Assembly (NCBI GenBank): GCA_029881255.1
Contig: JAOUMY010000002.1
Location: 372,001 to 436,000 of the forward strand
Origin: Gammaproteobacteria bacterium
GTDB lineage: Bacteria > Pseudomonadota > Gammaproteobacteria > S012-40
Direction: 5' to 3'
DNA length: 64,000 nt
The notes below the pieces were generated by a model, which did not search any database, had not been told where the DNA came from, and worked only from the letters and a program-made list of their open reading frames with translations. The translations under genes were made by a program, and so were the position numbers. Below are positions 1 through 64,000 of this stretch, piece after piece (the stretch's first letter is position 1; every line of letters starts with the position of its first letter).

Positions 1-741
1 ACGCTGACACTAAGCGTAAATGGTGAAGGTGGTCATTCCTCCAGCCCTCCGCCCAATACAGCCGTAGGTGTACTGGCTCACGCGATAGCAAAACTTGAAG
101 ACCATCCCATGTCAGCCAGCCTCGACGGCCCTGTCGGACACATGTTTAGTACGCTTGCACCGGAAATGGGTACGGTGAAACATGCCGTCCTCAGCAATCT
201 GTGGTTGCTAGGTGGCGTATTGGAAAAGCAATTGGCAGGCAAACCATCCACCAATGCATTAATACGCACGACTGTCGCTGCAACAATGTTTCAAGGCAGT
301 CAGCAGGCGAACGTATTGCCACAACTGGCAGAGGCAAAAGTCAATTTCCGTCTTATACCGGAAAACTCAATCGAGCAGGTTATCCAGCACGTCAAGGACA
401 CGATAAAAGACGAGCGCGTCAATATTGAAATATTTGGCGATGCATCGGAGCCTTCAGCCGTTTCCTCTATCGAGAGCAATGCCTATATGGCGTTGAATCG
501 TTCCATACGTGAGAGCTTCCCCGACGCCATGGTTGCGCCGACGCTTATGATTGGCGCTACCGACTCACGACGCTATAAAGATCTGGCGGACAACATTTAT
601 CGCTTCCGACCTTTGTTGCTGAATGCTCAGGATATCAAACGTTTTCATGGGAGTAATGAGCGCATCAGCATTGCCAATCTACGTCAGATGGCGGTGTTTT
701 ATCGCCAGTTATTTCAACACATAGGTGGCAAATCGGAATAA
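1..741 (+). CDS. M20 family metallopeptidase, C-terminal part (5' end outside window)
   Basis: The reading frame is open from the first base, so only the last 246 residues are visible. It begins in the lid/dimerisation domain (GEGGHSS...PP motif near residue 8) and ends in the returning half of the zinc catalytic domain (TDSRRY near residue 190, then FHGSNERIS). This pattern matches the PM20D1/carboxypeptidase S branch of M20 enzymes, which hydrolyse or form N-acyl amino acids and dipeptides. The first zinc ligands lie upstream and cannot be checked. It converges on the MFS gene, with an inverted repeat between them. The family call is firm and the substrate is unknown. Confidence 0.88.
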   Translation, partial: TLTLSVNGEGGHSSSPPPNTAVGVLAHAIAKLEDHPMSASLDGPVGHMFSTLAPEMGTVKHAVLSNLWLLGGVLEKQLAGKPSTNALIRTTVAATMFQGSQQANVLPQLAEAKVNFRLIPENSIEQVIQHVKDTIKDERVNIEIFGDASEPSAVSSIESNAYMALNRSIRESFPDAMVAPTLMIGATDSRRYKDLADNIYRFRPLLLNAQDIKRFHGSNERISIANLRQMAVFYRQLFQHIGGKSE

Positions 742-759
742 ACAAAGTCACAAGTGTTA

Positions 760-790
760 GCTCGCAGGAAACAAGCATGTTCTTGCGAGC
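760..790. repeat. Inverted repeat between convergent genes
   Basis: GCTCGCA at 760-766 pairs with TGCGAGC at 784-790, and the inner bases pair partly. It lies between the stops of the M20 and MFS genes. There is no T-run on either side, so it is at best a weak or Rho-assisted bidirectional terminator. Confidence 0.4.
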
Positions 791-806
791 GTCTCGCACA
801 CGAAAC

Positions 807-2021
807 CTACGCTGGCTCAGGGTTCGGTTTGAGAAATAGCAAGGACACCAGCGCAGAGATCAAGGCGATTGACGCGGTAATTAAAATTGTCCACTCATAG
901 TTGCCATACCAGTCGTGGATATTTGCGCCGATTTGTGTACTGAGAAAAGCGCCAATCTGATGCGCTAGCCAGATAAAACCAAAGGCAAACCCCTTAACTT
1001 CTTTACCAAACAAATTGAGGGTATACATCGAGGTCCCAACAACCGTGCCGAGATAGCTCAATCCAAACATCGCGGCAAACAACAACACACCAAACATATT
1101 CGGGAACAACCACAATACTCCCAGCGACGCGGCACGCAATAAATAGAAACCGGTAATTACATAACTCTTGGGAAGACGGTCACACATCCAGCCCGCGAGA
1201 AAACCACCTACTAGTTCAAGAGCGCCTAACACAACCAGCGCCGTACTCACTTGCGCCTTACTTAATCCGATGTCCTGGAAATGCGCTACCATGTGTACGT
1301 CGATAAAGGCCATGGTGACCCCGCAACCGGTAAAACCAAACATCAAAACATACAACGGTCGTACACGAAATATCTGGCGCGTGCGCTGGCCAAAAGACGT
1401 TTGTTTTGCGACGTCAACAGACGCCGGAGCATCGGCAGGCATGTAGTTTTTGACCATCAAATACAGCGGCCACAAAAAGATAATGCCTAACGCAAAATAA
1501 ATTTGCTGCCAGTTATACACACCCTGGGTAAACACCCATAGCGGCGACATCACCATAAAGCCAATCGCCGCGCCATTAGTCAGAACCGCGTAAATCAAAC
1601 CTTGATGTTTCTTGTCGAAGCTTTGGTCGACCAACAAGCCCATAGGAACATACGACATGGCCGTCAGACCAAAGGCCGCAACGACACCATAAAGAAAAAC
1701 AAATACCCAAAAGTGATTAATCAACGCCGCGGCGACAAATGCAAAACCCGACAACGACAACCCCAGGAGTATGGTTCGCTTGGGTCCTATGCGATCGGAA
1801 AGACTGCCGACGATAGGTGAGGCAATACCAAAGGTGAGCATGAATATGGCCGCCGCCATGGCAAAGCCGCCACGGCTTTGCGCAAAGGCGTCGGCCATTT
1901 CAACAAAATAGACCTGGTAGCTGGTCTTGATACCCGAAGAGAGAAAAACTACGGCAAAGCCAATCAGTACTATCAGCAATGCATTTTTACGACTTAAAAC
2001 ATCTTTAGACAATCGGCTCAA
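807..2021 (-). CDS. MFS transporter, monocarboxylate-transporter/OFA-like
   Basis: This 404-residue protein has about twelve hydrophobic helices and the MFS loop signature GSLSDRIGPKR near residue 73. The N-terminal helix pattern (GIKTSYQVYF followed by a Ser/Arg-rich turn) resembles MCT/OFA-type permeases. It is the last gene of a minus-strand operon, and its start overlaps the GNAT gene by 17 nt, indicating translational coupling. By position it may export the product of the nicotianamine-synthase-like and heme-oxygenase-like enzymes upstream, or import its metal complex. The family is certain; substrate and direction are inferred only from context. Confidence 0.88.
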   Translation of the reverse strand: MSRLSKDVLSRKNALLIVLIGFAVVFLSSGIKTSYQVYFVEMADAFAQSRGGFAMAAAIFMLTFGIASPIVGSLSDRIGPKRTILLGLSLSGFAFVAAALINHFWVFVFLYGVVAAFGLTAMSYVPMGLLVDQSFDKKHQGLIYAVLTNGAAIGFMVMSPLWVFTQGVYNWQQIYFALGIIFLWPLYLMVKNYMPADAPASVDVAKQTSFGQRTRQIFRVRPLYVLMFGFTGCGVTMAFIDVHMVAHFQDIGLSKAQVSTALVVLGALELVGGFLAGWMCDRLPKSYVITGFYLLRAASLGVLWLFPNMFGVLLFAAMFGLSYLGTVVGTSMYTLNLFGKEVKGFAFGFIWLAHQIGAFLSTQIGANIHDWYGNYEWTILITASIALISALVSLLFLKPNPEPA

Positions 2022-2613
2022 CCCTTAACTTCTCGCACATTACCTCTACCCTTTGATAAAGATAACAGCCAGAAAAGGATTGTCCATTGACTCTTGCGTA
2101 ATCCGGATAACGGCCTATGGTTTCAAACCCAAGGCTTTCCCACAAACGATGTATACGTGTATCGGCGCGTACATCCAGGGTTAGCACATCTATCCCGACA
2201 CGCTTACACTCGCGCAAAACTTCGCGCATTCCCTGTGTGATGATTTGTGGCGCCCGTACCCGCGGGTGTACAAACACCCGGGATATCTCGGCCACATGGC
2301 GACAATTCGGTAAGTGACTAGGGGTCAAAATAAGCTGACCAACAATAGCCTCTGTTCCTTTGTCGCGCACTAACATTAAACGCTTTTTACCTGCAACCAG
2401 CGCATCGGAGAGTTCTCGCATCATTTGCATACCCTCACTCTTAGGAATGGGTTCTGCAAAACCGATAGTCGTTTCTCTCTCGATAATCGTATTGGTTAAA
2501 GCCAATAATTCACGTTGCTCAGAAAAGACCAAGCAGTCTGGCCATTCAAAATAGATTTCGCGGCTTCGACTGCTTGGCAGCCGTGTAAACATTTCACTGG
2601 TTACAGCACTCAC
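2005..2613 (-). CDS. GNAT-family N-acetyltransferase
   Basis: This 202-residue protein has a GNAT fold in its second half: a beta-4-like strand at EISRVFVHPRVRAP (about residues 109-122), then the acceptor helix and LWESLGFETIGRYPDYA near residues 153-169, typical of acetyl-CoA-dependent acyltransferases. It starts at a GTG that overlaps the stop of the nicotianamine-synthase-like gene in a GTGA arrangement, so the two are translationally coupled. Its coupling to a metallophore-type synthase suggests it acylates an amine of that product or protects the cell from it; this is inference. The acceptor substrate cannot be read from sequence. Confidence 0.85.
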   Translation of the reverse strand: MSAVTSEMFTRLPSSRSREIYFEWPDCLVFSEQRELLALTNTIIERETTIGFAEPIPKSEGMQMMRELSDALVAGKKRLMLVRDKGTEAIVGQLILTPSHLPNCRHVAEISRVFVHPRVRAPQIITQGMREVLRECKRVGIDVLTLDVRADTRIHRLWESLGFETIGRYPDYARVNGQSFSGCYLYQRVEVMCEKLRVEPIV

Positions 2614-3449
2614 GATGACAAAGCCCTCTTGAGCAAGACCGACGATATGGTGTCATCCACCCCTGCTTTTGCGTGTTCCACTGCATAAAAAGAATCGGGA
2701 ATCGCATCCGCCACTGTCGGCTCATAAAAGACTTGTCGCGAACCATCTGACGTACGACAAACTACTCTAATATCCTTACTACATGTTTTCGCAATGCTTT
2801 CCAAAATCTTGCGTTTCGGTTTGGCAAGCAAGGCAACCACAATGACATCATAAAGCGATGCATTTACTTCCTGGCCTTGTCCATGTATGACATGAATCGC
2901 ATCGGACATGCCCAGTTTTTCAATGACTACACGTGACTCTTCCACTGCGTTGAGATTGTGTTCAAGACAGTCGATTCTGACGCCAAGGTGATGGTGCATA
3001 CACAAGGCGGTTACAGGCATCGGGCCACTGCCGATAAACAATACACGCTCTGGTTTGCGATCTCGCAATAGATAAACTTCACGACTGATCAAACGCTCAA
3101 AACGCGCATACAGCGGATAGTCGAGATAATGTTTCACAACGCCGAGATCGAGAAAATTCACGAAACGGCGTTCCAGACGTGTTTCCCACTCACAGTACAG
3201 ATCGTTGAGCATCTGTAAATCATCCTGCGTAAAGTGCAGCATGACGTGTTTTAACAATTCATCCTTATCTTCGCTCTTGAGTAGCGTTCGCTCCAACTCG
3301 CGCATATTCAGATGAAACTGTAGAAATTCCTCCTTAGACTGGAGCAGTTTCCCGGTGATAGTACGAATACTATCAACGATTCCCTGTTCTCCCTTTCTTG
3401 CGTCATCAGCATATCCCTGTACAACATCCGTTGTCACTTCCACATGCAT
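2610..3449 (-). CDS. Nicotianamine synthase-like protein
   Basis: This 279-residue protein has an N-terminal helical segment (about residues 1-130) followed by a Rossmann SAM-binding domain opening with LFIGSGPMP at about residues 137-145. It continues with CLEHN and HGQGQEV motifs. The order and the GSGP(M/L)P signature are those of nicotianamine synthases and bacterial CntL-like enzymes, which transfer aminobutyrate units from S-adenosylmethionine to make nicotianamine or opine-type metallophore precursors. A strong GGGGGAG ribosome site precedes the ATG. The partners differ from the staphylopine (cnt) set: no opine dehydrogenase or histidine racemase is adjacent, and a heme-oxygenase-like oxidase is the upstream gene. 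Confidence 0.8.
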   Translation of the reverse strand: MHVEVTTDVVQGYADDARKGEQGIVDSIRTITGKLLQSKEEFLQFHLNMRELERTLLKSEDKDELLKHVMLHFTQDDLQMLNDLYCEWETRLERRFVNFLDLGVVKHYLDYPLYARFERLISREVYLLRDRKPERVLFIGSGPMPVTALCMHHHLGVRIDCLEHNLNAVEESRVVIEKLGMSDAIHVIHGQGQEVNASLYDVIVVALLAKPKRKILESIAKTCSKDIRVVCRTSDGSRQVFYEPTVADAIPDSFYAVEHAKAGVDDTISSVLLKRALSS

Positions 3450-3518
3450 AACAACTCCCCCTTCCCGCTTTCACGGGCAGTCTTACACGGCTCACAGGTT
3501 TAGATATAACAGGTGCAA

Positions 3519-4268
3519 CTAGCCTCGATAGGCTTCCTGTATACCATCATAGAAACGCCAGAAGCGCGCACAAGTTTCGTGTATCGCTTCTAAGGCTTCA
3601 TCTTTCTTTTTTCTGGAATCACAAATCTCGGACACAAGATCAAGGCCTTCGCGTACATGAAAAATGTCTTCATGTGCGTGTACGGAAAAGAAGGAAAGAT
3701 CTTCCGGTTTGAATCCATATAATTGTGGCAATAGTTCATGACGGGCTTTACCCGCTTCTTCTTCCAGATTTTGACCTTCACTGGCAATCATTACAGCGGA
3801 AGCACCCATATGAAAGGTTTCGGGCTTCTCCACCAGATTCCAGCGGTAGTCAATCAAATCGGTCGTCGTTGCAAGTGCAGGCGCGGAATCACGTTCTTCA
3901 TCACTAATACCGAGCGCGCGTAAAAAACGCTGCATCAATACTTCGTGATTGGCCGTACGTGACAACATACCGGTTTCTTCTTCATAGAGATTTATCGCGA
4001 GACGCTTGCGGTAGTAACCGACTTCGCAATTGTTATACAGCCCGCCTATGTAGCGAGCGAAATTACGTGTCAGGTGATAACCCTGCAATGCGATAAACCG
4101 CATAAGTTCAAGATTTTTAACCGGTCTTGCCAGTTCCTGGACTATTGGATGTGAAATGGTTCTGTGACTAAAGAGAGCGTCTTCGAGCTCTTTTCTAAAC
4201 GCATGATCAATGTATTGATCACGGAGCTCGTTCGTTTTTTGCACGGCTATTTGCAATTGCGCGGCCAT
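3519..4268 (-). CDS. Heme-oxygenase-like iron-containing redox enzyme (TenA/PqqC/HDO superfamily)
   Basis: This 249-residue all-helical protein has acidic and histidine residues spaced as in heme-oxygenase-like diiron oxidases: YEEETG at 95-100, H108, E164 and the terminal cluster HAHEDIFH at 197-204 (E-x3-H). Related enzymes (CADD, UndA, BesC, the central domain of SznF) oxidise, cleave or N-oxygenate amines and acids using a non-heme iron pair. It is first in the operon, 69 nt ahead of the nicotianamine-synthase-like gene, which suggests it modifies an amino-acid precursor or the finished product. A TenA- or PqqC-like role cannot be excluded, but no thiamine or PQQ genes are nearby. Confidence 0.78.
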   Translation of the reverse strand: MAAQLQIAVQKTNELRDQYIDHAFRKELEDALFSHRTISHPIVQELARPVKNLELMRFIALQGYHLTRNFARYIGGLYNNCEVGYYRKRLAINLYEEETGMLSRTANHEVLMQRFLRALGISDEERDSAPALATTTDLIDYRWNLVEKPETFHMGASAVMIASEGQNLEEEAGKARHELLPQLYGFKPEDLSFFSVHAHEDIFHVREGLDLVSEICDSRKKKDEALEAIHETCARFWRFYDGIQEAYRG

Positions 4269-4688
4269 TATTTGTCCCCCACGAGAATATTGTTATAGTT
4301 TCTCAACCCCCACGTTTACTTCCTGATTATTATTTTTATTTCGCATTTAAAGTACTACCCATTCGTAAAAAACGTCAAGCCATTTAGCCCCCGTTCAGGC
4401 AATATTCAGTATTGAATCTTTTTATGGCCCACCAAAAAACTCATCAATAATAGAAAAAGAATCCTCAACTCTCTGTTTTTACATTACTTTAATTTCGAGA
4501 CAGAGATAGATGACAAAGCCATTAAAAATCATCAGTTACGGAACTTTATTCAACTATCTTAAGAAATACAGATAACCTAATCCTTAAGTAGGGACATTCA
4601 TTCGCGGCTCCGAAATTCGGTTACAGGGAATCTACTTCAGCCTTTGTACGGTTGTCACAAATTGGATGCCTGGATAGACTTCAAGCTG
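4269..4688. promoter_or_regulatory. Intergenic region with the probable promoter of the metallophore-like operon
   Basis: These 420 AT-rich bases hold no recognisable gene. Just upstream of the oxidase start the minus strand carries CGTGGGGG twice (rightmost bases near 4315 and 4286), the second acting as ribosome site. Between them is an imperfect palindrome, GAGAA...TTCTC at 4284-4305, containing TGTTATA, which resembles one half of a Zur box. The second half-site is poor, so metal-responsive control is only a suggestion. Confidence 0.3.
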
Positions 4689-5822
4689 TCATGACGGACT
4701 GGCGGGTTCTCCACCCCCGGTACCACCTTGCGGGATGAGCTCAACAGGCGGTTTAGGCGTGGAAGCAGGTCTAGCATCGGGCGTTTTTTCTTTGGAAGGT
4801 TTTCCTTCTTCCTTCTCTGGTGGCGGAGCCAGCATCTTCCCCAGGGCAACCGCATTGCGCGAAACTTCAGCGTCTACACCAGCCTTGCTTGCGGCCTTTT
4901 GCGCATCCTGAGGCGAGACTCGGTTGGTGGCGACACTCATCATAAGGATATCGCCTGCCCGATCTGGCACCAGTTTGACCGTGGCTTCCAAAAGTGCGGT
5001 TTTGTCAGTGGCGAGGTCGAGCATGGGCTCCAACACAGCAACCGGTGATATTCCTGCCATAACCGCCCCCCTGATCAGCTTCTCGCTAGAGATACCGGCG
5101 GCAAGTAAATCGGCTATCGCGTTACCAGCGCCACTTCTCATGGCAATAGCGATAATCTCTTCCTCAGAGTCCATGCTGTTCAGATCTCGCATGTTTTCAC
5201 TTGCTGCCAACGCTGGATGTAAACGGTCAACCATCTGCATTGCAACTTTGCCCGACGAGGCAAACCCTATCTGTCCACGTATAACGCGAGTCTGACCTGC
5301 GCGGTTTTTCAAATCAATACCACCTGACCTGACCATAAGGTACAAACCTGGTTTATCTGAGCAGACATCCGTACAGTAACTGGCAGAAAAGTCCGTTCCG
5401 TTGACACCGATATCGCCGGCCGGCGTCTTGGCCTTAAAGCTGCCTTTGTCGCGCTTGCCCATTTTGCCAGTAATCGCGCGAAAGCCGCCCTTGATCAAAT
5501 CGTATTCGCTCTTATCCTCGGTTACGTTACCCAAATAACGGTACTGGCTGATCACAAAACGGCTATTGGGGCGTATGGAAAGACGCGTTTCATCCTGCAT
5601 CAAAATCATGACCTGCCCACCGGGGCCAGAGACGATAATGTCTCCACCTTCCACCGCGTCACCCTTACGAACTGAAACCTTCTTGCCCGCTTCGGTGATA
5701 CGTTCTACATCGCCTAATACCAGCAACACTGTGCCGGCCGCGGCGAAGACCTGGCCTGGCAGCCACATAGCCAGCGACATCAACACAAACAAGATTGTTT
5801 TTAGGGAGATAGATCCGCTCAT
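4689..5822 (-). CDS. FecR-domain periplasmic protein
   Basis: This 377-residue protein has a cleavable signal peptide (hydrophobic residues about 8-27, ending VFAAAG). The FecR fold follows at about 30-190 (GDVERI, RKGDAVEGGD, RLSIRPNSRF, GDIGVNGTDF). A close Cys pair, CTDVC, lies near residues 148-152. The C-terminal third is helical and ends in a Pro/Lys-rich tail. Unlike true FecR anti-sigma regulators it has no cytoplasmic N-terminal domain or membrane anchor, and no ECF sigma factor is adjacent. It is more likely a secreted or periplasmic FecR-fold protein of unknown ligand. It is divergent from the DUF1415 gene. Confidence 0.82.
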   Translation of the reverse strand: MSGSISLKTILFVLMSLAMWLPGQVFAAAGTVLLVLGDVERITEAGKKVSVRKGDAVEGGDIIVSGPGGQVMILMQDETRLSIRPNSRFVISQYRYLGNVTEDKSEYDLIKGGFRAITGKMGKRDKGSFKAKTPAGDIGVNGTDFSASYCTDVCSDKPGLYLMVRSGGIDLKNRAGQTRVIRGQIGFASSGKVAMQMVDRLHPALAASENMRDLNSMDSEEEIIAIAMRSGAGNAIADLLAAGISSEKLIRGAVMAGISPVAVLEPMLDLATDKTALLEATVKLVPDRAGDILMMSVATNRVSPQDAQKAASKAGVDAEVSRNAVALGKMLAPPPEKEEGKPSKEKTPDARPASTPKPPVELIPQGGTGGGEPASPS

Positions 5823-5948
5823 CCGGCCTTGGATTCCATTTATGAGTACTCTCCTTATATTTCGGCTGGAATAGCAAAATTATTAATCCCATTCCAGATT
5901 GATGCATCCCCCTGTTGCCCTGGAATTGAATCCAGTATTATCACGTCC

Positions 5949-6506
5949 ATGTCTGAGCACTCCCGTATCGTTGAATGTACCCGAAACTGGGTCGAAGAGA
6001 CCGTTATTGGCCTCAATCTGTGTCCGTTTGCACGCGTGCCTCAGCAGTCGGGACGTGTTCGCTATGTGGTTAGTGAAGCACGGGACGTCGTCGAACTTAT
6101 CAGTGATCTTTTACGGGAATTAGTCGCCCTACGCGAAAACAGCGTCGAGACACTGGAAACCACCTTACTCATCCACCCCTGGGTGTTGCAAGATTTTCAC
6201 GAATACAATGATTTCCTTTACGATGCAGACGAGTTGCTGGAACGCAATGAATTCAGCGGTGAGTTTCAAATCGCCAGTCTCCATCCGCATTACCAGTTTG
6301 CCGACACTCACTACGATGACGCCGAAAACTATACCAATCGCTCGCCTTATCCCATGTTGCATTTGTTACGCGAGGACAGCATTACAAAAGCGCTGGAGAG
6401 CTATCAGGATCCTCAACGCATACCGGAACGCAATATTCGCCTGATGGAAAAATATGGCGCGGCAGAAATGAAAAAGCGTCTATTACGACTAATGGAAGAA
6501 AGTTAG
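5949..6506 (+). CDS. DUF1415 family protein
   Basis: This 185-residue soluble protein carries the DUF1415 signatures NLCPFAR near residue 26, the HPW segment, and LHPHYQFA followed by NRSPYPMLHLLRE around residues 118-145. The function of the family is not established; the conserved Cys and His residues suggest catalysis or metal binding. The ATG at 5949 gives the usual family length. The open frame extends upstream to 5829 but that part overlaps the divergent FecR promoter and looks non-coding. Its stop overlaps the GTG of the MOSC gene by one base, so the two are almost certainly co-translated. Confidence 0.85.
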   Translation: MSEHSRIVECTRNWVEETVIGLNLCPFARVPQQSGRVRYVVSEARDVVELISDLLRELVALRENSVETLETTLLIHPWVLQDFHEYNDFLYDADELLERNEFSGEFQIASLHPHYQFADTHYDDAENYTNRSPYPMLHLLREDSITKALESYQDPQRIPERNIRLMEKYGAAEMKKRLLRLMEES

Positions 6507-6961
6507 TGCTGCACGAATCCGCATTGATTGGCATAGCGATACGTCCACCGGGAAAAAGAGACATGCTTGAGTTGCAACATGTCCGCATTACCCGTGAAAT
6601 GGGAGTTGAAGGCGACAAACGAAGTCGTCCAGGAAAACGGCAAGTCACTCTCATGAGTCTTAGTTCGTGGCAGCAAGCCTGTGCAGAATTGGGAGTTGAG
6701 CTTCATTGGACGACACGACGGGCAAATCTGCTGGTTGATCAACTGCCACTCCAGGAGCAAGTTGGCGCACACATTCGAATTGGTGATTTAGTACTGGAAG
6801 TTACCGGCGAAACCGACCCGTGCAAACGTATGGAAGAGGCTTCTCCTGGCTTGCTTGAGGCACTCAAACCCGATTGGCGAGGGGGCGTCACCTGTCGCGT
6901 AATTGAAAGCGGTGACATCAATATCGGACAGACAGTCATCATGTCAAACAACGGTAGTTAA
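6506..6961 (+). CDS. MOSC domain protein
   Basis: This 151-residue single-domain MOSC protein has the family features GIAIRPPGKR near the start, GVEGDKR in the first third, ANLLVDQLPL in the middle, DPCKRMEEASPGL and the closing RGGVTCRVIESGDI. Single MOSC domains (YiiM-like) bind molybdenum-cofactor-type or sulfur-carrying ligands, and the DPC cysteine is the conserved one. It starts with GTG inside the stop codon of the DUF1415 gene. The substrate is unknown. Confidence 0.85.
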   Translation: MLHESALIGIAIRPPGKRDMLELQHVRITREMGVEGDKRSRPGKRQVTLMSLSSWQQACAELGVELHWTTRRANLLVDQLPLQEQVGAHIRIGDLVLEVTGETDPCKRMEEASPGLLEALKPDWRGGVTCRVIESGDINIGQTVIMSNNGS

Positions 6962-7161
6962 TCCTTACTCGCATTATTCAATAATATTTTATCTTTACAT
7001 TTAACATCCAAAAATCCCGGTCTTTTTCTTGCAACAAATTGGCGTTTTGATTCGCGATACTTATTCGTGGACGAATGACTCAAATCGATACGCATTGAAA
7101 GTTGCTCAGTTGTTTCTATACTCAGTTCGGGATTCAGCTCTGGGTTAAATATGGAGGTTAT

Positions 7162-7467
7162 ATGAAAAAATCAGTAATACTACTGTTTTCAGCATTGCTT
7201 GTGCTTGGTCTTGCAAGCGGCTGTAGTACGCAAATGACACGATACACGCAGACGGTTGATATCAGTTCTACGGACTTCTCGAAGCTCGACGGCATGAAAA
7301 AGGGTGAGGCATGTATCTCTAGGGCCTTCATCATGGTCAGCTATGACAACACCATAGAAACCGCAGCCAAGAAAGCTGGTATCACCAAGGTGATGCACGT
7401 GGAAAAGAAATACGGAAATCCGTTTTCCCCTTTCTTTCAGAACTGCACCATCGTATATGGTAAATAG
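7162..7467 (+). CDS. TRL-like lipoprotein 1
   Basis: This 101-residue lipoprotein has a signal peptide ending in lipobox LASGC (Cys 20). The mature part shows the TRL-like pattern: a hydroxyl-rich strand, SKLDGMKKGEAC, a central segment TIETAAKKAGITKV, then a strand with Cys and a terminal VYGK. The ATG at 7162 is chosen because GGAGG lies 5 bases upstream. It is the first of three tandem paralogues with shared Cys positions (GEAC and the last-strand Cys), which may form a disulfide. TRL proteins have no known function. Confidence 0.85.
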   Translation: MKKSVILLFSALLVLGLASGCSTQMTRYTQTVDISSTDFSKLDGMKKGEACISRAFIMVSYDNTIETAAKKAGITKVMHVEKKYGNPFSPFFQNCTIVYGK

Positions 7468-7479
7468 GAGAATCAAACG

Positions 7480-7773
7480 ATGAGAAAACTTGTTCTGCTA
7501 ATCGCAGCAATTGCCCTGGTTTCAGGTTGTGCTATAAAAAGTTCGCATATAACTGTCATCGTTGACGGATCGAAAACAGACTATACCAAGCTGGACAAAC
7601 TAAAGTCTGGCGAAGCCTGCGCTACCATGGTGCTAGGTATTCCCACATCTATGGACAAGTCAGTTTCTACCGCGGCAAAAAATGGCGGAGTTTCCACTAT
7701 CAAACATATTGATGAGAAAACGTCCGACCAATTTTTTGTTAGAAAAAGCTGCACTGTCGTATACGGAAGCTAG
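7480..7773 (+). CDS. TRL-like lipoprotein 2
   Basis: This 97-residue paralogue of its neighbours has signal peptide lipobox VSGC (Cys 17). The mature domain repeats the LKSGEAC motif, the VSTAAKNGGVSTI helix-strand segment and a terminal CTVVYGS. It starts 12 bases after the previous stop, with AGGAG as ribosome site, so it belongs to the same transcript. No further function can be inferred. Confidence 0.85.
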   Translation: MRKLVLLIAAIALVSGCAIKSSHITVIVDGSKTDYTKLDKLKSGEACATMVLGIPTSMDKSVSTAAKNGGVSTIKHIDEKTSDQFFVRKSCTVVYGS

Positions 7774-7779
7774 GAGAAG

Positions 7780-8067
7780 ATGATGACTATGAATGCACTA
7801 AGCAAAACACTGTTTCTAGGCGCAATCCTTTCCCTAAGCGGCTGTGCGCTAAAAGTGACCGATTACCGCATGGTATATGACAGCACTGGCGCTGAACTCT
7901 CTTCCATGAAGTCAGGCAAGGCCTGTTTGGAAAAAGGCTCATTTACTGGCTGGACTGGTAACGCTTCAATTGCAGAAGCAGCAAAGAACGGCGGAATCAG
8001 AACCGTAAAATTAGTGTCACACGAACTAACCAGCAAGACCGATTGCGTGATCGTCCACGGTAATTAG
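7780..8067 (+). CDS. TRL-like lipoprotein 3
   Basis: This 95-residue third paralogue has lipobox LSGC (Cys 22). The mature domain has SMKSGKAC, an IAEAAKNGGIRTV segment and a terminal CVIVHGN. It starts 6 bases after the previous stop with AGGAG upstream. A strong intrinsic terminator follows, which marks the end of the three-gene unit. Confidence 0.83.
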   Translation: MMTMNALSKTLFLGAILSLSGCALKVTDYRMVYDSTGAELSSMKSGKACLEKGSFTGWTGNASIAEAAKNGGIRTVKLVSHELTSKTDCVIVHGN

Positions 8068-8082
8068 ACTCATGTCAGAAAC

Positions 8083-8114
8083 AAAGGGACGCTCGCTACT
8101 GGCGTCCCTTTTTT
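8083..8114 (+). terminator. Rho-independent terminator of the TRL operon
   Basis: AAAGGGACGC (8083-8092) pairs perfectly with GCGTCCCTTT (8102-8111) across a 9-base loop and runs into a T-tract. It ends the plus-strand TRL genes and abuts the stop of the convergent DUF3014 gene. Confidence 0.9.
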
Positions 8115-8952
8115 AATGCATGCGTTTTTTGATTTCCTTCTTCAAACGACGTAACAACTCTTTTTCACGCAGCACATTATCATAGCCGGTACGCAGCATC
8201 AGACGCTGGCCGGCAGACAATGCCTCTAATTCCGGATCGGCATAAATACAAAGTACCTGCGGGCAGGCGAGTTTCAAGGGTTGATTGATTTCAGGTGCAT
8301 CGAGTAGATGATCGATTACCTGGATAAATCGTGTATTAAAACTACGATCCGGGTATCCCAGATTCTCATATGCCTGTTGAAATAAAGGGTAGAAATGTAC
8401 ATATACGGTAACCAGCTTATCAAGTGGCACTTCTTCAGCGAAGCGCAACATCGTTTCGTATCGGCGAGCATTGCGCGGCGAAATGATCAAACCTTCCTTG
8501 CCGTCCTGAAGTGGCAAGAATTGTCCCAGCGGTGGCTTCATAAACATGGTTTTCTGGGCGAGATGGCTGCGCGTCATATTATCAATACTGGCAACAAATC
8601 GATTTACCATATTGTCACGAAAAAATCGTAGTGCGAGGCTACGCTCATCAAGAAATTGTTTCAGAATTTTCAGGATACTTTTGTCGCTATTGGCCAGCGG
8701 CGGTACAGGGATGTTTATACTGAATGCAGCACTGCTTTCGGTTTGCACCGGTTTCGATTCGACCGGTGTTGACAACATGCTATCCGTATCATGTTTTTCA
8801 CCATCGGCCGTTTCTTCGCTCGATTCACTTTCAAACGGCGAAGCAAAATTCGCCAACGTCCCCTCTTTCTGCTGAGTTAAATTCAAATAACTCAGCACCA
8901 CAATCGCCGCAGCGATCAGCACTATGAGTGGCAGAACTAACTTCTTTTTCAT
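8113..8952 (-). CDS. DUF3014 domain protein
   Basis: This 279-residue protein has one N-terminal membrane helix (about residues 6-25) and an acidic, low-complexity linker (about 30-85, rich in Ser and Glu). The helical DUF3014 domain follows (about 90-275), with GKEGLIISPRNARRYE in the middle and CPQVLCIYADPELEALS near the end. The domain probably faces the periplasm. The family is widespread in gammaproteobacteria and has no assigned function. It is monocistronic. Confidence 0.83.
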   Translation of the reverse strand: MKKKLVLPLIVLIAAAIVVLSYLNLTQQKEGTLANFASPFESESSEETADGEKHDTDSMLSTPVESKPVQTESSAAFSINIPVPPLANSDKSILKILKQFLDERSLALRFFRDNMVNRFVASIDNMTRSHLAQKTMFMKPPLGQFLPLQDGKEGLIISPRNARRYETMLRFAEEVPLDKLVTVYVHFYPLFQQAYENLGYPDRSFNTRFIQVIDHLLDAPEINQPLKLACPQVLCIYADPELEALSAGQRLMLRTGYDNVLREKELLRRLKKEIKKRMH

Positions 8953-9055
8953 GGTTTATACAAATGCCTTGGGGCAAGTCTTAGAAATAATTGCCTATTT
9001 AAGCATTATATATACCGGTAAGTGAAGCCCTGACTTTAAAAGCCGACAAGACCTG

Positions 9056-10723
9056 TTACGGTAGACTTAGTTGTTGCAGAAAGCGTTGGACGTCAACTGC
9101 GTCGTGATTACCCATAAACTGATTATTCGAATCCAGCAATTCGAGCACACCAGGCATAAAGGGGACGTCGGCAGCAGAATTTGGGTCTCTGGGCATGCCA
9201 AAACGTATACGATGTAAACTTCGCCATGGTGTATCCCAGGACTGTAATGCGATATCCACTCCGGCGACCGTCCCGGCAACAGGATCGTGACAGCCTTTAC
9301 AGTCAAAAGGCGTTCCTTGGTAGTTCACCGATATCGTGCCTTCATACACCGACTGCCCATGTGCTGCATCCGCCGGCCTGAATGCATCGCCCGTAGCTGT
9401 ACCCAAGTCTGGATGCAGGTAACGAGTGGTATCAACAACGCCTTCAACAGCGAAAGCCGCCAGTTCCCACAAATCCGGTTCTGTTAAGTGCGCGCCGAAG
9501 TTATGCACGATTTGCACGCTGCCGTCAGGCATCAAGGCTGGGAAACCATCGCGTAACTGTCGAAAGACATACTCGTTATTCCAGTTGCGCATCGACTTGA
9601 GAAATACCAGATCGCTATACCAAAACGCGATTTCTCCCTCATAGTCATATCCGTGACAATTTACGCAACGCCAGGCCTCGGCACCCGTCGGCACGACTCC
9701 ACCAGTCAACACCGGATCGGCAAGATCCCATAGCGGATTGGCAACACCGACATCCGGCGTACCGCTCTCTACCGGCCAGTTATCAAACAATCGCCCGCCG
9801 CGAACGTAATTTGGTGCGAGGGCGATTTGCGCAAAGGTTAGAATATCCGCCCCCTGTGCAATACCCATATCGGGATTTCCCAGGGCCTGGATACCCACCA
9901 TAAATGAACCGGCAACACCAAAACGTATCTTATGCAGAAACTCCCACGGATTTGTTTTGGCAAGAAAGTCGATAGAGCGTAGCAAAGGAAAGTTTCGACC
10001 ACTGGAACCATGGCAATTAAAACTAGCGCAACCTGCACCATTCAATCCCGGCAATGCCGGGGTGCGGAACAAATACGAGCCGTTCATAACATCACCAGAA
10101 GCATTTTTGTCTGCGCTGATAAAATTGGACGGGCTTTTTTGCACTGCAAATTCGTCGCGCATCGTCATGATAAATAGCGTTAGAGAATAGATATCGTGGT
10201 CGGCCAGCTCATTGCCAAATGCGTGCTCAGCGAGATTATTGGCTGCGTCCCCATCATGAAGAAATGTCCAGATCTCGGCATCGGTGGTGTATTTGTAGGT
10301 CTTGGCGCCGTTAACAACGCCAGGTATCCCGGTGTAAAAAGGATCTGTCGTGCTTGAGAATACGCCTTCGTTACCAAGATAGTCCCAGCCATGGCAGGAG
10401 GAGCAACGAAACGTTTCCTGCCCAAGCATAGGATTGGTCGACGGCCACAAGGGGTGTGATGCGTCAAATGGCGGCGCAGTGGGGCCAGCAAACGACGCCT
10501 TCCACCAGCTCTCATATAGCAAGCCACCCATAACCATATTGGCATCGGCCAATTGTGCAGGATCGAAAACGGCTGCGGGATCGCCTGGTGGTGTTGCCAT
10601 GTTCACTCTGGCCAAAACACCGTTATCGTAACCTTTCCCACTATTTCTTTCCGGTAAGGACTCACCACACGCCCATAACAAGCCAAACAGAACGACCAAC
10701 ACCGAACTGTATTTTGTCATCAC
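9056..10723 (-). CDS. Multiheme c-type cytochrome lipoprotein
   Basis: This 555-residue protein has a lipobox-type signal (LLWACGE, Cys 19). It carries four heme-attachment motifs: CSSCH near residue 107, CASFNCH near 231, CVNCH near 352 and CKGCH near 474. The second has four residues between the cysteines (CX4CH). The first and third modules share WRC..CHG.DY.GE context, so the protein looks like a duplicated two-heme unit. It should sit on the outside of the inner membrane or on the outer membrane and carry electrons. No partner oxidoreductase is adjacent. Confidence 0.85.
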   Translation of the reverse strand: MMTKYSSVLVVLFGLLWACGESLPERNSGKGYDNGVLARVNMATPPGDPAAVFDPAQLADANMVMGGLLYESWWKASFAGPTAPPFDASHPLWPSTNPMLGQETFRCSSCHGWDYLGNEGVFSSTTDPFYTGIPGVVNGAKTYKYTTDAEIWTFLHDGDAANNLAEHAFGNELADHDIYSLTLFIMTMRDEFAVQKSPSNFISADKNASGDVMNGSYLFRTPALPGLNGAGCASFNCHGSSGRNFPLLRSIDFLAKTNPWEFLHKIRFGVAGSFMVGIQALGNPDMGIAQGADILTFAQIALAPNYVRGGRLFDNWPVESGTPDVGVANPLWDLADPVLTGGVVPTGAEAWRCVNCHGYDYEGEIAFWYSDLVFLKSMRNWNNEYVFRQLRDGFPALMPDGSVQIVHNFGAHLTEPDLWELAAFAVEGVVDTTRYLHPDLGTATGDAFRPADAAHGQSVYEGTISVNYQGTPFDCKGCHDPVAGTVAGVDIALQSWDTPWRSLHRIRFGMPRDPNSAADVPFMPGVLELLDSNNQFMGNHDAVDVQRFLQQLSLP

Positions 10724-10917
10724 AGTGCCTATAAACAGGTTAATCTAAAACGAAATCGACGGGAGGACTTCAGACATGTTGTTATGATGAGATGAGTTCT
10801 CTCTCCCCACAAATACTCTGTGTTTTGCTGCACGTTGTTTTTATGCAGCTAAGCTTAGCAGAAAAGAAGAATTTCACCACCATTTGGCGCAACGGTGACT
10901 CATATTAAACCAAGCTC

Positions 10918-10938
10918 AGGTACAGCACTGCTGTACCT
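10918..10938 (-). terminator. Hairpin after the response-regulator gene
   Basis: AGGTACAGC (10918-10926) pairs perfectly with GCTGTACCT (10930-10938) across a three-base loop, just downstream of the minus-strand stop at 10941. The following minus-strand bases are only moderately T-rich, so termination efficiency is uncertain. Confidence 0.45.
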
Positions 10939-10940
10939 GT

Positions 10941-12056
10941 CTATCTATGGAAGGTAGCCGCCGATGTTAACCGATGTACGATCTGCCGAAATTTGTCATC
11001 TACCTTGAAGCCCTCTTCAAGGTGGTCTAGTGACTGATCGATTCCCTCCTGGACGAGAGAAATCAGGTTCTTTTCCTGAGCTTCTGATAGCCCCCAGCTT
11101 ATAAACGTAGATTCCAAACCCAGAAGCATTCCATCCATTATTCGCTGACTTTTTTCCTTGTGGAGAATTTGCTCTGCTTCAATTTCTCGCAAGGCCCGGT
11201 TGGACTCGACTATGACACGGGCCAGTATGTCGCTCAATTGTATGGCCTTCATCTTCGACTCCGCCCCTTCCACCAACATCGCCAGATGATCTCGATAACG
11301 TCCACGCTTATCATCGTCTTCCGGCATATCCTTGAGTAATAGCGAGACGCTACCATACGTAATGATACAGCGCTGACCTTTTTCTATTATGCGTTTGTCA
11401 TCTTTAAGACGATACAACAGCTCTGCCTCGAGAGGCGGAACGGTTTCACCACTGGAAAGATTGACCATCCCGCCTTCGGTACGAATCTGTACGGTACACT
11501 CCACGGAAAAACCTTTTACTGCTGCAATGATCGTCCGAGCGAGATCCTTAGCCGTTTTACACGAGAAAGAATTGCGCAAGAAATCTATTAACAAGCCCTG
11601 CTCGCCCCAGCTAGTCATCGCTGTCATTGCCGTTTGCATCGCATTGGCAGAGTCTTTACTGGTATTCTCAATCAAATCCTTGCTTGAAATGGCGTGCTTA
11701 ACCTTGTGTAATAACTCCTCAGGTTTGACTGGTTTCACCAGATAGTCACTGCCACCTGCCTCATACCCTGCAATAATCTCCTCGGTACTGTCGTGCGCCG
11801 AAACAAATATGACATTGGTATTTTTATGCTCACTATCGTCCTTGAGCTTTTTGCACGTCTCGTAGCCGTTCATCACTGGCATTTCAACGTCCATCAATAT
11901 TACGTCTGGACGAGGCTCACGCTTTGCCATCTCCACGCCCTTCTGCCCATCAGTAGCAACCAGAATGGCATATTCCTCTTTTAGATTCTCGACCAGTACC
12001 TGTATATCCTCGGGCGAATCATCAATGATCAATACTTGTTTCTTCAGTGCACTCAT
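10941..12056 (-). CDS. Response regulator with receiver domain and uncharacterised C-terminal domain
   Basis: This 371-residue protein has a receiver domain at about residues 6-122 (IDDSPED acidic pocket, phospho-acceptor Asp in ILMDVEMP, terminal KPVKP). The remaining ~240 residues hold a conserved but unnamed output region with a FRNSFSCKTAKDLA motif and a mixed alpha/beta, GAF-like pattern. There is no DNA-binding or GGDEF domain, so it probably acts by protein contact. The start at 12056 is preferred over 12098 because GGAGGA precedes it at good spacing. It lies 80 bases after the large hybrid kinase on the same strand and is its likely partner. Confidence 0.85.
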   Translation of the reverse strand: MSALKKQVLIIDDSPEDIQVLVENLKEEYAILVATDGQKGVEMAKREPRPDVILMDVEMPVMNGYETCKKLKDDSEHKNTNVIFVSAHDSTEEIIAGYEAGGSDYLVKPVKPEELLHKVKHAISSKDLIENTSKDSANAMQTAMTAMTSWGEQGLLIDFLRNSFSCKTAKDLARTIIAAVKGFSVECTVQIRTEGGMVNLSSGETVPPLEAELLYRLKDDKRIIEKGQRCIITYGSVSLLLKDMPEDDDKRGRYRDHLAMLVEGAESKMKAIQLSDILARVIVESNRALREIEAEQILHKEKSQRIMDGMLLGLESTFISWGLSEAQEKNLISLVQEGIDQSLDHLEEGFKVDDKFRQIVHRLTSAATFHR

Positions 12057-12136
12057 AAATTTTTCCTCCAAAATTCTTTCGCCACGTTGCTGAAACATGC
12101 GCCATGCCGAATCTGTTTCGCTGTGTAATACCTGTA

Positions 12137-15100
12137 CTACTTTCCAATTCTGACTACTCGCGCCTCTCCAACTGTTTGCGATTGCTGCTTAAGTGAACCG
12201 ATGCAGCGCCTGGTTTCATCTATGTCATACTTCATCAATGATGCGTAGATATTTTCCACACCGCTGACCCACTGGCTGCTGGCGACACGCTTTAATAAGG
12301 CATCCACGCAGGTTTGCGCCATTCCAATATCGCTATCCAATAGGCCGTGAATTTCATCCAGTGTCCTGTTAAGTTGATCGCCGTCTATACTTTCTGATTT
12401 TTCCCGAGATTCCGGTTTCTTTTCCTGGCTAATCGCATCGATCGCAGCAATAACCTCTTTCAGCGCGGCTTTCAAATTGTCCATTTCGCTATAAACCGCT
12501 TCGCTGTTTTTTCTGCGACAGGACTGTTCGACGCTCGCCGACACTTGATGCAAGCGATGCGCGCCGATATTGCCACCACTACCTTTCAAACTATGGGCAA
12601 CTCTAGCGGCGTCTTCCCATGCACCGTTTTCCACTAATTGCATGAGTTTCTCATCGCTACGCGCTTGCTTCTCTTTGAAGCCTTTAACAATGCGCAGATA
12701 GGCCTCGTAATTCCCCCGCAGACGACTAACACCGTCTTCAATATCTAAACCCTCTACAACAGGTAACGATGTTACTTCTTGGCTTTGTGATACTTCTTGC
12801 GTCTTGGATGTGTTAGTCACGGGCTTCACGTATTTTGAAATCTCCTGTATGACGACCTCTGGTCTGATGGGCTTGGTCACATGTGCATTCATACCCGCCT
12901 CCAAACTCCTCTCCGCATCGCCTGAAAGGGCATTTGCAGTCATCGCTAAAATCGGCAGATCTGTATATTCACCACCCAAAGAACGTATCTGTCTGGCTGC
13001 CTCAAGCCCATCCATGACTGGCATCTGTATATCCATGAGAACAATCGCATACTTCTTTCTTTGTACCTGTTCGAGTGCCTCTTTTCCGTTATCGCAAATG
13101 TCTATATCAAACCCATAGGTGAGTAATAATTCATTAGCCACCTCTTGATTGACGGTATTATCATCAACAAGTAACAAGGGGACTGAGCTGAAATCGGGAT
13201 CATCCTGGTTCTTTTCGCTATGCGGGCTGTTTATACTCGCTTGCGCATTACCATACGATCCGGTAATCACATTTAGCAAATCCATATGGCGAATTGGCTT
13301 GGTCAGCCATTCATATTTGTCTGAAGCCTCATTCATCAAATGCGGATATGTCAGGATCACTAGTTTGGTATTTCGGTTTCTTTGATCGTCTTCAATTTCT
13401 TTTGCCAACAGAACACCATTGATTTTCGGCATCAATAAATCGATAAAAATCAGATCAAACGGCGTACCGGCTTTATGCTGTTTATCGATCAAGGAAAGTG
13501 CAATATCCCCGTCCTCTGCATCCATTACGCTCCTGATTCCCCTGGCCTCAAGCAAGGACATCAACACTTTCCGATAAGTCTGATTGTCATCTATTATCAA
13601 TATGCGCCGACTTCTTATTTCCTCTGACAGTATATTTGCGTCTTCTCCGCCGGTAATCACTTCCATCGGAATTTCAAAACTAAAATCTGACCCTGTCCCA
13701 GGAGCGCTTACGACTTTTAACTCTCCACTCATGGCCTCGACAAGGCGTTTACATATCACCAGGCCGAGTCCTGTACCGCCATATTTTCGGGTATGAGAAC
13801 TGTCCGCCTGATTAAAGGCCTGAAACAGTTTTTTCTGTTGCTCTGGTGGAATCCCAATTCCGGTATCTTGCACGCCAAACCACATGTGCCCGTTGAGCAT
13901 ATAGACATAAACCGCGACATGACCATCTTCGGTAAACTTAATCGCATTATTCATCAAATTGGTAATGACTTGTCTCAGACGGGTCGGATCACCACTCACC
14001 AACTGCGGCACTTTCGGATCGATAGAGCAAATTAGCTCCATACCCTTTTCATGCGCTGCTTTTGCTAGCAGAGCCGCCGTTTCCTCGACAACAGTGACAG
14101 GAGAAAAGGGAATAAATTCAAACTCCAGTTTTCCAGCCTCAAGCTTGGAAAAGTCCAGGATGTCGTTTATAACGGTTAACAACATTTCACTAGAGCCTTG
14201 CGCTGTATCGAGATAACGTTGTTGCTTGTCGCTAAGCTCTGTGCGTTCCAGTAGCTGCAACATGCCCAGAATTCCATTCATGGGCGTGCGTATTTCGTGA
14301 CTCATCGTCGCGAGAAACTGGCTTTTCGCTACTGTCGCCTGCTCCGCTTCCTCTTTGGCTGAGATCAGCGCCTTATTCAGTCGTTCCTGCTCGGTCTGAC
14401 GCCTGGCAGCGTAAATCAATTCTGCGCACGTTCTTAATATCGGACCGACATTTTCTGCGACACTCTGATCGAACCCACTATCGCGATTGGCGAGACCTAT
14501 GACACCGAGTATTTCCTCTCCCCTGAGCAAAGGAACCCCAAGAAAATTTTTTATCTCTAAATGTGAGTCCGGAAGTATGAATTTTCTTTCGTCTCCGGCT
14601 ACGTCATGGCAAATAACGTATTCCTTAGTCTCCAGTATCTCGCCAAACATCATGTCCAAATTATGTATTTCTTTTCCCACGACCCTGGTAAGATCAAAGG
14701 CATTGCGTTCTTCCTCTGATTCTCCCTGGCCGACTACCGCGTACAACTTCATGTATGGCTTTTGCGATGAGTCAAAAAGCACCTCGCCGATGAAACCGTA
14801 ACGACTACCGGTAAGATTAACCATATCGGGTAACAGCCCATTGAATACTGCAGTGGGATTACCGCTACTGATAAACCATGACTGTGCCCGGTTAATCGCT
14901 TCGATTTGTTGTTCCTGTACCGAAATTCGCTCTTCTTTATTTAGTGGACGCAAGGATTCTTTTGAAAAATATTTTGATTCTGATCTACTTCTATCAGCCA
15001 ATTCTTTTGTGGCATGAGTCCTATCCTGCCAAACCACTCCTGCATAAAATACCAGTGCAAGTGAAATACTGAACCCATAAAACAACATACTAACCGACTT

Positions 15101-15508
15101 CGCATCAGTAGTGACTTTTTCTTCGCCGCTACTAACGACAAGTAAGCGACCTGCGAGTTTGTTGTCAAGAACCAGGAGTTCCTCCAGGGCATATTGATAG
15201 ATTTCCAGTTTTCTATTCGGCACGCCATCCACGGCATAGAGAATACTATCGCTACTGTCATAAACGACGATTTTTCGCCAATGGTTGTGATGCGCCAACT
15301 GTCTATCCAACAACTTTTTCAATTCCACATGATCTTCCATCCTGGTCGCGAGAATCGAAGCAAGAGTCGTAAGGATCGACTTTTCTCCGTTCACAAAGTC
15401 ATTCTCAATTGAATTGACGTAGGATGGGATAAGGTAAAATTTCGATAGTAAAACGCATACCATGAAAATGGTCATGAGAGATAACGCCAATTTATACCGT
15501 TCTTTCAT
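12137..15508 (-). CDS. Hybrid sensor histidine kinase with GAF, two receivers and HPt (BarA-like architecture)
   Basis: This 1123-residue inner-membrane kinase has transmembrane helices at about 7-29 and 142-163 flanking a periplasmic segment. A cytoplasmic GAF domain follows (about 205-370), then HisKA with His ~404 in [11 protein letters not shown] and HATPase ([10 protein letters not shown]). A first receiver (about 640-755, IDLLMP), a second receiver (about 785-905, LMDIQMP) and a C-terminal HPt domain with [10 protein letters not shown] complete it. All elements of an internal phosphorelay are present and catalytic residues look intact. The first gene of a two-gene unit, it probably signals to the downstream receiver protein. 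The stimulus is unknown. Confidence 0.92.
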
Positions 15509-15990
15509 ACGTTTTTACTTTGATTATCGGACACAGACATCGGTGATGTTGAAAAATAGTTCACTTGCAAGCTGGCGCAATGTCTAAGTTCTATTCAATA
15601 AGATCTAAACATTCAGAGTAGCCGACTAAACCAGATTTTATTTGTCGAAAATATCTCAATATCCGACTCACTACGCGATAACACACGTCACCAAAACAAT
15701 ATTGCTATCGGTAAATATCAAGACGATGCTAACCAGCTACAATCTTTTTTTACATTTTCCGAATGCATCATTCGTCGACTATTCAACATCGCATAACTGG
15801 ATATGGAGTTATTTTACTGTGGCATATACATGAATGGGAAACTCGTGACAAACTAATACCCGGTGACATCAATGTCTGTCACCATGCACTAGTAACATCA
15901 CTTATTTCATGAAGAATGGAAACCACTATAATTTAAATGAATGGATCGCCCGTTGTTATAGATATATTTCTACAGGCGACGTAAATACCT
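15509..15990. other. Intergenic region, no gene recognised
   Basis: These 482 AT-rich bases lie between the hybrid-kinase start and the end of the CheY-like gene, so the kinase promoter must be here. I see no convincing coding frame, repeat or RNA. Confidence 0.5.
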
Positions 15991-16401
15991 CTAAACCGCA
16001 ATTTTTTTATTCATTCGTTCAAGCACGTTGACGATCTTTTGTTCGAGAACAGCGGCTTGTATTGGCTTGCACACATACTCATCTACGCGATACTGTTGCG
16101 CCAATTTAATAAAACCCTGACCACTATTTGACGTCAACATTATAAAGTGTATTGAATACGAGTCTGCGCTACGCCTCGCCACTTTTAGAACGTCTATACC
16201 GCACAGCTGTGGCATATCCCAGTCGCATATTACCAAATCGATTGGCGACTGTTTTATCTTTGCCAGTGCTTCAACACCATTCTTAGCCTCTACTATCTGG
16301 GTAATCCCGATAGAATTCAGAATGGCCGTTACAATACTTCTCATGGTCTTCATATCATCAGCCACGAGTACTGTCAGATGTTCATAGCGGGACGTATTCA
16401 T
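15991..16401 (-). CDS. CheY-like single-domain response regulator
   Basis: This 136-residue stand-alone receiver domain has the acidic pair in VADDMKTMRS, the phospho-acceptor Asp in VICDWDMP (about residue 60), the conserved Thr/Ser switch in MLTSNS and Lys in VCKPIQ. The DWDMP motif and length resemble CheY and related relay proteins. No flagellar or che genes are adjacent; the nearest signalling genes are the hybrid kinase unit downstream and a chemoreceptor about 19 kb away. It may be a phosphate shuttle for the nearby kinase. Confidence 0.88.
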   Translation of the reverse strand: MNTSRYEHLTVLVADDMKTMRSIVTAILNSIGITQIVEAKNGVEALAKIKQSPIDLVICDWDMPQLCGIDVLKVARRSADSYSIHFIMLTSNSGQGFIKLAQQYRVDEYVCKPIQAAVLEQKIVNVLERMNKKIAV

Positions 16402-16774
16402 TGTTGTCTATCTCCTTGCATTCATTTTTCTTATCGGCCTGTGAGATACAATAAAAACTGATGTTTTCTCGAAAAGATAACCAGTACCGGGATGCGTCCT
16501 ATGATTGTGAGTCGCATCACATGCGACAAGTGATGTAGGCACAAATTATTGAACATCGACTTATTTTGCAGATTACCATCTGGGATCTCACATCGTAGGG
16601 CTAAAAGAAAGTACATGGAATCTGTACGTCTATGCCATTGGAATCGAACTAAACAATCACAGGCCAACCAGGAATGGAATAGTTCCGAAATACAACTACT
16701 TTAGTATTAACCAATATCATAAATTTTTAGATTTTTCTCGACTATACGATATAGGCTGTAGAGGCCAGGCTTTT
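16402..16774. other. Intergenic region between divergent genes
   Basis: These 373 AT-rich bases separate the CheY-like gene from the divergent DUF4402 gene and must carry both promoters. No supported small gene was found. Confidence 0.5.
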
Positions 16775-17269
16775 ATGTCTATCAAAGTATTGAATAGAAA
16801 ATTACTCATCTCCCTGATGCTGTTTGCAGCGGCAGGACCACTCTATGCGGCTGCACCTTGCAACAACTCAAACCGCAAGGTAGTTACACTGCAGGATATT
16901 TCTTTTGGCATCGCGGGTTCATTTGCGGTCGGCGGAACAGTTGATGTCTCGCCGACCGGATTTCGCGCCGCGACAGGTGATGTTGTGCTGTTAGGTGGAA
17001 CGTGGAGCGCGGCAATATTTCAAATACAAGGTTGCGCCAATGATCTAGTGACGATTAGTCTGCCTGTCGCGGCTCAGGCATTACGCGCCGGGGGCGGCGG
17101 AAAAATCGATGTCATGAACTTCGTTACCCAACCTACCCATACGACCCCTTATATTCTCGATGCAACTGGCGCCATGCAGTTTAGAGCCGGCGCATCGCTT
17201 ATTCTGAGGCCATTTCACCCTGCCGGTGTATATACCGGACAAGTTGCCATCGACATCTTGTACAACTAA
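16775..17269 (+). CDS. DUF4402-type secreted surface subunit (minor pilin-like)
   Basis: This 164-residue protein has a signal peptide (hydrophobic about 10-24, cleavage near LYAAAP). The mature beta-rich DUF4402 domain contains TLQDISFG, GDVVLLGG, a disulfide-capable Cys pair, and closes with HPAGVYTGQVAIDILYN. The last strand (YTG...V.Y) is typical of fimbrial subunits assembled by donor-strand exchange. It is paralogous to the next gene and is probably a minor or adaptor subunit of the chaperone-usher-like locus. DUF4402 has no experimentally fixed function that I know of. Confidence 0.78.
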   Translation: MSIKVLNRKLLISLMLFAAAGPLYAAAPCNNSNRKVVTLQDISFGIAGSFAVGGTVDVSPTGFRAATGDVVLLGGTWSAAIFQIQGCANDLVTISLPVAAQALRAGGGGKIDVMNFVTQPTHTTPYILDATGAMQFRAGASLILRPFHPAGVYTGQVAIDILYN

Positions 17270-17580
17270 TACAACCGCTAGTAAGTTATTTGAACACAAT
17301 TATCTACTTCCGGTTTTAGAATTATTCTTTCTTCCTTATTCTTTTGAACTAATTCACACATTTATTCTTTTATTTTTTTCGAACTCCATCACTGTTTCTA
17401 TGTAACGCATTGTAAAAAAGGGTATCGCGGACGTTACATTGTGTACTTGTTACAGGGAAAGTGTACGACACAAATTCTTGTAATTTTTGGAAGTAAGCGA
17501 AGGGAGTTGCTGAACGTGGTCAATCCGTGACCCTGCCGAAAAAGTGTAAATGGCAGGTCCTTTTTAAGGGGTGTTTAGTT
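17270..17580. promoter_or_regulatory. Leader of the second DUF4402 gene with a terminator-like hairpin
   Basis: This AT-rich region contains an 8-bp inverted repeat ATGTAACG/CGTTACAT (17400-17407 and 17432-17439). It also has a stem GACC(C)TGCC / GGCAGGTC (17529-17537 and 17552-17559) followed by C and five Ts, directly before the AAGGGG ribosome site. The second structure looks like an intrinsic terminator or stabilising hairpin in the 5' leader of the presumed major subunit. Confidence 0.5.
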
Positions 17581-18084
17581 ATGAAATTAGGCAAACTAGC
17601 AATTGCAGTTGGTTTAGCGGTTACCGCTACAATGTCATCTAGCGTAATGGCTGCAACAGCGACTTCAAACGCAACAGCGAATATCGTTACTCCGATCGCC
17701 ATTACCAATACAGCGGCCTTGGACTTCGGTTCGTTCTCTCACGGTGGCGCTGCTGGTACAGTAGTTGTTGACACCGCTGGTGTGCGTACCTTTACAGGTG
17801 CCATCACTTTGATGGGTGTCACTTCAGCTGCTGCGGCTTTCGACGTAGCCGGTACACCAAGCTCACTGTTCTCCATTACCTTGCCTGCCAGTACCATACT
17901 GAGCAATGGTGTGGATAACATCACGATAGATACATTCTTGAGTAATCCGGCCGTTGCAGTAGGCGGTGCGCTCGACGCGACTGGTGCTGCGGTAGTTAAT
18001 GTCGGTGCGACGCTGAATATCGTTGGTACAGAGTCTACTGGCGCATATACAGGTTCATTCGACGTGACTGTTGATTATCAATAA
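17581..18084 (+). CDS. DUF4402-type major surface subunit (pilin-like)
   Basis: This 167-residue secreted protein has a signal peptide of about 23 residues (ending SVMAATA) and a mature DUF4402 beta domain very rich in Ala, Thr, Gly and Val. Its signatures are ITNTAALDFGSF, TGAITLMG, FSITLPAS and the final TGAYTGSFDVTVDYQ. The composition and the following strong terminator suggest an abundant structural subunit. The ATG at 17581 is chosen over an upstream in-frame ATG because AAGGGG precedes it and the signal peptide then starts correctly. It is followed by the chaperone and usher-like genes, which supports a fimbrial or surface-layer role. Confidence 0.82.
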   Translation: MKLGKLAIAVGLAVTATMSSSVMAATATSNATANIVTPIAITNTAALDFGSFSHGGAAGTVVVDTAGVRTFTGAITLMGVTSAAAAFDVAGTPSSLFSITLPASTILSNGVDNITIDTFLSNPAVAVGGALDATGAAVVNVGATLNIVGTESTGAYTGSFDVTVDYQ

Positions 18085-18105
18085 ACAAAAGAATATTTCT
18101 TAACT

Positions 18106-18137
18106 AAAGGCGGGTATCTTTACCCGCCTTTTTCTTT
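18106..18137 (+). terminator. Rho-independent terminator after the DUF4402 subunit gene
   Basis: AAAGGCGGGTA (18106-18116) pairs perfectly with TACCCGCCTTT (18121-18131) around a TCTT loop, followed by TTCTTT. It would insulate the abundant subunit transcript from the chaperone and usher-like genes, or reduce their expression by partial read-through. Confidence 0.92.
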
Positions 18138-18260
18138 ACAGGATCTGCACACTTTCTACCCTAAGTGTCTTAAAGGATTAAACCTCTTCTACCGATAACA
18201 CACTAGTCAGGTTTAACTCCCCGTATAGCAAGCGGAATTCTAAGTCTATTGAGGTTGATG

Positions 18261-19148
18261 ATGTTTGCAAAAAAGCACTCCTTTAGATCGCTGTTCTACC
18301 ACCAGGTATATGTACTACTTCTATTAATCACGTTTCTCGCATTGGGGAGCGGCCAGGCATTCGCCCAACTTTTGGTCGCGCCTACCCGAGTGGTTTTCGA
18401 GGGAAATGAGCGATCGGCTGCAGTCAATCTGGTGAATACCGGCAATGAAGCCGCATCTTACCGTATTCGCTTTGAGCGCAAACGTATGTTATCCGGTGGT
18501 GGTATGGAGGCAGTCGAAAAACCTGTTGACGGAGAATTGTTCTCGGACAATTTTGTCCGCTTTGCACCGCGCCAGGTTACCCTCCAACCTGGACAATCTC
18601 AGACGGTGCGACTGATGTTGCGACGCCGTCCTAATATGGAAGATGGCGAGTATCGTTCCCATTTGTTGTTTCAAACCATCCCGAACAAAGATGTATCCGG
18701 TGGAATCGAAGCCTTCAAACGCGATAGTGGCAACGAATTGAGTATTAGTCTCACTCCAGTATTTGGCGTATCGATACCAGTTATCGTAAGACAAGGCCGC
18801 ACCAGCGCCGAGGTCGGTCTAACTGAACTCAAAGTGTTAACACCCGACGACAAACAACAGCCTCCAACCTTATCCATGCGTATGGAACGTAAGGGTAATG
18901 CGTCGGCATTTGGAGATATTGCCGTGTACTACCGCAAACCTGGGGCGAAAGAGAAAGACAAAGGCATCGTCGTAGGGAGAGTAAACAATGTCGCCGTCTA
19001 TACTCCCAATGCCTTTCGCAGCGTTGAGTTTCCATTAAACCAGGCACCTGACGTTAAATTGAAAAAAGGTGAGTTACATGCGGTCTTCAGGGAAAAAGAG
19101 GATCAGGGTGGAAAAGTACTCGCAGAAGCCCGACTCGGCTTACCTTAA
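18261..19148 (+). CDS. PapD-like periplasmic fimbrial chaperone
   Basis: This protein of about 295 residues has a signal peptide (hydrophobic stretch ending GQAFAQ). Domain 1 shows the chaperone pattern LLVAPTRVVFEGNERSA, then FAPRQVTLQPGQSQTVRLMLRR (the G1 donor strand and its positively charged anchor). Domain 2 is a second Ig-like fold. Such chaperones cap subunits in the periplasm and deliver them to an outer-membrane usher. GAGG precedes the ATG pair at 18258/18261; the second has the better spacing. The gene is longer than the classical ~240 residues and overlaps the usher-like gene, so the two act together. Confidence 0.85.
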   Translation: MFAKKHSFRSLFYHQVYVLLLLITFLALGSGQAFAQLLVAPTRVVFEGNERSAAVNLVNTGNEAASYRIRFERKRMLSGGGMEAVEKPVDGELFSDNFVRFAPRQVTLQPGQSQTVRLMLRRRPNMEDGEYRSHLLFQTIPNKDVSGGIEAFKRDSGNELSISLTPVFGVSIPVIVRQGRTSAEVGLTELKVLTPDDKQQPPTLSMRMERKGNASAFGDIAVYYRKPGAKEKDKGIVVGRVNNVAVYTPNAFRSVEFPLNQAPDVKLKKGELHAVFREKEDQGGKVLAEARLGLP

Positions 19149-21780
19149 ATCGGCACGACTACTCTTATTACTCCTCTGCATGCTGGCATTGAGTCCGCAG
19201 CTTTACGCTGCGGAATTAATGCCTACGAAAGCGCCTTGGATCACACCAAACGACGACGACCTGCGTCTGGTTGAAGTGCGCTTTAAACAATACATACTCG
19301 CCAAAACAATCATTATTTACGAAAGCACGGGGGGCGCGCTATTACCGATAAGAGAGATAAGCGCGATACTGGATATTGCATTAGAAGTTGATATCGTCCA
19401 CGGCACCGTGCAGGGCTTTGTATTTGATGAGTCGCGCACCTTCTTTCTAGATGTCAAGAGAAGCCAGGTAACTCTCTCAGGTATAGAGCAGCCATACAAC
19501 AGAAATCGTGTCGGCTACTACGAAGACGATATTTACGTTGACAGCAAACTTTTAGGACAGTGGCTCGATATCGTCTTTGACGTAGATTTCTTTGCTGGAA
19601 TGCTATTTGTTCGAACCAGCCAGATTCTCCCTTTCGAAGCCAAGATGGAAAGGGAAGCGAATATAAAAAAAATGAAATCGAGATACCGGAAAAGAGAGTT
19701 CGACTACAACGTCTCCCCCCCAGTCTTTAGAGCGTTCGGAATACCCAGTATTGACCAGACGTTGAGACTGAGCCTTACACGGAATCACTCGCAAGCGTTC
19801 AACAAGCTCGCCTACTATACCGGTTACTTATCATCTGAAATTTATGGTATGCAAGGCACGGTCTATGTTGACGCCAACAACACCGAAGGTATGGGGGACA
19901 TGCGCTGGCAACTGCGCCGGGTACATCCGGACAATATTTTGCTAGGCGGACTGCGTGCAAACGAGTTTCGTTACGGGATGGTGAGCACTATTAGCCTACC
20001 TATGATCATGTCGCCAGGCAATTACGCTCATGGCTTCTACGTCAGCAACTTTCCCAACGACCGACAACTGGAATTCGACAGACAGACTTTTTCCGGTGAT
20101 TTGCTTCCTGGCTGGGAAGTCGAACTTTATCAGAACAATACCCTGGTCGGCTATCAGGAAGCGCGTTCTGATGGTCTTTACGAATTCAATGACATTCCAC
20201 TTTTATTTGGCAACAATTTTTTCAAATTGAAATTTTACGGCCCACAGGGACAAGTTAGAGAAGAAAACAAACAATATTATCTCAGCAATTTACTCACGCG
20301 ACCGGGTCAACGCTATTACCGCACCATGTATAGTTATGATTCGGCGCTAGACCTGCACCGAGTTGGCTGGAATTATGAGATAGGCATGAACAAGCAGGTA
20401 TCAACTGTATTCAGGGCAGCGTATCTGCCGGTTAACGATAAAGAGTTAGGTTTCTTCTCTACCGGCGTACGCGCCTTTGCCGGACCATTCTATTTTCAGG
20501 CCGATGCAAGCATCAATTCCGAAAAAGGCATTGCGGGTGAAATGGGACTTCAAACACGCTGGCGCGACATAACTCTTAGCTATCGTCACGGTGAGTTCAA
20601 AGATTACCAAAGTGACACCAATATCATTTACGCCGATCCCATTCTACGCACTGACCAGGCTAGCCTGAGTCTTGCTATCCCGGCGACGCCATGGACGTAT
20701 CGCATGCCACTCCTGTTTGAAGGTCAACTCTCTCAACATGCATCCGGGTATTATCGCTACGAACTGCGCAACAAAATCTCTTCCGTTATCGCCGGGGCCT
20801 ATATTTCACATGATGCAAAACTGACTGCTACCCGTGATGGCATCAGCGAACAATCTGCCCACGTTCTGATGAGTAAACGGATTGGTATTTTCAACTTCAG
20901 GACAGAAACAAACTACGAATTGACCGACAAGATACACCCGCGTGATATCTCCGCAGGACTTGACGGCAGCATAATTGGTCGGATTCGTTACATGCTCAAC
21001 GTCAAGAAAGAATCGCTTAGCGATAACTATTTGTACTCCGCCGGACTCAACGGCATTTTTCAAAAGACTTCCCTGCGACTGGACATGGGATACTCAACAA
21101 ACGATACCATTAGCGTTAATTTCTCTATGGGGACGGGAGCGGCATTTGATCCACGCACTCGCGGCTGGAAACGCGATGCTTCGCCTGTTGCAGATACCGG
21201 CATGTTATCCTTGCGCGTGTTTCTGGACAAAAATAGAAACGGCACTTTTGACGAAGAAGATGATCCTATTAGTGGCGTCGGATTTCACATTAATGGGTAT
21301 CCCAAATTTGAATTTACTGACGAAAATGGCATAGCCTTTCTTACGCGACTTCCGGTAAGTGAATATGTCTCGATAGGCGTACGTGAGGAGACTATCGCTG
21401 ATCCACTTTGGATACCTGAGATACCGGGTATCAAAACCGTGATCAATCCTGGTCGAGTGGCAATATATGATTTTCCGGTCAAGATGACCGGAGAAATAGA
21501 CGGCGTCACATTTATCAGTCGTGGCGGTGTTACTAAGGAGATCGGTGAAGTCATGCTGGAGCTGGTTGACAATACCGGCACCGTGATCCAACAAACCACT
21601 AGCGCATACGACGGATTTTATGTGTTTACACGCGTCCCCATGGGACAATACACAATACGTGTTGCTGAAGATCAAATTCAACGACTGAATTTGATTCCTG
21701 CGACTGAAGTGCCTGTCGAAATTACTACCGATGAAATATTTAAGAATGCGGTGGACTTTACCCTGAGGTTCAGAGGTTAG
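19078..21780 (+). CDS. Divergent usher-like outer-membrane protein with C-terminal SdrD-B/carboxypeptidase-regulatory-like region
   Basis: This protein of about 900 residues has a long basic leader (about 28 residues) before the signal hydrophobic core LLLLLLCMLAL. Residues about 45-190 resemble two copies of a small globular domain (VRFKQYIL..., then YEDDIYVD). The middle third has usher-core features: SGDLLPGWEVELYQNNTLVGY with GLYEFNDIPL (plug-like) and many alternating aromatic strands of a beta-barrel. The last ~200 residues contain VFLDKNRNGTFDEEDDPISGV and a second Ig-like region ending VPMGQYTIRV, as in SdrD-B domains. ATG 19078 is preferred because AAGGTGAG precedes it; it overlaps the chaperone gene by 71 nt. 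Not a standard FimD/PapC. Confidence 0.72.
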   Translation: MRSSGKKRIRVEKYSQKPDSAYLKSARLLLLLLCMLALSPQLYAAELMPTKAPWITPNDDDLRLVEVRFKQYILAKTIIIYESTGGALLPIREISAILDIALEVDIVHGTVQGFVFDESRTFFLDVKRSQVTLSGIEQPYNRNRVGYYEDDIYVDSKLLGQWLDIVFDVDFFAGMLFVRTSQILPFEAKMEREANIKKMKSRYRKREFDYNVSPPVFRAFGIPSIDQTLRLSLTRNHSQAFNKLAYYTGYLSSEIYGMQGTVYVDANNTEGMGDMRWQLRRVHPDNILLGGLRANEFRYGMVSTISLPMIMSPGNYAHGFYVSNFPNDRQLEFDRQTFSGDLLPGWEVELYQNNTLVGYQEARSDGLYEFNDIPLLFGNNFFKLKFYGPQGQVREENKQYYLSNLLTRPGQRYYRTMYSYDSALDLHRVGWNYEIGMNKQVSTVFRAAYLPVNDKELGFFSTGVRAFAGPFYFQADASINSEKGIAGEMGLQTRWRDITLSYRHGEFKDYQSDTNIIYADPILRTDQASLSLAIPATPWTYRMPLLFEGQLSQHASGYYRYELRNKISSVIAGAYISHDAKLTATRDGISEQSAHVLMSKRIGIFNFRTETNYELTDKIHPRDISAGLDGSIIGRIRYMLNVKKESLSDNYLYSAGLNGIFQKTSLRLDMGYSTNDTISVNFSMGTGAAFDPRTRGWKRDASPVADTGMLSLRVFLDKNRNGTFDEEDDPISGVGFHINGYPKFEFTDENGIAFLTRLPVSEYVSIGVREETIADPLWIPEIPGIKTVINPGRVAIYDFPVKMTGEIDGVTFISRGGVTKEIGEVMLELVDNTGTVIQQTTSAYDGFYVFTRVPMGQYTIRVAEDQIQRLNLIPATEVPVEITTDEIFKNAVDFTLRFRG

Positions 21781-21803
21781 TTCTCCAGCCATTTTGGCAT
21801 TTC

Positions 21804-21833
21804 AAAAAATACCGGCTGTGCGTACAGCCGGTA
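21804..21833 (-). terminator. Rho-independent terminator of the copper operon
   Basis: TACCGGCTGT (21810-21819) pairs with ACAGCCGGTA (21824-21833) around GCGT. On the minus strand the stem is followed by six Ts (the A-run at 21804-21809), so it ends the minus-strand copAB transcript. Confidence 0.92.
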
Positions 21834-21858
21834 TATTGAAAACAATAGGCATCGAAGT

Positions 21859-22545
21859 TTAAAACCAGGTGCGTACGCCCACGAGCATTTGCAAATCGCG
21901 ACGACTGTGTCCATGTGCGACGGCATGGTCCGCGGTGCCACCAAACAGCAACGAAGCATTCACTCCGATATACGGCGCAAATTCCCGCAATAGCTCATAG
22001 CGCAGCCGCAGTCCTAGATTGGCATCTGACAAACCGCCACCGGTCTCCCCGCCTGATTTACTATAGACGTTTGCTTCCAGCTCAGGAACCAGTGCCATAC
22101 GTCGAGTCAACATAATCTCATACTCGGTATCTACGCGTAGATTGACGCGTGCATCGGTATCGACGAACAAACTGATATCCGATTCAAACATCAATGGCGC
22201 AACGCCGTATAAGGATACTGCAAACCAATCCTTTGCTACAGGTTCAAAGTCTCCACGCCAGCCGATCTGGATATCCCAGAACGCTGAAATTGCGCGGCTA
22301 TACAAAAATTGTATCTCAGCCTCTTCTACTGTTGACTCGGCGTATTCCAATTCACCCTTGATCCATAGCTTGTTGTAATCCTTACCCAGCCACAGATCAC
22401 CGTCCATTAACAATGGAAAGCCATCGGAAGCTTTGCGCGCCTCCAGCTTGTCCAGTGTCAATTTGTACAAAAATGGATCGGCGCCACCCATACCCATGGC
22501 GGAGGAACTCACTGCGATTAACACCAATGCAAATAGTTTTTTCAT
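21859..22545 (-). CDS. copB: CopB-like outer-membrane copper resistance protein
   Basis: This 228-residue protein has a signal peptide (about 1-18) and the CopB beta-barrel (about 25-228). Its motifs include DPFLYKLTLDKLE, DGDLWLGKDYNKLWIKGE, ISAFWDIQIGWR, LVPELEANVYSKSG and a terminal aromatic residue (TWF) typical of outer-membrane barrels. The Met/His-rich N-terminal extension of many CopB proteins is absent. ATG 22545 is chosen because GGGGGCGAG precedes it; an upstream frame to 22623 overlaps copA and lacks a signal peptide. It starts 11 bases after the copA stop. Expected role: copper sequestration or passage at the outer membrane. Confidence 0.92.
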   Translation of the reverse strand: MKKLFALVLIAVSSSAMGMGGADPFLYKLTLDKLEARKASDGFPLLMDGDLWLGKDYNKLWIKGELEYAESTVEEAEIQFLYSRAISAFWDIQIGWRGDFEPVAKDWFAVSLYGVAPLMFESDISLFVDTDARVNLRVDTEYEIMLTRRMALVPELEANVYSKSGGETGGGLSDANLGLRLRYELLREFAPYIGVNASLLFGGTADHAVAHGHSRRDLQMLVGVRTWF

Positions 22546-22556
22546 GACTCGCCCCC

Positions 22557-24599
22557 TTAGCTCACTACCACGGTACGGAACATACCCGCCATGTGATAAA
22601 TCAAATGACAGTGAAATGCCCACGCCCCTTCTGCGTCTGCAGTTACGCGATAGCTAATCCGTGATCCCGGCTGAACGATGATAGTGTGCTTGCGCGGCAG
22701 GTAATTATTGTCGCCGGTTTCGAGATCACTCCACATACCGTGCAAGTGCATGGGATGGTTCATCATGGTGTCATTGACATAGGTAAAACGGACTCGTTCA
22801 CCAAGGCGCAGGCGAATTGGTTCTGCGTCTGCACTATCGACCCCGTTAATTGACCACATATAGCGACCCATATTCCCGGTGAGATGCAACTCGATCTCTC
22901 TCTCTGGCTCTGCGTCCCTGTGTGTCGGGTTGATATTACGTAGATCTGCGTAGGTTAAAACACGACGACCATTATTGCGCAAACCGATGCCTGGATCATC
23001 GAGACGATATTGTGGATTATCTGCACGCATGTCCACGTGTGGACCATACTCGGTCTTGGCGTGTTTGACAGGCTTATTGCTAAAGTCAGACGGCGATGAG
23101 CCGATATCGCCCGGCATTTTATCGTGACTACTGTGATCCATGCCGTGCTTGGCATGGGTGACGTTCTGCACGAACTTTTCTATTTTGTTCATGCCATGTT
23201 CCGAACGACCCAAGCCATGTGCCATAGCATCACCCATATCGTGTCCCGCATGTTCATCGTGTGATGAGGAATGGGAGTCATGGTTCATGTTATTTCCCAT
23301 ATCACTCATATTGTGCTGAGAGTGATCCATTTCGGCGGGAGCGTCGTGCTGCATAGTGTGACCACTGTGATCCATATTATGGCTACTATGGTCCATTTGT
23401 TGTTCACCGTGATTCATATTGTGATCACCGTGCGACATACCACTATGCCCACCGTGGCTCATGCCCATATCGGCGTGAGTCAGATCAGCGATCTTATCCA
23501 TCGCCGGCACTTCTGCGCGCATATTCATGTCAGGCGTCAGCGTTCCACGCGCATAACCTGAGCGATCGATAGACTGTGCGAAAATGGTATAGGCCTTATT
23601 GTCTTGCGGCTCTACGATAACGTCATACGTCTCCGCTACACCGATGCGAAATTCATCGACAGGCACAGGCTGCACGTTTTGTCCATCGGCGGCAACCACT
23701 GTCATTTTCATGCCAGGGATACGCACATCGAAAAACGTCATCGCCGATCCATTAATAAAACGCAGGCGTATCTTCTCACCTTTGTTAAACATGCCCACCC
23801 AACCATCTGCTGGCGTTACACCGTTCATCAGATACGTATAGGTATATCCAGTTACGTCGGCCAGGTCGCGCTGACTCATACGCATATTGCCCCACATCAG
23901 ACTATTGCTGATGGCGCTGCCCAAACCTTGCTTACTGACATCGCGAAAGAAATCACCGACAGTGCGTTCCTGAAAATTATAGTAGTGGCTCATTTTTTTG
24001 AGCTTGGCATAGACTGCGGTGGGATCTTCATCGGTCCAGTCCGACAGCATCACGACATATTCTCTATCGTATTTAAATGGCTCAGGCTCACGCGGATCAA
24101 TAATAATCGGCCCGTATAAACCGGTCTGTTCCTGGAAACCCGAGTGGCTGTGATACCAATAGGTGCCAGACTGTTTTACTGGAAACTGATAGGTAAAGGT
24201 TTCGCCCGGTGCAATACCATTGAAGTTTGTTGATATTCTGGGCACACCATCCATAGAGGCCGGTAGTATCAAACCATGCCAATGAATCGAAGTCGTTTCA
24301 CGCAAGGTATTGGTCACCTTGAGCGTTACAGTCTCCCCTTCCTTCCAACGCAACAAGGGCGCTGGTAGTGAACCGTTTACCGTCGTCGCAACACCAGGAG
24401 AGCCAGTGAAATTAACCGCCTGTTCACCAATCGTGAGATCAAACGTCGTCCCTTTGAGGACAGGCATCATATGGTGTTGATGACGCATTTCCGCCAACAG
24501 GCGATAAGGCGTCATCCCCAGCGCCAGACCCGCGCCACCCAAAGCGAGACCCTGCACAAAACGTCGGCGTGATGAATCAATCGAGAAATTATTCTTCAT
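22557..24599 (-). CDS. copA: CopA-type multicopper oxidase, Tat-exported, with a large Met/His-rich insert
   Basis: This protein of about 680 residues starts with a Tat signal (SSRRRFVQGL followed by a hydrophobic Gly/Ala/Leu core). Copper sites are visible: IHWHGLILP and YWYHSHSGFQEQ in the first cupredoxin domain, HPMHLHG and HCHLIYHMAGMF near the C terminus (T1 and trinuclear ligands). Between domains, about residues 375-495, lies a long stretch dominated by Met, His, Asp, Ser and Gly, probably for binding or storing copper. The enzyme oxidises cuprous ion in the periplasm. ATG 24599 places the twin arginine about 11 residues from the start. It is followed by copB and preceded by a CopL-like gene. 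Confidence 0.94.
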   Translation of the reverse strand: MKNNFSIDSSRRRFVQGLALGGAGLALGMTPYRLLAEMRHQHHMMPVLKGTTFDLTIGEQAVNFTGSPGVATTVNGSLPAPLLRWKEGETVTLKVTNTLRETTSIHWHGLILPASMDGVPRISTNFNGIAPGETFTYQFPVKQSGTYWYHSHSGFQEQTGLYGPIIIDPREPEPFKYDREYVVMLSDWTDEDPTAVYAKLKKMSHYYNFQERTVGDFFRDVSKQGLGSAISNSLMWGNMRMSQRDLADVTGYTYTYLMNGVTPADGWVGMFNKGEKIRLRFINGSAMTFFDVRIPGMKMTVVAADGQNVQPVPVDEFRIGVAETYDVIVEPQDNKAYTIFAQSIDRSGYARGTLTPDMNMRAEVPAMDKIADLTHADMGMSHGGHSGMSHGDHNMNHGEQQMDHSSHNMDHSGHTMQHDAPAEMDHSQHNMSDMGNNMNHDSHSSSHDEHAGHDMGDAMAHGLGRSEHGMNKIEKFVQNVTHAKHGMDHSSHDKMPGDIGSSPSDFSNKPVKHAKTEYGPHVDMRADNPQYRLDDPGIGLRNNGRRVLTYADLRNINPTHRDAEPEREIELHLTGNMGRYMWSINGVDSADAEPIRLRLGERVRFTYVNDTMMNHPMHLHGMWSDLETGDNNYLPRKHTIIVQPGSRISYRVTADAEGAWAFHCHLIYHMAGMFRTVVVS

Positions 24600-24682
24600 A
24601 AGTCGTTCGTCCAAAATAATTGATAGAACACCCGTCATAGAACGGTTCTTTGACAGATGATAAGGCTAACTACAGATCTGGA

Positions 24683-25021
24683 CTAAACGCGAGGCGGTCG
24701 GAAGTGCTCGAAGACAGATAGATAGATAAATTGGTGATGTTCGGGTTGGAAGGCAATCTCAGCGAAATGAGCGTCTGTCTGAGGCAGCAGAAGCAGACCG
24801 ATAAACGTACAGTCGTCACATGGATTAACAAAGCAGTTCTCGTCCACATGTGAGCTATGATCGCCTGTCATCGCGTGTTCACCATGTCCAGCGGTCTGGT
24901 GCATCATGTGGCTTTGTTCCGACTCTGCCGGCATGGTATGCACGGCGCTCGCCACAACCGACTGTAACGGGGCGAAAGCGACGATCAATACCAGCAGATA
25001 GGCTAACAAGCTGTTTTTCAT
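24683..25021 (-). CDS. CopL-like His/Met-rich periplasmic protein
   Basis: This 112-residue protein has a signal peptide (about 1-25, ending VVASAVH). A short His/Met-rich tract follows (MHQTAGHGEHAMTGDHSSH, about 38-58), then ENCFVNPCDDC with three cysteines and a C-terminal region with HFAEI and EHHQF. Gene order CopL-CopA-CopB and composition match the small protein upstream of copAB in xanthomonads, where it is needed for copper-induced expression. Sequence identity to CopL cannot be judged here. It probably binds copper in the periplasm and is co-transcribed with copA, 83 bases downstream. Confidence 0.65.
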   Translation of the reverse strand: MKNSLLAYLLVLIVAFAPLQSVVASAVHTMPAESEQSHMMHQTAGHGEHAMTGDHSSHVDENCFVNPCDDCTFIGLLLLPQTDAHFAEIAFQPEHHQFIYLSVFEHFRPPRV

Positions 25022-25123
25022 ATAAAACTGCGATAAAAACCCTGGACAGAAAGATACTACCAGAGACTTGGAACAAAATTAAGCTGAAAAGTTACAAAAA
25101 GCTTCGCACTTTTTATGTGTTGA

Positions 25124-25169
25124 TAAAAAACCGGGTCGGCAGTAGTAATTCCCTGCATCGACCCGGTTT
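25124..25169 (-). terminator. Rho-independent terminator after the unidentified secreted-protein gene
   Basis: AAACCGGGTCG (25128-25138) pairs with CGACCCGGTTT (25159-25169); an inner GCAG/CTGC extends the stem. On the minus strand the stem is followed by Ts (A-run ending at 25130). It separates the 25180-25587 gene from the copper operon. Confidence 0.88.
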
Positions 25170-25179
25170 ATTCATCAGC

Positions 25180-25587
25180 TTAGTTCGCTGCCCAGGCTGG
25201 AAGGTCTCCGAGCTGAACCCAGATGATTTGCAGATTGTTTTTACCAACGTCAAGGCGATGTTGAAGCACGACAGGTCGATTATTCATGTAAGCAGAGCGT
25301 AGAGTTTCGACTATTTGTGCATTGGCTTCACTTTCACCATGTAGGCGCACGCCAAAGACTTTACCGGGTTGACTATCCAGAGTTACCAAGACTTCTGCAT
25401 CCAGAAAATCACCATTTTTCCCGATTTCCAGGTTTTGTTGTTGCGATCGAAACATCGTGATCTTTCCCTTTACTTCCTGCCCATGGCCATGCGGTCCGGC
25501 CAAAGTTGGAGGCGTATCAGCAAACGACGCGCCTGATAAAAGTAAAAGAAAAGTAAAAGGGAGTAAAAGCGTAACATATTTCAACAT
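25180..25587 (-). CDS. Unidentified small periplasmic protein
   Basis: This 135-residue protein has a signal peptide (hydrophobic about 5-20, cleavage near SFADTP) and a mature, mixed beta domain. It has GPHGHGQEVKGKI at the front and KVFGVRLHGESE in the middle. I do not recognise a family. The mature part has two or three His residues but no Cys. The second in-frame ATG (25587) is preferred since AAGGAG then lies about 8 bases upstream. A terminator separates it from copL-like/copA, so it is its own transcript; a copper link rests only on proximity. Confidence 0.7.
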   Translation of the reverse strand: MLKYVTLLLPFTFLLLLSGASFADTPPTLAGPHGHGQEVKGKITMFRSQQQNLEIGKNGDFLDAEVLVTLDSQPGKVFGVRLHGESEANAQIVETLRSAYMNNRPVVLQHRLDVGKNNLQIIWVQLGDLPAWAAN

Positions 25588-25917
25588 GATCATTTCTCCT
25601 TGTCTCGAATGACAAATGTCTAGCGATAGAAATAATTACAAAACTTTTCATGGCCGACACAGTAAGAGTTTCCGATTTGTGAAAAAAAAAACGCCGAAAA
25701 ATATTCTCACTGTAGTTGTTCTACGATCTCACTTACTCCATGAGAAGCCTGTCCTTACTAAGTTAATGCCCCACATAAATTCTTATTTTCATGGTGCCAG
25801 TATCGCGACAAAACATTAACAATCGTTGTCCAGGAGATTACTTTTTATTAACAAATCTTTTTACCGTATAAATTTCTTCTTTAGACTTGTGAGTTATTGC
25901 TTACTATTTTCGTAATG
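25588..25917. other. Intergenic region, no gene recognised
   Basis: These 330 bases separate the unidentified periplasmic gene from the end of the Dabb-domain gene. They are AT-rich; I see no hairpin, repeat or coding frame beyond the promoter expected for the downstream minus-strand gene. Confidence 0.45.
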
Positions 25918-26220
25918 CTACATTTCATAATCCACCTCCCGCCTTTCACTTCGGCATTCAAAAACAAAAGGCTTTATTGCCTGATGATCGGCATGATTCT
26001 GATAGTCGTCCAGGGCTGGTTGGGATTCAAACTCGGAATACAAAACAACATCACTGGCGGCATCTGACTCGGTGATGTTGATACCTAACTCCATCGTGAT
26101 CATGCCCGGGATTTTGCCATTGAGAGATTCCAGCTTTTCCTTGATTAATTTCGCATTAGTAGCTTTGTCATTTCCGAAAGCGCTTTCTTTTAGCTTCCAC
26201 ATCACAATGTGCTTAATCAT
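25918..26220 (-). CDS. Dabb (stress-responsive A/B barrel) domain protein
   Basis: This 100-residue protein begins MIKHIVMWKLKESA and contains KIPGMITMELGINITESDAASDVVLYSEFES, the usual single-domain Dabb pattern of a dimeric alpha/beta barrel. Such proteins have been linked to stress response, and some plant members are cyclases; the bacterial function is unclear. ATG 26220 is chosen because GAGG precedes it and the family starts here; the frame extends to 26268. It sits directly downstream of a decayed FAD-monooxygenase gene on the same strand, suggesting they were once one operon. Confidence 0.87.
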   Translation of the reverse strand: MIKHIVMWKLKESAFGNDKATNAKLIKEKLESLNGKIPGMITMELGINITESDAASDVVLYSEFESQPALDDYQNHADHQAIKPFVFECRSERREVDYEM

Positions 26221-26230
26221 CTCTATTCCT

Positions 26231-26632
26231 CTACGTTTTTGGTGCACCAAACCAGGCCGACAAAGCATCGGATAAACCCTGTTCGCTCAACATACCGTTA
26301 ATTTCGCGCCGTGGCTCATCCATGTTCAACAACCGCGTTGTGACATCACAGAGAGTCGCATGACGCGTAGCAACCGGGTGGCGCTCTACATGGTAGGTGT
26401 CGAGTCGGTACCATAGACCGAAATCAAAACCTCACGCAACTCCTCCAAATCTGGCTCGCCATAGTGTTCGACGTCCTTTTTCAGTGAGCGCTGTGTTAAC
26501 GAGTTCACAGGAAAAATGTCGATTAATTGCGTGTGTACCCACGCTGTCCTGCTTTAAACTGAATACGGGCACAGCAGCCAGCATCAAGCCGGTGGGACCG
26601 GCACCTGCAATAATGACGTCGGCATCATACAT
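26231..26632 (-). pseudogene. Decayed FAD-dependent aromatic monooxygenase
   Basis: Three separated fragments of one enzyme are readable on the minus strand. The start MYDADVIIAGAGPTGLMLA (26632 leftward) is the FAD-binding dinucleotide fold. An internal fragment contains PDLEELREVLISVYGTD (near 26440-26390). A C-terminal fragment contains ERHPVATR and ends AWFGAPKT followed by a stop at 26231. They are in different frames, and roughly two thirds to three quarters of a normal ~500-residue protein is missing. It is therefore a deleted and frameshifted remnant, not a functional gene. Confidence 0.8.
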
Positions 26633-27185
26633 AACGAAGATCTGCTGCAATAGTCGGTGTCAAATTCCACTTGCTTCATACATAAAGAAACATACACATG
26701 AGATGCAGCCCTGTTATAAACTCCGAGCATAACAAAGGAAAGAGGGCTTCGCCTGCCACTTAGTTGCACAAAGTCAAATGTTTATTTGACAAAAATAGGC
26801 GCAACTTCCTGGCATCGTCAGTCTGGCATCGAACACGAGTTTCGCTCCTAATCCGCCAGAAACTTAGTACGTCACTCAGTTTTATCCTTCTCCTAATATT
26901 ACGTTCACCCGGCTTTTTCACAATCTCAAATTGGAAAGAATCCGTGGAATTTAAGACAACTCATTTATTAAACACATGATTTGCGAAAAAATCGACAATC
27001 TTCGACCTATGAAACATGATACACTGGCGTTGATTCGAATGAGTTTGCAACGGTGATACGAGTTCCTGACCAGCCTTTAAGGAATCTTTTCTAAAAGCTA
27101 ACGGTGACAACGCGTTCGAAGTTCTAATCCGTTCAAGTGCAGATGCTGCCCGTCTAATTCAGGCGCAGCAACGACAGGAATATCC
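26633..27185. other. Intergenic region upstream of the repeat lipoprotein
   Basis: This stretch of 553 AT-rich bases lies between the decayed monooxygenase start and the repeat lipoprotein. No coding frame, tRNA or transposase fragment is recognised. The promoter of the lipoprotein gene should lie in the 3' half. Confidence 0.45.
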
Positions 27186-30100
27186 ATGAAACAGACTTCC
27201 GGTACTCAATTTTTTCTTTCCAAGTTGCTTATTATGTTGATATTGGCGGTTTATGGGTGTGGCGGCGGCTCACCGAATAGTCAATTTCATATCGGCACGG
27301 AAGACTTCAAAGTCGAATTTCCATCCGCGCTCGATGGATATCTGACGGAAGATATGCAATTGATAGCGAGGGTAAAAGTTGACGAAACTTCAACCTTTTC
27401 GTTGAGTGTGGATCCAAAAAACAAATTGGTATTTGGCTCTATCCCCGGACTCTCCAACGGTGAACATACGCTAGTAATTGAATATGCGATAAAGATCGAT
27501 AACGACGAAGTTATTATTGCCCGAAACACGATACGCATTAATATCGGGGATTTCGAAATACTGGTGTTGGATAATCAGGTTTTAGTTTACATTGATAGCG
27601 ATTCGGACGGAGTAACAAATATTGATGAATTAAAATCTGGAACCTATTTTACTGATGGAAACAAGTATTCGGTTGGCGGAACAGTAATCGGTCTTTCGGG
27701 TAGCGGACTGGTTTTACGAAATAATAATCAAGAAAATCTCACTATCGGCGCTAATGGAGATTTTGCATTCCCAACACAATTGGCAAGTGATAGCACATAC
27801 GCGATAACAGTTCTTTCGCAACCAGGATCGCCTAGTCAGATTTGCAAAGTCGACAATGGCAGCGGCACAGTCAGCAATGCTGACATAAACAACATCGTCG
27901 TTTCATGTGTCAGGTCTTACACTGTTGAAGTCGCCGTTAACGGGCTCAGCGGAACTGGACTTGTATTGCAAAATAGCGGGGGAGATAATCTATCGGTGGT
28001 CAGTAACGGTACATTTAGCTTTGCGACGAAACTCATTGCGGGCAATACCTATGAGGTTACCATTTTTGCGCAACCTCTTTCACCTAAACAAATCTGCGAA
28101 GTTATAAATGGCAGCGGTACTATAAGTCAAACAGACATAACCAATATCAGTATTAATTGCGTTACAGATATTGATCATTCAATTGCTATTAATGTCAAAG
28201 GCCTGCATGGTAGCGGATTGGTGTTGCAGAACAACAACACCGATGATTTATCGGTTAACAGTGATGGTCCAGCGATTTTCACTACCCCTGTACGAGATGG
28301 CGACACATATCATGTCAGTATACTCACCCAACCAAATACGCCAGACCAGACATGCATGGTGAATAACGCCACTGGCACGGTGAATGGTAATGATGTCAAC
28401 CTCGACGTATATTGTCATGCATTCAGTGCGACCACATGCGATGGGCCTGTTATCGATGGTGCATGTGCCTTATCGATGGTGAAGGTAGCGGATTTCAGTT
28501 CGGTACTCTGCGTAGATAATTTAGCCACCAACAATTGTCCATCAGCATCGGAACTCTATTATGGCCAGGATGGTAATAGTACGATTAATCCTGAGTCGTT
28601 CACAAATAACGGCACTGTGATTTCTGAAGCCGTAACTGGCCTCGTCTGGACGCCTACAGCATATGCAGCGGACACTTTAACTCTAGCAATCGATCAATGT
28701 AACAGCTTAGCATCATCTAACTTTGGCGACCGGAACGATTGGCGTGTACCAAGTATCCGTGAACTTTCCCGTATCGCGTCAAAAAATGCAAATACTGGTT
28801 CCTGGCCCACAGAATTCAATACGCCACAAAATTCTTACTGGTGGAGCACAACCGAAGCAAAAAACCTAGCTGGCTGGCAAATAGGCATGTCGGGAAACTG
28901 GCCGTGGACTGTTCTTGAGCAATCAGATGGCACAGGCGGTTTTGCCGGAGCACGGTACGTTTACTGTGTTGGTGGCTCACAAATGGCCGGTACCTGGGGA
29001 GTACATCCCGATAGTGTCACGGTTACTCATACGGTTACAAACCTGATGTGGCATCGCGCGTCCAGCTCCAATCTAACTGACTGGGATAACGGACTGCAGT
29101 ATTGCCAAAATTCCAATGTTGGCGGCTATACGGATTGGCGTGTACCAACCTTACGTGAATACATGTCGGTACTGGATTATGTCAACAATACGGCAATATA
29201 TATGGCGGATGTATTTACGGATGTGAAGGACGTACCAATGTTAACTTCCACACCGAATCGCATTGGCGTCGGATACATCGAAATTGCCGCCGTAAATGAG
29301 CACACTGGCGTGGTATCGCAGTACAATGTTAATTCGCTAAACGGCGGAGTACGATGCGTTCGCGGCCCCATTTTTGAAACGCCTAAATGTGAGCTCAACC
29401 CACCGCCCTCTGTTGTTACAGATTTCATAGTTTCCGCAACTCAAGGCGACGATTCATTACCAGATCCGGCATGTCCTGTTTATAAGACCTTAACTGCCGC
29501 AGTTTCTAATGCATTACCGAATTCAACGATTTGGGTAGCGCCAGGTGTGTACGATAGCGCAAATGGCGAGGTATTCCCGATTACGCCAACGAACAATATC
29601 GTAATTATCGGAGATGCTGCCACTCGCGGCCTAAGCAGCACGCCGACCCTCATTAGTGGAAGCGCACAAGTCGGTACAACTGGTTATTCGGCAGCTTTTT
29701 ATGACAATATAGGCATTACAATTAAAGGGCTAAATATTGTTGGCGGCTCCGCTATACGCAATTTCGGCATCTTCAGTGAAGACGCAAATAGTATTATCCA
29801 ACAAAACACTTTTGATGGTTCCTATGGCGGCGTACGACTGTATGGAACAGGAGCTCCCGATGTTTCGGCAAACGACTTCAATACCAGTTCATATGGTACT
29901 TACATTACTAAGACAGCCGATGTAGCAATCATCAATAACAATCTTTTTTCCTCCCCAGCACTACCGATAGACAATGTCAGCGGTAACGCAATGATACAAA
30001 ACAACGAAATTATTGGTAGTGGCCAGGTTGGTATACAGGTTCAAAATGGATCACCTTTTATTGAATGGAATACCTTTACCAATGAGAGCTATACCTATGG

Positions 30101-30401
30101 CGCGATTACGCCTTCGTCCGACTCAACACCGCAAATTTACCGTAATACATTTAATGTAAATAGTGGTCACGTTATCTTCATAAGGGGCAATGCAGCACCC
30201 GAGTTAGGAACTACGCAAGTTGATGGCGGCAATACTTTCCTCGGAACCAGTGGTTTTGCGATTGAGTCTGAATCACCTGCAACAGTTAGTGCGATTGGAA
30301 ATACCTGGTATTCAAATCCACCCAATTGCGTTTCTGAAATTGTAGTCACAGGCGGTGGCACAGTAATATGGGGTGCAGTCTCAGGGGAATCGTGTCCTTA
30401 A
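27186..30401 (+). CDS. Large modular surface lipoprotein: three tandem repeats, two DUF1566 modules, right-handed beta-helix
   Basis: This 1071-residue protein has a signal peptide with lipobox VYGC (Cys 25). An N-terminal beta region (about 30-135) is followed by an Asp-rich calcium-like loop (DSDSDGVTNIDE, about 137-148). Three tandem ~84-residue repeats start near 160, 244 and 330 (GL.GSGLVLQNN..., QPxSPxQ.C, NGSGTV..). Two DUF1566 modules follow (about 470-735; each has NDWRVPS-IRE or TDWRVPT-LRE and a CVRG-type end). A DUF1565-like beta-helix (about 745-1065) closes it. It is probably displayed at the cell surface for binding. Conserved cysteines in the repeats probably form disulfides. 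Confidence 0.87.
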   Translation: MKQTSGTQFFLSKLLIMLILAVYGCGGGSPNSQFHIGTEDFKVEFPSALDGYLTEDMQLIARVKVDETSTFSLSVDPKNKLVFGSIPGLSNGEHTLVIEYAIKIDNDEVIIARNTIRINIGDFEILVLDNQVLVYIDSDSDGVTNIDELKSGTYFTDGNKYSVGGTVIGLSGSGLVLRNNNQENLTIGANGDFAFPTQLASDSTYAITVLSQPGSPSQICKVDNGSGTVSNADINNIVVSCVRSYTVEVAVNGLSGTGLVLQNSGGDNLSVVSNGTFSFATKLIAGNTYEVTIFAQPLSPKQICEVINGSGTISQTDITNISINCVTDIDHSIAINVKGLHGSGLVLQNNNTDDLSVNSDGPAIFTTPVRDGDTYHVSILTQPNTPDQTCMVNNATGTVNGNDVNLDVYCHAFSATTCDGPVIDGACALSMVKVADFSSVLCVDNLATNNCPSASELYYGQDGNSTINPESFTNNGTVISEAVTGLVWTPTAYAADTLTLAIDQCNSLASSNFGDRNDWRVPSIRELSRIASKNANTGSWPTEFNTPQNSYWWSTTEAKNLAGWQIGMSGNWPWTVLEQSDGTGGFAGARYVYCVGGSQMAGTWGVHPDSVTVTHTVTNLMWHRASSSNLTDWDNGLQYCQNSNVGGYTDWRVPTLREYMSVLDYVNNTAIYMADVFTDVKDVPMLTSTPNRIGVGYIEIAAVNEHTGVVSQYNVNSLNGGVRCVRGPIFETPKCELNPPPSVVTDFIVSATQGDDSLPDPACPVYKTLTAAVSNALPNSTIWVAPGVYDSANGEVFPITPTNNIVIIGDAATRGLSSTPTLISGSAQVGTTGYSAAFYDNIGITIKGLNIVGGSAIRNFGIFSEDANSIIQQNTFDGSYGGVRLYGTGAPDVSANDFNTSSYGTYITKTADVAIINNNLFSSPALPIDNVSGNAMIQNNEIIGSGQVGIQVQNGSPFIEWNTFTNESYTYGAITPSSDSTPQIYRNTFNVNSGHVIFIRGNAAPELGTTQVDGGNTFLGTSGFAIESESPATVSAIGNTWYSNPPNCVSEIVVTGGGTVIWGAVSGESCP

Positions 30402-30413
30402 AATGGATTCTAT

Positions 30414-30459
30414 ATGGTGGTGATGCTGATCTCAGAAATAGAGAAAGCGTCACCACCAT
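30414..30459 (+). repeat. Inverted repeat after the repeat-lipoprotein gene
   Basis: ATGGTGGTGA (30414-30423) pairs with TCACCACCAT (30450-30459) over a 26-base loop, shortly after the stop at 30401; five Ts occur only at 30472-30476. It may end transcription but the loop is long. Confidence 0.45.
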
Positions 30460-30562
30460 GCCATAGGAGACTTTTTCAATCTGCCCTATATCACGCCATG
30501 TATTCCGTTGGCTTCTTAGCTAACACTTTTGTCCGACTAACTCAAAATTAGCCACCTGGAAG

Positions 30563-31444
30563 TCAAGCTAAAGCCAGATAAATATCGGTAACCGCTTCAT
30601 TCTCTGCCACATCCGGATAAAACTTTACTCGTTGCACAAACAACGGAAAATCTCTCGGCTCCTCGCCACTCTGTGGTAACCACTCCGCGTAGAGAAAGTG
30701 TATTGCCTCCCCAAGAGCATCATCTGAACCCACAAATCGTGATCGCGCACAACGCCCTGCAGGTATAATCTTTTCAACCAAGCCTGCGTCATTGCCTGTC
30801 AAATCCATATCTGTCTCCACCCCGATATCCAAGCTATAGTCACCAGGTGCGACTTCACAGGGATTGTTGTGGAGGATGTTGAATGTCGCGTTCTTTGACG
30901 GAGCCAGATCATTCTGCTTACGCCATTGAATAAACTTTCGAATACTGTCACCAATAGTTTGCGGATCACCGTGGTGTTCCAGTACCGCAAGGCGGGTTCT
31001 ATTAAAATTGACTATTTCTATACTTTGGCTCATGTCTACCGCTGCCATGTTCTGTCTCCTAATTTCCGCCAGTTGTTGACGTGTGTCATTCCAGGGAGAC
31101 CACTGCGGATTCTTGCGAAACTGACGGGGAGATTGCCCCGTCCCCTTGCGAAAGGCACGCGAAAAAGATTCCGCGGCCTCAAACCCACTCGCCAGCGCTA
31201 CCTCAATTATCTGAGTGTCCTCGCGAAAGGCTAGTAGATAACTGGCTTTCTTTAAACGACACAACTGAATATAACGGTAGACTCCGATGCCATACATCTC
31301 CGAAAACAGACGATGGAAATGATATTTCGAAATTGCCGCAATTCGACTCATGTCCTCAACGTTTAAGGTTTCGTCCAGATGGCGATCTATATGCTCGAAA
31401 ACTTTGAGGAAACGAGTATGAAACTTGCTCAGTCTATGGGTCAT
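30563..31444 (-). CDS. AraC-family regulator with GyrI-like effector domain
   Basis: This 293-residue protein has an N-terminal AraC DNA-binding domain (about residues 10-115; two helix-turn-helix units, SKYHFHRLFSEMYG and GFEAAESFSRAFRKGTGQSPRQFR). A GyrI-like/SOUL-type ligand-binding domain follows (about 135-290), opening VNFNRTRLAVLEHHG. This Rob/MarA-plus-GyrI order is typical of regulators that sense small hydrophobic drugs or cationic dyes. The catalytic fold is intact and the gene is complete. No obvious efflux target is adjacent, and the flanking region contains a gene remnant. Confidence 0.9.
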   Translation of the reverse strand: MTHRLSKFHTRFLKVFEHIDRHLDETLNVEDMSRIAAISKYHFHRLFSEMYGIGVYRYIQLCRLKKASYLLAFREDTQIIEVALASGFEAAESFSRAFRKGTGQSPRQFRKNPQWSPWNDTRQQLAEIRRQNMAAVDMSQSIEIVNFNRTRLAVLEHHGDPQTIGDSIRKFIQWRKQNDLAPSKNATFNILHNNPCEVAPGDYSLDIGVETDMDLTGNDAGLVEKIIPAGRCARSRFVGSDDALGEAIHFLYAEWLPQSGEEPRDFPLFVQRVKFYPDVAENEAVTDIYLALA

Positions 31445-31710
31445 TTGCGTTCTCTCTGGTACCGGAAAGCATACTGCAGGCAGTTGCCCGTATCCTGACG
31501 TATCTTGCTAAATTTGACCATGCTAATCGGATCACTATTCGGTCTGTAGTGCAGGACATCGCCCCCTTGCCCGCTGCCGATCTCTTAGAAAAAGCGCACT
31601 TTGGCGCACCAAGAATTGCCGTCATAATTATCCGGGAGCCCTGTTTCCAGCATATCCATATCTTTGGCGCGATAATTGTATTGAGAATTCGATGTCGGAA
31701 AATACTGTCA
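31441..31710 (-). pseudogene. Unidentified decayed coding remnant
   Basis: On the minus strand, a frame reads SQYNYRAKDMDMLE, then DNYDGNSWCAKVRFF, a TAA, and continues EIGSGQGG, VLHYRPNSDPI and QYAFRYQRERK before a stop at 31441-31443. The composition looks like real protein on both sides of the TAA, with a further stop upstream, but I cannot name the family. It overlaps the first bases of the AraC-type gene. It is most likely a gene fragment disabled by nonsense mutation and truncation. Confidence 0.35.
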
Positions 31711-31820
31711 AATCCCAATCAACGCATTGAATAACTCTATGACGCGTGACGCCAATACCGCGCTACAGTCACCCGAGCTAAAATCTTGACTACGTTCTAT
31801 ATCGGCGGGAGAAGGCCCAA

Positions 31821-32654
31821 ATGAGTCGAAACCTGGATCAAAAAACGGTTGCTGGATTCGGAGATGAATGGTCTCACTTCAAGCAAGATGAACTGAGTCA
31901 GTCCGAGCATGAGCGGCTCTTCCAAAGATACTTTAGCAACTTTCCCTGGCATCTCATTGATGCACATACAACGGGGTTCGATCTTGGTTGCGGTAGTGGG
32001 CGCTGGGCAAAACTCGTCGCGCAGCGTGTCGGTAAACTGCACTGCATCGACGCTAGTGAAAAAGCCCTGGCTGTGGCCAAGAACAATTTGTCTCAGCTAT
32101 CAAATTGCGAATTTCATCATTCCAGTGTAGACGCTATACCTCTCACAAATAACTCTATGGACTTTGGTTATTCGCTCGGTGTACTTCACCACGTACCTGA
32201 TACTCAAGCCGGCATCCAAGCCTGCGTGGATAAACTCAAGCCTGGCGCGCCGTTCTTACTTTATCTCTATTATGCATTAGACAACAAACCCCTTTGGTTC
32301 AGATGGCTGTGGCGGGCAAGCAATCTCGCGAGAATACTCATTTCACGTTTTCCACACGGATTAAAGACGGCAACATGCAACCTGATAGCCCTCACAGTTT
32401 ATTTACCGCTGGCCATTGTGGCACGCGTATTACAGACTATGAAAATACCGACCAGGCTCATCCCTCTCGCGTCTTATTCCGATACAAGTTTTTATACGAT
32501 GAAAACCGACGCCTATGATAGATTCGGGACACGACTAGAACAGCGCTTCACGCAAGACGAAATGCGTAAAATGATGAAAAATTCCGGGTTGGAAAGAATA
32601 CAATTCAACGAAAACATTCCTTATTGGTGTGCTGTTGGATACAAAAAATCATAA
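31821..32654 (+). CDS. Class I SAM-dependent methyltransferase
   Basis: This 277-residue protein has an intact motif I FDLGCGSGRWA (about residue 52), an acidic motif II end, motif IV-like MDFGYSLGVLHHVPD and a downstream KPGAPFLLYLYYA. The C-terminal ~90 residues have a hydrophobic stretch (about 180-210) that could touch the membrane. It has a good ribosome site (GGGAGAAGG) and overlaps the following glycosyltransferase by 26 nt, so the two are coupled and probably modify the same glycan or lipid. The acceptor is unknown. Confidence 0.88.
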   Translation: MSRNLDQKTVAGFGDEWSHFKQDELSQSEHERLFQRYFSNFPWHLIDAHTTGFDLGCGSGRWAKLVAQRVGKLHCIDASEKALAVAKNNLSQLSNCEFHHSSVDAIPLTNNSMDFGYSLGVLHHVPDTQAGIQACVDKLKPGAPFLLYLYYALDNKPLWFRWLWRASNLARILISRFPHGLKTATCNLIALTVYLPLAIVARVLQTMKIPTRLIPLASYSDTSFYTMKTDAYDRFGTRLEQRFTQDEMRKMMKNSGLERIQFNENIPYWCAVGYKKS

Positions 32655-33717
32655 ACCTCGCCTCCTGTTACTACCCAAATATGGAGAGGAAGCCGCCAGT
32701 GGTCGTCTACGATGTTACCAATATGTCCCTTATCTTAAGCAAGCAGGATTCGAGATAAAAATTCAGCCGTTGTTTGATCATACCTATTTGTCGCGTCTGT
32801 TTAGCGGCCAGCGGGTTGGATTTTTTTTGACGTTATCGCTGTATTTGAAACGAACTATTACGCTGCTAACGGTTAGTCGAAACACACGTGTCGTACTTCA
32901 TTGTGATGACCTGCCGTTTATACCAGGCGTACTCATGCGCTACCTCAAAATGCGCGGCGTGGGTTACATTTACGATTACGACGATGCCATTTTTCACGGC
33001 TATGATATGCACCGTTTTTCGATCGTACGGCATTTTTACAAAAATAAAATTGCTAACATCATCAAAAACGCTGCCCATGTTTTTGCGGGAAGTCACTACT
33101 TGGCCGACTACGCTCAACGCTATAATCGCAGCGTCAGCATACTCCCAACCGTCATTGACATCGACCGATACCCTTGTAAAGAACATACCGAAAAACAAGA
33201 ATTGGCGATTGCCTGGATTGGATCTCCAAGCACGAGCGTCTATCTCAAAGCGCTTATCCCTGTTTTTAAAACGCTAGCAGTGGATATTGCTATCAGAGTC
33301 ATAGTAATCGGTGGAAGCATAGACGACATAAATGGCGTTGTGATAGAAAAACGCCCCTGGTCAGAAGAGACGGAAGTATCCGATCTCCTGGACTGCGATA
33401 TAGGCATCATGCCGCTAATTGACGATCCCTGGTCGCGGGGAAAGTGCGCTTATAAACTTATCCAATACATGGCCTGTGCCTTGCCGGTTATTGCAAGCCC
33501 CGTCGGTGAAAACAAAGTCGTTGTTGAAGATGGCGTGAATGGGTATTTGGCACAGAACGACAATGCGTGGCGAGAAGCGATTTTAAAACTTGCCTCAAAC
33601 GCAAACTTGCGCCGTGATATGGGAAAAAAAGGTCGCGAGTTGATAATTTCCCGCTACACAGTTCAGTCACGCTATCAGGATTTTGTCAGTTCGATTTCTA
33701 CTGTTCCCGATAACTAG
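32629..33717 (+). CDS. GT4-type glycosyltransferase
   Basis: This 362-residue protein starts from a GTG inside the methyltransferase end. The N-terminal Rossmann half has LLLLPKYGEEAASGR. The C-terminal half has the nucleotide-sugar pocket: IAWIGSPST, IVIGG and the GT4 signature PWSRGKCAYKLIQYMACALPVIASPVGE with the conserved catalytic-region acidic residue. It is probably cytoplasmic or membrane-associated and adds a sugar to a cell-envelope glycan together with the overlapping methyltransferase. No other polysaccharide genes are adjacent, so this two-gene unit looks like a stray or transferred fragment. Confidence 0.88.
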   Translation: MLLDTKNHKPRLLLLPKYGEEAASGRLRCYQYVPYLKQAGFEIKIQPLFDHTYLSRLFSGQRVGFFLTLSLYLKRTITLLTVSRNTRVVLHCDDLPFIPGVLMRYLKMRGVGYIYDYDDAIFHGYDMHRFSIVRHFYKNKIANIIKNAAHVFAGSHYLADYAQRYNRSVSILPTVIDIDRYPCKEHTEKQELAIAWIGSPSTSVYLKALIPVFKTLAVDIAIRVIVIGGSIDDINGVVIEKRPWSEETEVSDLLDCDIGIMPLIDDPWSRGKCAYKLIQYMACALPVIASPVGENKVVVEDGVNGYLAQNDNAWREAILKLASNANLRRDMGKKGRELIISRYTVQSRYQDFVSSISTVPDN

Positions 33718-34148
33718 TTTTAAAACACCGATTGTCAAACGTTTACCTATATACTTATGACTAATATAAAGAACGATTCGAATACTTGAACTCACAATTT
33801 CTGGCACCATTGGCTTTAGTCCCTAGGTGTTCACATCTGATGCGTTTACTACATTTCAATACATCCAGCCACTATCTCTTCCACAGATCAATATAGTCAT
33901 ATCAGGCCTGATATTACTGACTAAGCGTTCATAAAAACTAGAAACATAAACGTGTAGTCTACCGTTGGACCATGATGTCTTTTTGCCCTATACAACTACA
34001 CACTAGTCTTGCGGTTATCATATCTACTGATGTTTCCATCTGCGCCATAATCCTTATGACTAGAAGAGAGCTAGCCGATGTCAGGTAAGATAAGTGCTTT
34101 CCCTAGGGAGGGTAATCAGATCAGGAGAGTCAATCCTGCTATATAAAA
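33718..34148. other. Intergenic region between convergent genes, no gene recognised
   Basis: This 431-base stretch separates the glycosyltransferase stop from the stop of the next methyltransferase. It is AT-rich with no frame of recognisable composition and no strong hairpin that I could find. Confidence 0.45.
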
Positions 34149-34823
34149 TTAGAACAGGCCCGCGGTGAATATAATCGACGCTGGGCGTCCTGTTTTTGGA
34201 TGTACCGGCTCGAAAGTCTCAACCGACTTAAATCCACTTTCCGTAAATTGGCATTTCCAATCATCGACGGTGCGAAAATACCACGGCGGCGGGTCTCGAA
34301 ATTCACTATTGAACCCGACCCATGTACCCTCCATCCAGCCTTCTTTAGACTTACCGCTCAAATTTACATGATTAGGGTGTAGTGTCTGAATAACAAATGA
34401 GCCGCCCTGATTCAACAATTGGCTGGCCGATTGAAATATGGATTTAACGGAGTCCTTGCCAAAAAGGGAAAAGTTACATATCAACACATCGATTTTTTCA
34501 CCTATGTTTGTCGGAGTAATTTCGTCATAGGATAAAGTGCGAAACCGGCCGGCCCCCTCTTTTTCAGCCGCCTCAATTAAATCCGGTACAGCATCTATTC
34601 CGAGAGCATCAATCCCATGGCTTTGCAGCAGACGAACAAGCCAGCCTTCACCACAACCGATATCAAAAGCTGCTAATGGTTTCAGATTCAACACCGTGTC
34701 GACAATTGCTTTGTTGGTAACCAGCGTTCTGCTTTCAATTTCCTCGCCTCGAACCGCTTGTATCCAGGGCCTTACATTTTTTCGCCACGATTCGAGAATT
34801 ATAGCTTCGGGATTCTTTTCCAT
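34149..34823 (-). CDS. Class I SAM-dependent methyltransferase
   Basis: This 224-residue single-domain enzyme has motif I AAFDIGCGEGWLVRLL near residue 52, then GIDAVPDLIEAAE, motif IV DVLICNFSLF and QLLNQGGSFVIQTLHP. The C-terminal part, with DPPPWYFRTVDDW and a final beta strand, matches small-molecule methyltransferases of the UbiG/BioC-like class. It is monocistronic. The substrate is unknown. Confidence 0.87.
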   Translation of the reverse strand: MEKNPEAIILESWRKNVRPWIQAVRGEEIESRTLVTNKAIVDTVLNLKPLAAFDIGCGEGWLVRLLQSHGIDALGIDAVPDLIEAAEKEGAGRFRTLSYDEITPTNIGEKIDVLICNFSLFGKDSVKSIFQSASQLLNQGGSFVIQTLHPNHVNLSGKSKEGWMEGTWVGFNSEFRDPPPWYFRTVDDWKCQFTESGFKSVETFEPVHPKTGRPASIIFTAGLF

Positions 34824-35166
34824 GAATATACCTGACTTAACAATAGAGACTATTTTCTTGCAACACCCGTATTCCAGGCAGTACTACTCGGATTCAGGTC
34901 GATTCAGCCACTGCCTTCCAAAAAGCTCAATGTTATAGCATTATTCGTACAGGAAGAGGTACTAGTAAAAAAGAAACAACAATTTCAGGCTAGCCATTGA
35001 TGGCAATGTTGAATTTGGATAGATAAATGGCATATAAAAGCCAAGCACTTCATCCAAAGAGGATTAGCGACTAATTAGTTTTTGCCTTTTTCTACATATG
35101 GGCGCAGTCCAGGCTTTGATGACCTTCAAGTATCCTGGCGAAACTAAATTAATTGAGTAGATATTT
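34824..35166. other. Intergenic region, no gene recognised
   Basis: These 343 AT-rich bases lie between the methyltransferase start and the end of the chemoreceptor gene. The methyltransferase promoter should be here; I see no other feature. Confidence 0.45.
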
Positions 35167-37215
35167 TTAGCGCGAGACTCTAAAGAATTTGACTAATTCA
35201 TACATCTCATGAGAATCGGATTTCATGCTCTCGCTTGCCGCCGCCGCCTGTTCTACCAATGCAGCATTTCTCTGTGTCATATCATCCATCTGCATAATCG
35301 CCTTATTCACCTGATCAATACCGGAGGCCTGCTCCTGACCTGCTGCGGAAATCTCAGAGATAATATCGTTGACTCTTTTCACCGCGTTAACGATATCCTC
35401 CAGAGTGCTACCAGATTGATCAACAAGCTTCGCACCTTCCTGTACGCGTGTAACACTTTCACTAATGAGAGACTTTATTTCCTTAGCTGCACCGGCACTC
35501 CGTTGCGCCAGATTTCTAACTTCGCCGGCAACCACCGCAAATCCTCGCCCCTGGTCTCCCGCGCGAGCAGCCTCCACCGCCGCATTTAGAGCAAGCAAAT
35601 TGGTCTGGAATGCAATCTCATCAATCACGCCAATGATGTCGGCAATTTTTTTGCTACTGTTGTTTATTTGATCCATCGCAATGACTACATTTGCCACAAC
35701 CTGGCCACCCTTCTCGGCCTGCTGTCTTGCCTCACTCGCCAGTCGATTTGCCTCGTTGGAGTTTTCTGCATTTTGTCTGACTGTGCCTGTCATTTCTTCC
35801 ATGCTGGAAGCCGTTTCTTCAATAGACGAAGCCTGAGTTTCCGTTCGCTGACTAAGGTCGGTATTACCGCTGGCAATCTCTTCTGCTGCTCGACTAATGG
35901 TATCAGACAAGACGACTATTTTTGTAACGATATCACTCAACCTACTGATAAAGTTATTCACCGAATCCGCAAGGACTTTAAATTCTCCTTCGAAATTATC
36001 TGGCATAGTCTTGCTCAAATCGCCCTCTGCTAGTGCTTTCATTACTTCACTGGTCTTTTCCAGGACGTTCGTGACAGTGATTTGAAGCATTTTCTGTTCT
36101 GTTATGTCAGACGCATATTTCACAACCTTATATGTCTTTCCATTGGGGTCAAAAATCGGGTTGTAAGACGCTTGAATCCATATTTCTTTATTGCCCTTTC
36201 CTAGTCGTTTGTATTCGCCACTGTCGAATTCGCCTCGATTTAGCTTTGCCCAGAAATCCTTATATTCGGGAGTATTCTTAATGCCTTGTTCGGCAAACAT
36301 GCTGTGGTGCTTTCCCTTTATCTCCCCCAAACTGTAACCCATAACCCCAAGAAAGTTGTCATTTGCCCATATGATGGTACCATCCAGATTGAATTCAATT
36401 ACCGCCTGCGATTTGCTTATTGCCTCGATTTGACCTTCATAGTCTGCAGTTTTGAGTTTCTGCTCGGTTATGTTTGTTGCATATTTAACCACTTTAAAAG
36501 GGTTGCCGTTCAAGTCCAAAATAGGATTGTATGAGGCCTGAATCCATACTTCTTTTCCCCCTTTTCCAAGTCGTTTATACTCTCCTGAGTCAAAATCTCC
36601 TCGATTGAGCTTGGCCCAAAATTCCTTGTATTCTCGACTTTCGGCATATTCAGGAGTCGCAAACACACTATGATGCTTGCCTTTGATTTCATCAAGCGTG
36701 TAACCAACGGTATTCAGAAAGTTATCATTAGCCGTAATTATCGTCCCATTCATATTGAACTCAATGACCGCCTGTGATTTGCTGATAGCTCCAATCTGGC
36801 CTGCATAATCAGCATTACGTATTTTCTGTTCAGTCACATCGGTGGCGAACTTGACAACTTTTATCGGTCTACCCTGGTGATCGAGTATCGGGTTATATGA
36901 AGCCTGAATCCATATTTCTTTTCCACCCTTACCAACACGCTTGTACTGTCCAGAGTCGAACTCTCCACGATTCAATTTTTTCCAAAACGCTCTGTATTCC
37001 GCGCTTTCAGCGACGCCAGGAGGGGCAAACATGCTGTGATGCTTGCCGCGGATCTCTTCTAATGAATACCCCATGGTATCAAGGAAATTCTTATTAGCAT
37101 GCAGAATCGTTCCACTGAGATCAAACTCAATCACAGCTTGCACTCTGTTTATAGCATCAATAATTCCTTTGCTATGGTCATCCTGTGTACTGCTAACGGA
37201 AACTTGTTCGCTCAT
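35167..37215 (-). CDS. Soluble chemoreceptor (methyl-accepting protein) with three near-identical PAS domains
   Basis: This 682-residue protein has no transmembrane helix or signal peptide. Three PAS domains of about 122 residues follow each other (starting near 13, 136 and 258). Each has the GKHHSMF or close variant, and [20 protein letters not shown]-type strands. A HAMP-like linker and a methyl-accepting signalling domain with the hairpin tip [35 protein letters not shown] complete it. This is the layout of soluble aerotaxis/redox receptors (Aer2-like). A YxxxY/W heme motif is not obvious, so a flavin or heme role is open. Confidence 0.92.
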
Positions 37216-37454
37216 ATTCTCATCACCGTAAAGTCAAAAGGTTATTGGTATCTTGCACTCATGCGAACCTATTCGACCCTCAGCGACTCTTACTTGATAG
37301 AAATAATAAGAATAATTTCCTTCATTCTTGTTTGTGTCACGATTTTTACAATTCAAATCGTAGTGACCGGATATTTGTCGAGATTCGTAGATATCCATAC
37401 TCAGCAATCGAGATTATTTACCATTTTTCGTCGCAACTTACGCCTAACAAAACA

Positions 37455-38101
37455 CAATATTGCTTTTTTGGTAACACAAGTCTCGTTTTTCGGTTAAGGG
37501 TTTAGCCGTATCCGATGTTTCAAGAATTGAGTCAAATGTACTAGCCCATCTATACAAGCACGGAAAATGTGCGATATCTATTTTGGCGAGATCCTATAAG
37601 GTCGCCATCCACGGATATATGATGGCATCAGCAATTGAATATTCGCCAGCAAGGAACTCATGGCGTGCCAGCCTTTCATCGAGTATAGAGCAATACTTTG
37701 CCATACGCTGTTGGTTGGTATCTTTCATGGACGGACGCAGGAAATTGACCAACATCATTCAACAAGTAGTAGTGCAACTCAGCCATGGTAGGGCATATAT
37801 TCGCCGCGCCAAACATCAGCCACTTAATTACATCTGCTCGTGATTGCTCTTGGTGTGGTAGTAATTTTCCACTCTTTTCTGCCAGATAGAGTAGAATCGC
37901 CGCCGACTCAAACAAGGTCGCCCCTGTCTCGGTGTCGAAGATCGCTGGTGTAGTGCCATTAGGACTAATCTCCGCAAGCACCTGCTCATCCTCCTCGCTG
38001 TCAATAAGCTTCTCAACATAAGGAAGATTCATTTGTTTTAAGGCAATGGAGATCTTTCTGATGTTGGGGCTTTCGTTCGGTATTCTGTAGAGAATAATCA
38101 T
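37455..38101 (-). pseudogene. Frameshifted glutathione S-transferase
   Basis: The N-terminal thioredoxin-fold half is intact (IPNESPNIRKISIALKQ, ISPNGTTPAIFD, LFESAAILLYLAE, about residues 8-95), followed by the start of the helical domain. Near 37718-37725 the frame changes by one base: the expected continuation reads RMAKYCSILDERLARHEFL and GEYSIADAIIYPWMATL in another frame, then an in-frame TAG (37594-37596). GST-like sequence (DLAKIDIAHFPCLYRW) continues beyond it. A frameshift plus a nonsense codon make it non-functional. It lies just downstream of a decayed enoyl reductase on the same strand. Confidence 0.78.
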
Positions 38102-38147
38102 CGTTCACCTCCTTTGGTTAATATAAGCGCGAACAGCTATCGGATGC

Positions 38148-39404
38148 TCACAATACGGTAAATTTGATCCCCGCATTCTTTTCCAAACGTTCCGCTAAAC
38201 CTTCACCCAAACAACTTGCCGGTGTCCAGAATCCACCGGGAACTTTTTCTACATCGTCGTCCACGGCCAAGCGCACGGCACATTCCGCAATCAAACGACA
38301 TGTACTTCCATATCCAGGATCACGTTCACCGTCGTATTGCAGTTGGGTGATTACTGACGCGTTATCCGGGTGATGCGCAGAAAACAAAATTCTATACGAA
38401 CCTTTGTCACGTTTTTGCTTAGACGGACCCTCACCAGGTTTTCGCATCATACGCCGCATAATTGCACGCGTTGGACGCAGCATCGCACCAATCACAAATA
38501 TATTCATGGAAACAGTTGCCATAAATGCACGCAGCCATCCACGCGGACCAGTTCCAGTCGCCACCCCTTCACCATACTGAAAATCGCGACCGTAGGGAAA
38601 CCCGGCGAGGGCATTGCTGCGTCGGACGATTTGAGAGTTATACGCAGCGAGTAGATAGGGAGCAGTCCATTTTCCAAGAGATCTATCCCAACGAGGTCCT
38701 TTCACGTTGCTAGCCGGTGTATTAACACCCTCTTCTGCAGGAACTAAGGCATTTGGATTCGTTACCATGGCAGGCTTGTCTTTGCTAGACGTGACAATTT
38801 CCATATTGTTAAACGCCGAAGCCAAAGTGCCACCGCTAAATTCACCATTGACCACACGTGTGACACGCATCGACACATTGCTGCTGTAAACCCCATGGCG
38901 TTCCTTCATCGCCTTTTGCACCATTAGATGACCGATGTCGGAAGGCAGCGCGTCGAAGCCACAGGAGTTTACAATACGAACCCAGCGCTCCTTTGCTGCG
39001 GTAGCATGGGCGGCAATCATATCCCGTACAAAGAATATCTCGCCAGTGAGATCGCAATAGTCGGTACCTTCTTCGACACAGGCAGCAACCAGTTCGCTAC
39101 CTTAAAGTGCATACGGCCCGACAAGTGTGCAAACAACGCGGGTACGCCGCGCCATGTTTTTTAGGCTGGATTTGTCATGTGAATCGGCAATGATGATGGG
39201 AACCACATTAGCCTCAAGTCTAAATTGCCGGAGAACCGCCTCAAGCTTCTGTCGATTCCTTCCTGCAATCGCCCAACGCAAGTCTCTATTAACGCCGTAG
39301 GTTTCTGCGAGGTATTCAACCACTAATTGGCCGACAAATGCTGATGCCCCCCCCCCCCAGACGATTACGTCAAAATCTCTTGTACTCTTTCCTTGTGTCT
39401 TCAA
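38148..39404 (-). pseudogene. Trans-acting enoyl reductase/saccharopine-dehydrogenase-like protein, interrupted by a nonsense codon
   Basis: The minus-strand frame from ATG 39404 encodes a Rossmann N terminus (VIVWGGG...AFVGQLVVEYL), then ends at an in-frame TAA (39102-39104) after CTLVGPYAL. The same frame resumes GSELVAACVEEGTDYCDLTGE and runs to 38148 with VNSCGFDALPSD, SGGTLAS and GSTCRLIAE. The family reads GPYALYGS here, so a single Tyr codon changed to TAA. Near the N terminus the run of Gs (39347-39358) adds two Gly to the nucleotide-binding loop. Unless read through, only a 100-residue fragment is made. Known family members reduce the enoyl step of polyketide lipids. Confidence 0.83.
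39347..39358 (-). repeat. 12-base homopolymer G tract
   Basis: There are 12 consecutive C on the plus strand, reading as Gs within the nucleotide-binding loop of the enoyl-reductase-like frame. The family loop (GATGFTG) would need about 6 Gs at this point, so the tract looks expanded by 6 bases, which keeps the frame. Tracts of this length are slippage-prone and can cause phase variation or sequencing error. Confidence 0.95.
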
Positions 39405-39574
39405 TGCAAATCATTCCCTGTTTTTTAAAATCCTACCACTGATACTCCCTGCGCTGGGACAGATTTCGCCCAAAAACCCCAAAATTTTTATATTTAGCTC
39501 GGCATTTAAATTGCGTATAATTTCCTGAGTACTATACTTGGTTTTTTCCGAGTCGTATTAACCGCGTTTCGCCA

Positions 39575-41929
39575 TTGATAGAGAGATATGTAATTGTGGT
39601 AAGACAAATCAATGAAGATCAATTGATCAATCTTTTCTTTAAACACTCCCAAACATCCTTTGTCCTACTGGATAGGGACTATAACTTCATTAGAGTCAAT
39701 GAGTCTTATGCCAAATCCTGCGGCAAAGACGTGGATTACTTTCCAGGGAAGAACCATTTCGAAATCTACCCCTCCAATGCCAAGGATATCTTTGACCTGG
39801 TAAAACAGACAAAAAAGCCTTTTGCCATCGATGCACGTCCGTTTGTATTCCCGGATGATGATGGACAGAAAATTACCTATTGGGACTGGAATCTGGAACC
39901 AGTGCTAGATTCAGCCGGCGAGGTCGATTTTTTTGTCTGGGCGATAAAAGATGTTACCGAGCGTGAACGCGCTCAAAACGACAATGATCGTTTCTTGAAT
40001 CTTTCACTCAATATGGTTTGCAAAGCCACTTTCGATGGCTATTTTGTTGAGCTATCGCCAGCCTGGCAAAAGGTGCTGGGACACACGGAAGAAGTGCTGA
40101 AGTCGAAACCCTTCATAAACTTTGTACACCCCGATGATATAGAAAATACGCTAAAAGAAGCTAGTCGATTGGCTACCCATACAGGCGAAACTGTTAAATT
40201 CGAAAATCGCTACTTATGTGCTGACGGTTGCTATCGTTGGCTGTCGTGGAACTCCATAGGCGTTAAAGAGGAAGGTCTAATCTATGCTATCGCACACGAC
40301 ATCACCGACCTCAAGCATACCCAGGAGGCTCTCTATGAGCACCGTAGTAACCTGGAAAAACTTGTAATTGATCGCTCGCAAGATCTCGCCCGCAGCGAAC
40401 AACGTCTCGCCTATCTGTTGTCTAACAGCCCTGCCGTAATTTATACCTGTGAAGCGAAAGGAAACTATCCAGCTACGTTCATTAGCGAAAATGTTCAGCA
40501 GATGTTTGGTTATGACCCGGAGCTATTTACTGAGAATGCAAACTTTTGGGCGGAACATATACACCCAGATGAGGTGCCGCGCGTGTTTAAGGATCTGCAA
40601 AACCTATTTACGAATAATCGCCATTCACACGAATATCGTTTCCAGGCCAAAAACGGAAAGTACTTTTGGGTACATGACGAGCTGCGACTGCAAAGAGACG
40701 AGAACGGCGAACCCAGAGAAATTATCGGTTATTGGGCCGACATCACTCAGCGCAAGGAAATCGAAACAGCTCTCGAAAACGCGCGACTAGAAGCCGAACA
40801 GGCAAATCGAAGCAAATCCGAATTTATTTCGAGTATGAGCCACGAATTGCGTACACCGTTAAATGCTATTATTGGATTTTCTGATCTTCTTTCACTCGAG
40901 GACCTGAACGAGGAGTTGCTTGCATGGGTCGATGACATTAAAAGTGGAGGCAAACACTTATTGTCTCTAATAAGCGATATTCTCGATCTATCCGCAATCG
41001 AGTCCGGCAATATATCTATTTCAATCGAATCTGTCGATACGCGGCAAATACTGGAAGAGTGTCTGGTTCTCGTATCGCCTAGTGCCGAAAAAAGCAATAT
41101 ATCAATCAAGTTGGCAAACCATTCCACTGTATTGCCCCAGGTGTTAGCCGACCAAACACGTTTTAAACAAATCATTCTCAACCTTCTGTCTAACGCGATC
41201 AAATACAATACCAACAATGGGGAGGTAATCATTGAAATATGCGAAGGGAGTAAACAAACCCACCAAATTCGCGTATCCAATACTGGACAGACGATAAAAC
41301 CAGAACTTCAGGAAAAATTATTCAAGCCATTTGAGCGTCTGGGCGCAGAACTTTCTAATATAGAGGGTACAGGAATTGGCCTTGTGGTATGCAAGCGCCT
41401 GATGGAACTAATGAACGGAAAGATTGGATATGAAATAAACGACGATAATTACTCCACATTCTGGATAGAACTTCCAGCAGCGGATAGTAAAATGATATCC
41501 AATCATGATTCGGATTCGGATTCGGCTAAGGACTACTTCAAAACGATAAACACCGATGTCTCGAAGAGAATACTCTACATCGAGGACAACAGGTCTAATA
41601 TCAAACTGGTAAATACCATTCTAAAAAAAGCCAACTTCGAAACACACATTGCGAATGACGGCAATCTTGGTCTTGAAATCGCAATGACTATTGACGGTTT
41701 GGATCTGATTCTACTTGATATCCATCTACCAGGATTATCTGGTTACGAAATCGTACAACGACTCAAAGCCAACGAAAAAACGGCTTCAATTCCTGTTATC
41801 GCGCTGACCGCCAACGCCACAAAAGATGATATTAGAAAAGGTGTAGACTATGGTTTTGATGGCTATCTCACAAAACCAATAGAGGTGAAGAAACTATTGA
41901 AAACAATCAAGGAACACTTGTTGCGCTAA
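39575..41929 (+). CDS. Cytoplasmic PAS-PAS-PAS hybrid histidine kinase with receiver
   Basis: This protein of about 780 residues has no transmembrane helix. Three PAS domains lie at about 8-130, 137-255 and 280-405 (with WDWNLEPV, VHPDDIENTL, IHPDEVPR). HisKA with His ~423 in MSHELRTPLNA and HATPase with EGTGIGLVVCKRL (about 590-605) follow, then a receiver (about 665-783) with LLDIHLPGLSG. Catalytic residues look intact. The TTG at 39575 is a possible start; a GTG at 39596 with GAGAG at suitable spacing is an alternative. No response regulator follows, so the receiver is either an output, or HPt proteins elsewhere receive phosphate. Confidence 0.9.
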   Translation: MIERYVIVVRQINEDQLINLFFKHSQTSFVLLDRDYNFIRVNESYAKSCGKDVDYFPGKNHFEIYPSNAKDIFDLVKQTKKPFAIDARPFVFPDDDGQKITYWDWNLEPVLDSAGEVDFFVWAIKDVTERERAQNDNDRFLNLSLNMVCKATFDGYFVELSPAWQKVLGHTEEVLKSKPFINFVHPDDIENTLKEASRLATHTGETVKFENRYLCADGCYRWLSWNSIGVKEEGLIYAIAHDITDLKHTQEALYEHRSNLEKLVIDRSQDLARSEQRLAYLLSNSPAVIYTCEAKGNYPATFISENVQQMFGYDPELFTENANFWAEHIHPDEVPRVFKDLQNLFTNNRHSHEYRFQAKNGKYFWVHDELRLQRDENGEPREIIGYWADITQRKEIETALENARLEAEQANRSKSEFISSMSHELRTPLNAIIGFSDLLSLEDLNEELLAWVDDIKSGGKHLLSLISDILDLSAIESGNISISIESVDTRQILEECLVLVSPSAEKSNISIKLANHSTVLPQVLADQTRFKQIILNLLSNAIKYNTNNGEVIIEICEGSKQTHQIRVSNTGQTIKPELQEKLFKPFERLGAELSNIEGTGIGLVVCKRLMELMNGKIGYEINDDNYSTFWIELPAADSKMISNHDSDSDSAKDYFKTINTDVSKRILYIEDNRSNIKLVNTILKKANFETHIANDGNLGLEIAMTIDGLDLILLDIHLPGLSGYEIVQRLKANEKTASIPVIALTANATKDDIRKGVDYGFDGYLTKPIEVKKLLKTIKEHLLR

Positions 41930-41978
41930 GAACGCGACAAGCAATACCTGTATAAATTGTTTTTTATAGGGATATACA

Positions 41979-42737
41979 CTAGCGAAGGAACCCGCCTATG
42001 CTCTGTATGGGCAAAGGACTGTCTGTTCGGCTTACCCAAGCGGCCAGTCCAAATTCGTTGGTCCCCCTGGATTCGAGACCAGGCAAAAATAGTTTCCATT
42101 TAAATTCGCCATCCATGTTCTGCGCCTGCGCAGTTTGCCACTCTAATACCGTAAAATCGTGTTTCAGCAGCTTGCCGTCATTCTCGACATTGTTCACGCG
42201 TGAATATAAATCGAATCCGAGTAACACAACATGTAACAACGCTTGTGTTTGGTCCTGCGTTTGATGAGGTACAAAATTACCGTGAATCTGAGAATCGGTG
42301 ATTGATAGCAAAAGATTGCCAACATTCTCATTCACAATACCGGGTAACGAACGAGCGGAGAAGAAACCACGCCACTCTTTACCATTTACGACAAATCCTG
42401 GCGTGTACACACTACGTATGAGTCCAAAATGTTTATACTCTGCCTGTCGTTGGCTATAACGCGCCGATGCAAAACGATCACGCCAACCGATATAGTCCCA
42501 ATAGTCCACATGAAAGGCGATTGGAATAATATCTTTCCAAAGTGTGTTTGACTGTTTTAGCTGGCTAATCCATTTGTCTGCCGGTGGGCAACTGCTACAC
42601 CCTTCCGAGGTATAGAGTTCGACGAGCATATTTCTGGTTTCTCCGCTTTCCCAGTTTAGCTCACGCGCAAATAGTGAATTACTTGTAAAGAAAAATAAAA
42701 AAAAGAAAACTAATCGGCGTGTACTATGCATATGCAT
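41979..42737 (-). CDS. DUF1223 family protein (thioredoxin-like, secreted)
   Basis: This protein of about 252 residues has a signal peptide of Phe-rich hydrophobic residues (about 8-21). The DUF1223 domain includes VELYTSEGCSSCPPADKW (Cys-x-x-Cys redox-like motif), HVDYWDYIGWRDRF and VYTPGFVVNGKEW. The CxxC-like motif and thioredoxin fold suggest a periplasmic redox or disulfide-handling role, but it is untested as far as I know. The ATG at 42737 overlaps the stop of a small upstream ORF by 14 nt, giving translational coupling; the frame upstream of it is less convincing. Confidence 0.87.
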   Translation of the reverse strand: MHMHSTRRLVFFFLFFFTSNSLFARELNWESGETRNMLVELYTSEGCSSCPPADKWISQLKQSNTLWKDIIPIAFHVDYWDYIGWRDRFASARYSQRQAEYKHFGLIRSVYTPGFVVNGKEWRGFFSARSLPGIVNENVGNLLLSITDSQIHGNFVPHQTQDQTQALLHVVLLGFDLYSRVNNVENDGKLLKHDFTVLEWQTAQAQNMDGEFKWKLFLPGLESRGTNEFGLAAWVSRTDSPLPIQSIGGFLR

Positions 42738-42933
42738 TGAACAGCGTCCCTTTCGATGGGTCGTCAGAGGTAAGGTCAAGTGTTCCCTCGCCAGTCTCGG
42801 AAAATACAATTTCTTGCGGGGAATTTAGCTGTTGTTTTTCTTCCAGTTGGCGCTGTTCCTGAACCTGTTCCAGGCCTTTATTGAACAGGACCTGAGATGG
42901 ACTTTCCGAACAACTGGACGATATACCACTCAT
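42724..42933 (-). CDS. Small protein of unknown function, coupled to the DUF1223 gene
   Basis: This 69-residue ORF has a strong GGAGG ribosome site 7 bases ahead of its ATG at 42933. The protein is polar: a Ser/Cys-rich start (SGISSSCSESPSQ), a Gln/Glu-rich helix (LEQVQEQRQLEEKQQL), then Ser/Asp/Thr-rich residues. I recognise no family. Its stop lies inside the start region of the DUF1223 gene. The good ribosome site and overlap make it probably real. Confidence 0.6.
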   Translation of the reverse strand: MSGISSSCSESPSQVLFNKGLEQVQEQRQLEEKQQLNSPQEIVFSETGEGTLDLTSDDPSKGTLFNAYA

Positions 42934-43144
42934 GAAAAACCTCCAGACACATAGACAGAGATCAATCATCATATCGTCCAAATCTCACGAAATTATCCAG
43001 AAATTTCAGGACTTTTTCTGGAAAAATAATCGCCTTGCAAGCACTGTAATATTTCGCTACATAGCTTGTCTAAATCGGGAAACATGGCAAACACGAATGA
43101 CTTGCCGTAACTAACGCCAAGATTTATCTGTAGAGGTAGCAAAT

Positions 43145-43621
43145 ATGAAACGTCGAAATTTACTGCTAGGCGCACTTGCTTTAGGAACCGTGCCATTTAT
43201 CTCCAGCCGCACCATGAGCAAGGAAATGACGCAGGGAATGTGGCAAAAAACAGAAGACGAATGGCGTCGCGTGTTGACCAGGGAACAATATTATATTTTG
43301 CGCGAAGAAGGGACCGAGCGCCCGTTCACCAGCCCTCTCAATGATGAGAAGCGCAAAGGCACTTTTGTATGCGCTGCTTGCGAGTTACCCTTATTCAGCT
43401 CAGATATGAAATACGATAGCGGCACCGGCTGGCCAAGCTTTTTCACCACCTTGCCAAATGCCATCGAAACAAAACTCGATTTCAAACTCTTATACCCGCG
43501 CACCGAATACCATTGCTCACGTTGTGGCGGTCATCAAGGACATGTATTCAAAGACGGTCCAGAGCCTACTGGTCAGCGTTGGTGTAACAATGGTGTGGCG
43601 TTGAAGTTTATACCGGTATAA
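43145..43621 (+). CDS. msrB: Peptide-methionine (R)-S-oxide reductase, exported form
   Basis: This 158-residue MsrB has an N-terminal signal-like segment (KRRNLLLGALALGTVPF, a Tat-like twin Arg at residues 3-4). The Zn-binding CxxC pairs are present (C76/C79 in FVCAACELP; C124/C127 in HCSRCGGHQG), and the catalytic Cys147 is in RWCNNG. It lacks a fused MsrA domain. It reduces methionine-R-sulfoxide in envelope proteins. ATG 43145 is preceded by AGAGGTAGC. It is single and isolated, facing a convergent membrane-protein gene. Confidence 0.95.
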   Translation: MKRRNLLLGALALGTVPFISSRTMSKEMTQGMWQKTEDEWRRVLTREQYYILREEGTERPFTSPLNDEKRKGTFVCAACELPLFSSDMKYDSGTGWPSFFTTLPNAIETKLDFKLLYPRTEYHCSRCGGHQGHVFKDGPEPTGQRWCNNGVALKFIPV

Positions 43622-43635
43622 CACTTTAGAAATAT

Positions 43636-43746
43636 TTGTAGTAACCATACAACATTGAGTCACTCACAACCATTCGAAGACACTTGACAATGCGGAGAGT
43701 ATTTCCTGGTGGTTTGTGGTGACTCAATTACGGTACTTAATCTCCA
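43636..43746. repeat. Long imperfect inverted repeat (about 100 bp)
   Basis: ATTGAGTCACTCACAACC (43654-43671) is mirrored by GGTTTGTGGTGACTCAAT (43711-43728) with few mismatches, and flanking bases pair partially (GTAACCATAC with GTACC-type sequence). The loop is 39 bases. It lies between convergent genes. It could be a bidirectional terminator or a small mobile-type hairpin element; I saw no second copy in this window. Confidence 0.55.
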
Positions 43747-43752
43747 TCCCGA

Positions 43753-44139
43753 TTAAATACGTACCAAAAAAACCTCTCCACTACTCACCAAACCAAACAT
43801 CGCCACCACAAACAACACCATAAAGCCGACCATTAATACCGCCCCAGTCGGAAGCGCGTAACCAACACTGACTGGGTTACGTTTGAGCTCTTCCCAAGTT
43901 GGCACAAAAAAAGGGACGATGGAAAACCCGAGAAAGAAATCAACAATTGGTTTCAAACCAAAACGTAGTACAAAACCACCGATGGCCAATAGTTGCAATT
44001 CGAGCAGCATGATATAGATATCAAAGCCAACGGAATTAATGAACAAAGCTAATTCCAGAGTTTCTGGATTTGTAGCGAAAAAAGCTATCACGACGAAACC
44101 GAGGATTGAACCAAGCCAACTCTTTTTTCCTGTTCTCAT
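43753..44139 (-). CDS. Unidentified small membrane protein
   Basis: This 128-residue protein has about four hydrophobic segments (about 9-21, 40-62, 65-80, 97-122) with a basic N terminus (RTGKKSW). I do not recognise its family. It lies next to a TonB-like protein on the same strand, 55 bases downstream, and so may share a transcript with it. The hydrophobicity pattern supports a real gene. Confidence 0.6.
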   Translation of the reverse strand: MRTGKKSWLGSILGFVVIAFFATNPETLELALFINSVGFDIYIMLLELQLLAIGGFVLRFGLKPIVDFFLGFSIVPFFVPTWEELKRNPVSVGYALPTGAVLMVGFMVLFVVAMFGLVSSGEVFLVRI

Positions 44140-44194
44140 AGCTTACCTATATTGCTCATTACCTATAGACCAAAATGAAGCACATCTAGTCCTA

Positions 44195-44833
44195 TTACCG
44201 ACAATTATCCAACATCAACATCCATGATCCCGTATCAACCTCATTGAGTGGATCACGTGGTCTATATTTAACACAGATAGGCTTTTTCAGAAAAAAGTAA
44301 TTGAATTTAACGATGTGTTCGTCTGCCCGTCCGGTATCGAATACTTCTATTTCTCTAATAGATTCCTTTATCAGGCGCGGTGAGTTCAAAGAGTCTCGTT
44401 TTCCAGATTCCGCTGCTTGCCGCTGAACTAGATCTCTCGCCTTACTGTAGATTTCCGCAATACTAACTGCTCTACTGCCTTTATCATCACGCTCGGCCTT
44501 TGGCTCATTTTGCAGCTCTGAATCATCGACTGCTGGTAGTTCAGTAGCAGCGCGACTTAAGGGCATTTTCTCCTCAATCGGTTCAGCCGGTTCTTCTTTA
44601 GCTTTTACTTCTGGTGGGGGATCAGAAACTTCCGCTTCTAGATCAGGACTCGGCGGTGGATTGAGTAACGAAAACTCCAATATCAAACCTTCATCAGCAG
44701 AATTGGGGGCCGGTACATCAATATGCAATACCTTGGACACAAACCAAAAGACGGCTGTTTGAACGAGTACTGAGAGAACGAGAGCATACAGAAATTTATT
44801 CTGCATCTCTTGTCTGCCCAGCACTATGCCCAT
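44195..44833 (-). CDS. TonB-like membrane-anchored protein of unknown function
   Basis: This protein of about 212 residues has a single N-terminal membrane helix (about 12-32). A Pro/Glu/Lys-rich linker (about 45-115, with PPPSPDLE, PPPEVKAKEE) spans periplasm as in TonB-type proteins. The C-terminal region (about 120-210) contains KKPICVKYRPRDPLN and a final Cys (DNCR). ExbB/ExbD are not adjacent, and the C-terminal domain is not a clear TonB_C. GGTAATAGG-like sequence does not settle the start; the ATG at 44833 is preferred because the helix then lies near the start. It may be a scaffold for envelope assembly. Confidence 0.62.
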   Translation of the reverse strand: MGIVLGRQEMQNKFLYALVLSVLVQTAVFWFVSKVLHIDVPAPNSADEGLILEFSLLNPPPSPDLEAEVSDPPPEVKAKEEPAEPIEEKMPLSRAATELPAVDDSELQNEPKAERDDKGSRAVSIAEIYSKARDLVQRQAAESGKRDSLNSPRLIKESIREIEVFDTGRADEHIVKFNYFFLKKPICVKYRPRDPLNEVDTGSWMLMLDNCR

Positions 44834-45162
44834 GTATGATTCCTTACTCTCCAAAACGATTGCGAAAAGCATGCAGACCAAGCTGTATAGGAAAAGGCTC
44901 AGTTACATCTAAACGATAGGACTCTGATCCAGCCAGTGTACACAGTCATTCTGACCACTAAACTTTATAATGATTTCGTCTTAGCTGAGTATTTTGAATA
45001 ACATATTGATAAGTCACGGGGAGAAAAAACGCACACAAGACGACATTGTCCTTCAAACAAAATGACCTAGTTCCAAAGAGAGGTATTGATACAAGAATAT
45101 AGAAATGTGAGGACGAAGGCATTTCGACCTTCGTCCTATAATTGATGCAATTCAGGCGAGAA
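44834..45162. other. Intergenic region, no gene recognised
   Basis: These 329 bases separate the TonB-like gene from the end of lysS. I see no coding frame or RNA; the promoter of the TonB-like gene should be here. A short GGACGAAGG...CCTTCGTCC stem around 45112-45134, just after lysS on the minus strand, may end the lysS transcript. Confidence 0.5.
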
Positions 45163-46683
45163 TCATGCCTTCGGCCGCATATGCGGGAATAACAACACAT
45201 CACGTATCGACGGTGAATCAGTAAACAACATCACCAGACGATCGATACCGATACCCTCACCTGCGGTTGGTGGCATACCGTGTTCGAGCGCGGTGACATA
45301 GTCTTCATCGAAATGCATGGCTTCGTCATCACCTGCGTCTTTTTCCTCGACCTGTTTGCGGAAGCGTTCGGCCTGGTCTTCGTAGTCATTTAACTCGGAG
45401 AAACCATTGGCGATCTCACGGCCACCGACAAAGAATTCAAAGCGATCTGTTACGAATGGATCGCTATCACTACGGCGAGCCAGCGGTGAAACCTCCGCAG
45501 GATATGCCGTAATAAACGTCGGTTCCATCAAACGGTGTTCGACGGTCTTTTCAAAGATTTCGGTTAAGACCTTACCCAAACCATATGTCGGCTTCAGTTC
45601 AACACCGACACTTTTTGCGACCGCACAACATGTATCATAGTCTTCAAGCTGTTCGGCTTTCACATCCGGATTAAAGTGCAACACCGATTCCTTCATACTC
45701 ATGCGTGTGAAGGGTTTGTCGAAGTGATAGGTGTCGCCTTGATAATTAATCGTGGTCGTACCCAAAACTGTTTGAGCACATCCGCGCAACATTTCTTCGG
45801 TGATATCCATCAAGTCGTGATAGTCGGCATAGGCTTCGTAGAATTCGAGCATGGTGAATTCTGGATTGTGACGCGTGGACAGACCTTCGTTTCGAAAGTT
45901 GCGATTGATCTCGAAGACTTTTTCAAAGCCCCCAACCACAAGACGCTTAAGATATAACTCCGGCGCGATACGTAGAAACAAATCCATATCTAACGCATTG
46001 TGAAATGTGGTAAACGGACGCGCAGTCGCGCCACCAGGAATCGCCTGCATCATCGGCGTTTCCACTTCGAGGAAACCCTTACCGATCAAAAACTGGCGTA
46101 TGTAATTCACGATCTGCGAGCGCATCATGAAACGATCACGAGATTCCTGATTCATGATCAGATCGATATAACGCTGACGATACTTGGTTTCCTGGTCGGT
46201 GAGGCCGTGGAATTTTTCCGGCAAAGGGCGTATCGATTTGGTCAGCAAACGAATACTGTCGACCATGACCGACAACTCACCAACCTGGGTTTTAAACAGC
46301 GTGCCTTCGACTCCGATGATGTCTCCGATGTCCCACTTTTTAAATTTTTCGCCAAAGTCACCTTCGGGCAGGTTTTCGCGTTTGACATAGACCTGGATCT
46401 TGCCCGACATGTCCTGGATGTGAGCGAACGCTGCCTTACCCATTAAGCGACGTGTCATCATGCGACCGGCAAGCGCAACGCGGACCTTTTGTTCCGCCAG
46501 TGCATCTTTCTCCACCTCGCCGTATTCGGCGTGTAATTCCCCCGCAACCACATTGCGACGAAAATCATTGGGGAAGGCCACGCCTTCGTCGCGCAAGGCC
46601 TGCAATTTTCCGCGGCGTTGGGCAATGAGTTCGTGTTCTTCTTCGGCAGTGAGTTCGGTGTTGTCTTCTACTTGCTCGCTCAT
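45163..46683 (-). CDS. lysS: Lysyl-tRNA synthetase (class II)
   Basis: This 506-residue enzyme is complete. The OB-fold anticodon domain spans about 60-160, followed by the class II catalytic domain (motif 1 around [11 protein letters not shown], motif 2 [23 protein letters not shown], motif 3 [11 protein letters not shown]). It charges tRNA-Lys. It starts 6 bases after the prfB stop, the classic gammaproteobacterial prfB-lysS pair. No ribosome site is conspicuous, so re-initiation after prfB is likely. All catalytic motifs look intact. Confidence 0.97.
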
Positions 46684-46689
46684 GATTGT

Positions 46690-47788
46690 CTATAGTCCAC
46701 TCTTCAAACTTGCTTCAATAAACTGGTCCAGATCGCCGTCGAGTACGGCCTGGGTGTTACCGGTCTCGACACCGGTGCGTAAATCTTTTATGCGCGATTG
46801 ATCCAATACATATGAACGGATCTGGCTACCCCAACCGATATCGGACTTGGAGTCTTCAAGATTCTGTTTTTCCGCGTTGCGCTTTTGCATCTCGAACTCG
46901 TACAACTTGGCCTTGAGCTGTTTCATGGCGTTGTCTTTGTTCTTGTGCTGAGAGCGATCGTTTTGGCACTGTACCACTATGCCCGTCGGCTCGTGGGTGA
47001 TACGCACCGCCGAGTCGGTTCGATTAACGTGCTGACCACCCGCGCCGGACGCACGATAGGTATCGATACGCAAATCCGCCGGATTGATTTCTATCTCGAT
47101 ATCGTCATCGACTTCCGGCGAGACAAACACCGATGAAAACGAAGTATGACGGCGATTACCCGAATCAAACGGCGATTTACGCACTAAACGGTGTACACCG
47201 GTCTCGGTACGCAGCCAACCAAAGGCATATTCGCCTTCGAAGTAAATCGTCGCACTCTTGATGCCCGCGACTTCCCCCGCTGAACACTCGATCAGTTCGG
47301 TCTTGAATCCTTTGTCCTCACCCCAGCGCAGATACATGCGCAACAACATCTCGGCCCAATCCTGTGCCTCGGTACCACCGGAACCGGCCTGAATATCAAG
47401 AAAGGCGTTGTTCGGGTCCATCTCGCCAGAGAACATGCGGCGGAATTCTAATTGGGCGATGGCCTTTTCCTGATCGTCGAGGTCGGCGACGATGGAATTG
47501 ATGGTGTCCTCATCATTCTCGGCAGCGGCCATCTCCACCAGTTCCGCAGCATCAGCTAGCTGCTCACCCATTTTGCGCAACACACCGACGATTTGTTCCA
47601 AAGTAGCGCGTTCCCGTCCCAGATTTTGGGCACGCTCGGGGTTATTCCACACATTGGGGTCTTCGAGTTCGCGCGTGACCTCTACCAGGCGCTCGGCCTT
47701 GGTTTCATAGTCAAAGATACCCCCTCAGGGACTCGGCACGGCCCTTGAGATCGTCAATTTGGTTGTAGATGGGATTGATTTCCTGCAT
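46690..47788 (-). CDS. prfB: Peptide chain release factor 2, with programmed +1 frameshift
   Basis: This gene must be read across a +1 frameshift to make RF2 of 365 residues. Frame 1 starts at ATG 47788 ([14 protein letters not shown]) and reaches TGA at 47713-47715. Skipping one base resumes [12 protein letters not shown] and runs to the stop at 46690. The SPF tripeptide (KSPFDSG) that recognises UGA/UAA and the GGQ hydrolysis motif (GAGGQHVN) are present. Low RF2 lets the ribosome shift at the weak UGA, giving autoregulation. It is coupled to lysS. Confidence 0.97.
47711..47727 (-). promoter_or_regulatory. RF2 programmed +1 frameshift site
   Basis: The minus-strand sequence AGGGGGTATCTTTGACT contains the Shine-Dalgarno-like AGGGGG, the slippery CTT and the weak stop TGA followed by C, as in the E. 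coli prfB site. Spacing and stop context are conserved. Confidence 0.97.
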
Positions 47789-47866
47789 ACACGCTTCTAT
47801 AGATTGAAAGGCGGCAAATGATACAACAAGTCGCGGTTTTTATGAATGTTAATCGCCAGATCGGCG

Positions 47867-48340
47867 CTAGAAGTGACGTTTTTTCAGGTGTTCTATGAAA
47901 CCCTCGCTGGCCGCCTCGATCATATCCAACACCCGCTCAAAACCCTGGCCACCACCATAATAGGGGTCAGGCACTTCCACCTCGTTCAAATGCGGGGCAA
48001 ATTCCAGAAATAATTGTACTTTTTGTAGATGCTGCGGCGGGCACATACGCTCCAGATTGCGGTAATTTTCGCGGTCCATGGCCAATACGTAGTCGAATTC
48101 TTCGAAATCATTTACCGACACCTTGCGTGCACGGATATAGCTCAAATCAAAACCCCGACGACTGGCCGTTTGGCTGGAGCGTGGATCGGGTTTTTCCCCA
48201 ACATGATAGGCGTGGGTTCCCGCGGAATCGACGCTGATTCGTTTATCTAAACCCTCTTGCCTCACCACATGATCAAAAACCCCATGCGCGGTTGGCGAAC
48301 GGCATATATTTCCCATGCAGACAAAAAGAACTTTCACCAT
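47867..48340 (-). CDS. Low-molecular-weight protein-tyrosine phosphatase
   Basis: This 157-residue protein has the P-loop VCMGNICRS (Cys 8, Arg 14) at the start and the general acid Asp in VPDPYYGG near residue 123. Both catalytic elements are intact. Members dephosphorylate tyrosine kinases of polysaccharide export or other substrates. No capsule-type kinase is near. It lies upstream of prfB on the same strand but with a ~78-base gap, so they may be separate units. Confidence 0.93.
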   Translation of the reverse strand: MVKVLFVCMGNICRSPTAHGVFDHVVRQEGLDKRISVDSAGTHAYHVGEKPDPRSSQTASRRGFDLSYIRARKVSVNDFEEFDYVLAMDRENYRNLERMCPPQHLQKVQLFLEFAPHLNEVEVPDPYYGGGQGFERVLDMIEAASEGFIEHLKKRHF

Positions 48341-48438
48341 AGTTGCGACTCCTGCAAAATGAATTCAACTTTAGGGTTTGTCTATATCTAATTTCGGTAC
48401 ATAATAACACAAGGCCTGTCAACGTCCGGTGCGCAACG

Positions 48439-48708
48439 ATGAATCGTCTGCATATAACAACAGATCAGCTACGGAATATGATCGGCCTGCTTGTGCGGTA
48501 TGAGGGGGTACATTGCAAAGTGGTGGAAGTCGTAGATGAGGGACCTGCTATTGTTCTTGAAGATCTGGAGTTTCACCTGAGCATCCAGGCGGATCAGCAC
48601 GGTGAGGCCCACAGACGCGTACCCCAGACCTATACCATCGAGGTCTTTTCTCCCGACCAGCTCGAATTCTCCATGGGCTTTCTGAATATCGAACCCGTCG
48701 AACAGTAG
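48439..48708 (+). CDS. Conserved hypothetical protein, unrecognised
   Basis: This 89-residue acidic beta-rich protein reads MNRLHITTDQLRNMIG at the start and contains VHCKVVEVVDEGPAIVLED and SPDQLEFSMGFLNIEP near the end. There is no signal or membrane segment, so it is probably cytoplasmic. The inner ATG (48439) is preferred because the preceding 32 residues overlap the divergent phosphatase promoter and look non-coding. I do not recognise a named domain. Confidence 0.6.
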   Translation: MNRLHITTDQLRNMIGLLVRYEGVHCKVVEVVDEGPAIVLEDLEFHLSIQADQHGEAHRRVPQTYTIEVFSPDQLEFSMGFLNIEPVEQ

Positions 48709-48870
48709 GCAGCCAACGCCGTTTTCCCCTGAATTAATCCATGGTCTGTTAATTGCTTCGCAATCTCCCGCCTCAAGTGGACAAGCGATTCGCCGATATC
48801 AATAGGTGAACGCAAATCTGCGCGACCGGCGAAAAACAAAGCAACATAACGGGATTTCGGGAGTAGACTT

Positions 48871-49158
48871 TTGAGCACGCAGCATACACATAGCGCCACA
48901 GATCAAACACCTTCGCACATGCAAATCACCGATAACGGCAGCATTATTTTGGGATGGCTTGTTATCGTGGTAATGTTGGCCCTGGGTTTCCTAAATATAG
49001 TTTCTTATGAGGCTGACACCCGCACTGCTGCCAACACAGTAAGACCTTTGACCAATGAGGTCCAACAGACACAGCCAGTCAGTCAGCCCGTACAGGACAA
49101 ATCCGATAGACATCTGAGTCCGAGTCCAAATTTAATGTCGACCAGACTTCAGATCTAG
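48871..49158 (+). CDS. Small single-pass membrane protein, unrecognised
   Basis: This 95-residue protein has one transmembrane helix (about 27-46, IILGWLVIVVMLALGFL) and a polar Gln/Ser/Pro-rich tail. TTG 48871 is chosen because GGGAG lies 7 bases upstream; an ATG at 48919 is the alternative. It sits 31 bases before the Ig-repeat lipoprotein and may share its transcript. No family is recognised. Confidence 0.5.
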   Translation: MSTQHTHSATDQTPSHMQITDNGSIILGWLVIVVMLALGFLNIVSYEADTRTAANTVRPLTNEVQQTQPVSQPVQDKSDRHLSPSPNLMSTRLQI

Positions 49159-49189
49159 GAGCAATGTCTTAAAAACAGGAAAAATAAGA

Positions 49190-52100
49190 ATGAATGTAAA
49201 GAATACCGGAATCCCCTATATGGGGATTCTTTTTTTGCTGCTGATTATATCCAGTTGTTCCAAAGCCCCACCAGTCGCGTCCAGCCTGAGTATTAGCGCG
49301 CCCAGCCAACAACTCGCTAAACAGTCTCGCCTGCAACTGAATTCAATCGCTGTATTTGTTGATGATGAAGTCAGAGATGTCACCGATCAGACCACTTGGA
49401 CGGTGTCAGACCAGACTGTGGCCAAAATAGAAAACGGCACGGTTTCCGGCCTCACCGTAGGTCAGGTAAGTGTCACTGCTTCATATGGTGAGAGAACCAC
49501 GACATATCCACTCACCGTGGTCGATACGACGTTGAGTATTGGTCGAGTCGAACCTGAGAATGTCAAACTGCCCCTTGGGTATACGCAACAGTTTCAAGCC
49601 ATGGTGTTTTTCCAGGATAACAGTCGCCAGGACTATAGCCGCTTTGTGGAGTGGCAAACGTTAGACAGCAGCATTATTCAAATTGATCCAAACACGGGGC
49701 TGGTAAAAGCGTTATCGCCCGGCACAACCGCTGTTATCGCCACAAATGGCGCGGCAATTTTTTCCACTTTGATAGAAGTCACAGAAGCCAGTCTGGATAA
49801 ATTGATCATTGAAAATGACGTCAGTGTCTTACCTAAGAATCTCACGGTGAAGGCCCGCACGACAGGTCTCTTTTCCGATGGCAGCAAACGCGATATCAGC
49901 GCAGACACTACCTGGTCAAGTAATAACAATGTTGTAGTCTTTATGGAAACAGACGGTACCGCCAAGACTGTTACGCCTGGCAAGGCTACAATTACCGCAA
50001 AAAGCGGTGCAGTCAGTACCTCTACCGAAATTCAGGTAACGGATGTAACTTTGCAAAGCCTGGAAATCGAGCCGGAGATTATCAATATCGCTGCGGGTTT
50101 CAGAAAAGATTTTAGCGTGTTTGGAATATTTAGCGATGCAAGCAGGCGAGATATTACCGACCAGATAATTTGGCAAACGGATAACGACAGCATTGCCAGA
50201 GTGGATGGACTTTACCGCAGAGGGGAATTGCTCGCACTGTCTACGGGGAGCGCGGAAATTACTGCGAGGTTCCGCAATAAAACGCAAAGCACCAACGTCA
50301 TAGTCAATGACGCCACCTTGCTTGCGGTCCAGGTTACCCCGATGCATTTAAGGCAGATAGCCGCAGGTTCACGTATTCCGCTGCGCGCCACGGGTGTGTT
50401 TAGCGATGGTAGTCAACTGGACATTTCAAAGTCAGCTACCTGGATTTCTAAAAACGCTTATAGCGCGACAATAGAAAATGGCCCCAATAGCGGGCGTCTT
50501 TCGGCCGTGAGAAAAGGCCCCAACGAAGTTCTTGCCGCATTACAAAATAGGCTGGGGAAATCTACCTTTTTCGTCACTGATGCCGCCTTACTTTCTCTTT
50601 CGATTACGCCCAGCTCACTTACTCTGGCAAATGGTTCTCGACAACCGTTCCGGGCCACAGGCCGCTATACCGATGGCAGTTTGCTCGATTTGACGAATGA
50701 AGTCAGTTGGTCAAGTGATCACACCAACATTGCCACTGTTTCAAATAGCCTACGAGATAACGGCATGGTATCCGCGATTGCCACTGGCAACACATCTGTA
50801 CGTGCCGAATTTGATGGTCTAAAGGCGAACGCCAGTATCGAGGTTACCGCAGCGACTATCGACTCTTTTTTTATTGAGCCGCAAAACGTCTTATTGTCTA
50901 CCGGACAAATCGAACGACTGCGTCTCATTGCTCGATATAGCGACGGAACACAGTTAGATGTGACTCAAAACGCCACCTGGAAGAGTGATACATCAACTAT
51001 TGCCAGCGTTAACGACCACGACAAGAATTTAAAAGGCCAGGTAGGCGCATATGCGGAAGGAAGCACCAATGTGTCGGCGACAATGGGCGAGCGTAGCGCA
51101 AGTACGGAAGTCACCGTCACAACTGCCGTGCTGGAACATATTGAAGTGAGCATGGAAACGACTCACCTAGAGGGAAATGTAATTACACCCGCGCAAGCAA
51201 TTGGCATATTTGACAACGGAGAAAGTCGCGACATAAGTCGCAACGTGACCTGGTCATCCAGCGATCACGATGTGGTCGAAGTTTCAAACCAACCAGACCT
51301 CATCGGCCAAGTCATTAGCCGCAGTGTTGGCGCAGCAACAATCGTCGCCAGTAGCGGAGTCATATATGGTAGCCTGGATGTCCTTGTGCGCCCCTCATTG
51401 CTATTAGATATCACGATAGAAGTAGCGAGTCAGAACCTGGCGCAAGGATACTCTCAGCAATTGGCAGTTACAGCACACTACTTCGATGGAAAAACCCGCG
51501 ATATTACCCATTTAGTCAATTGGTCCAGTTCTGATACCCGTGTCATTAGCTTGAACGACAGTATTAAAAAGCGAGGCCAGATTACGGCGCTTTCAGAGGG
51601 AACATCAACCATCTACGCGACCTACGCCGGCTATCGCGCCAGTACCGACATCACCGTAAGTAGCGCCGTATTGCAGTCTATTTCGCTTTCAACTGAATCG
51701 ATTACCTTGCCCGGCGGTGCACAACAACAGCTACTGCTTACCGGCCATTTCAGTGACGCTTCAACACTGGACCTGACAACACAGGCCACCTGGGAAAGCA
51801 GTAGTGCCAACGTCGTCGTCAACAGACTTGCCAGGCCGGGCATGATCAAGGCGATACAAGCCGGAAACGCCAGTGTGAGCGCAACGCTAAAAGGTTTATC
51901 CGTTGCGGCAGATATCACCGTTAGCAACGCCACGCTCACCAGCATTGAACTAAGCGCTGGTACAGACACACTCAAGCATGGAACTGAGATGGCAATGGTT
52001 GCTACAGCGACCTATTCCGATGCCAGTACACGCAATGTCACTAAGGAAGTCACCTGGCAATCAGACAAACCTCGCCTTGCCCTGGTTAGTAATACCAACG

Positions 52101-52855
52101 CAAACAAAGGTCTTCTTCAGGCAATTGGGGATAGCAATGACAGTGTCACAGTAACAGCGTCGCTCTTGGGTAAGAGTGCAAGCCTGCCGATTACACTGGT
52201 ATATGATCCAACACAAATTACTGCATTCAATCTGTTAATGGAACCGCGAGTCATGCTCGACAGCAGCGGAGAAACATCCAACATAGTCGTTCAATTGCTC
52301 AATTCTGATGGCTCCTCACTTGCTAACGCGGCCACGTCCCTCCAACTCGAAATGGACAGTGCTCCCTACCTTAGTTTCAGCGGTCCATCAAACTCGAATG
52401 GATTTGTCGTCTTTCCACCATACGTAAATTCAACCGCGGGTAGATATTTGTTTACCATCACAGAAACCAACACCAACCTCACAGCAAATGCCTCGCTAAC
52501 TATTGTTTCCAGTTTCGCCGAGCTAATTGACATCGCGGGTCGAATGAAACTTGTCGGCGACAACCAGACAGCTCAAAGCGGTACGCGATTCGTATTGACT
52601 CTCAAGAATTATTCACAACGCGAATTCGGGTTGACCTCATTCGAACTACGCAATGGTGAAACACAAATCTGGTTTACCGAAGATGCGGAAACACTCAACA
52701 ACAATATTCTGGGAGCGGAAGAAACACTAACGGTTACTTACGCATTGGATGCGCCGGTCGCCGGTCCTTTTGACTTCAACGTCGTATTTACTTTAAATAC
52801 GACGGAGAGCGGCGAATTCACAATGAGTCGAGCGCTAACCATACCTACACCATAA
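49190..52855 (+). CDS. Giant lipoprotein with about eleven Ig-like (Big_2) repeats
   Basis: This 1221-residue protein has lipobox ISSC (Cys 23). Tandem ~85-residue Big_2-like repeats share a hallmark: a leading LxxIxxxP strand, FSDGSxxDxTxxxxWxSS, then GxVxAxxxGxxxVxA (about residues 30-1005, eleven copies by motif). A final different beta region (about 1010-1221) lacks the signature. Such proteins are intimin/adhesin-like stalks anchored at the cell surface. No cysteines beyond the lipobox are prominent. The repeats are divergent at DNA level, so they are old. Confidence 0.9.
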   Translation: MNVKNTGIPYMGILFLLLIISSCSKAPPVASSLSISAPSQQLAKQSRLQLNSIAVFVDDEVRDVTDQTTWTVSDQTVAKIENGTVSGLTVGQVSVTASYGERTTTYPLTVVDTTLSIGRVEPENVKLPLGYTQQFQAMVFFQDNSRQDYSRFVEWQTLDSSIIQIDPNTGLVKALSPGTTAVIATNGAAIFSTLIEVTEASLDKLIIENDVSVLPKNLTVKARTTGLFSDGSKRDISADTTWSSNNNVVVFMETDGTAKTVTPGKATITAKSGAVSTSTEIQVTDVTLQSLEIEPEIINIAAGFRKDFSVFGIFSDASRRDITDQIIWQTDNDSIARVDGLYRRGELLALSTGSAEITARFRNKTQSTNVIVNDATLLAVQVTPMHLRQIAAGSRIPLRATGVFSDGSQLDISKSATWISKNAYSATIENGPNSGRLSAVRKGPNEVLAALQNRLGKSTFFVTDAALLSLSITPSSLTLANGSRQPFRATGRYTDGSLLDLTNEVSWSSDHTNIATVSNSLRDNGMVSAIATGNTSVRAEFDGLKANASIEVTAATIDSFFIEPQNVLLSTGQIERLRLIARYSDGTQLDVTQNATWKSDTSTIASVNDHDKNLKGQVGAYAEGSTNVSATMGERSASTEVTVTTAVLEHIEVSMETTHLEGNVITPAQAIGIFDNGESRDISRNVTWSSSDHDVVEVSNQPDLIGQVISRSVGAATIVASSGVIYGSLDVLVRPSLLLDITIEVASQNLAQGYSQQLAVTAHYFDGKTRDITHLVNWSSSDTRVISLNDSIKKRGQITALSEGTSTIYATYAGYRASTDITVSSAVLQSISLSTESITLPGGAQQQLLLTGHFSDASTLDLTTQATWESSSANVVVNRLARPGMIKAIQAGNASVSATLKGLSVAADITVSNATLTSIELSAGTDTLKHGTEMAMVATATYSDASTRNVTKEVTWQSDKPRLALVSNTNANKGLLQAIGDSNDSVTVTASLLGKSASLPITLVYDPTQITAFNLLMEPRVMLDSSGETSNIVVQLLNSDGSSLANAATSLQLEMDSAPYLSFSGPSNSNGFVVFPPYVNSTAGRYLFTITETNTNLTANASLTIVSSFAELIDIAGRMKLVGDNQTAQSGTRFVLTLKNYSQREFGLTSFELRNGETQIWFTEDAETLNNNILGAEETLTVTYALDAPVAGPFDFNVVFTLNTTESGEFTMSRALTIPTP

Positions 52856-52967
52856 ATAAGGTTTATTTATCTATACACCACAAAAAAATTTTTATTTTGG
52901 TCACCTATATAACTGACTTATCATGTCAACATTAGTAATTAACTAAATACCAAAACAAGGGGGTACT

Positions 52968-53309
52968 ATGGCAATCGAAGTCAATGGAAAAACCGTCGAA
53001 ACCACCGATAGCGGCTTTCTGGTGAATCAGGAAGACTGGAACGAGGATGTCGCAACGGTCATTGCGGCTGAGGAAGAAATCACACTCACCGAAAAACATT
53101 GGGATCTGATGAATTATCTGCGCGAAGAATTCTTCGACAACAACGGTAATCAGCCCAATACCCGCAATATTTTGAAGGCGATGCAGAAGAAATGGGACGA
53201 TAAGAACCTAGACTCTAAGTCGCTATATACCCTGTTTCCCGGCGACCCTTCCAAGCAGGCGGGCCGTATCGCCGGTTTGCCCGAGAGTCGACGCAAGGGC
53301 GGCTACTAA
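52968..53309 (+). CDS. DsrC/TusE-family protein lacking both C-terminal cysteines
   Basis: This 113-residue protein matches DsrC/TusE along its length: MAIEVNGKTVETTDSGFLVN, EDWNEDVA, EEEITLTEKHWDLMNYLREEF and NTRNILKAMQKKW, then LFPGDPSKQAGRIAGLPES. In DsrC and TusE one or two cysteines in this C-terminal arm carry sulfur; here GR replaces the first and the chain ends RRKGGY with none. The fold is kept, so it cannot act as a normal sulfur carrier. It resembles the cysteine-less group considered regulatory. A good GGGGG ribosome site and a strong terminator make it a one-gene unit. Confidence 0.85.
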   Translation: MAIEVNGKTVETTDSGFLVNQEDWNEDVATVIAAEEEITLTEKHWDLMNYLREEFFDNNGNQPNTRNILKAMQKKWDDKNLDSKSLYTLFPGDPSKQAGRIAGLPESRRKGGY

Positions 53310-53320
53310 TCCGAATCTCG

Positions 53321-53350
53321 AAAAAAAAGCGGACTTCGGTCCGCCTTTTT

Positions 53351-53352
<2 letters not shown>
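53321..53352. terminator. Bidirectional Rho-independent terminator
   Basis: GCGGAC (53329-53334) and GTCCGC (53339-53344) form a stem around a TTCG tetraloop, flanked by eight As on one side and seven Ts on the other, so it can end transcription from both the DsrC-family gene and serS. Confidence 0.95.
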
Positions 53353-54646
<1,294 letters not shown>

Positions 54647-54675
54647 TTATTTCCCGTTTACTACAGATGTTGTCA

Positions 54676-55050
54676 TTAGAACTGACGTGCAAGCAGAATT
54701 CCTGCCCAGGTGGCGACTAAACACAAGGACACACTCAACACGACATTGAGCATGGCCTTGCCCGCCTCGCCTTGCGTCAACAGATTCATGGTCTCCAGCG
54801 AAAAACTGGAAAACGTGGTAAACGCGCCGAGAAAACCCACCACCAGAAAGGCGCGCCATTCCGGCGAGGCGTCGATACGTTCTACCAGAAAAACAAATAA
54901 CACACCGATGAGCAAGGAGCCCAATACATTGGCCGTGAGCGTTCCGTAGGGAAAGCCCCGCCCCAACACGCTGTGCACACCCTGACTGACGCCATAACGT
55001 CCCATTGCTCCGAGCGCGCCGCCTGCGGCTATTGCCAGTAGATGATTCAA
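54676..55050 (-). CDS. crcB: Fluoride exporter
   Basis: This 124-residue four-helix membrane protein has the CrcB/Fluc signatures GGALGAMGRYGVSQ, TLTANVLGSLLIG and GFLGAFTTFSSFSLETM. These fluoride channels assemble as antiparallel dimers. It lies 32 bases ahead of serS and 59 bases after rarA on the same strand. No fluoride riboswitch motif was seen in front of it; expression is probably from the rarA promoter. Confidence 0.95.
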   Translation of the reverse strand: MNHLLAIAAGGALGAMGRYGVSQGVHSVLGRGFPYGTLTANVLGSLLIGVLFVFLVERIDASPEWRAFLVVGFLGAFTTFSSFSLETMNLLTQGEAGKAMLNVVLSVSLCLVATWAGILLARQF

Positions 55051-55109
55051 ACCATCCGCCTTCGTCTTTCGTCCTGGTCGGGCATCATACTAAAGTTGTC
55101 GTCTGATCT

Positions 55110-56447
55110 CTATGCTCGGGACTTGGCGTCGAGCTCACGCAGCCACTGCAGACGCTGGCGTATCTTGCTCTCCAGGCCACGATCGACCGGGTCATAGTAA
55201 TGACGATGAGGCATATCATCCGGGAAATAGTGTTCACCGGCGGCGTAGGCATCGGGCTCATCATGGGCGTAACGATAGGCCTTGCCGTAGCCGAGTTCCT
55301 TCATCAAGCGCGTCGGCGCATTACGTAGATGCACCGGCACTTCGTGAGAACCATGCGTTTTGATATCCGCCATAGCGGCATTGTATGCCTTATACACCGC
55401 GTTACTCTTGGGCACCGAGGCGAGGTATAACACCGCCTGGGCGAGGGCCAACTCCCCTTCCGGGCTGCCGAGACGCTCCATCGCATCCCAGGCATTCATC
55501 GCCACTTCCAGTCCGCGCGGGTCGGCATTGCCGATGTCCTCGCTGGCCATGCGCACTACGCGTCGCGCGATATAAAGTGGATCGACACCACCATCGATCA
55601 TGCGACACATCCAGTACAATGCTGCATCCGGATCAGAACCACGCACCGATTTATGTAGTGCAGAGATCTGGTCGTAAAAGGCCTCACCACCTTTGTCGAA
55701 ACGACGGACGCCGCCGGCAAGGACTTCCGATAACAAATCTGGCGTGACTTCCATGCTGCCTTGCTCATTGACCTCTGCGAGGTCCGAGAGTATTTCCAGG
55801 AAGTTGAGACAACGCCGCGCATCGCCGTCAACGGCTTGTGCGAGTTCGTTGCGTAGTGGTTCGGAAAAATCCAACATCATTCCCGCCAAACCTTTTTCAC
55901 TATCGCTCAAAGCACGGTCGATAATCTCGCGCACCTCTTCGTGACCGAGCGATTTCAATACGTAAACGCGCGCTCGCGACAACAAGGCATTGTTGAGTTC
56001 GAAGGATGGATTCTCTGTGGTCGCACCGATAAAAACAATCGTGCCGTCTTCGACAAACGGCAGAAAGGCATCCTGCTGCGACTTGTTAAAACGATGCACC
56101 TCGTCGACGAACAAGACCGTGCCCTTACCGCTGGCCTTGTGGTAATCGTGTGCCTGGTCAATCGCGGCGCGGATATCTTTCACCCCGGACAACACGGCGG
56201 ACAGGGTGAGAAACTGCGCGTCTGCTGCTTGCGCGATCATCCGCGCCAGGGTCGTCTTACCTGTGCCCGGTGGCCCCCACAACACCATCGAGTGGATATG
56301 TCCTGCCTCTACCGCACGACGTAAAGGCTTGCCCTCGGCAAGTATGTGTCTTTGCCCGTAAAAGGTATCCAAAGACGTCGGACGCATGCGGTCGGCAAGC
56401 GGACGATAACTGTCCTGGTGAGCGGTGAGAAGATCGGATTGTTTCAC
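55110..56447 (-). CDS. rarA: Replication-associated recombination protein A (MgsA)
   Basis: This 445-residue AAA+ ATPase has Walker A GPPGTGKTTLAR near residue 60, Walker B VLFVDEVHRFNKSQQDAFL, sensor 1 FIGATTENPSFELN and the C-terminal helical domain with GGVDPLYIARRVVRMA and a conserved KAYRYAHDEP. It acts at stalled replication forks. It is the first gene of the minus-strand rarA-crcB-serS group. Confidence 0.96.
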   Translation of the reverse strand: MKQSDLLTAHQDSYRPLADRMRPTSLDTFYGQRHILAEGKPLRRAVEAGHIHSMVLWGPPGTGKTTLARMIAQAADAQFLTLSAVLSGVKDIRAAIDQAHDYHKASGKGTVLFVDEVHRFNKSQQDAFLPFVEDGTIVFIGATTENPSFELNNALLSRARVYVLKSLGHEEVREIIDRALSDSEKGLAGMMLDFSEPLRNELAQAVDGDARRCLNFLEILSDLAEVNEQGSMEVTPDLLSEVLAGGVRRFDKGGEAFYDQISALHKSVRGSDPDAALYWMCRMIDGGVDPLYIARRVVRMASEDIGNADPRGLEVAMNAWDAMERLGSPEGELALAQAVLYLASVPKSNAVYKAYNAAMADIKTHGSHEVPVHLRNAPTRLMKELGYGKAYRYAHDEPDAYAAGEHYFPDDMPHRHYYDPVDRGLESKIRQRLQWLRELDAKSRA

Positions 56448-56767
56448 TATTCTGTTTTGATCACATTGTTTTCGCGTGGCGTATTATGCCATATGGGTGT
56501 CCACTTCGGTGCGGATACTCGCTTGTAGCGACATCCTCCGTTTCGAACATAGCCGTTGTTCAAAAGTAAAAGAAAGTAACAAAAAACCAAGTACCGCTAC
56601 CTCGCTTCGTTTCGTAACGTAAACCAAGGTAAACAATCATACACGTTTTCGCCCTATCTCTATGTTTTGCCGTAGATAAAAGTTTTTCTACTGATTTCAC
56701 CGCGTAAAACAATCCCGCCAAAAGACGACTACTCAGTTTGCAGATCACGAAAAAGAGGATTATGAGC
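56448..56767. other. Intergenic region between rarA and the secretion operon
   Basis: These 320 bases separate divergent genes; promoters for both rarA and the pilin-like operon should be inside. No supported gene; no hairpin of note. Confidence 0.5.
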
Positions 56768-57424
56768 ATGCAACCCAACAGGCAATCCGGTTTCTCCTTG
56801 ATAGAACTGGCTGTGGTACTCGTCATTATCGGTATCATTTTAGGCGCAATACTCAAGGGGCAGGATCTCATCAACAGTTCCAAGGTAAAAAAAGTACAAA
56901 GTGATATGAGCTCCATCGAGACCATGTTGTGGTCTTACTACGATAGAAAGGGACGCTGGCCAGGAGATTGCGATATCGACGGTCTGGTTGGATTCCAACC
57001 GGTTAATGCGGTATCGCCCGCAGCCGCGCTGGATAATTCCGCGACCGACCCGTCGACTATTTCCTGCGACGCGGCGACGCCCGCAGAAGACCAGAATACC
57101 GCTTTTGCCGACCTACGTGCCGCCAAGCTGGCACCGACAAGCACCGTCAACGCGCAACTCGCGTCGCATATGGCCAACGGCGTATTTAATATTGGTTATG
57201 CCGATGATACGACTAACGGCCTACAGGCCAACGTGATCGTTGCCTACGATGTCCCTGCCTGGATGGCCAAGATGATGGACGTTTCCACCGATGGCCAGGA
57301 AGACGGCGCAACCGGCAGGATCCGTCGCTGGGACTCTGGGGTCAACGGCGGCACTTGGCCAACAACGGCACTCGATGAATCGTCTGTTGCGGTCGCCTAC
57401 TATTACGACAAAATCCTTCCATAG
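56768..57424 (+). CDS. Type IV prepilin-like protein
   Basis: This 218-residue protein has a short leader MQPNRQSG, the prepilin peptidase site G-FSLIE with Glu5, and the hydrophobic N-terminal helix FSLIELAVVLVIIGIILGAIL. The globular part contains two cysteines (DC near residue 66 and SC near 95) that may form a disulfide, and ends SSVAVAYYYDKILP. The ATG at 56768 is chosen because GAGG is well spaced. It is the first gene of the machinery operon and probably its main pilin or pseudopilin. Confidence 0.87.
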   Translation: MQPNRQSGFSLIELAVVLVIIGIILGAILKGQDLINSSKVKKVQSDMSSIETMLWSYYDRKGRWPGDCDIDGLVGFQPVNAVSPAAALDNSATDPSTISCDAATPAEDQNTAFADLRAAKLAPTSTVNAQLASHMANGVFNIGYADDTTNGLQANVIVAYDVPAWMAKMMDVSTDGQEDGATGRIRRWDSGVNGGTWPTTALDESSVAVAYYYDKILP

Positions 57425-57478
57425 ACGGGGGCGAGTCTCCGGGAACGTTTCCCGGAGACTCATCTAGGCTAGCAAAAA

Positions 57479-58981
57479 ATGTTTGCGTCACTACACCTAC
57501 GAACCCTGCTCCTGAGCCGACCTCATGACGAGGAATTTCAAGGCGAAGACACGCAATACCGCTACGCACTTTTCGCGGGGCGCCGTCTTGTGTCCAACGG
57601 AAAAGCGCCATTTAATGCCTTGAGGGACTTGAAATTCGATGAAATCCGTATCGCATTCGAGTCTCCTCAACAAAGCTATTTCGACGTGTTTAACACGCGA
57701 AAAGGAAATAAAAAATCCGAAAACGTTTTTGTACGGAAAGCGGTCGAACAAGAATCCGTCTTCGATGAAAAATTTGAGTTCAGGACCAAACTGATCTCCA
57801 GCAACAACTTAGAGAATACTGTCGCAGTCGTTGCATTTGACGTGCACGACATAGGCGCGCTATTGGAAAACACCTTATATGAGCAATATTCACACGGCTT
57901 GTTTGCACCTAGGGAATCCGCAATCGCCGCATTGGTTTCCCGTGGCACTGACGAACCCGTAATTGCGTGTTGGTCTGATGACACAACCGTAATAGGAATT
58001 GTCGTGCGTAACGGAAACATTTATTCACGAAAGATTCGAACTACTGGTAACGACGCATTCGATGCTGGATTCGACGGCATTGAAGACATCAACTCAATAA
58101 ATGAGTTAATGCAGATGACTGAAAGCCTGCGCACGGACGGAAAGCGACTTTTCAACGACGACGATCTCCCGATAATCTGGCTAGGTAAAACTGTTGAAAC
58201 ATTGGCCAACGCTGTCAACCAGGATGAATCCGAAAACTACGCAGAGTATCTAAGCCGCGACGAAAGACTGAAAACAGACATCGTCCACAAACTAAACCTT
58301 GGCATTCACTCCAGCATCGAGGAAATATTCGTCTGGCCGGAACTATACGGCCTGATATTCTGCAAACCGCACCACGACTTCTCCCCAGTCGATTACAAAC
58401 ACGTCGCCATTGCCCATCGAATGGCGAGGCCGCTTTTCAATTCCAGTGTTGCGCTAGCCTCAGTTTTTGTTCTGTTTGGCAGTCTGATAAACCTCTATGC
58501 GAATAGCGTGACGTCCGACGTAGATGCTAAGACAGCAACTGTCGCTGCCAACTTAAAACAGGTGCAGCAAGCATGGCCGACGACTATCGCCGAAAATAAC
58601 ATCAAGACACGTCTCAAGGAAGAACGAGAACGGTTGGACGAGCTCAGACTTGATAACTTTGTCTCGTGGATTTCGTCGCAAACGCCGAACGGAATCGCGA
58701 TTACCAAACTCAAGATATCACCCAAGCACAAATCCAAAACACGAAATACGAAGGCAAAAACGCCCAAAATACCGGGCCAGTATGTCGTCAATCTTGTTGC
58801 GGTTAGCGAGGGTGACTACGAGCGCGCACACAAAGCATTTGTCCGTTTTGTCAGCCAATTGAACAAGCGAACGAAACTCGAAAGTCCACTAATGTCATTC
58901 GAACCCATGGAAACCACCAGTGGCAAAGCCACATTTACGACCGACCTGGACGTGAATGCAAGAGAATTTATCGGCGGATGA
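57479..58981 (+). CDS. PilM/PilN-like (GspL-like) inner-membrane assembly protein
   Basis: This 500-residue protein has an actin-like cytoplasmic part (about 1-310), a single membrane helix (about 322-342, SSVALASVFVLFGSLINLYA), and a periplasmic coiled-coil plus ferredoxin-like domain (about 345-500) with KLKISPKHKSKT and a final DLDVNAREFIGG. This fuses PilM-like and PilN-like roles in one chain, the layout of GspL/MshI-type proteins. It should link the cytoplasmic ATPase with the periplasmic complex. Similarity is at the level of architecture and position, since sequence is divergent. Confidence 0.62.
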   Translation: MFASLHLRTLLLSRPHDEEFQGEDTQYRYALFAGRRLVSNGKAPFNALRDLKFDEIRIAFESPQQSYFDVFNTRKGNKKSENVFVRKAVEQESVFDEKFEFRTKLISSNNLENTVAVVAFDVHDIGALLENTLYEQYSHGLFAPRESAIAALVSRGTDEPVIACWSDDTTVIGIVVRNGNIYSRKIRTTGNDAFDAGFDGIEDINSINELMQMTESLRTDGKRLFNDDDLPIIWLGKTVETLANAVNQDESENYAEYLSRDERLKTDIVHKLNLGIHSSIEEIFVWPELYGLIFCKPHHDFSPVDYKHVAIAHRMARPLFNSSVALASVFVLFGSLINLYANSVTSDVDAKTATVAANLKQVQQAWPTTIAENNIKTRLKEERERLDELRLDNFVSWISSQTPNGIAITKLKISPKHKSKTRNTKAKTPKIPGQYVVNLVAVSEGDYERAHKAFVRFVSQLNKRTKLESPLMSFEPMETTSGKATFTTDLDVNAREFIGG

Positions 58982-58992
58982 GGTAATATCCT

Positions 58993-60663
58993 ATGGCCAA
59001 GAAAATAGGCGACTTGTTAAAAGACGAAGGGATCATCGATGATGATATGGTCAATTATGCACTGCAGGTACAAAAGGCCACCAAGGAGAGACTCGGCGAC
59101 ACCCTGCTCAAATTGAATTTCGTCACCGACTCGGAGATAGCTGTCATCCTCGCCAAACAGGCAAATATGGCCTATGAACCGCTCGCGCGCGTGATACCTA
59201 ACAAACTGGCGCTCAGCCAAATACCGTATAACTTTTCGCAAAAACACGAGATTCTTCCCGTCGCGATCAAAGAGAATCGCCTTCAGTTAGTCATTACGGA
59301 TCCGTTTGATACCAAAGGACTGGACCAGATCTCCCGATTTACCAGTATGAAATACGATCTACATGTAGGGCCAAGAGGCAAAACCTTGCGTCAAATTGAA
59401 CAGCTTTACTATTTGGCCGAGCATCCGCTGGACAAGGATATGGATGAAATCGTGAAAACCGTCCAGGCGGGAAAACCATTCAAGGCCGAGAAAGTCGTCG
59501 ACATTATTATTCACACTGCGATCGAAGTCGGCGCATCCGACCTTCACGTAACGGCCACTGGTTTCGCCACACTCGTTTCCTACCGTATCGATGGCGTTTT
59601 GAAACTGGTCTATACACTTCCGCCGCAGATGCACGCACGTATTGTCTCGACGTTTAAGGTCGAATCACAAATGGATATTGCCGAACTCAATCGCCCACAG
59701 GACGGACGCATGAGCTTCGAGTTCTTGCAACAGTCCTACGATATGCGTGTGTCCTGTTTACCGACATCCAAAGGCGAAAATCTCGTACTGCGTATCCTCG
59801 CTGGCGGCCAGGATATACTCTCGCTTGACGATATAGGCTACCTACCTGAACAGCTTGAGGTCATTAGCCAGGCATTGAAGAACCCGTATGGCATGGTCCT
59901 GGCGACCGGCCCTACCGGTTCGGGCAAATCCACCAGCCTTTATGGTGCGCTACGACGCGTTAACGCCATGCAGAAAAACGTGATGACGGTCGAAGACCCG
60001 GTCGAGTTTCAAATGCCCTTGATAAGACAGGTAGCGGTCAACGTTAAGGCAGGGATCACGTTTTCGTCTGCCATACGCAGCTTCCTGCGCCAGGACCCGG
60101 ACGTAGTCATGGTCGGCGAGATACGCGACGAAGAGACCGCAATTCTCGGTGTGCGTGCGGCGCAGACCGGTCACCTGGTCCTGTCGACACTACATACCAA
60201 TGATGCTGTTGGTGCCATCGCGCGCCTGCGTGACTTGAGCGTCGGTAACTTTATGTTGGCATCAACGCTTAGCTGTGTTTTGGCACAACGACTGTTGCGC
60301 AAGCTGTGTGATCATTGCAAAGAGAGTACGCGCGTAGCCATCGGCGACAAAAATTATCCGGAACATATGCACGGTAAAACCGTGTATCAACACAAAGGCT
60401 GTGACCATTGCCACGGAACCGGATTCCTGGGCCGCACCGCTGTGTGCGAAGTATTGAGTATAGATGATCCGATAAAAGACATGATAGATCGCGATGCCTC
60501 CGCACTTGAGATCAAGGAACACGCCCTAAAAAACGGTATGATCTCACTGCGACAGGCAGCCTTTAAACTTGTGGAGCAAGGTATAACCGACTTGTTCGAA
60601 ATCGACCGTGTAGTCAAGGATGAAAAACGGGGCACGGCAAGCAAACAACGTATAGCGGCCTAG
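58993..60663 (+). CDS. PilB/GspE-family assembly ATPase
   Basis: This 556-residue hexameric ATPase has an N-terminal MshEN-type domain (about 1-140), then the catalytic domain. Walker A is GPTGSGKST near 306, Walker B DPDVVMVGEIRDEETA, His box HLVLSTLHTNDAVG, and a zinc-binding CDHC...CDHCHG tetracysteine motif near 437-476. All essential residues are intact. It powers pilin polymerisation. The gene lies 11 bases after the PilM/N-like gene. Confidence 0.95.
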   Translation: MAKKIGDLLKDEGIIDDDMVNYALQVQKATKERLGDTLLKLNFVTDSEIAVILAKQANMAYEPLARVIPNKLALSQIPYNFSQKHEILPVAIKENRLQLVITDPFDTKGLDQISRFTSMKYDLHVGPRGKTLRQIEQLYYLAEHPLDKDMDEIVKTVQAGKPFKAEKVVDIIIHTAIEVGASDLHVTATGFATLVSYRIDGVLKLVYTLPPQMHARIVSTFKVESQMDIAELNRPQDGRMSFEFLQQSYDMRVSCLPTSKGENLVLRILAGGQDILSLDDIGYLPEQLEVISQALKNPYGMVLATGPTGSGKSTSLYGALRRVNAMQKNVMTVEDPVEFQMPLIRQVAVNVKAGITFSSAIRSFLRQDPDVVMVGEIRDEETAILGVRAAQTGHLVLSTLHTNDAVGAIARLRDLSVGNFMLASTLSCVLAQRLLRKLCDHCKESTRVAIGDKNYPEHMHGKTVYQHKGCDHCHGTGFLGRTAVCEVLSIDDPIKDMIDRDASALEIKEHALKNGMISLRQAAFKLVEQGITDLFEIDRVVKDEKRGTASKQRIAA

Positions 60664-60666
60664 TAA

Positions 60667-61875
60667 ATGTCTTTTTTTGTCTACACTACTATAGATGATC
60701 AAGGCCACAACAATCGGAGTGGCGAATATTTCAGTAGCCACGACGAATTCTTTAGCGAAATAGAAAAACGAAACCTCGAAATTCTAAACTATTTTGAGGT
60801 TCCCTCTCCGCTGTTACCAATTGTTGACCTGGTGAATCCCAAGCTCAAGGCCCAGGAAGTTGTTGAGCTGTGCAACTATCTTTCCCTGTATGTGGGTAGC
60901 GGTCTTGAGATTCAAGCGGCGCTACAGGACATGGCAGACAATGCCAAACGCGCCGTTTTCCGCAATGTCATGATCAAGATAAAAAATTATCTTCTGAGCG
61001 GCTATTTGATTTCCGAGGCCATGCGTAAAACCGGTGTGATACCAGATATGGTCTGTTCCCTGGCAAAAATCGGCGAGGACAGCGGGAATCTGGAAAATAC
61101 GCTCAAGGACGCGGCCAATTATATTGAGCGCACTGAAGCGATAAAGTCATCAACCAAGCGTGCCATGATTTATCCCGGCATTACCCTAGTGGCGATGATA
61201 GGCGGTTTTATTTTCTGGACCGCGTTTGTCGTGCCAAAAATTGTTGAATTGTTCTATACCATGAATGTGGAGTTGCCGACCGCTACAGTCATACTCATAC
61301 ATCTATCGGAGTTTATGGCCAGTAATTGGGCAATCGTCTTTGTAGCATTTCTTCTCTTACCTGTTGCGATTACGCTTGCGCGAAAAAACGACGAATTTCG
61401 ATACTACACCGATGCGGGCATCTGGAAAATGCCTGTCTTTGGTGAATTGATTCGGGGTTCGCAATTGGCCTTCTACTTTCAATATCTAGCGCTTATGTAT
61501 AGCACCGGCATTCCCATCACCAAGGCATTTGATACGGTAACCGACTCGCTAAACAACGCCTATTTTCAGCACGCCGTCAAGGATATTACCGAGAGCATAA
61601 AGTCGGGATCATCGTTGCTAAACAGCTTTATTGAGACCGGGGCTTTTGATCCGCTTGTAAACCGGATGATGGGAATAGGCGAACAGACGGGATCGCTGGA
61701 CAAACAGCTGACAAAGATTTCCGATATATATTTTCAGCGGGTACAGGAGCTCGTAGACGGCATTAGCAAGCTGATTGAACCGGTGATCATGATCGTGGTA
61801 GCAACAGGTTTTGCCTTTTTTGCAATTGCATTACTGGGCCCGTTGTACGAACTAATGGCAACCATGGGGACCTAG
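60667..61875 (+). CDS. PilC/GspF-family inner-membrane platform protein
   Basis: This 402-residue protein has two T2SSF domains (about 75-190 and 270-395) and three membrane helices (about 172-195, 219-240, 373-395). Motifs include VVELCNYLSLYVGSGLEIQ and MMGIGEQTGSLDKQLTKIS. It links the ATPase to the growing pilus. It starts 3 bases after the ATPase stop, and its own stop is 1 base before the next gene. Confidence 0.94.
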   Translation: MSFFVYTTIDDQGHNNRSGEYFSSHDEFFSEIEKRNLEILNYFEVPSPLLPIVDLVNPKLKAQEVVELCNYLSLYVGSGLEIQAALQDMADNAKRAVFRNVMIKIKNYLLSGYLISEAMRKTGVIPDMVCSLAKIGEDSGNLENTLKDAANYIERTEAIKSSTKRAMIYPGITLVAMIGGFIFWTAFVVPKIVELFYTMNVELPTATVILIHLSEFMASNWAIVFVAFLLLPVAITLARKNDEFRYYTDAGIWKMPVFGELIRGSQLAFYFQYLALMYSTGIPITKAFDTVTDSLNNAYFQHAVKDITESIKSGSSLLNSFIETGAFDPLVNRMMGIGEQTGSLDKQLTKISDIYFQRVQELVDGISKLIEPVIMIVVATGFAFFAIALLGPLYELMATMGT

Positions 61876-61876
61876 A

Positions 61877-62320
61877 ATGAAACTCCTGCGATACCCTTTT
61901 GAAAAACACACCTTCAGATATGGTGCCTATACAGCAGCTCTTCTTTTCATCAGCACCCTGTTTTTGCTTTCGTCCAATTATAGACTCGATTTGGCAACCG
62001 CCGGACTGCAGTCTGTCGAGGCCGATCTAAGTCTGCTATCGCGCATGAATCGAGACTTGAAAGAATACCAGGTGATTTCCGGAAAGTATCCGTACCCTTC
62101 CGATAGCCAAATTACGTTCAATCCTCTCGACTACAAGGCGCTACTGACAGGAAAGAAAGTCGTCGGCATGAACAGCTATCTCAGGAAACTCTATCGTGAT
62201 ACGGAATACTTTTACCTGCAGGATTTTCTGCTCGCGGAAGATTCAGGCGATAGTAAACAAAAAAGCGTCTACATCAGCATTTCGGGACACAAAAATGTCT
62301 TCGCGGAGGATAGAAAATAA
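61877..62320 (+). CDS. Small inner-membrane protein (PilO/GspM-like by position)
   Basis: This 147-residue protein has one membrane helix (about 14-32) and a periplasmic domain with a coiled-coil-like segment (VEADLSLLSRMNRDLKEYQ) and two short beta strands. Sequence similarity to PilO is not visible; the assignment rests on size, topology and gene order (after PilC-like, before PilP-like). Its stop overlaps the next start in a TAATG arrangement. Confidence 0.6.
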   Translation: MKLLRYPFEKHTFRYGAYTAALLFISTLFLLSSNYRLDLATAGLQSVEADLSLLSRMNRDLKEYQVISGKYPYPSDSQITFNPLDYKALLTGKKVVGMNSYLRKLYRDTEYFYLQDFLLAEDSGDSKQKSVYISISGHKNVFAEDRK

Positions 62321-62784
62321 TGAATAACGTCAGGCCGTATATTCCGTTGATTACAATAATTTTTTCAATATATTTCGCTGTCACTGCAGCGCAATTGTAC
62401 AGAGACTCTCTCGCCGATCATAAACCAATCCAAGCAGTCAGTCTCGACCTCCCCATAGTACCAGAAGTGAAAGCTCTCAGCGCTGCACGGTATGATGTGC
62501 GCATAAAGGCGTTTCTTCCGGATCATCGCGAAACTGAAAATACTTTTACCCAAAATGTAAAACAAGGTAACGAACTACCAAACTCTACCAAGCTTACTGA
62601 TGCGGATTCCGATACATATCAGGTAAATGCAATTCTAATAGAACAAAGCGACAAAAAGGCGATGATAAACGGCAAGATCGTCTCGGTAGGCGACCGCGTA
62701 GGCGGATACCAAGTTAGACTGATCGAGAGCGACTATGTTTCCTTAGCTGGGCCTCGTGGAAGTCGAAAATTACGACTGGATTAG
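62320..62784 (+). CDS. PilP/GspC-like periplasmic protein
   Basis: This 154-residue protein has one membrane helix (about 7-24) and a C-terminal HR/PilP-type beta domain (about 100-153) with KKAMINGKIVSVGDRVGGYQ and ENDYVSLAGPRG-type strands. Such proteins connect the inner-membrane complex to the secretin. The start overlaps the previous stop by one base. The next gene is the secretin, as expected for this class. Confidence 0.72.
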   Translation: MNNVRPYIPLITIIFSIYFAVTAAQLYRDSLADHKPIQAVSLDLPIVPEVKALSAARYDVRIKAFLPDHRETENTFTQNVKQGNELPNSTKLTDADSDTYQVNAILIEQSDKKAMINGKIVSVGDRVGGYQVRLIESDYVSLAGPRGSRKLRLD

Positions 62785-62800
62785 AACAGTGAGGATGAAA

Positions 62801-64000
62801 ATGAAAAGTACGGTTTTACGGACAGTATGCCTGTTGGCCGTAGTCAGCTCATTCGGTTGCGCTGGCCTGTCTGGAGCTTCGAAACAGACGATGAAAGATA
62901 TCGTCACCGTAAAACCTGAGCCCCTCGTTGAAAGCTTGTTCGATTCAAAAACCAAAGACGATAATTCGCAAACTAGTGGCATGGTCTATCAAAACCGCAT
63001 GCCACTGGTGTCGATGCGCAACGAGCTACCACAGTCTGTTGCAGAGGGTCGATACTCGCTTAAGGTTAAAAATCTCTCCATACACGACACCCTTAACCTT
63101 TTCGCTACCACATACAATATAAACGTATACGCCGCGCCAGAGGTTACCGGTACGGTCAACGTTAGCTTCAAGGATTTGCCGCTCGACAGTGCCATGAACC
63201 TGATCCTCGGTTCACTTGGCTACTACTGGGAATGGTCGGACAATCTGGTTCATGTAAAGAAATACAAAACGATCACTGTCGAACTGGACTATCTACGACT
63301 TACTCGCGGAGGCACTGGTTCGAGCTCGAGTTCGATCTCGTCCTCCGGTGGAAACAGCGGTGGCGGCGGCACGACCTCGACGCAGCTTACGCAAAAGGAT
63401 AGTGTTGCATTCTGGGACGAATTGGAAGTTCAACTTAAGGCCATGCTGGGCGCAAGTGGAACCTTAGCGATTAGCAAGGTTTCCGGCACGGTACAGATTA
63501 CCGACGAGTTTAGCCGCGTAAAACAAATCGAGCAATTTTTAAAACACCTGAAAAACGGATTACACAAGCAGGTCGAAATCGAAGTCCGTATCGTAGAGGT
63601 CTCATTACGTGACGATATGTCGATGGGTATTAATTGGGAGAACATATCACTCAAAGGTGTAACCGGCGCGCTTTCTAACATCGTTACTCAAGCGAACGGT
63701 GGCTTGAACCTTCGCTCCTCTACAATTGATCTTCAATATGGTGCTTCGAACTTTACCGCGGTCATGTCGGCGCTCAGTGAGCAAGGAAAGATCAACGTAG
63801 TTTCACAGCCACGAATTCGTGCCATGAACAATCAAACAGCGCTTATTAAGGTGGGTACTGATCGTACTTTTTTCTCCCAGGAAGTCACAAGACAACAAGG
63901 CACAAACGGCGTGACCGACATCATAATCACTGAAATTCCAACCACGGTGACCGAAGGAGTGGTTTTATCTCTAACTCCACAAATTTCCAATGACCAGTGG
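62801..64000 (+). CDS. Secretin lipoprotein (PilQ/MshL/GspD-like), cut by window edge
   Basis: The first 400 residues of a larger protein are visible. Signal lipobox SSFGC (Cys 20), then a short secretin-N0-like domain (SIHDTLNLFATTYNINVY and VSFKDLPLDSAMNLILG), a Ser/Gly-rich linker (GTGSSSSS, about 170-190) and a second N-domain. The start of the secretin barrel (VEIEVRIVEVSLRDDMSMGINW, VVSQPRIRAMNNQTALIKVG) runs to the end of the window. GAGG precedes the ATG at 62801. The N-terminal lipid anchor and N-domain resemble MshL. The C terminus is outside. Confidence 0.9.
   Translation, partial: MKSTVLRTVCLLAVVSSFGCAGLSGASKQTMKDIVTVKPEPLVESLFDSKTKDDNSQTSGMVYQNRMPLVSMRNELPQSVAEGRYSLKVKNLSIHDTLNLFATTYNINVYAAPEVTGTVNVSFKDLPLDSAMNLILGSLGYYWEWSDNLVHVKKYKTITVELDYLRLTRGGTGSSSSSISSSGGNSGGGGTTSTQLTQKDSVAFWDELEVQLKAMLGASGTLAISKVSGTVQITDEFSRVKQIEQFLKHLKNGLHKQVEIEVRIVEVSLRDDMSMGINWENISLKGVTGALSNIVTQANGGLNLRSSTIDLQYGASNFTAVMSALSEQGKINVVSQPRIRAMNNQTALIKVGTDRTFFSQEVTRQQGTNGVTDIIITEIPTTVTEGVVLSLTPQISNDQW

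Follow-up and report, generated by a model that had tools for sequence, protein, structure and literature searches.

The four genes at positions 16775–21780 of the window (the whole stretch of 64,000 nucleotides analysed here) very probably form an operon for a chaperone-usher pilus whose lineage is divergent and separate. Chaperone-usher pili are among the main adhesins of Gram-negative bacteria, and the parts of this system are a separate, widespread branch that is missed by standard searches. As a sequence-only reading of this DNA had noted, the genes lie together on one strand and encode two DUF4402 subunits, both recognised by PF14352, a PapD-type chaperone and an outer-membrane protein of ~900 residues (Table 1). 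Our interpretation draws on computed features, namely the usher fold, the pilin fold, the chaperone signature, the extension pattern, the gene order and the separate clade.

The second DUF4402 gene likely starts at ATG 17581, the listed GTG at 17527 being probably too early. Translation of the chaperone starts at 18249 or, likely, at ATG 18258, and the usher gene, starting at GTG 19069 or ATG 19078, overlaps the chaperone gene. Hairpins comparable to the terminator-like one within the locus were found at the same spot in 6 of 65 loci versus 0 of 336 control stretches; this suggests a possible attenuator, which would allow for more subunit than machinery. An Rfam search of the window returned no match, and a sigma-70 promoter scan gave scores no better than those of shuffled sequence. 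Copper-resistance genes, for CopB and a multicopper oxidase rich in His and Met (21859–24638, minus strand), are convergent with the operon, and a hairpin at 21809–21834 lies between the two. Directly upstream of the operon and divergent from it are genes (12137–16401, minus strand) for a CheY-like receiver protein and for a hybrid sensor kinase that contains GAF, Hpt and two receiver domains; a regulatory link is possible.

Table 1. Features of the DUF4402 pilus locus, in window coordinates.
Feature	Position	Strand	Basis
DUF4402 subunit 1 (predicted tip)	16775..17269	+	PF14352 E 9e-19
DUF4402 subunit 2 (predicted rod)	17581..18084	+	PF14352 E 2e-28
Predicted donor strand of subunit 2 (N-terminal extension)	17653..17694	+	alternating small hydrophobic residues; heuristic signal cleavage site
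Terminator-like hairpin, 11 bp, T-rich tail	18106..18131	+	between rod-subunit and chaperone genes
PapD-like periplasmic chaperone	18249..19148	+	PF00345 E 6e-8
Divergent usher	19069..21780	+	predicted structure and profile comparison
Usher N-terminal domain, enlarged	19246..19626	+	two beta-beta-alpha-beta modules (DSSP of model)
Usher transmembrane barrel	19747..21150	+	~24 strands, plug after sixth (model strand list)
Plug domain (GWEVELYQNN...GLYEFNDIPLLFGNNFFKLKFYGPQGQ)	20080..20238	+	profile alignment to PF00577-usher plug
C-terminal domain 1 (usher CTD1 equivalent)	21163..21441	+	structural and profile alignment
C-terminal domain 2 (usher CTD2 equivalent; Pfam: SdrD_B)	21451..21771	+	structural and profile alignment

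An usher beyond the reach of sequence models

Sequence searches did not reveal an usher. Pfam matched the outer-membrane protein only near its C terminus, to SdrD_B (E 2.5e-11) and related prealbumin-like stretches, and its usher families gave no match even at E≤1; neither did NCBIfam match the protein, nor did usher models match any of 52 relatives at E≤0.01. In the PDB, a sequence search with the protein alone found nothing, and the usher profiles retrieved SdrD-type matches at the C terminus, the rest being chance. PF00577 detects another usher in the same genome, ~125 kb away and with its own PapD, indicating that its miss here is not a search failure. The second chaperone-usher locus of this genome (L182, contig C2:262000–266800, outside the window) is archaic-like: PF00577 matches a frame of 789 residues there, which is accompanied by a PapD-type chaperone.

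Judged by its predicted structure, the outer-membrane protein is an usher. The AlphaFold2 model, built from 52 sequences (pLDDT 90.0, pTM 0.74), shows the features that define ushers: a barrel, an internal plug and two C-terminal domains. The best 18 PDB matches in Foldseek are all FimD or PapC (E down to 1.4e-26) and span the barrel, the plug and both C-terminal domains, and VIA aligns residues 167–852 of the model to FimD 132–833 with Z 20.8 over 543 residues, compared to Z 15.4 for the best non-usher barrel. FimD and PapC have a 24-strand barrel with a plug, and the strand order of the model is six strands, a small beta domain, and then about eighteen strands. The plug is the most conserved stretch among the 52 relatives. 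At an identity of about 11–13% to FimD and PapC, profile comparison by hhalign relates the family to PF00577-type ushers (P 98.8%, E 6e-17; reversed profile P 9.6%, shuffled controls 0–0.1%, and no shuffled profile of any set above 0.2%) and to TcfC-type ushers (P 97%). The sequence-only reading had called the protein usher-like because of its plug and barrel, and structure prediction of the protein alone, a check it proposed, returned a barrel with plug.

That reading had also contrasted the Ig-like C terminus with the two periplasmic domains of standard ushers, a distinction that does not hold. The structural alignment reaches FimD 833, and profile comparison pairs the C-terminal 200 residues with the CTD1–CTD2 region of PF00577-type ushers (E 5e-7 and P 92%, versus P 0.2% for the reversed control). 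Thus, the “SdrD-B-like Ig repeats” correspond to CTD1 and CTD2 in other sequence dress, and the stretch is no added fusion but sits where these two domains belong. Elsewhere in the genome, positions 784090–784419 of contig C1, within a 7244-residue open frame that likely encodes a giant surface protein, match the usher profile in its SdrD_B-like part. SPOR domains are fused to or encoded beside the usher in a Pseudoalteromonas locus (L184) and in 5 of the 52 alignment members, which suggests a connection with peptidoglycan or with the site of division.

The N terminus is as unfamiliar as had been proposed, in that the first ~150 residues of the usher have no firm match. Its N-terminal domain (mature residues 12–138) comprises two modules, the second of which is similar to the N-terminal domain, short as a whole, of archaic-like ushers (P 81%, E 1.3e-5), the remainder being unmatched; full-length (global) alignment to archaic ushers is weak (P 3–15%). 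In the relative L072, the same region matches Cu_amine_oxidN1 weakly and below the cut-off (E 0.0016), and the TcfC domain PF16967 was sought in the divergent usher and its relatives and not found. Ordinary usher domains in the homologues had been named as an argument against a novel system: the barrel, plug and C terminus are indeed ordinary, but the N-terminal domain matches known ushers in its second module only. An usher with an unusual domain is also known from the P-usher, which, as Ruer et al. 2008 is cited in PMC4793230, is an usher fused to a further domain, whereas here there is no fusion and the difference lies within the N-terminal domain itself.

Position relative to the known chaperone-usher groups

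Chaperone-usher pili have been described as three groups and six clades (PMC9452303). The chaperone of the locus, correctly recognised as PapD-like in the sequence-only reading, carries two residues that are invariant in 41 of 41 relatives: P107, which aligns with the superfamily proline, and R136, the carboxylate-anchor arginine, which aligns with Arg89 of EcpB and has no counterpart in FimC. An arginine equivalent to CsuC/EcpB Arg89 is specific to archaic and alternative chaperones (PMC4654587), and by R136 the protein belongs to these non-classical chaperones. Pfam did not recognise the second domain of the chaperone, and a PDB search with the chaperone profile retrieved FimC only (E 0.09).

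This arginine would also be expected if the locus belonged to one of the known groups (archaic, alternative) and had evolved too fast for sequence models to detect it, and the usher profile likewise scores highest against archaic-like ushers (121; alternative ushers reach 88, and a classical set of three sequences 36). We nevertheless consider this explanation unlikely. In a tree of 40 sequences, all 18 members of the divergent family are split from the 22 other ushers with 100/100 support and by the longest inner branch, so that the divergent usher falls into neither the archaic nor the alternative clade; classical and alternative ushers form clades at about 100 and archaic-like ones at 83/89. 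The tree, for which no exact root position is claimed, comes from a small sample and an automatic alignment with cross-group identities of 10–15% and long branches or unusual composition in several rows. Moreover, archaic-like and alternative ushers score 204 against each other, above the score of either with the divergent family.

Similarities to all three groups are evident. In the archaic (sigma) pili, such as Csu of Acinetobacter, the chaperone is likewise PapD-like and has the non-classical arginine, the pilins are incomplete Ig folds that carry an N-terminal extension, and the usher has a barrel, a plug and two C-terminal domains; CsuA/B is one of the folds closest to DUF4402. Here, in contrast, the subunits are DUF4402 proteins, and the usher, which PF00577 does not recognise, forms a separate clade and is enlarged in its N-terminal domain. 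The alternative (alpha) pili (E. coli common pilus, CFA/I type) resemble the system in the chaperone arginine, in the usher profile and in the presence of CfaB and CooA among the pilin matches of DUF4402, and differ from it in the TcfC domain of their ushers and in clade. Classical pili provide the best structural matches of the usher, FimD and PapC, whereas the N-terminal domain is unaligned, identity is low and the chaperone arginine is missing in FimC.

On present evidence from sequence comparison, the usher family stands outside the three recognised groups. It apparently represents a distinct, deep and undescribed lineage of the chaperone-usher pathway; a full-text search of the literature, with subscription journals and preprints outside its coverage, found no mention of DUF4402 or of an SdrD B-like usher. 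On balance, we favor a fourth major lineage beside the classical, alternative and archaic ones, present in Proteobacteria and, by contig labels, in some other phyla; it would be characterized by DUF4402 pilins and by a differently folded, enlarged N-terminal domain with its own way of recruiting chaperone-subunit complexes. The earlier suggestion of a distinct class of surface-fibre assembly is therefore upheld with regard to the separate clade but not with regard to assembly, as the overall architecture is ordinary and nothing points to a different mechanism.

DUF4402 proteins as predicted pilins

Both subunits have a signal peptide. Subunit 2 continues with an N-terminal extension, ATATSNATANIVTP, and an incomplete Ig-like pilin domain, whereas subunit 1 has no donor-strand extension, two cysteines in its mature part and the C-terminal motif G(-14)...Y(-2). 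In the AlphaFold2 model of subunit 2 (pLDDT 90.3, pTM 0.76) the extension has no strand partner, as expected of a donor strand. Chaperone-usher pilins dominate the Foldseek list of this model, with weak single E-values (best 0.04), and 49 of the 50 best rows in VIA are chaperone-usher pilins or adhesin pilin domains (Z 6.0 to 7.8), with classical, alternative and archaic systems all represented. No sequence relatives of DUF4402 were found in the PDB; the best matches, plant-virus coat proteins at E 0.09, were judged to be chance.

The C-terminal motif of chaperone-usher pilins, a Tyr/Phe as next-to-last residue and a Gly 14 from the end, is present in 108 of 158 DUF4402 proteins. In 47 DUF4402 proteins with a long extension, the hydrophobic fractions at successive positions (0.81, 0.26, 0.55, 0.09, 0.64, 0.15, 0.70, 0.13, 0.77, 0.19, 0.94) alternate with a value of 2.74, about ten standard deviations from the shuffle mean of 0.00 (sd 0.26), and the alternation is absent from 26 short-extension proteins. 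An extension-bearing subunit is paired with a short or two-domain one in 52 of the 62 loci that have at least two DUF4402 proteins, the classes being based on a heuristic signal-peptide call and the related loci not being independent. The features that define pilins, i.e., an incomplete Ig fold, a donor extension and the C-terminal motif, are thus all present in predicted form, and DUF4402 is predicted from these models to be a chaperone-usher pilin.

From these features we infer donor-strand exchange, rod and tip roles, a surface fibre and adhesion, all by an ordinary chaperone-usher mechanism. Sec would carry the subunits into the periplasm, where the PapD-like chaperone would lend a strand to the incomplete Ig fold of DUF4402 and grip its C-terminal carboxylate. 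The N-terminal domain of the usher would recruit the chaperone-subunit complexes, whereupon the plug would move aside. The chaperone strand would be replaced, at the C-terminal domains of the usher, by the extension of the subunit 2 that follows. Subunit 1, lacking an extension, would come to lie at the tip, with subunit 2 as the rod that is extruded via the 24-strand barrel. The fibre likely functions in adhesion or biofilm formation.

Assembly would proceed in the same way if the product were a polymer like that of Caf1, capsule-like or short and without a distinct tip. Caf1 is indeed among the pilin matches, and the window encodes two subunits only and no two-domain adhesin. In most loci, however, a subunit with an extension stands beside one without, in agreement with a rod and a tip, and some relatives carry an additional two-domain DUF4402, making a tipless polymer improbable. 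These two-domain proteins (332–364 residues, in L103, L085, L095, L045 and L046) have a DUF4402-like N-terminal half and, from their sequences, look like tip adhesins. Because they occur in some relatives only, it is the missing extension by itself that assigns subunit 1 to the tip of the proposed pilus.

Gene order, distribution and implications

A scan of genome contigs with the single usher sequence found no relatives, and a four-sequence alignment gave 262 related stretches, of which 80 were kept. All were retrieved through the usher protein alone, so that the neighbouring genes are an independent test of gene order, a search that the sequence-only reading had called for. The order is kept in 58 of the 65 loci with at least 2.5 kb of upstream sequence, with the chaperone directly upstream of the usher and at least one DUF4402 gene before it, and 55 of the 65 have at least two DUF4402 genes upstream. 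In a minority (L092, L097, L109, L113 and L116) the chaperone and subunits lie elsewhere or on the other strand. L109, L113 and L116, on contigs labelled Desulfobacterales/Desulfobacteraceae, have usher frames of 1318–1349 residues, behind or opposite which the genes for the chaperone and DUF4402 are located.

In RefSeq, usher relatives are named “carboxypeptidase regulatory-like domain-containing protein” and stand beside a “DUF4402 domain-containing protein”; the Polaromonas locus is also annotated with a “fimbria/pilus periplasmic chaperone”. Although carboxypeptidase-regulatory and SdrD_B domains are present in many unrelated surface proteins, and RefSeq names the usher relatives after the former, a barrel that shares the usher fold and has another job, e.g., export of a non-fibrous adhesin, is very improbable given a plug and C-terminal domains that match ushers and conserved chaperone and pilin-fold neighbours.

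The divergent usher is present in 13 of 398 sampled genomes of the same phylum, and DUF4402 in 10 of the 13 genomes with the usher versus 4 of the 385 without it (Fisher p 1e-14). Relatives are mostly from Massilia, Polaromonas, Halomonas, Marinobacter and uncultured Gammaproteobacteria, and a few are on contigs labelled Desulfobacterales, Chlorobiaceae, Myxococcaceae and others. The locus is also present on plasmids of Polaromonas, Novosphingobium, Sphingopyxis and Pseudoalteromonas; on the conjugative plasmid 2 of Polaromonas sp. JS666 (L183), the pilus locus is flanked by two IS6 family transposase genes. Phage records searched for the locus gave no match.

Surveys based on PF00577 undercount chaperone-usher systems, since this branch is hidden behind the names “carboxypeptidase regulatory-like” and “DUF4402”. 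DUF4402, so far a “domain of unknown function”, gains a likely function as a pilin, and, with donor-strand subunits paired with ones that lack the strand, the rod and the tip can be predicted directly and put to the test. The divergent lineage thereby offers a case for studying the evolution of ushers, donor strands and recruitment domains.
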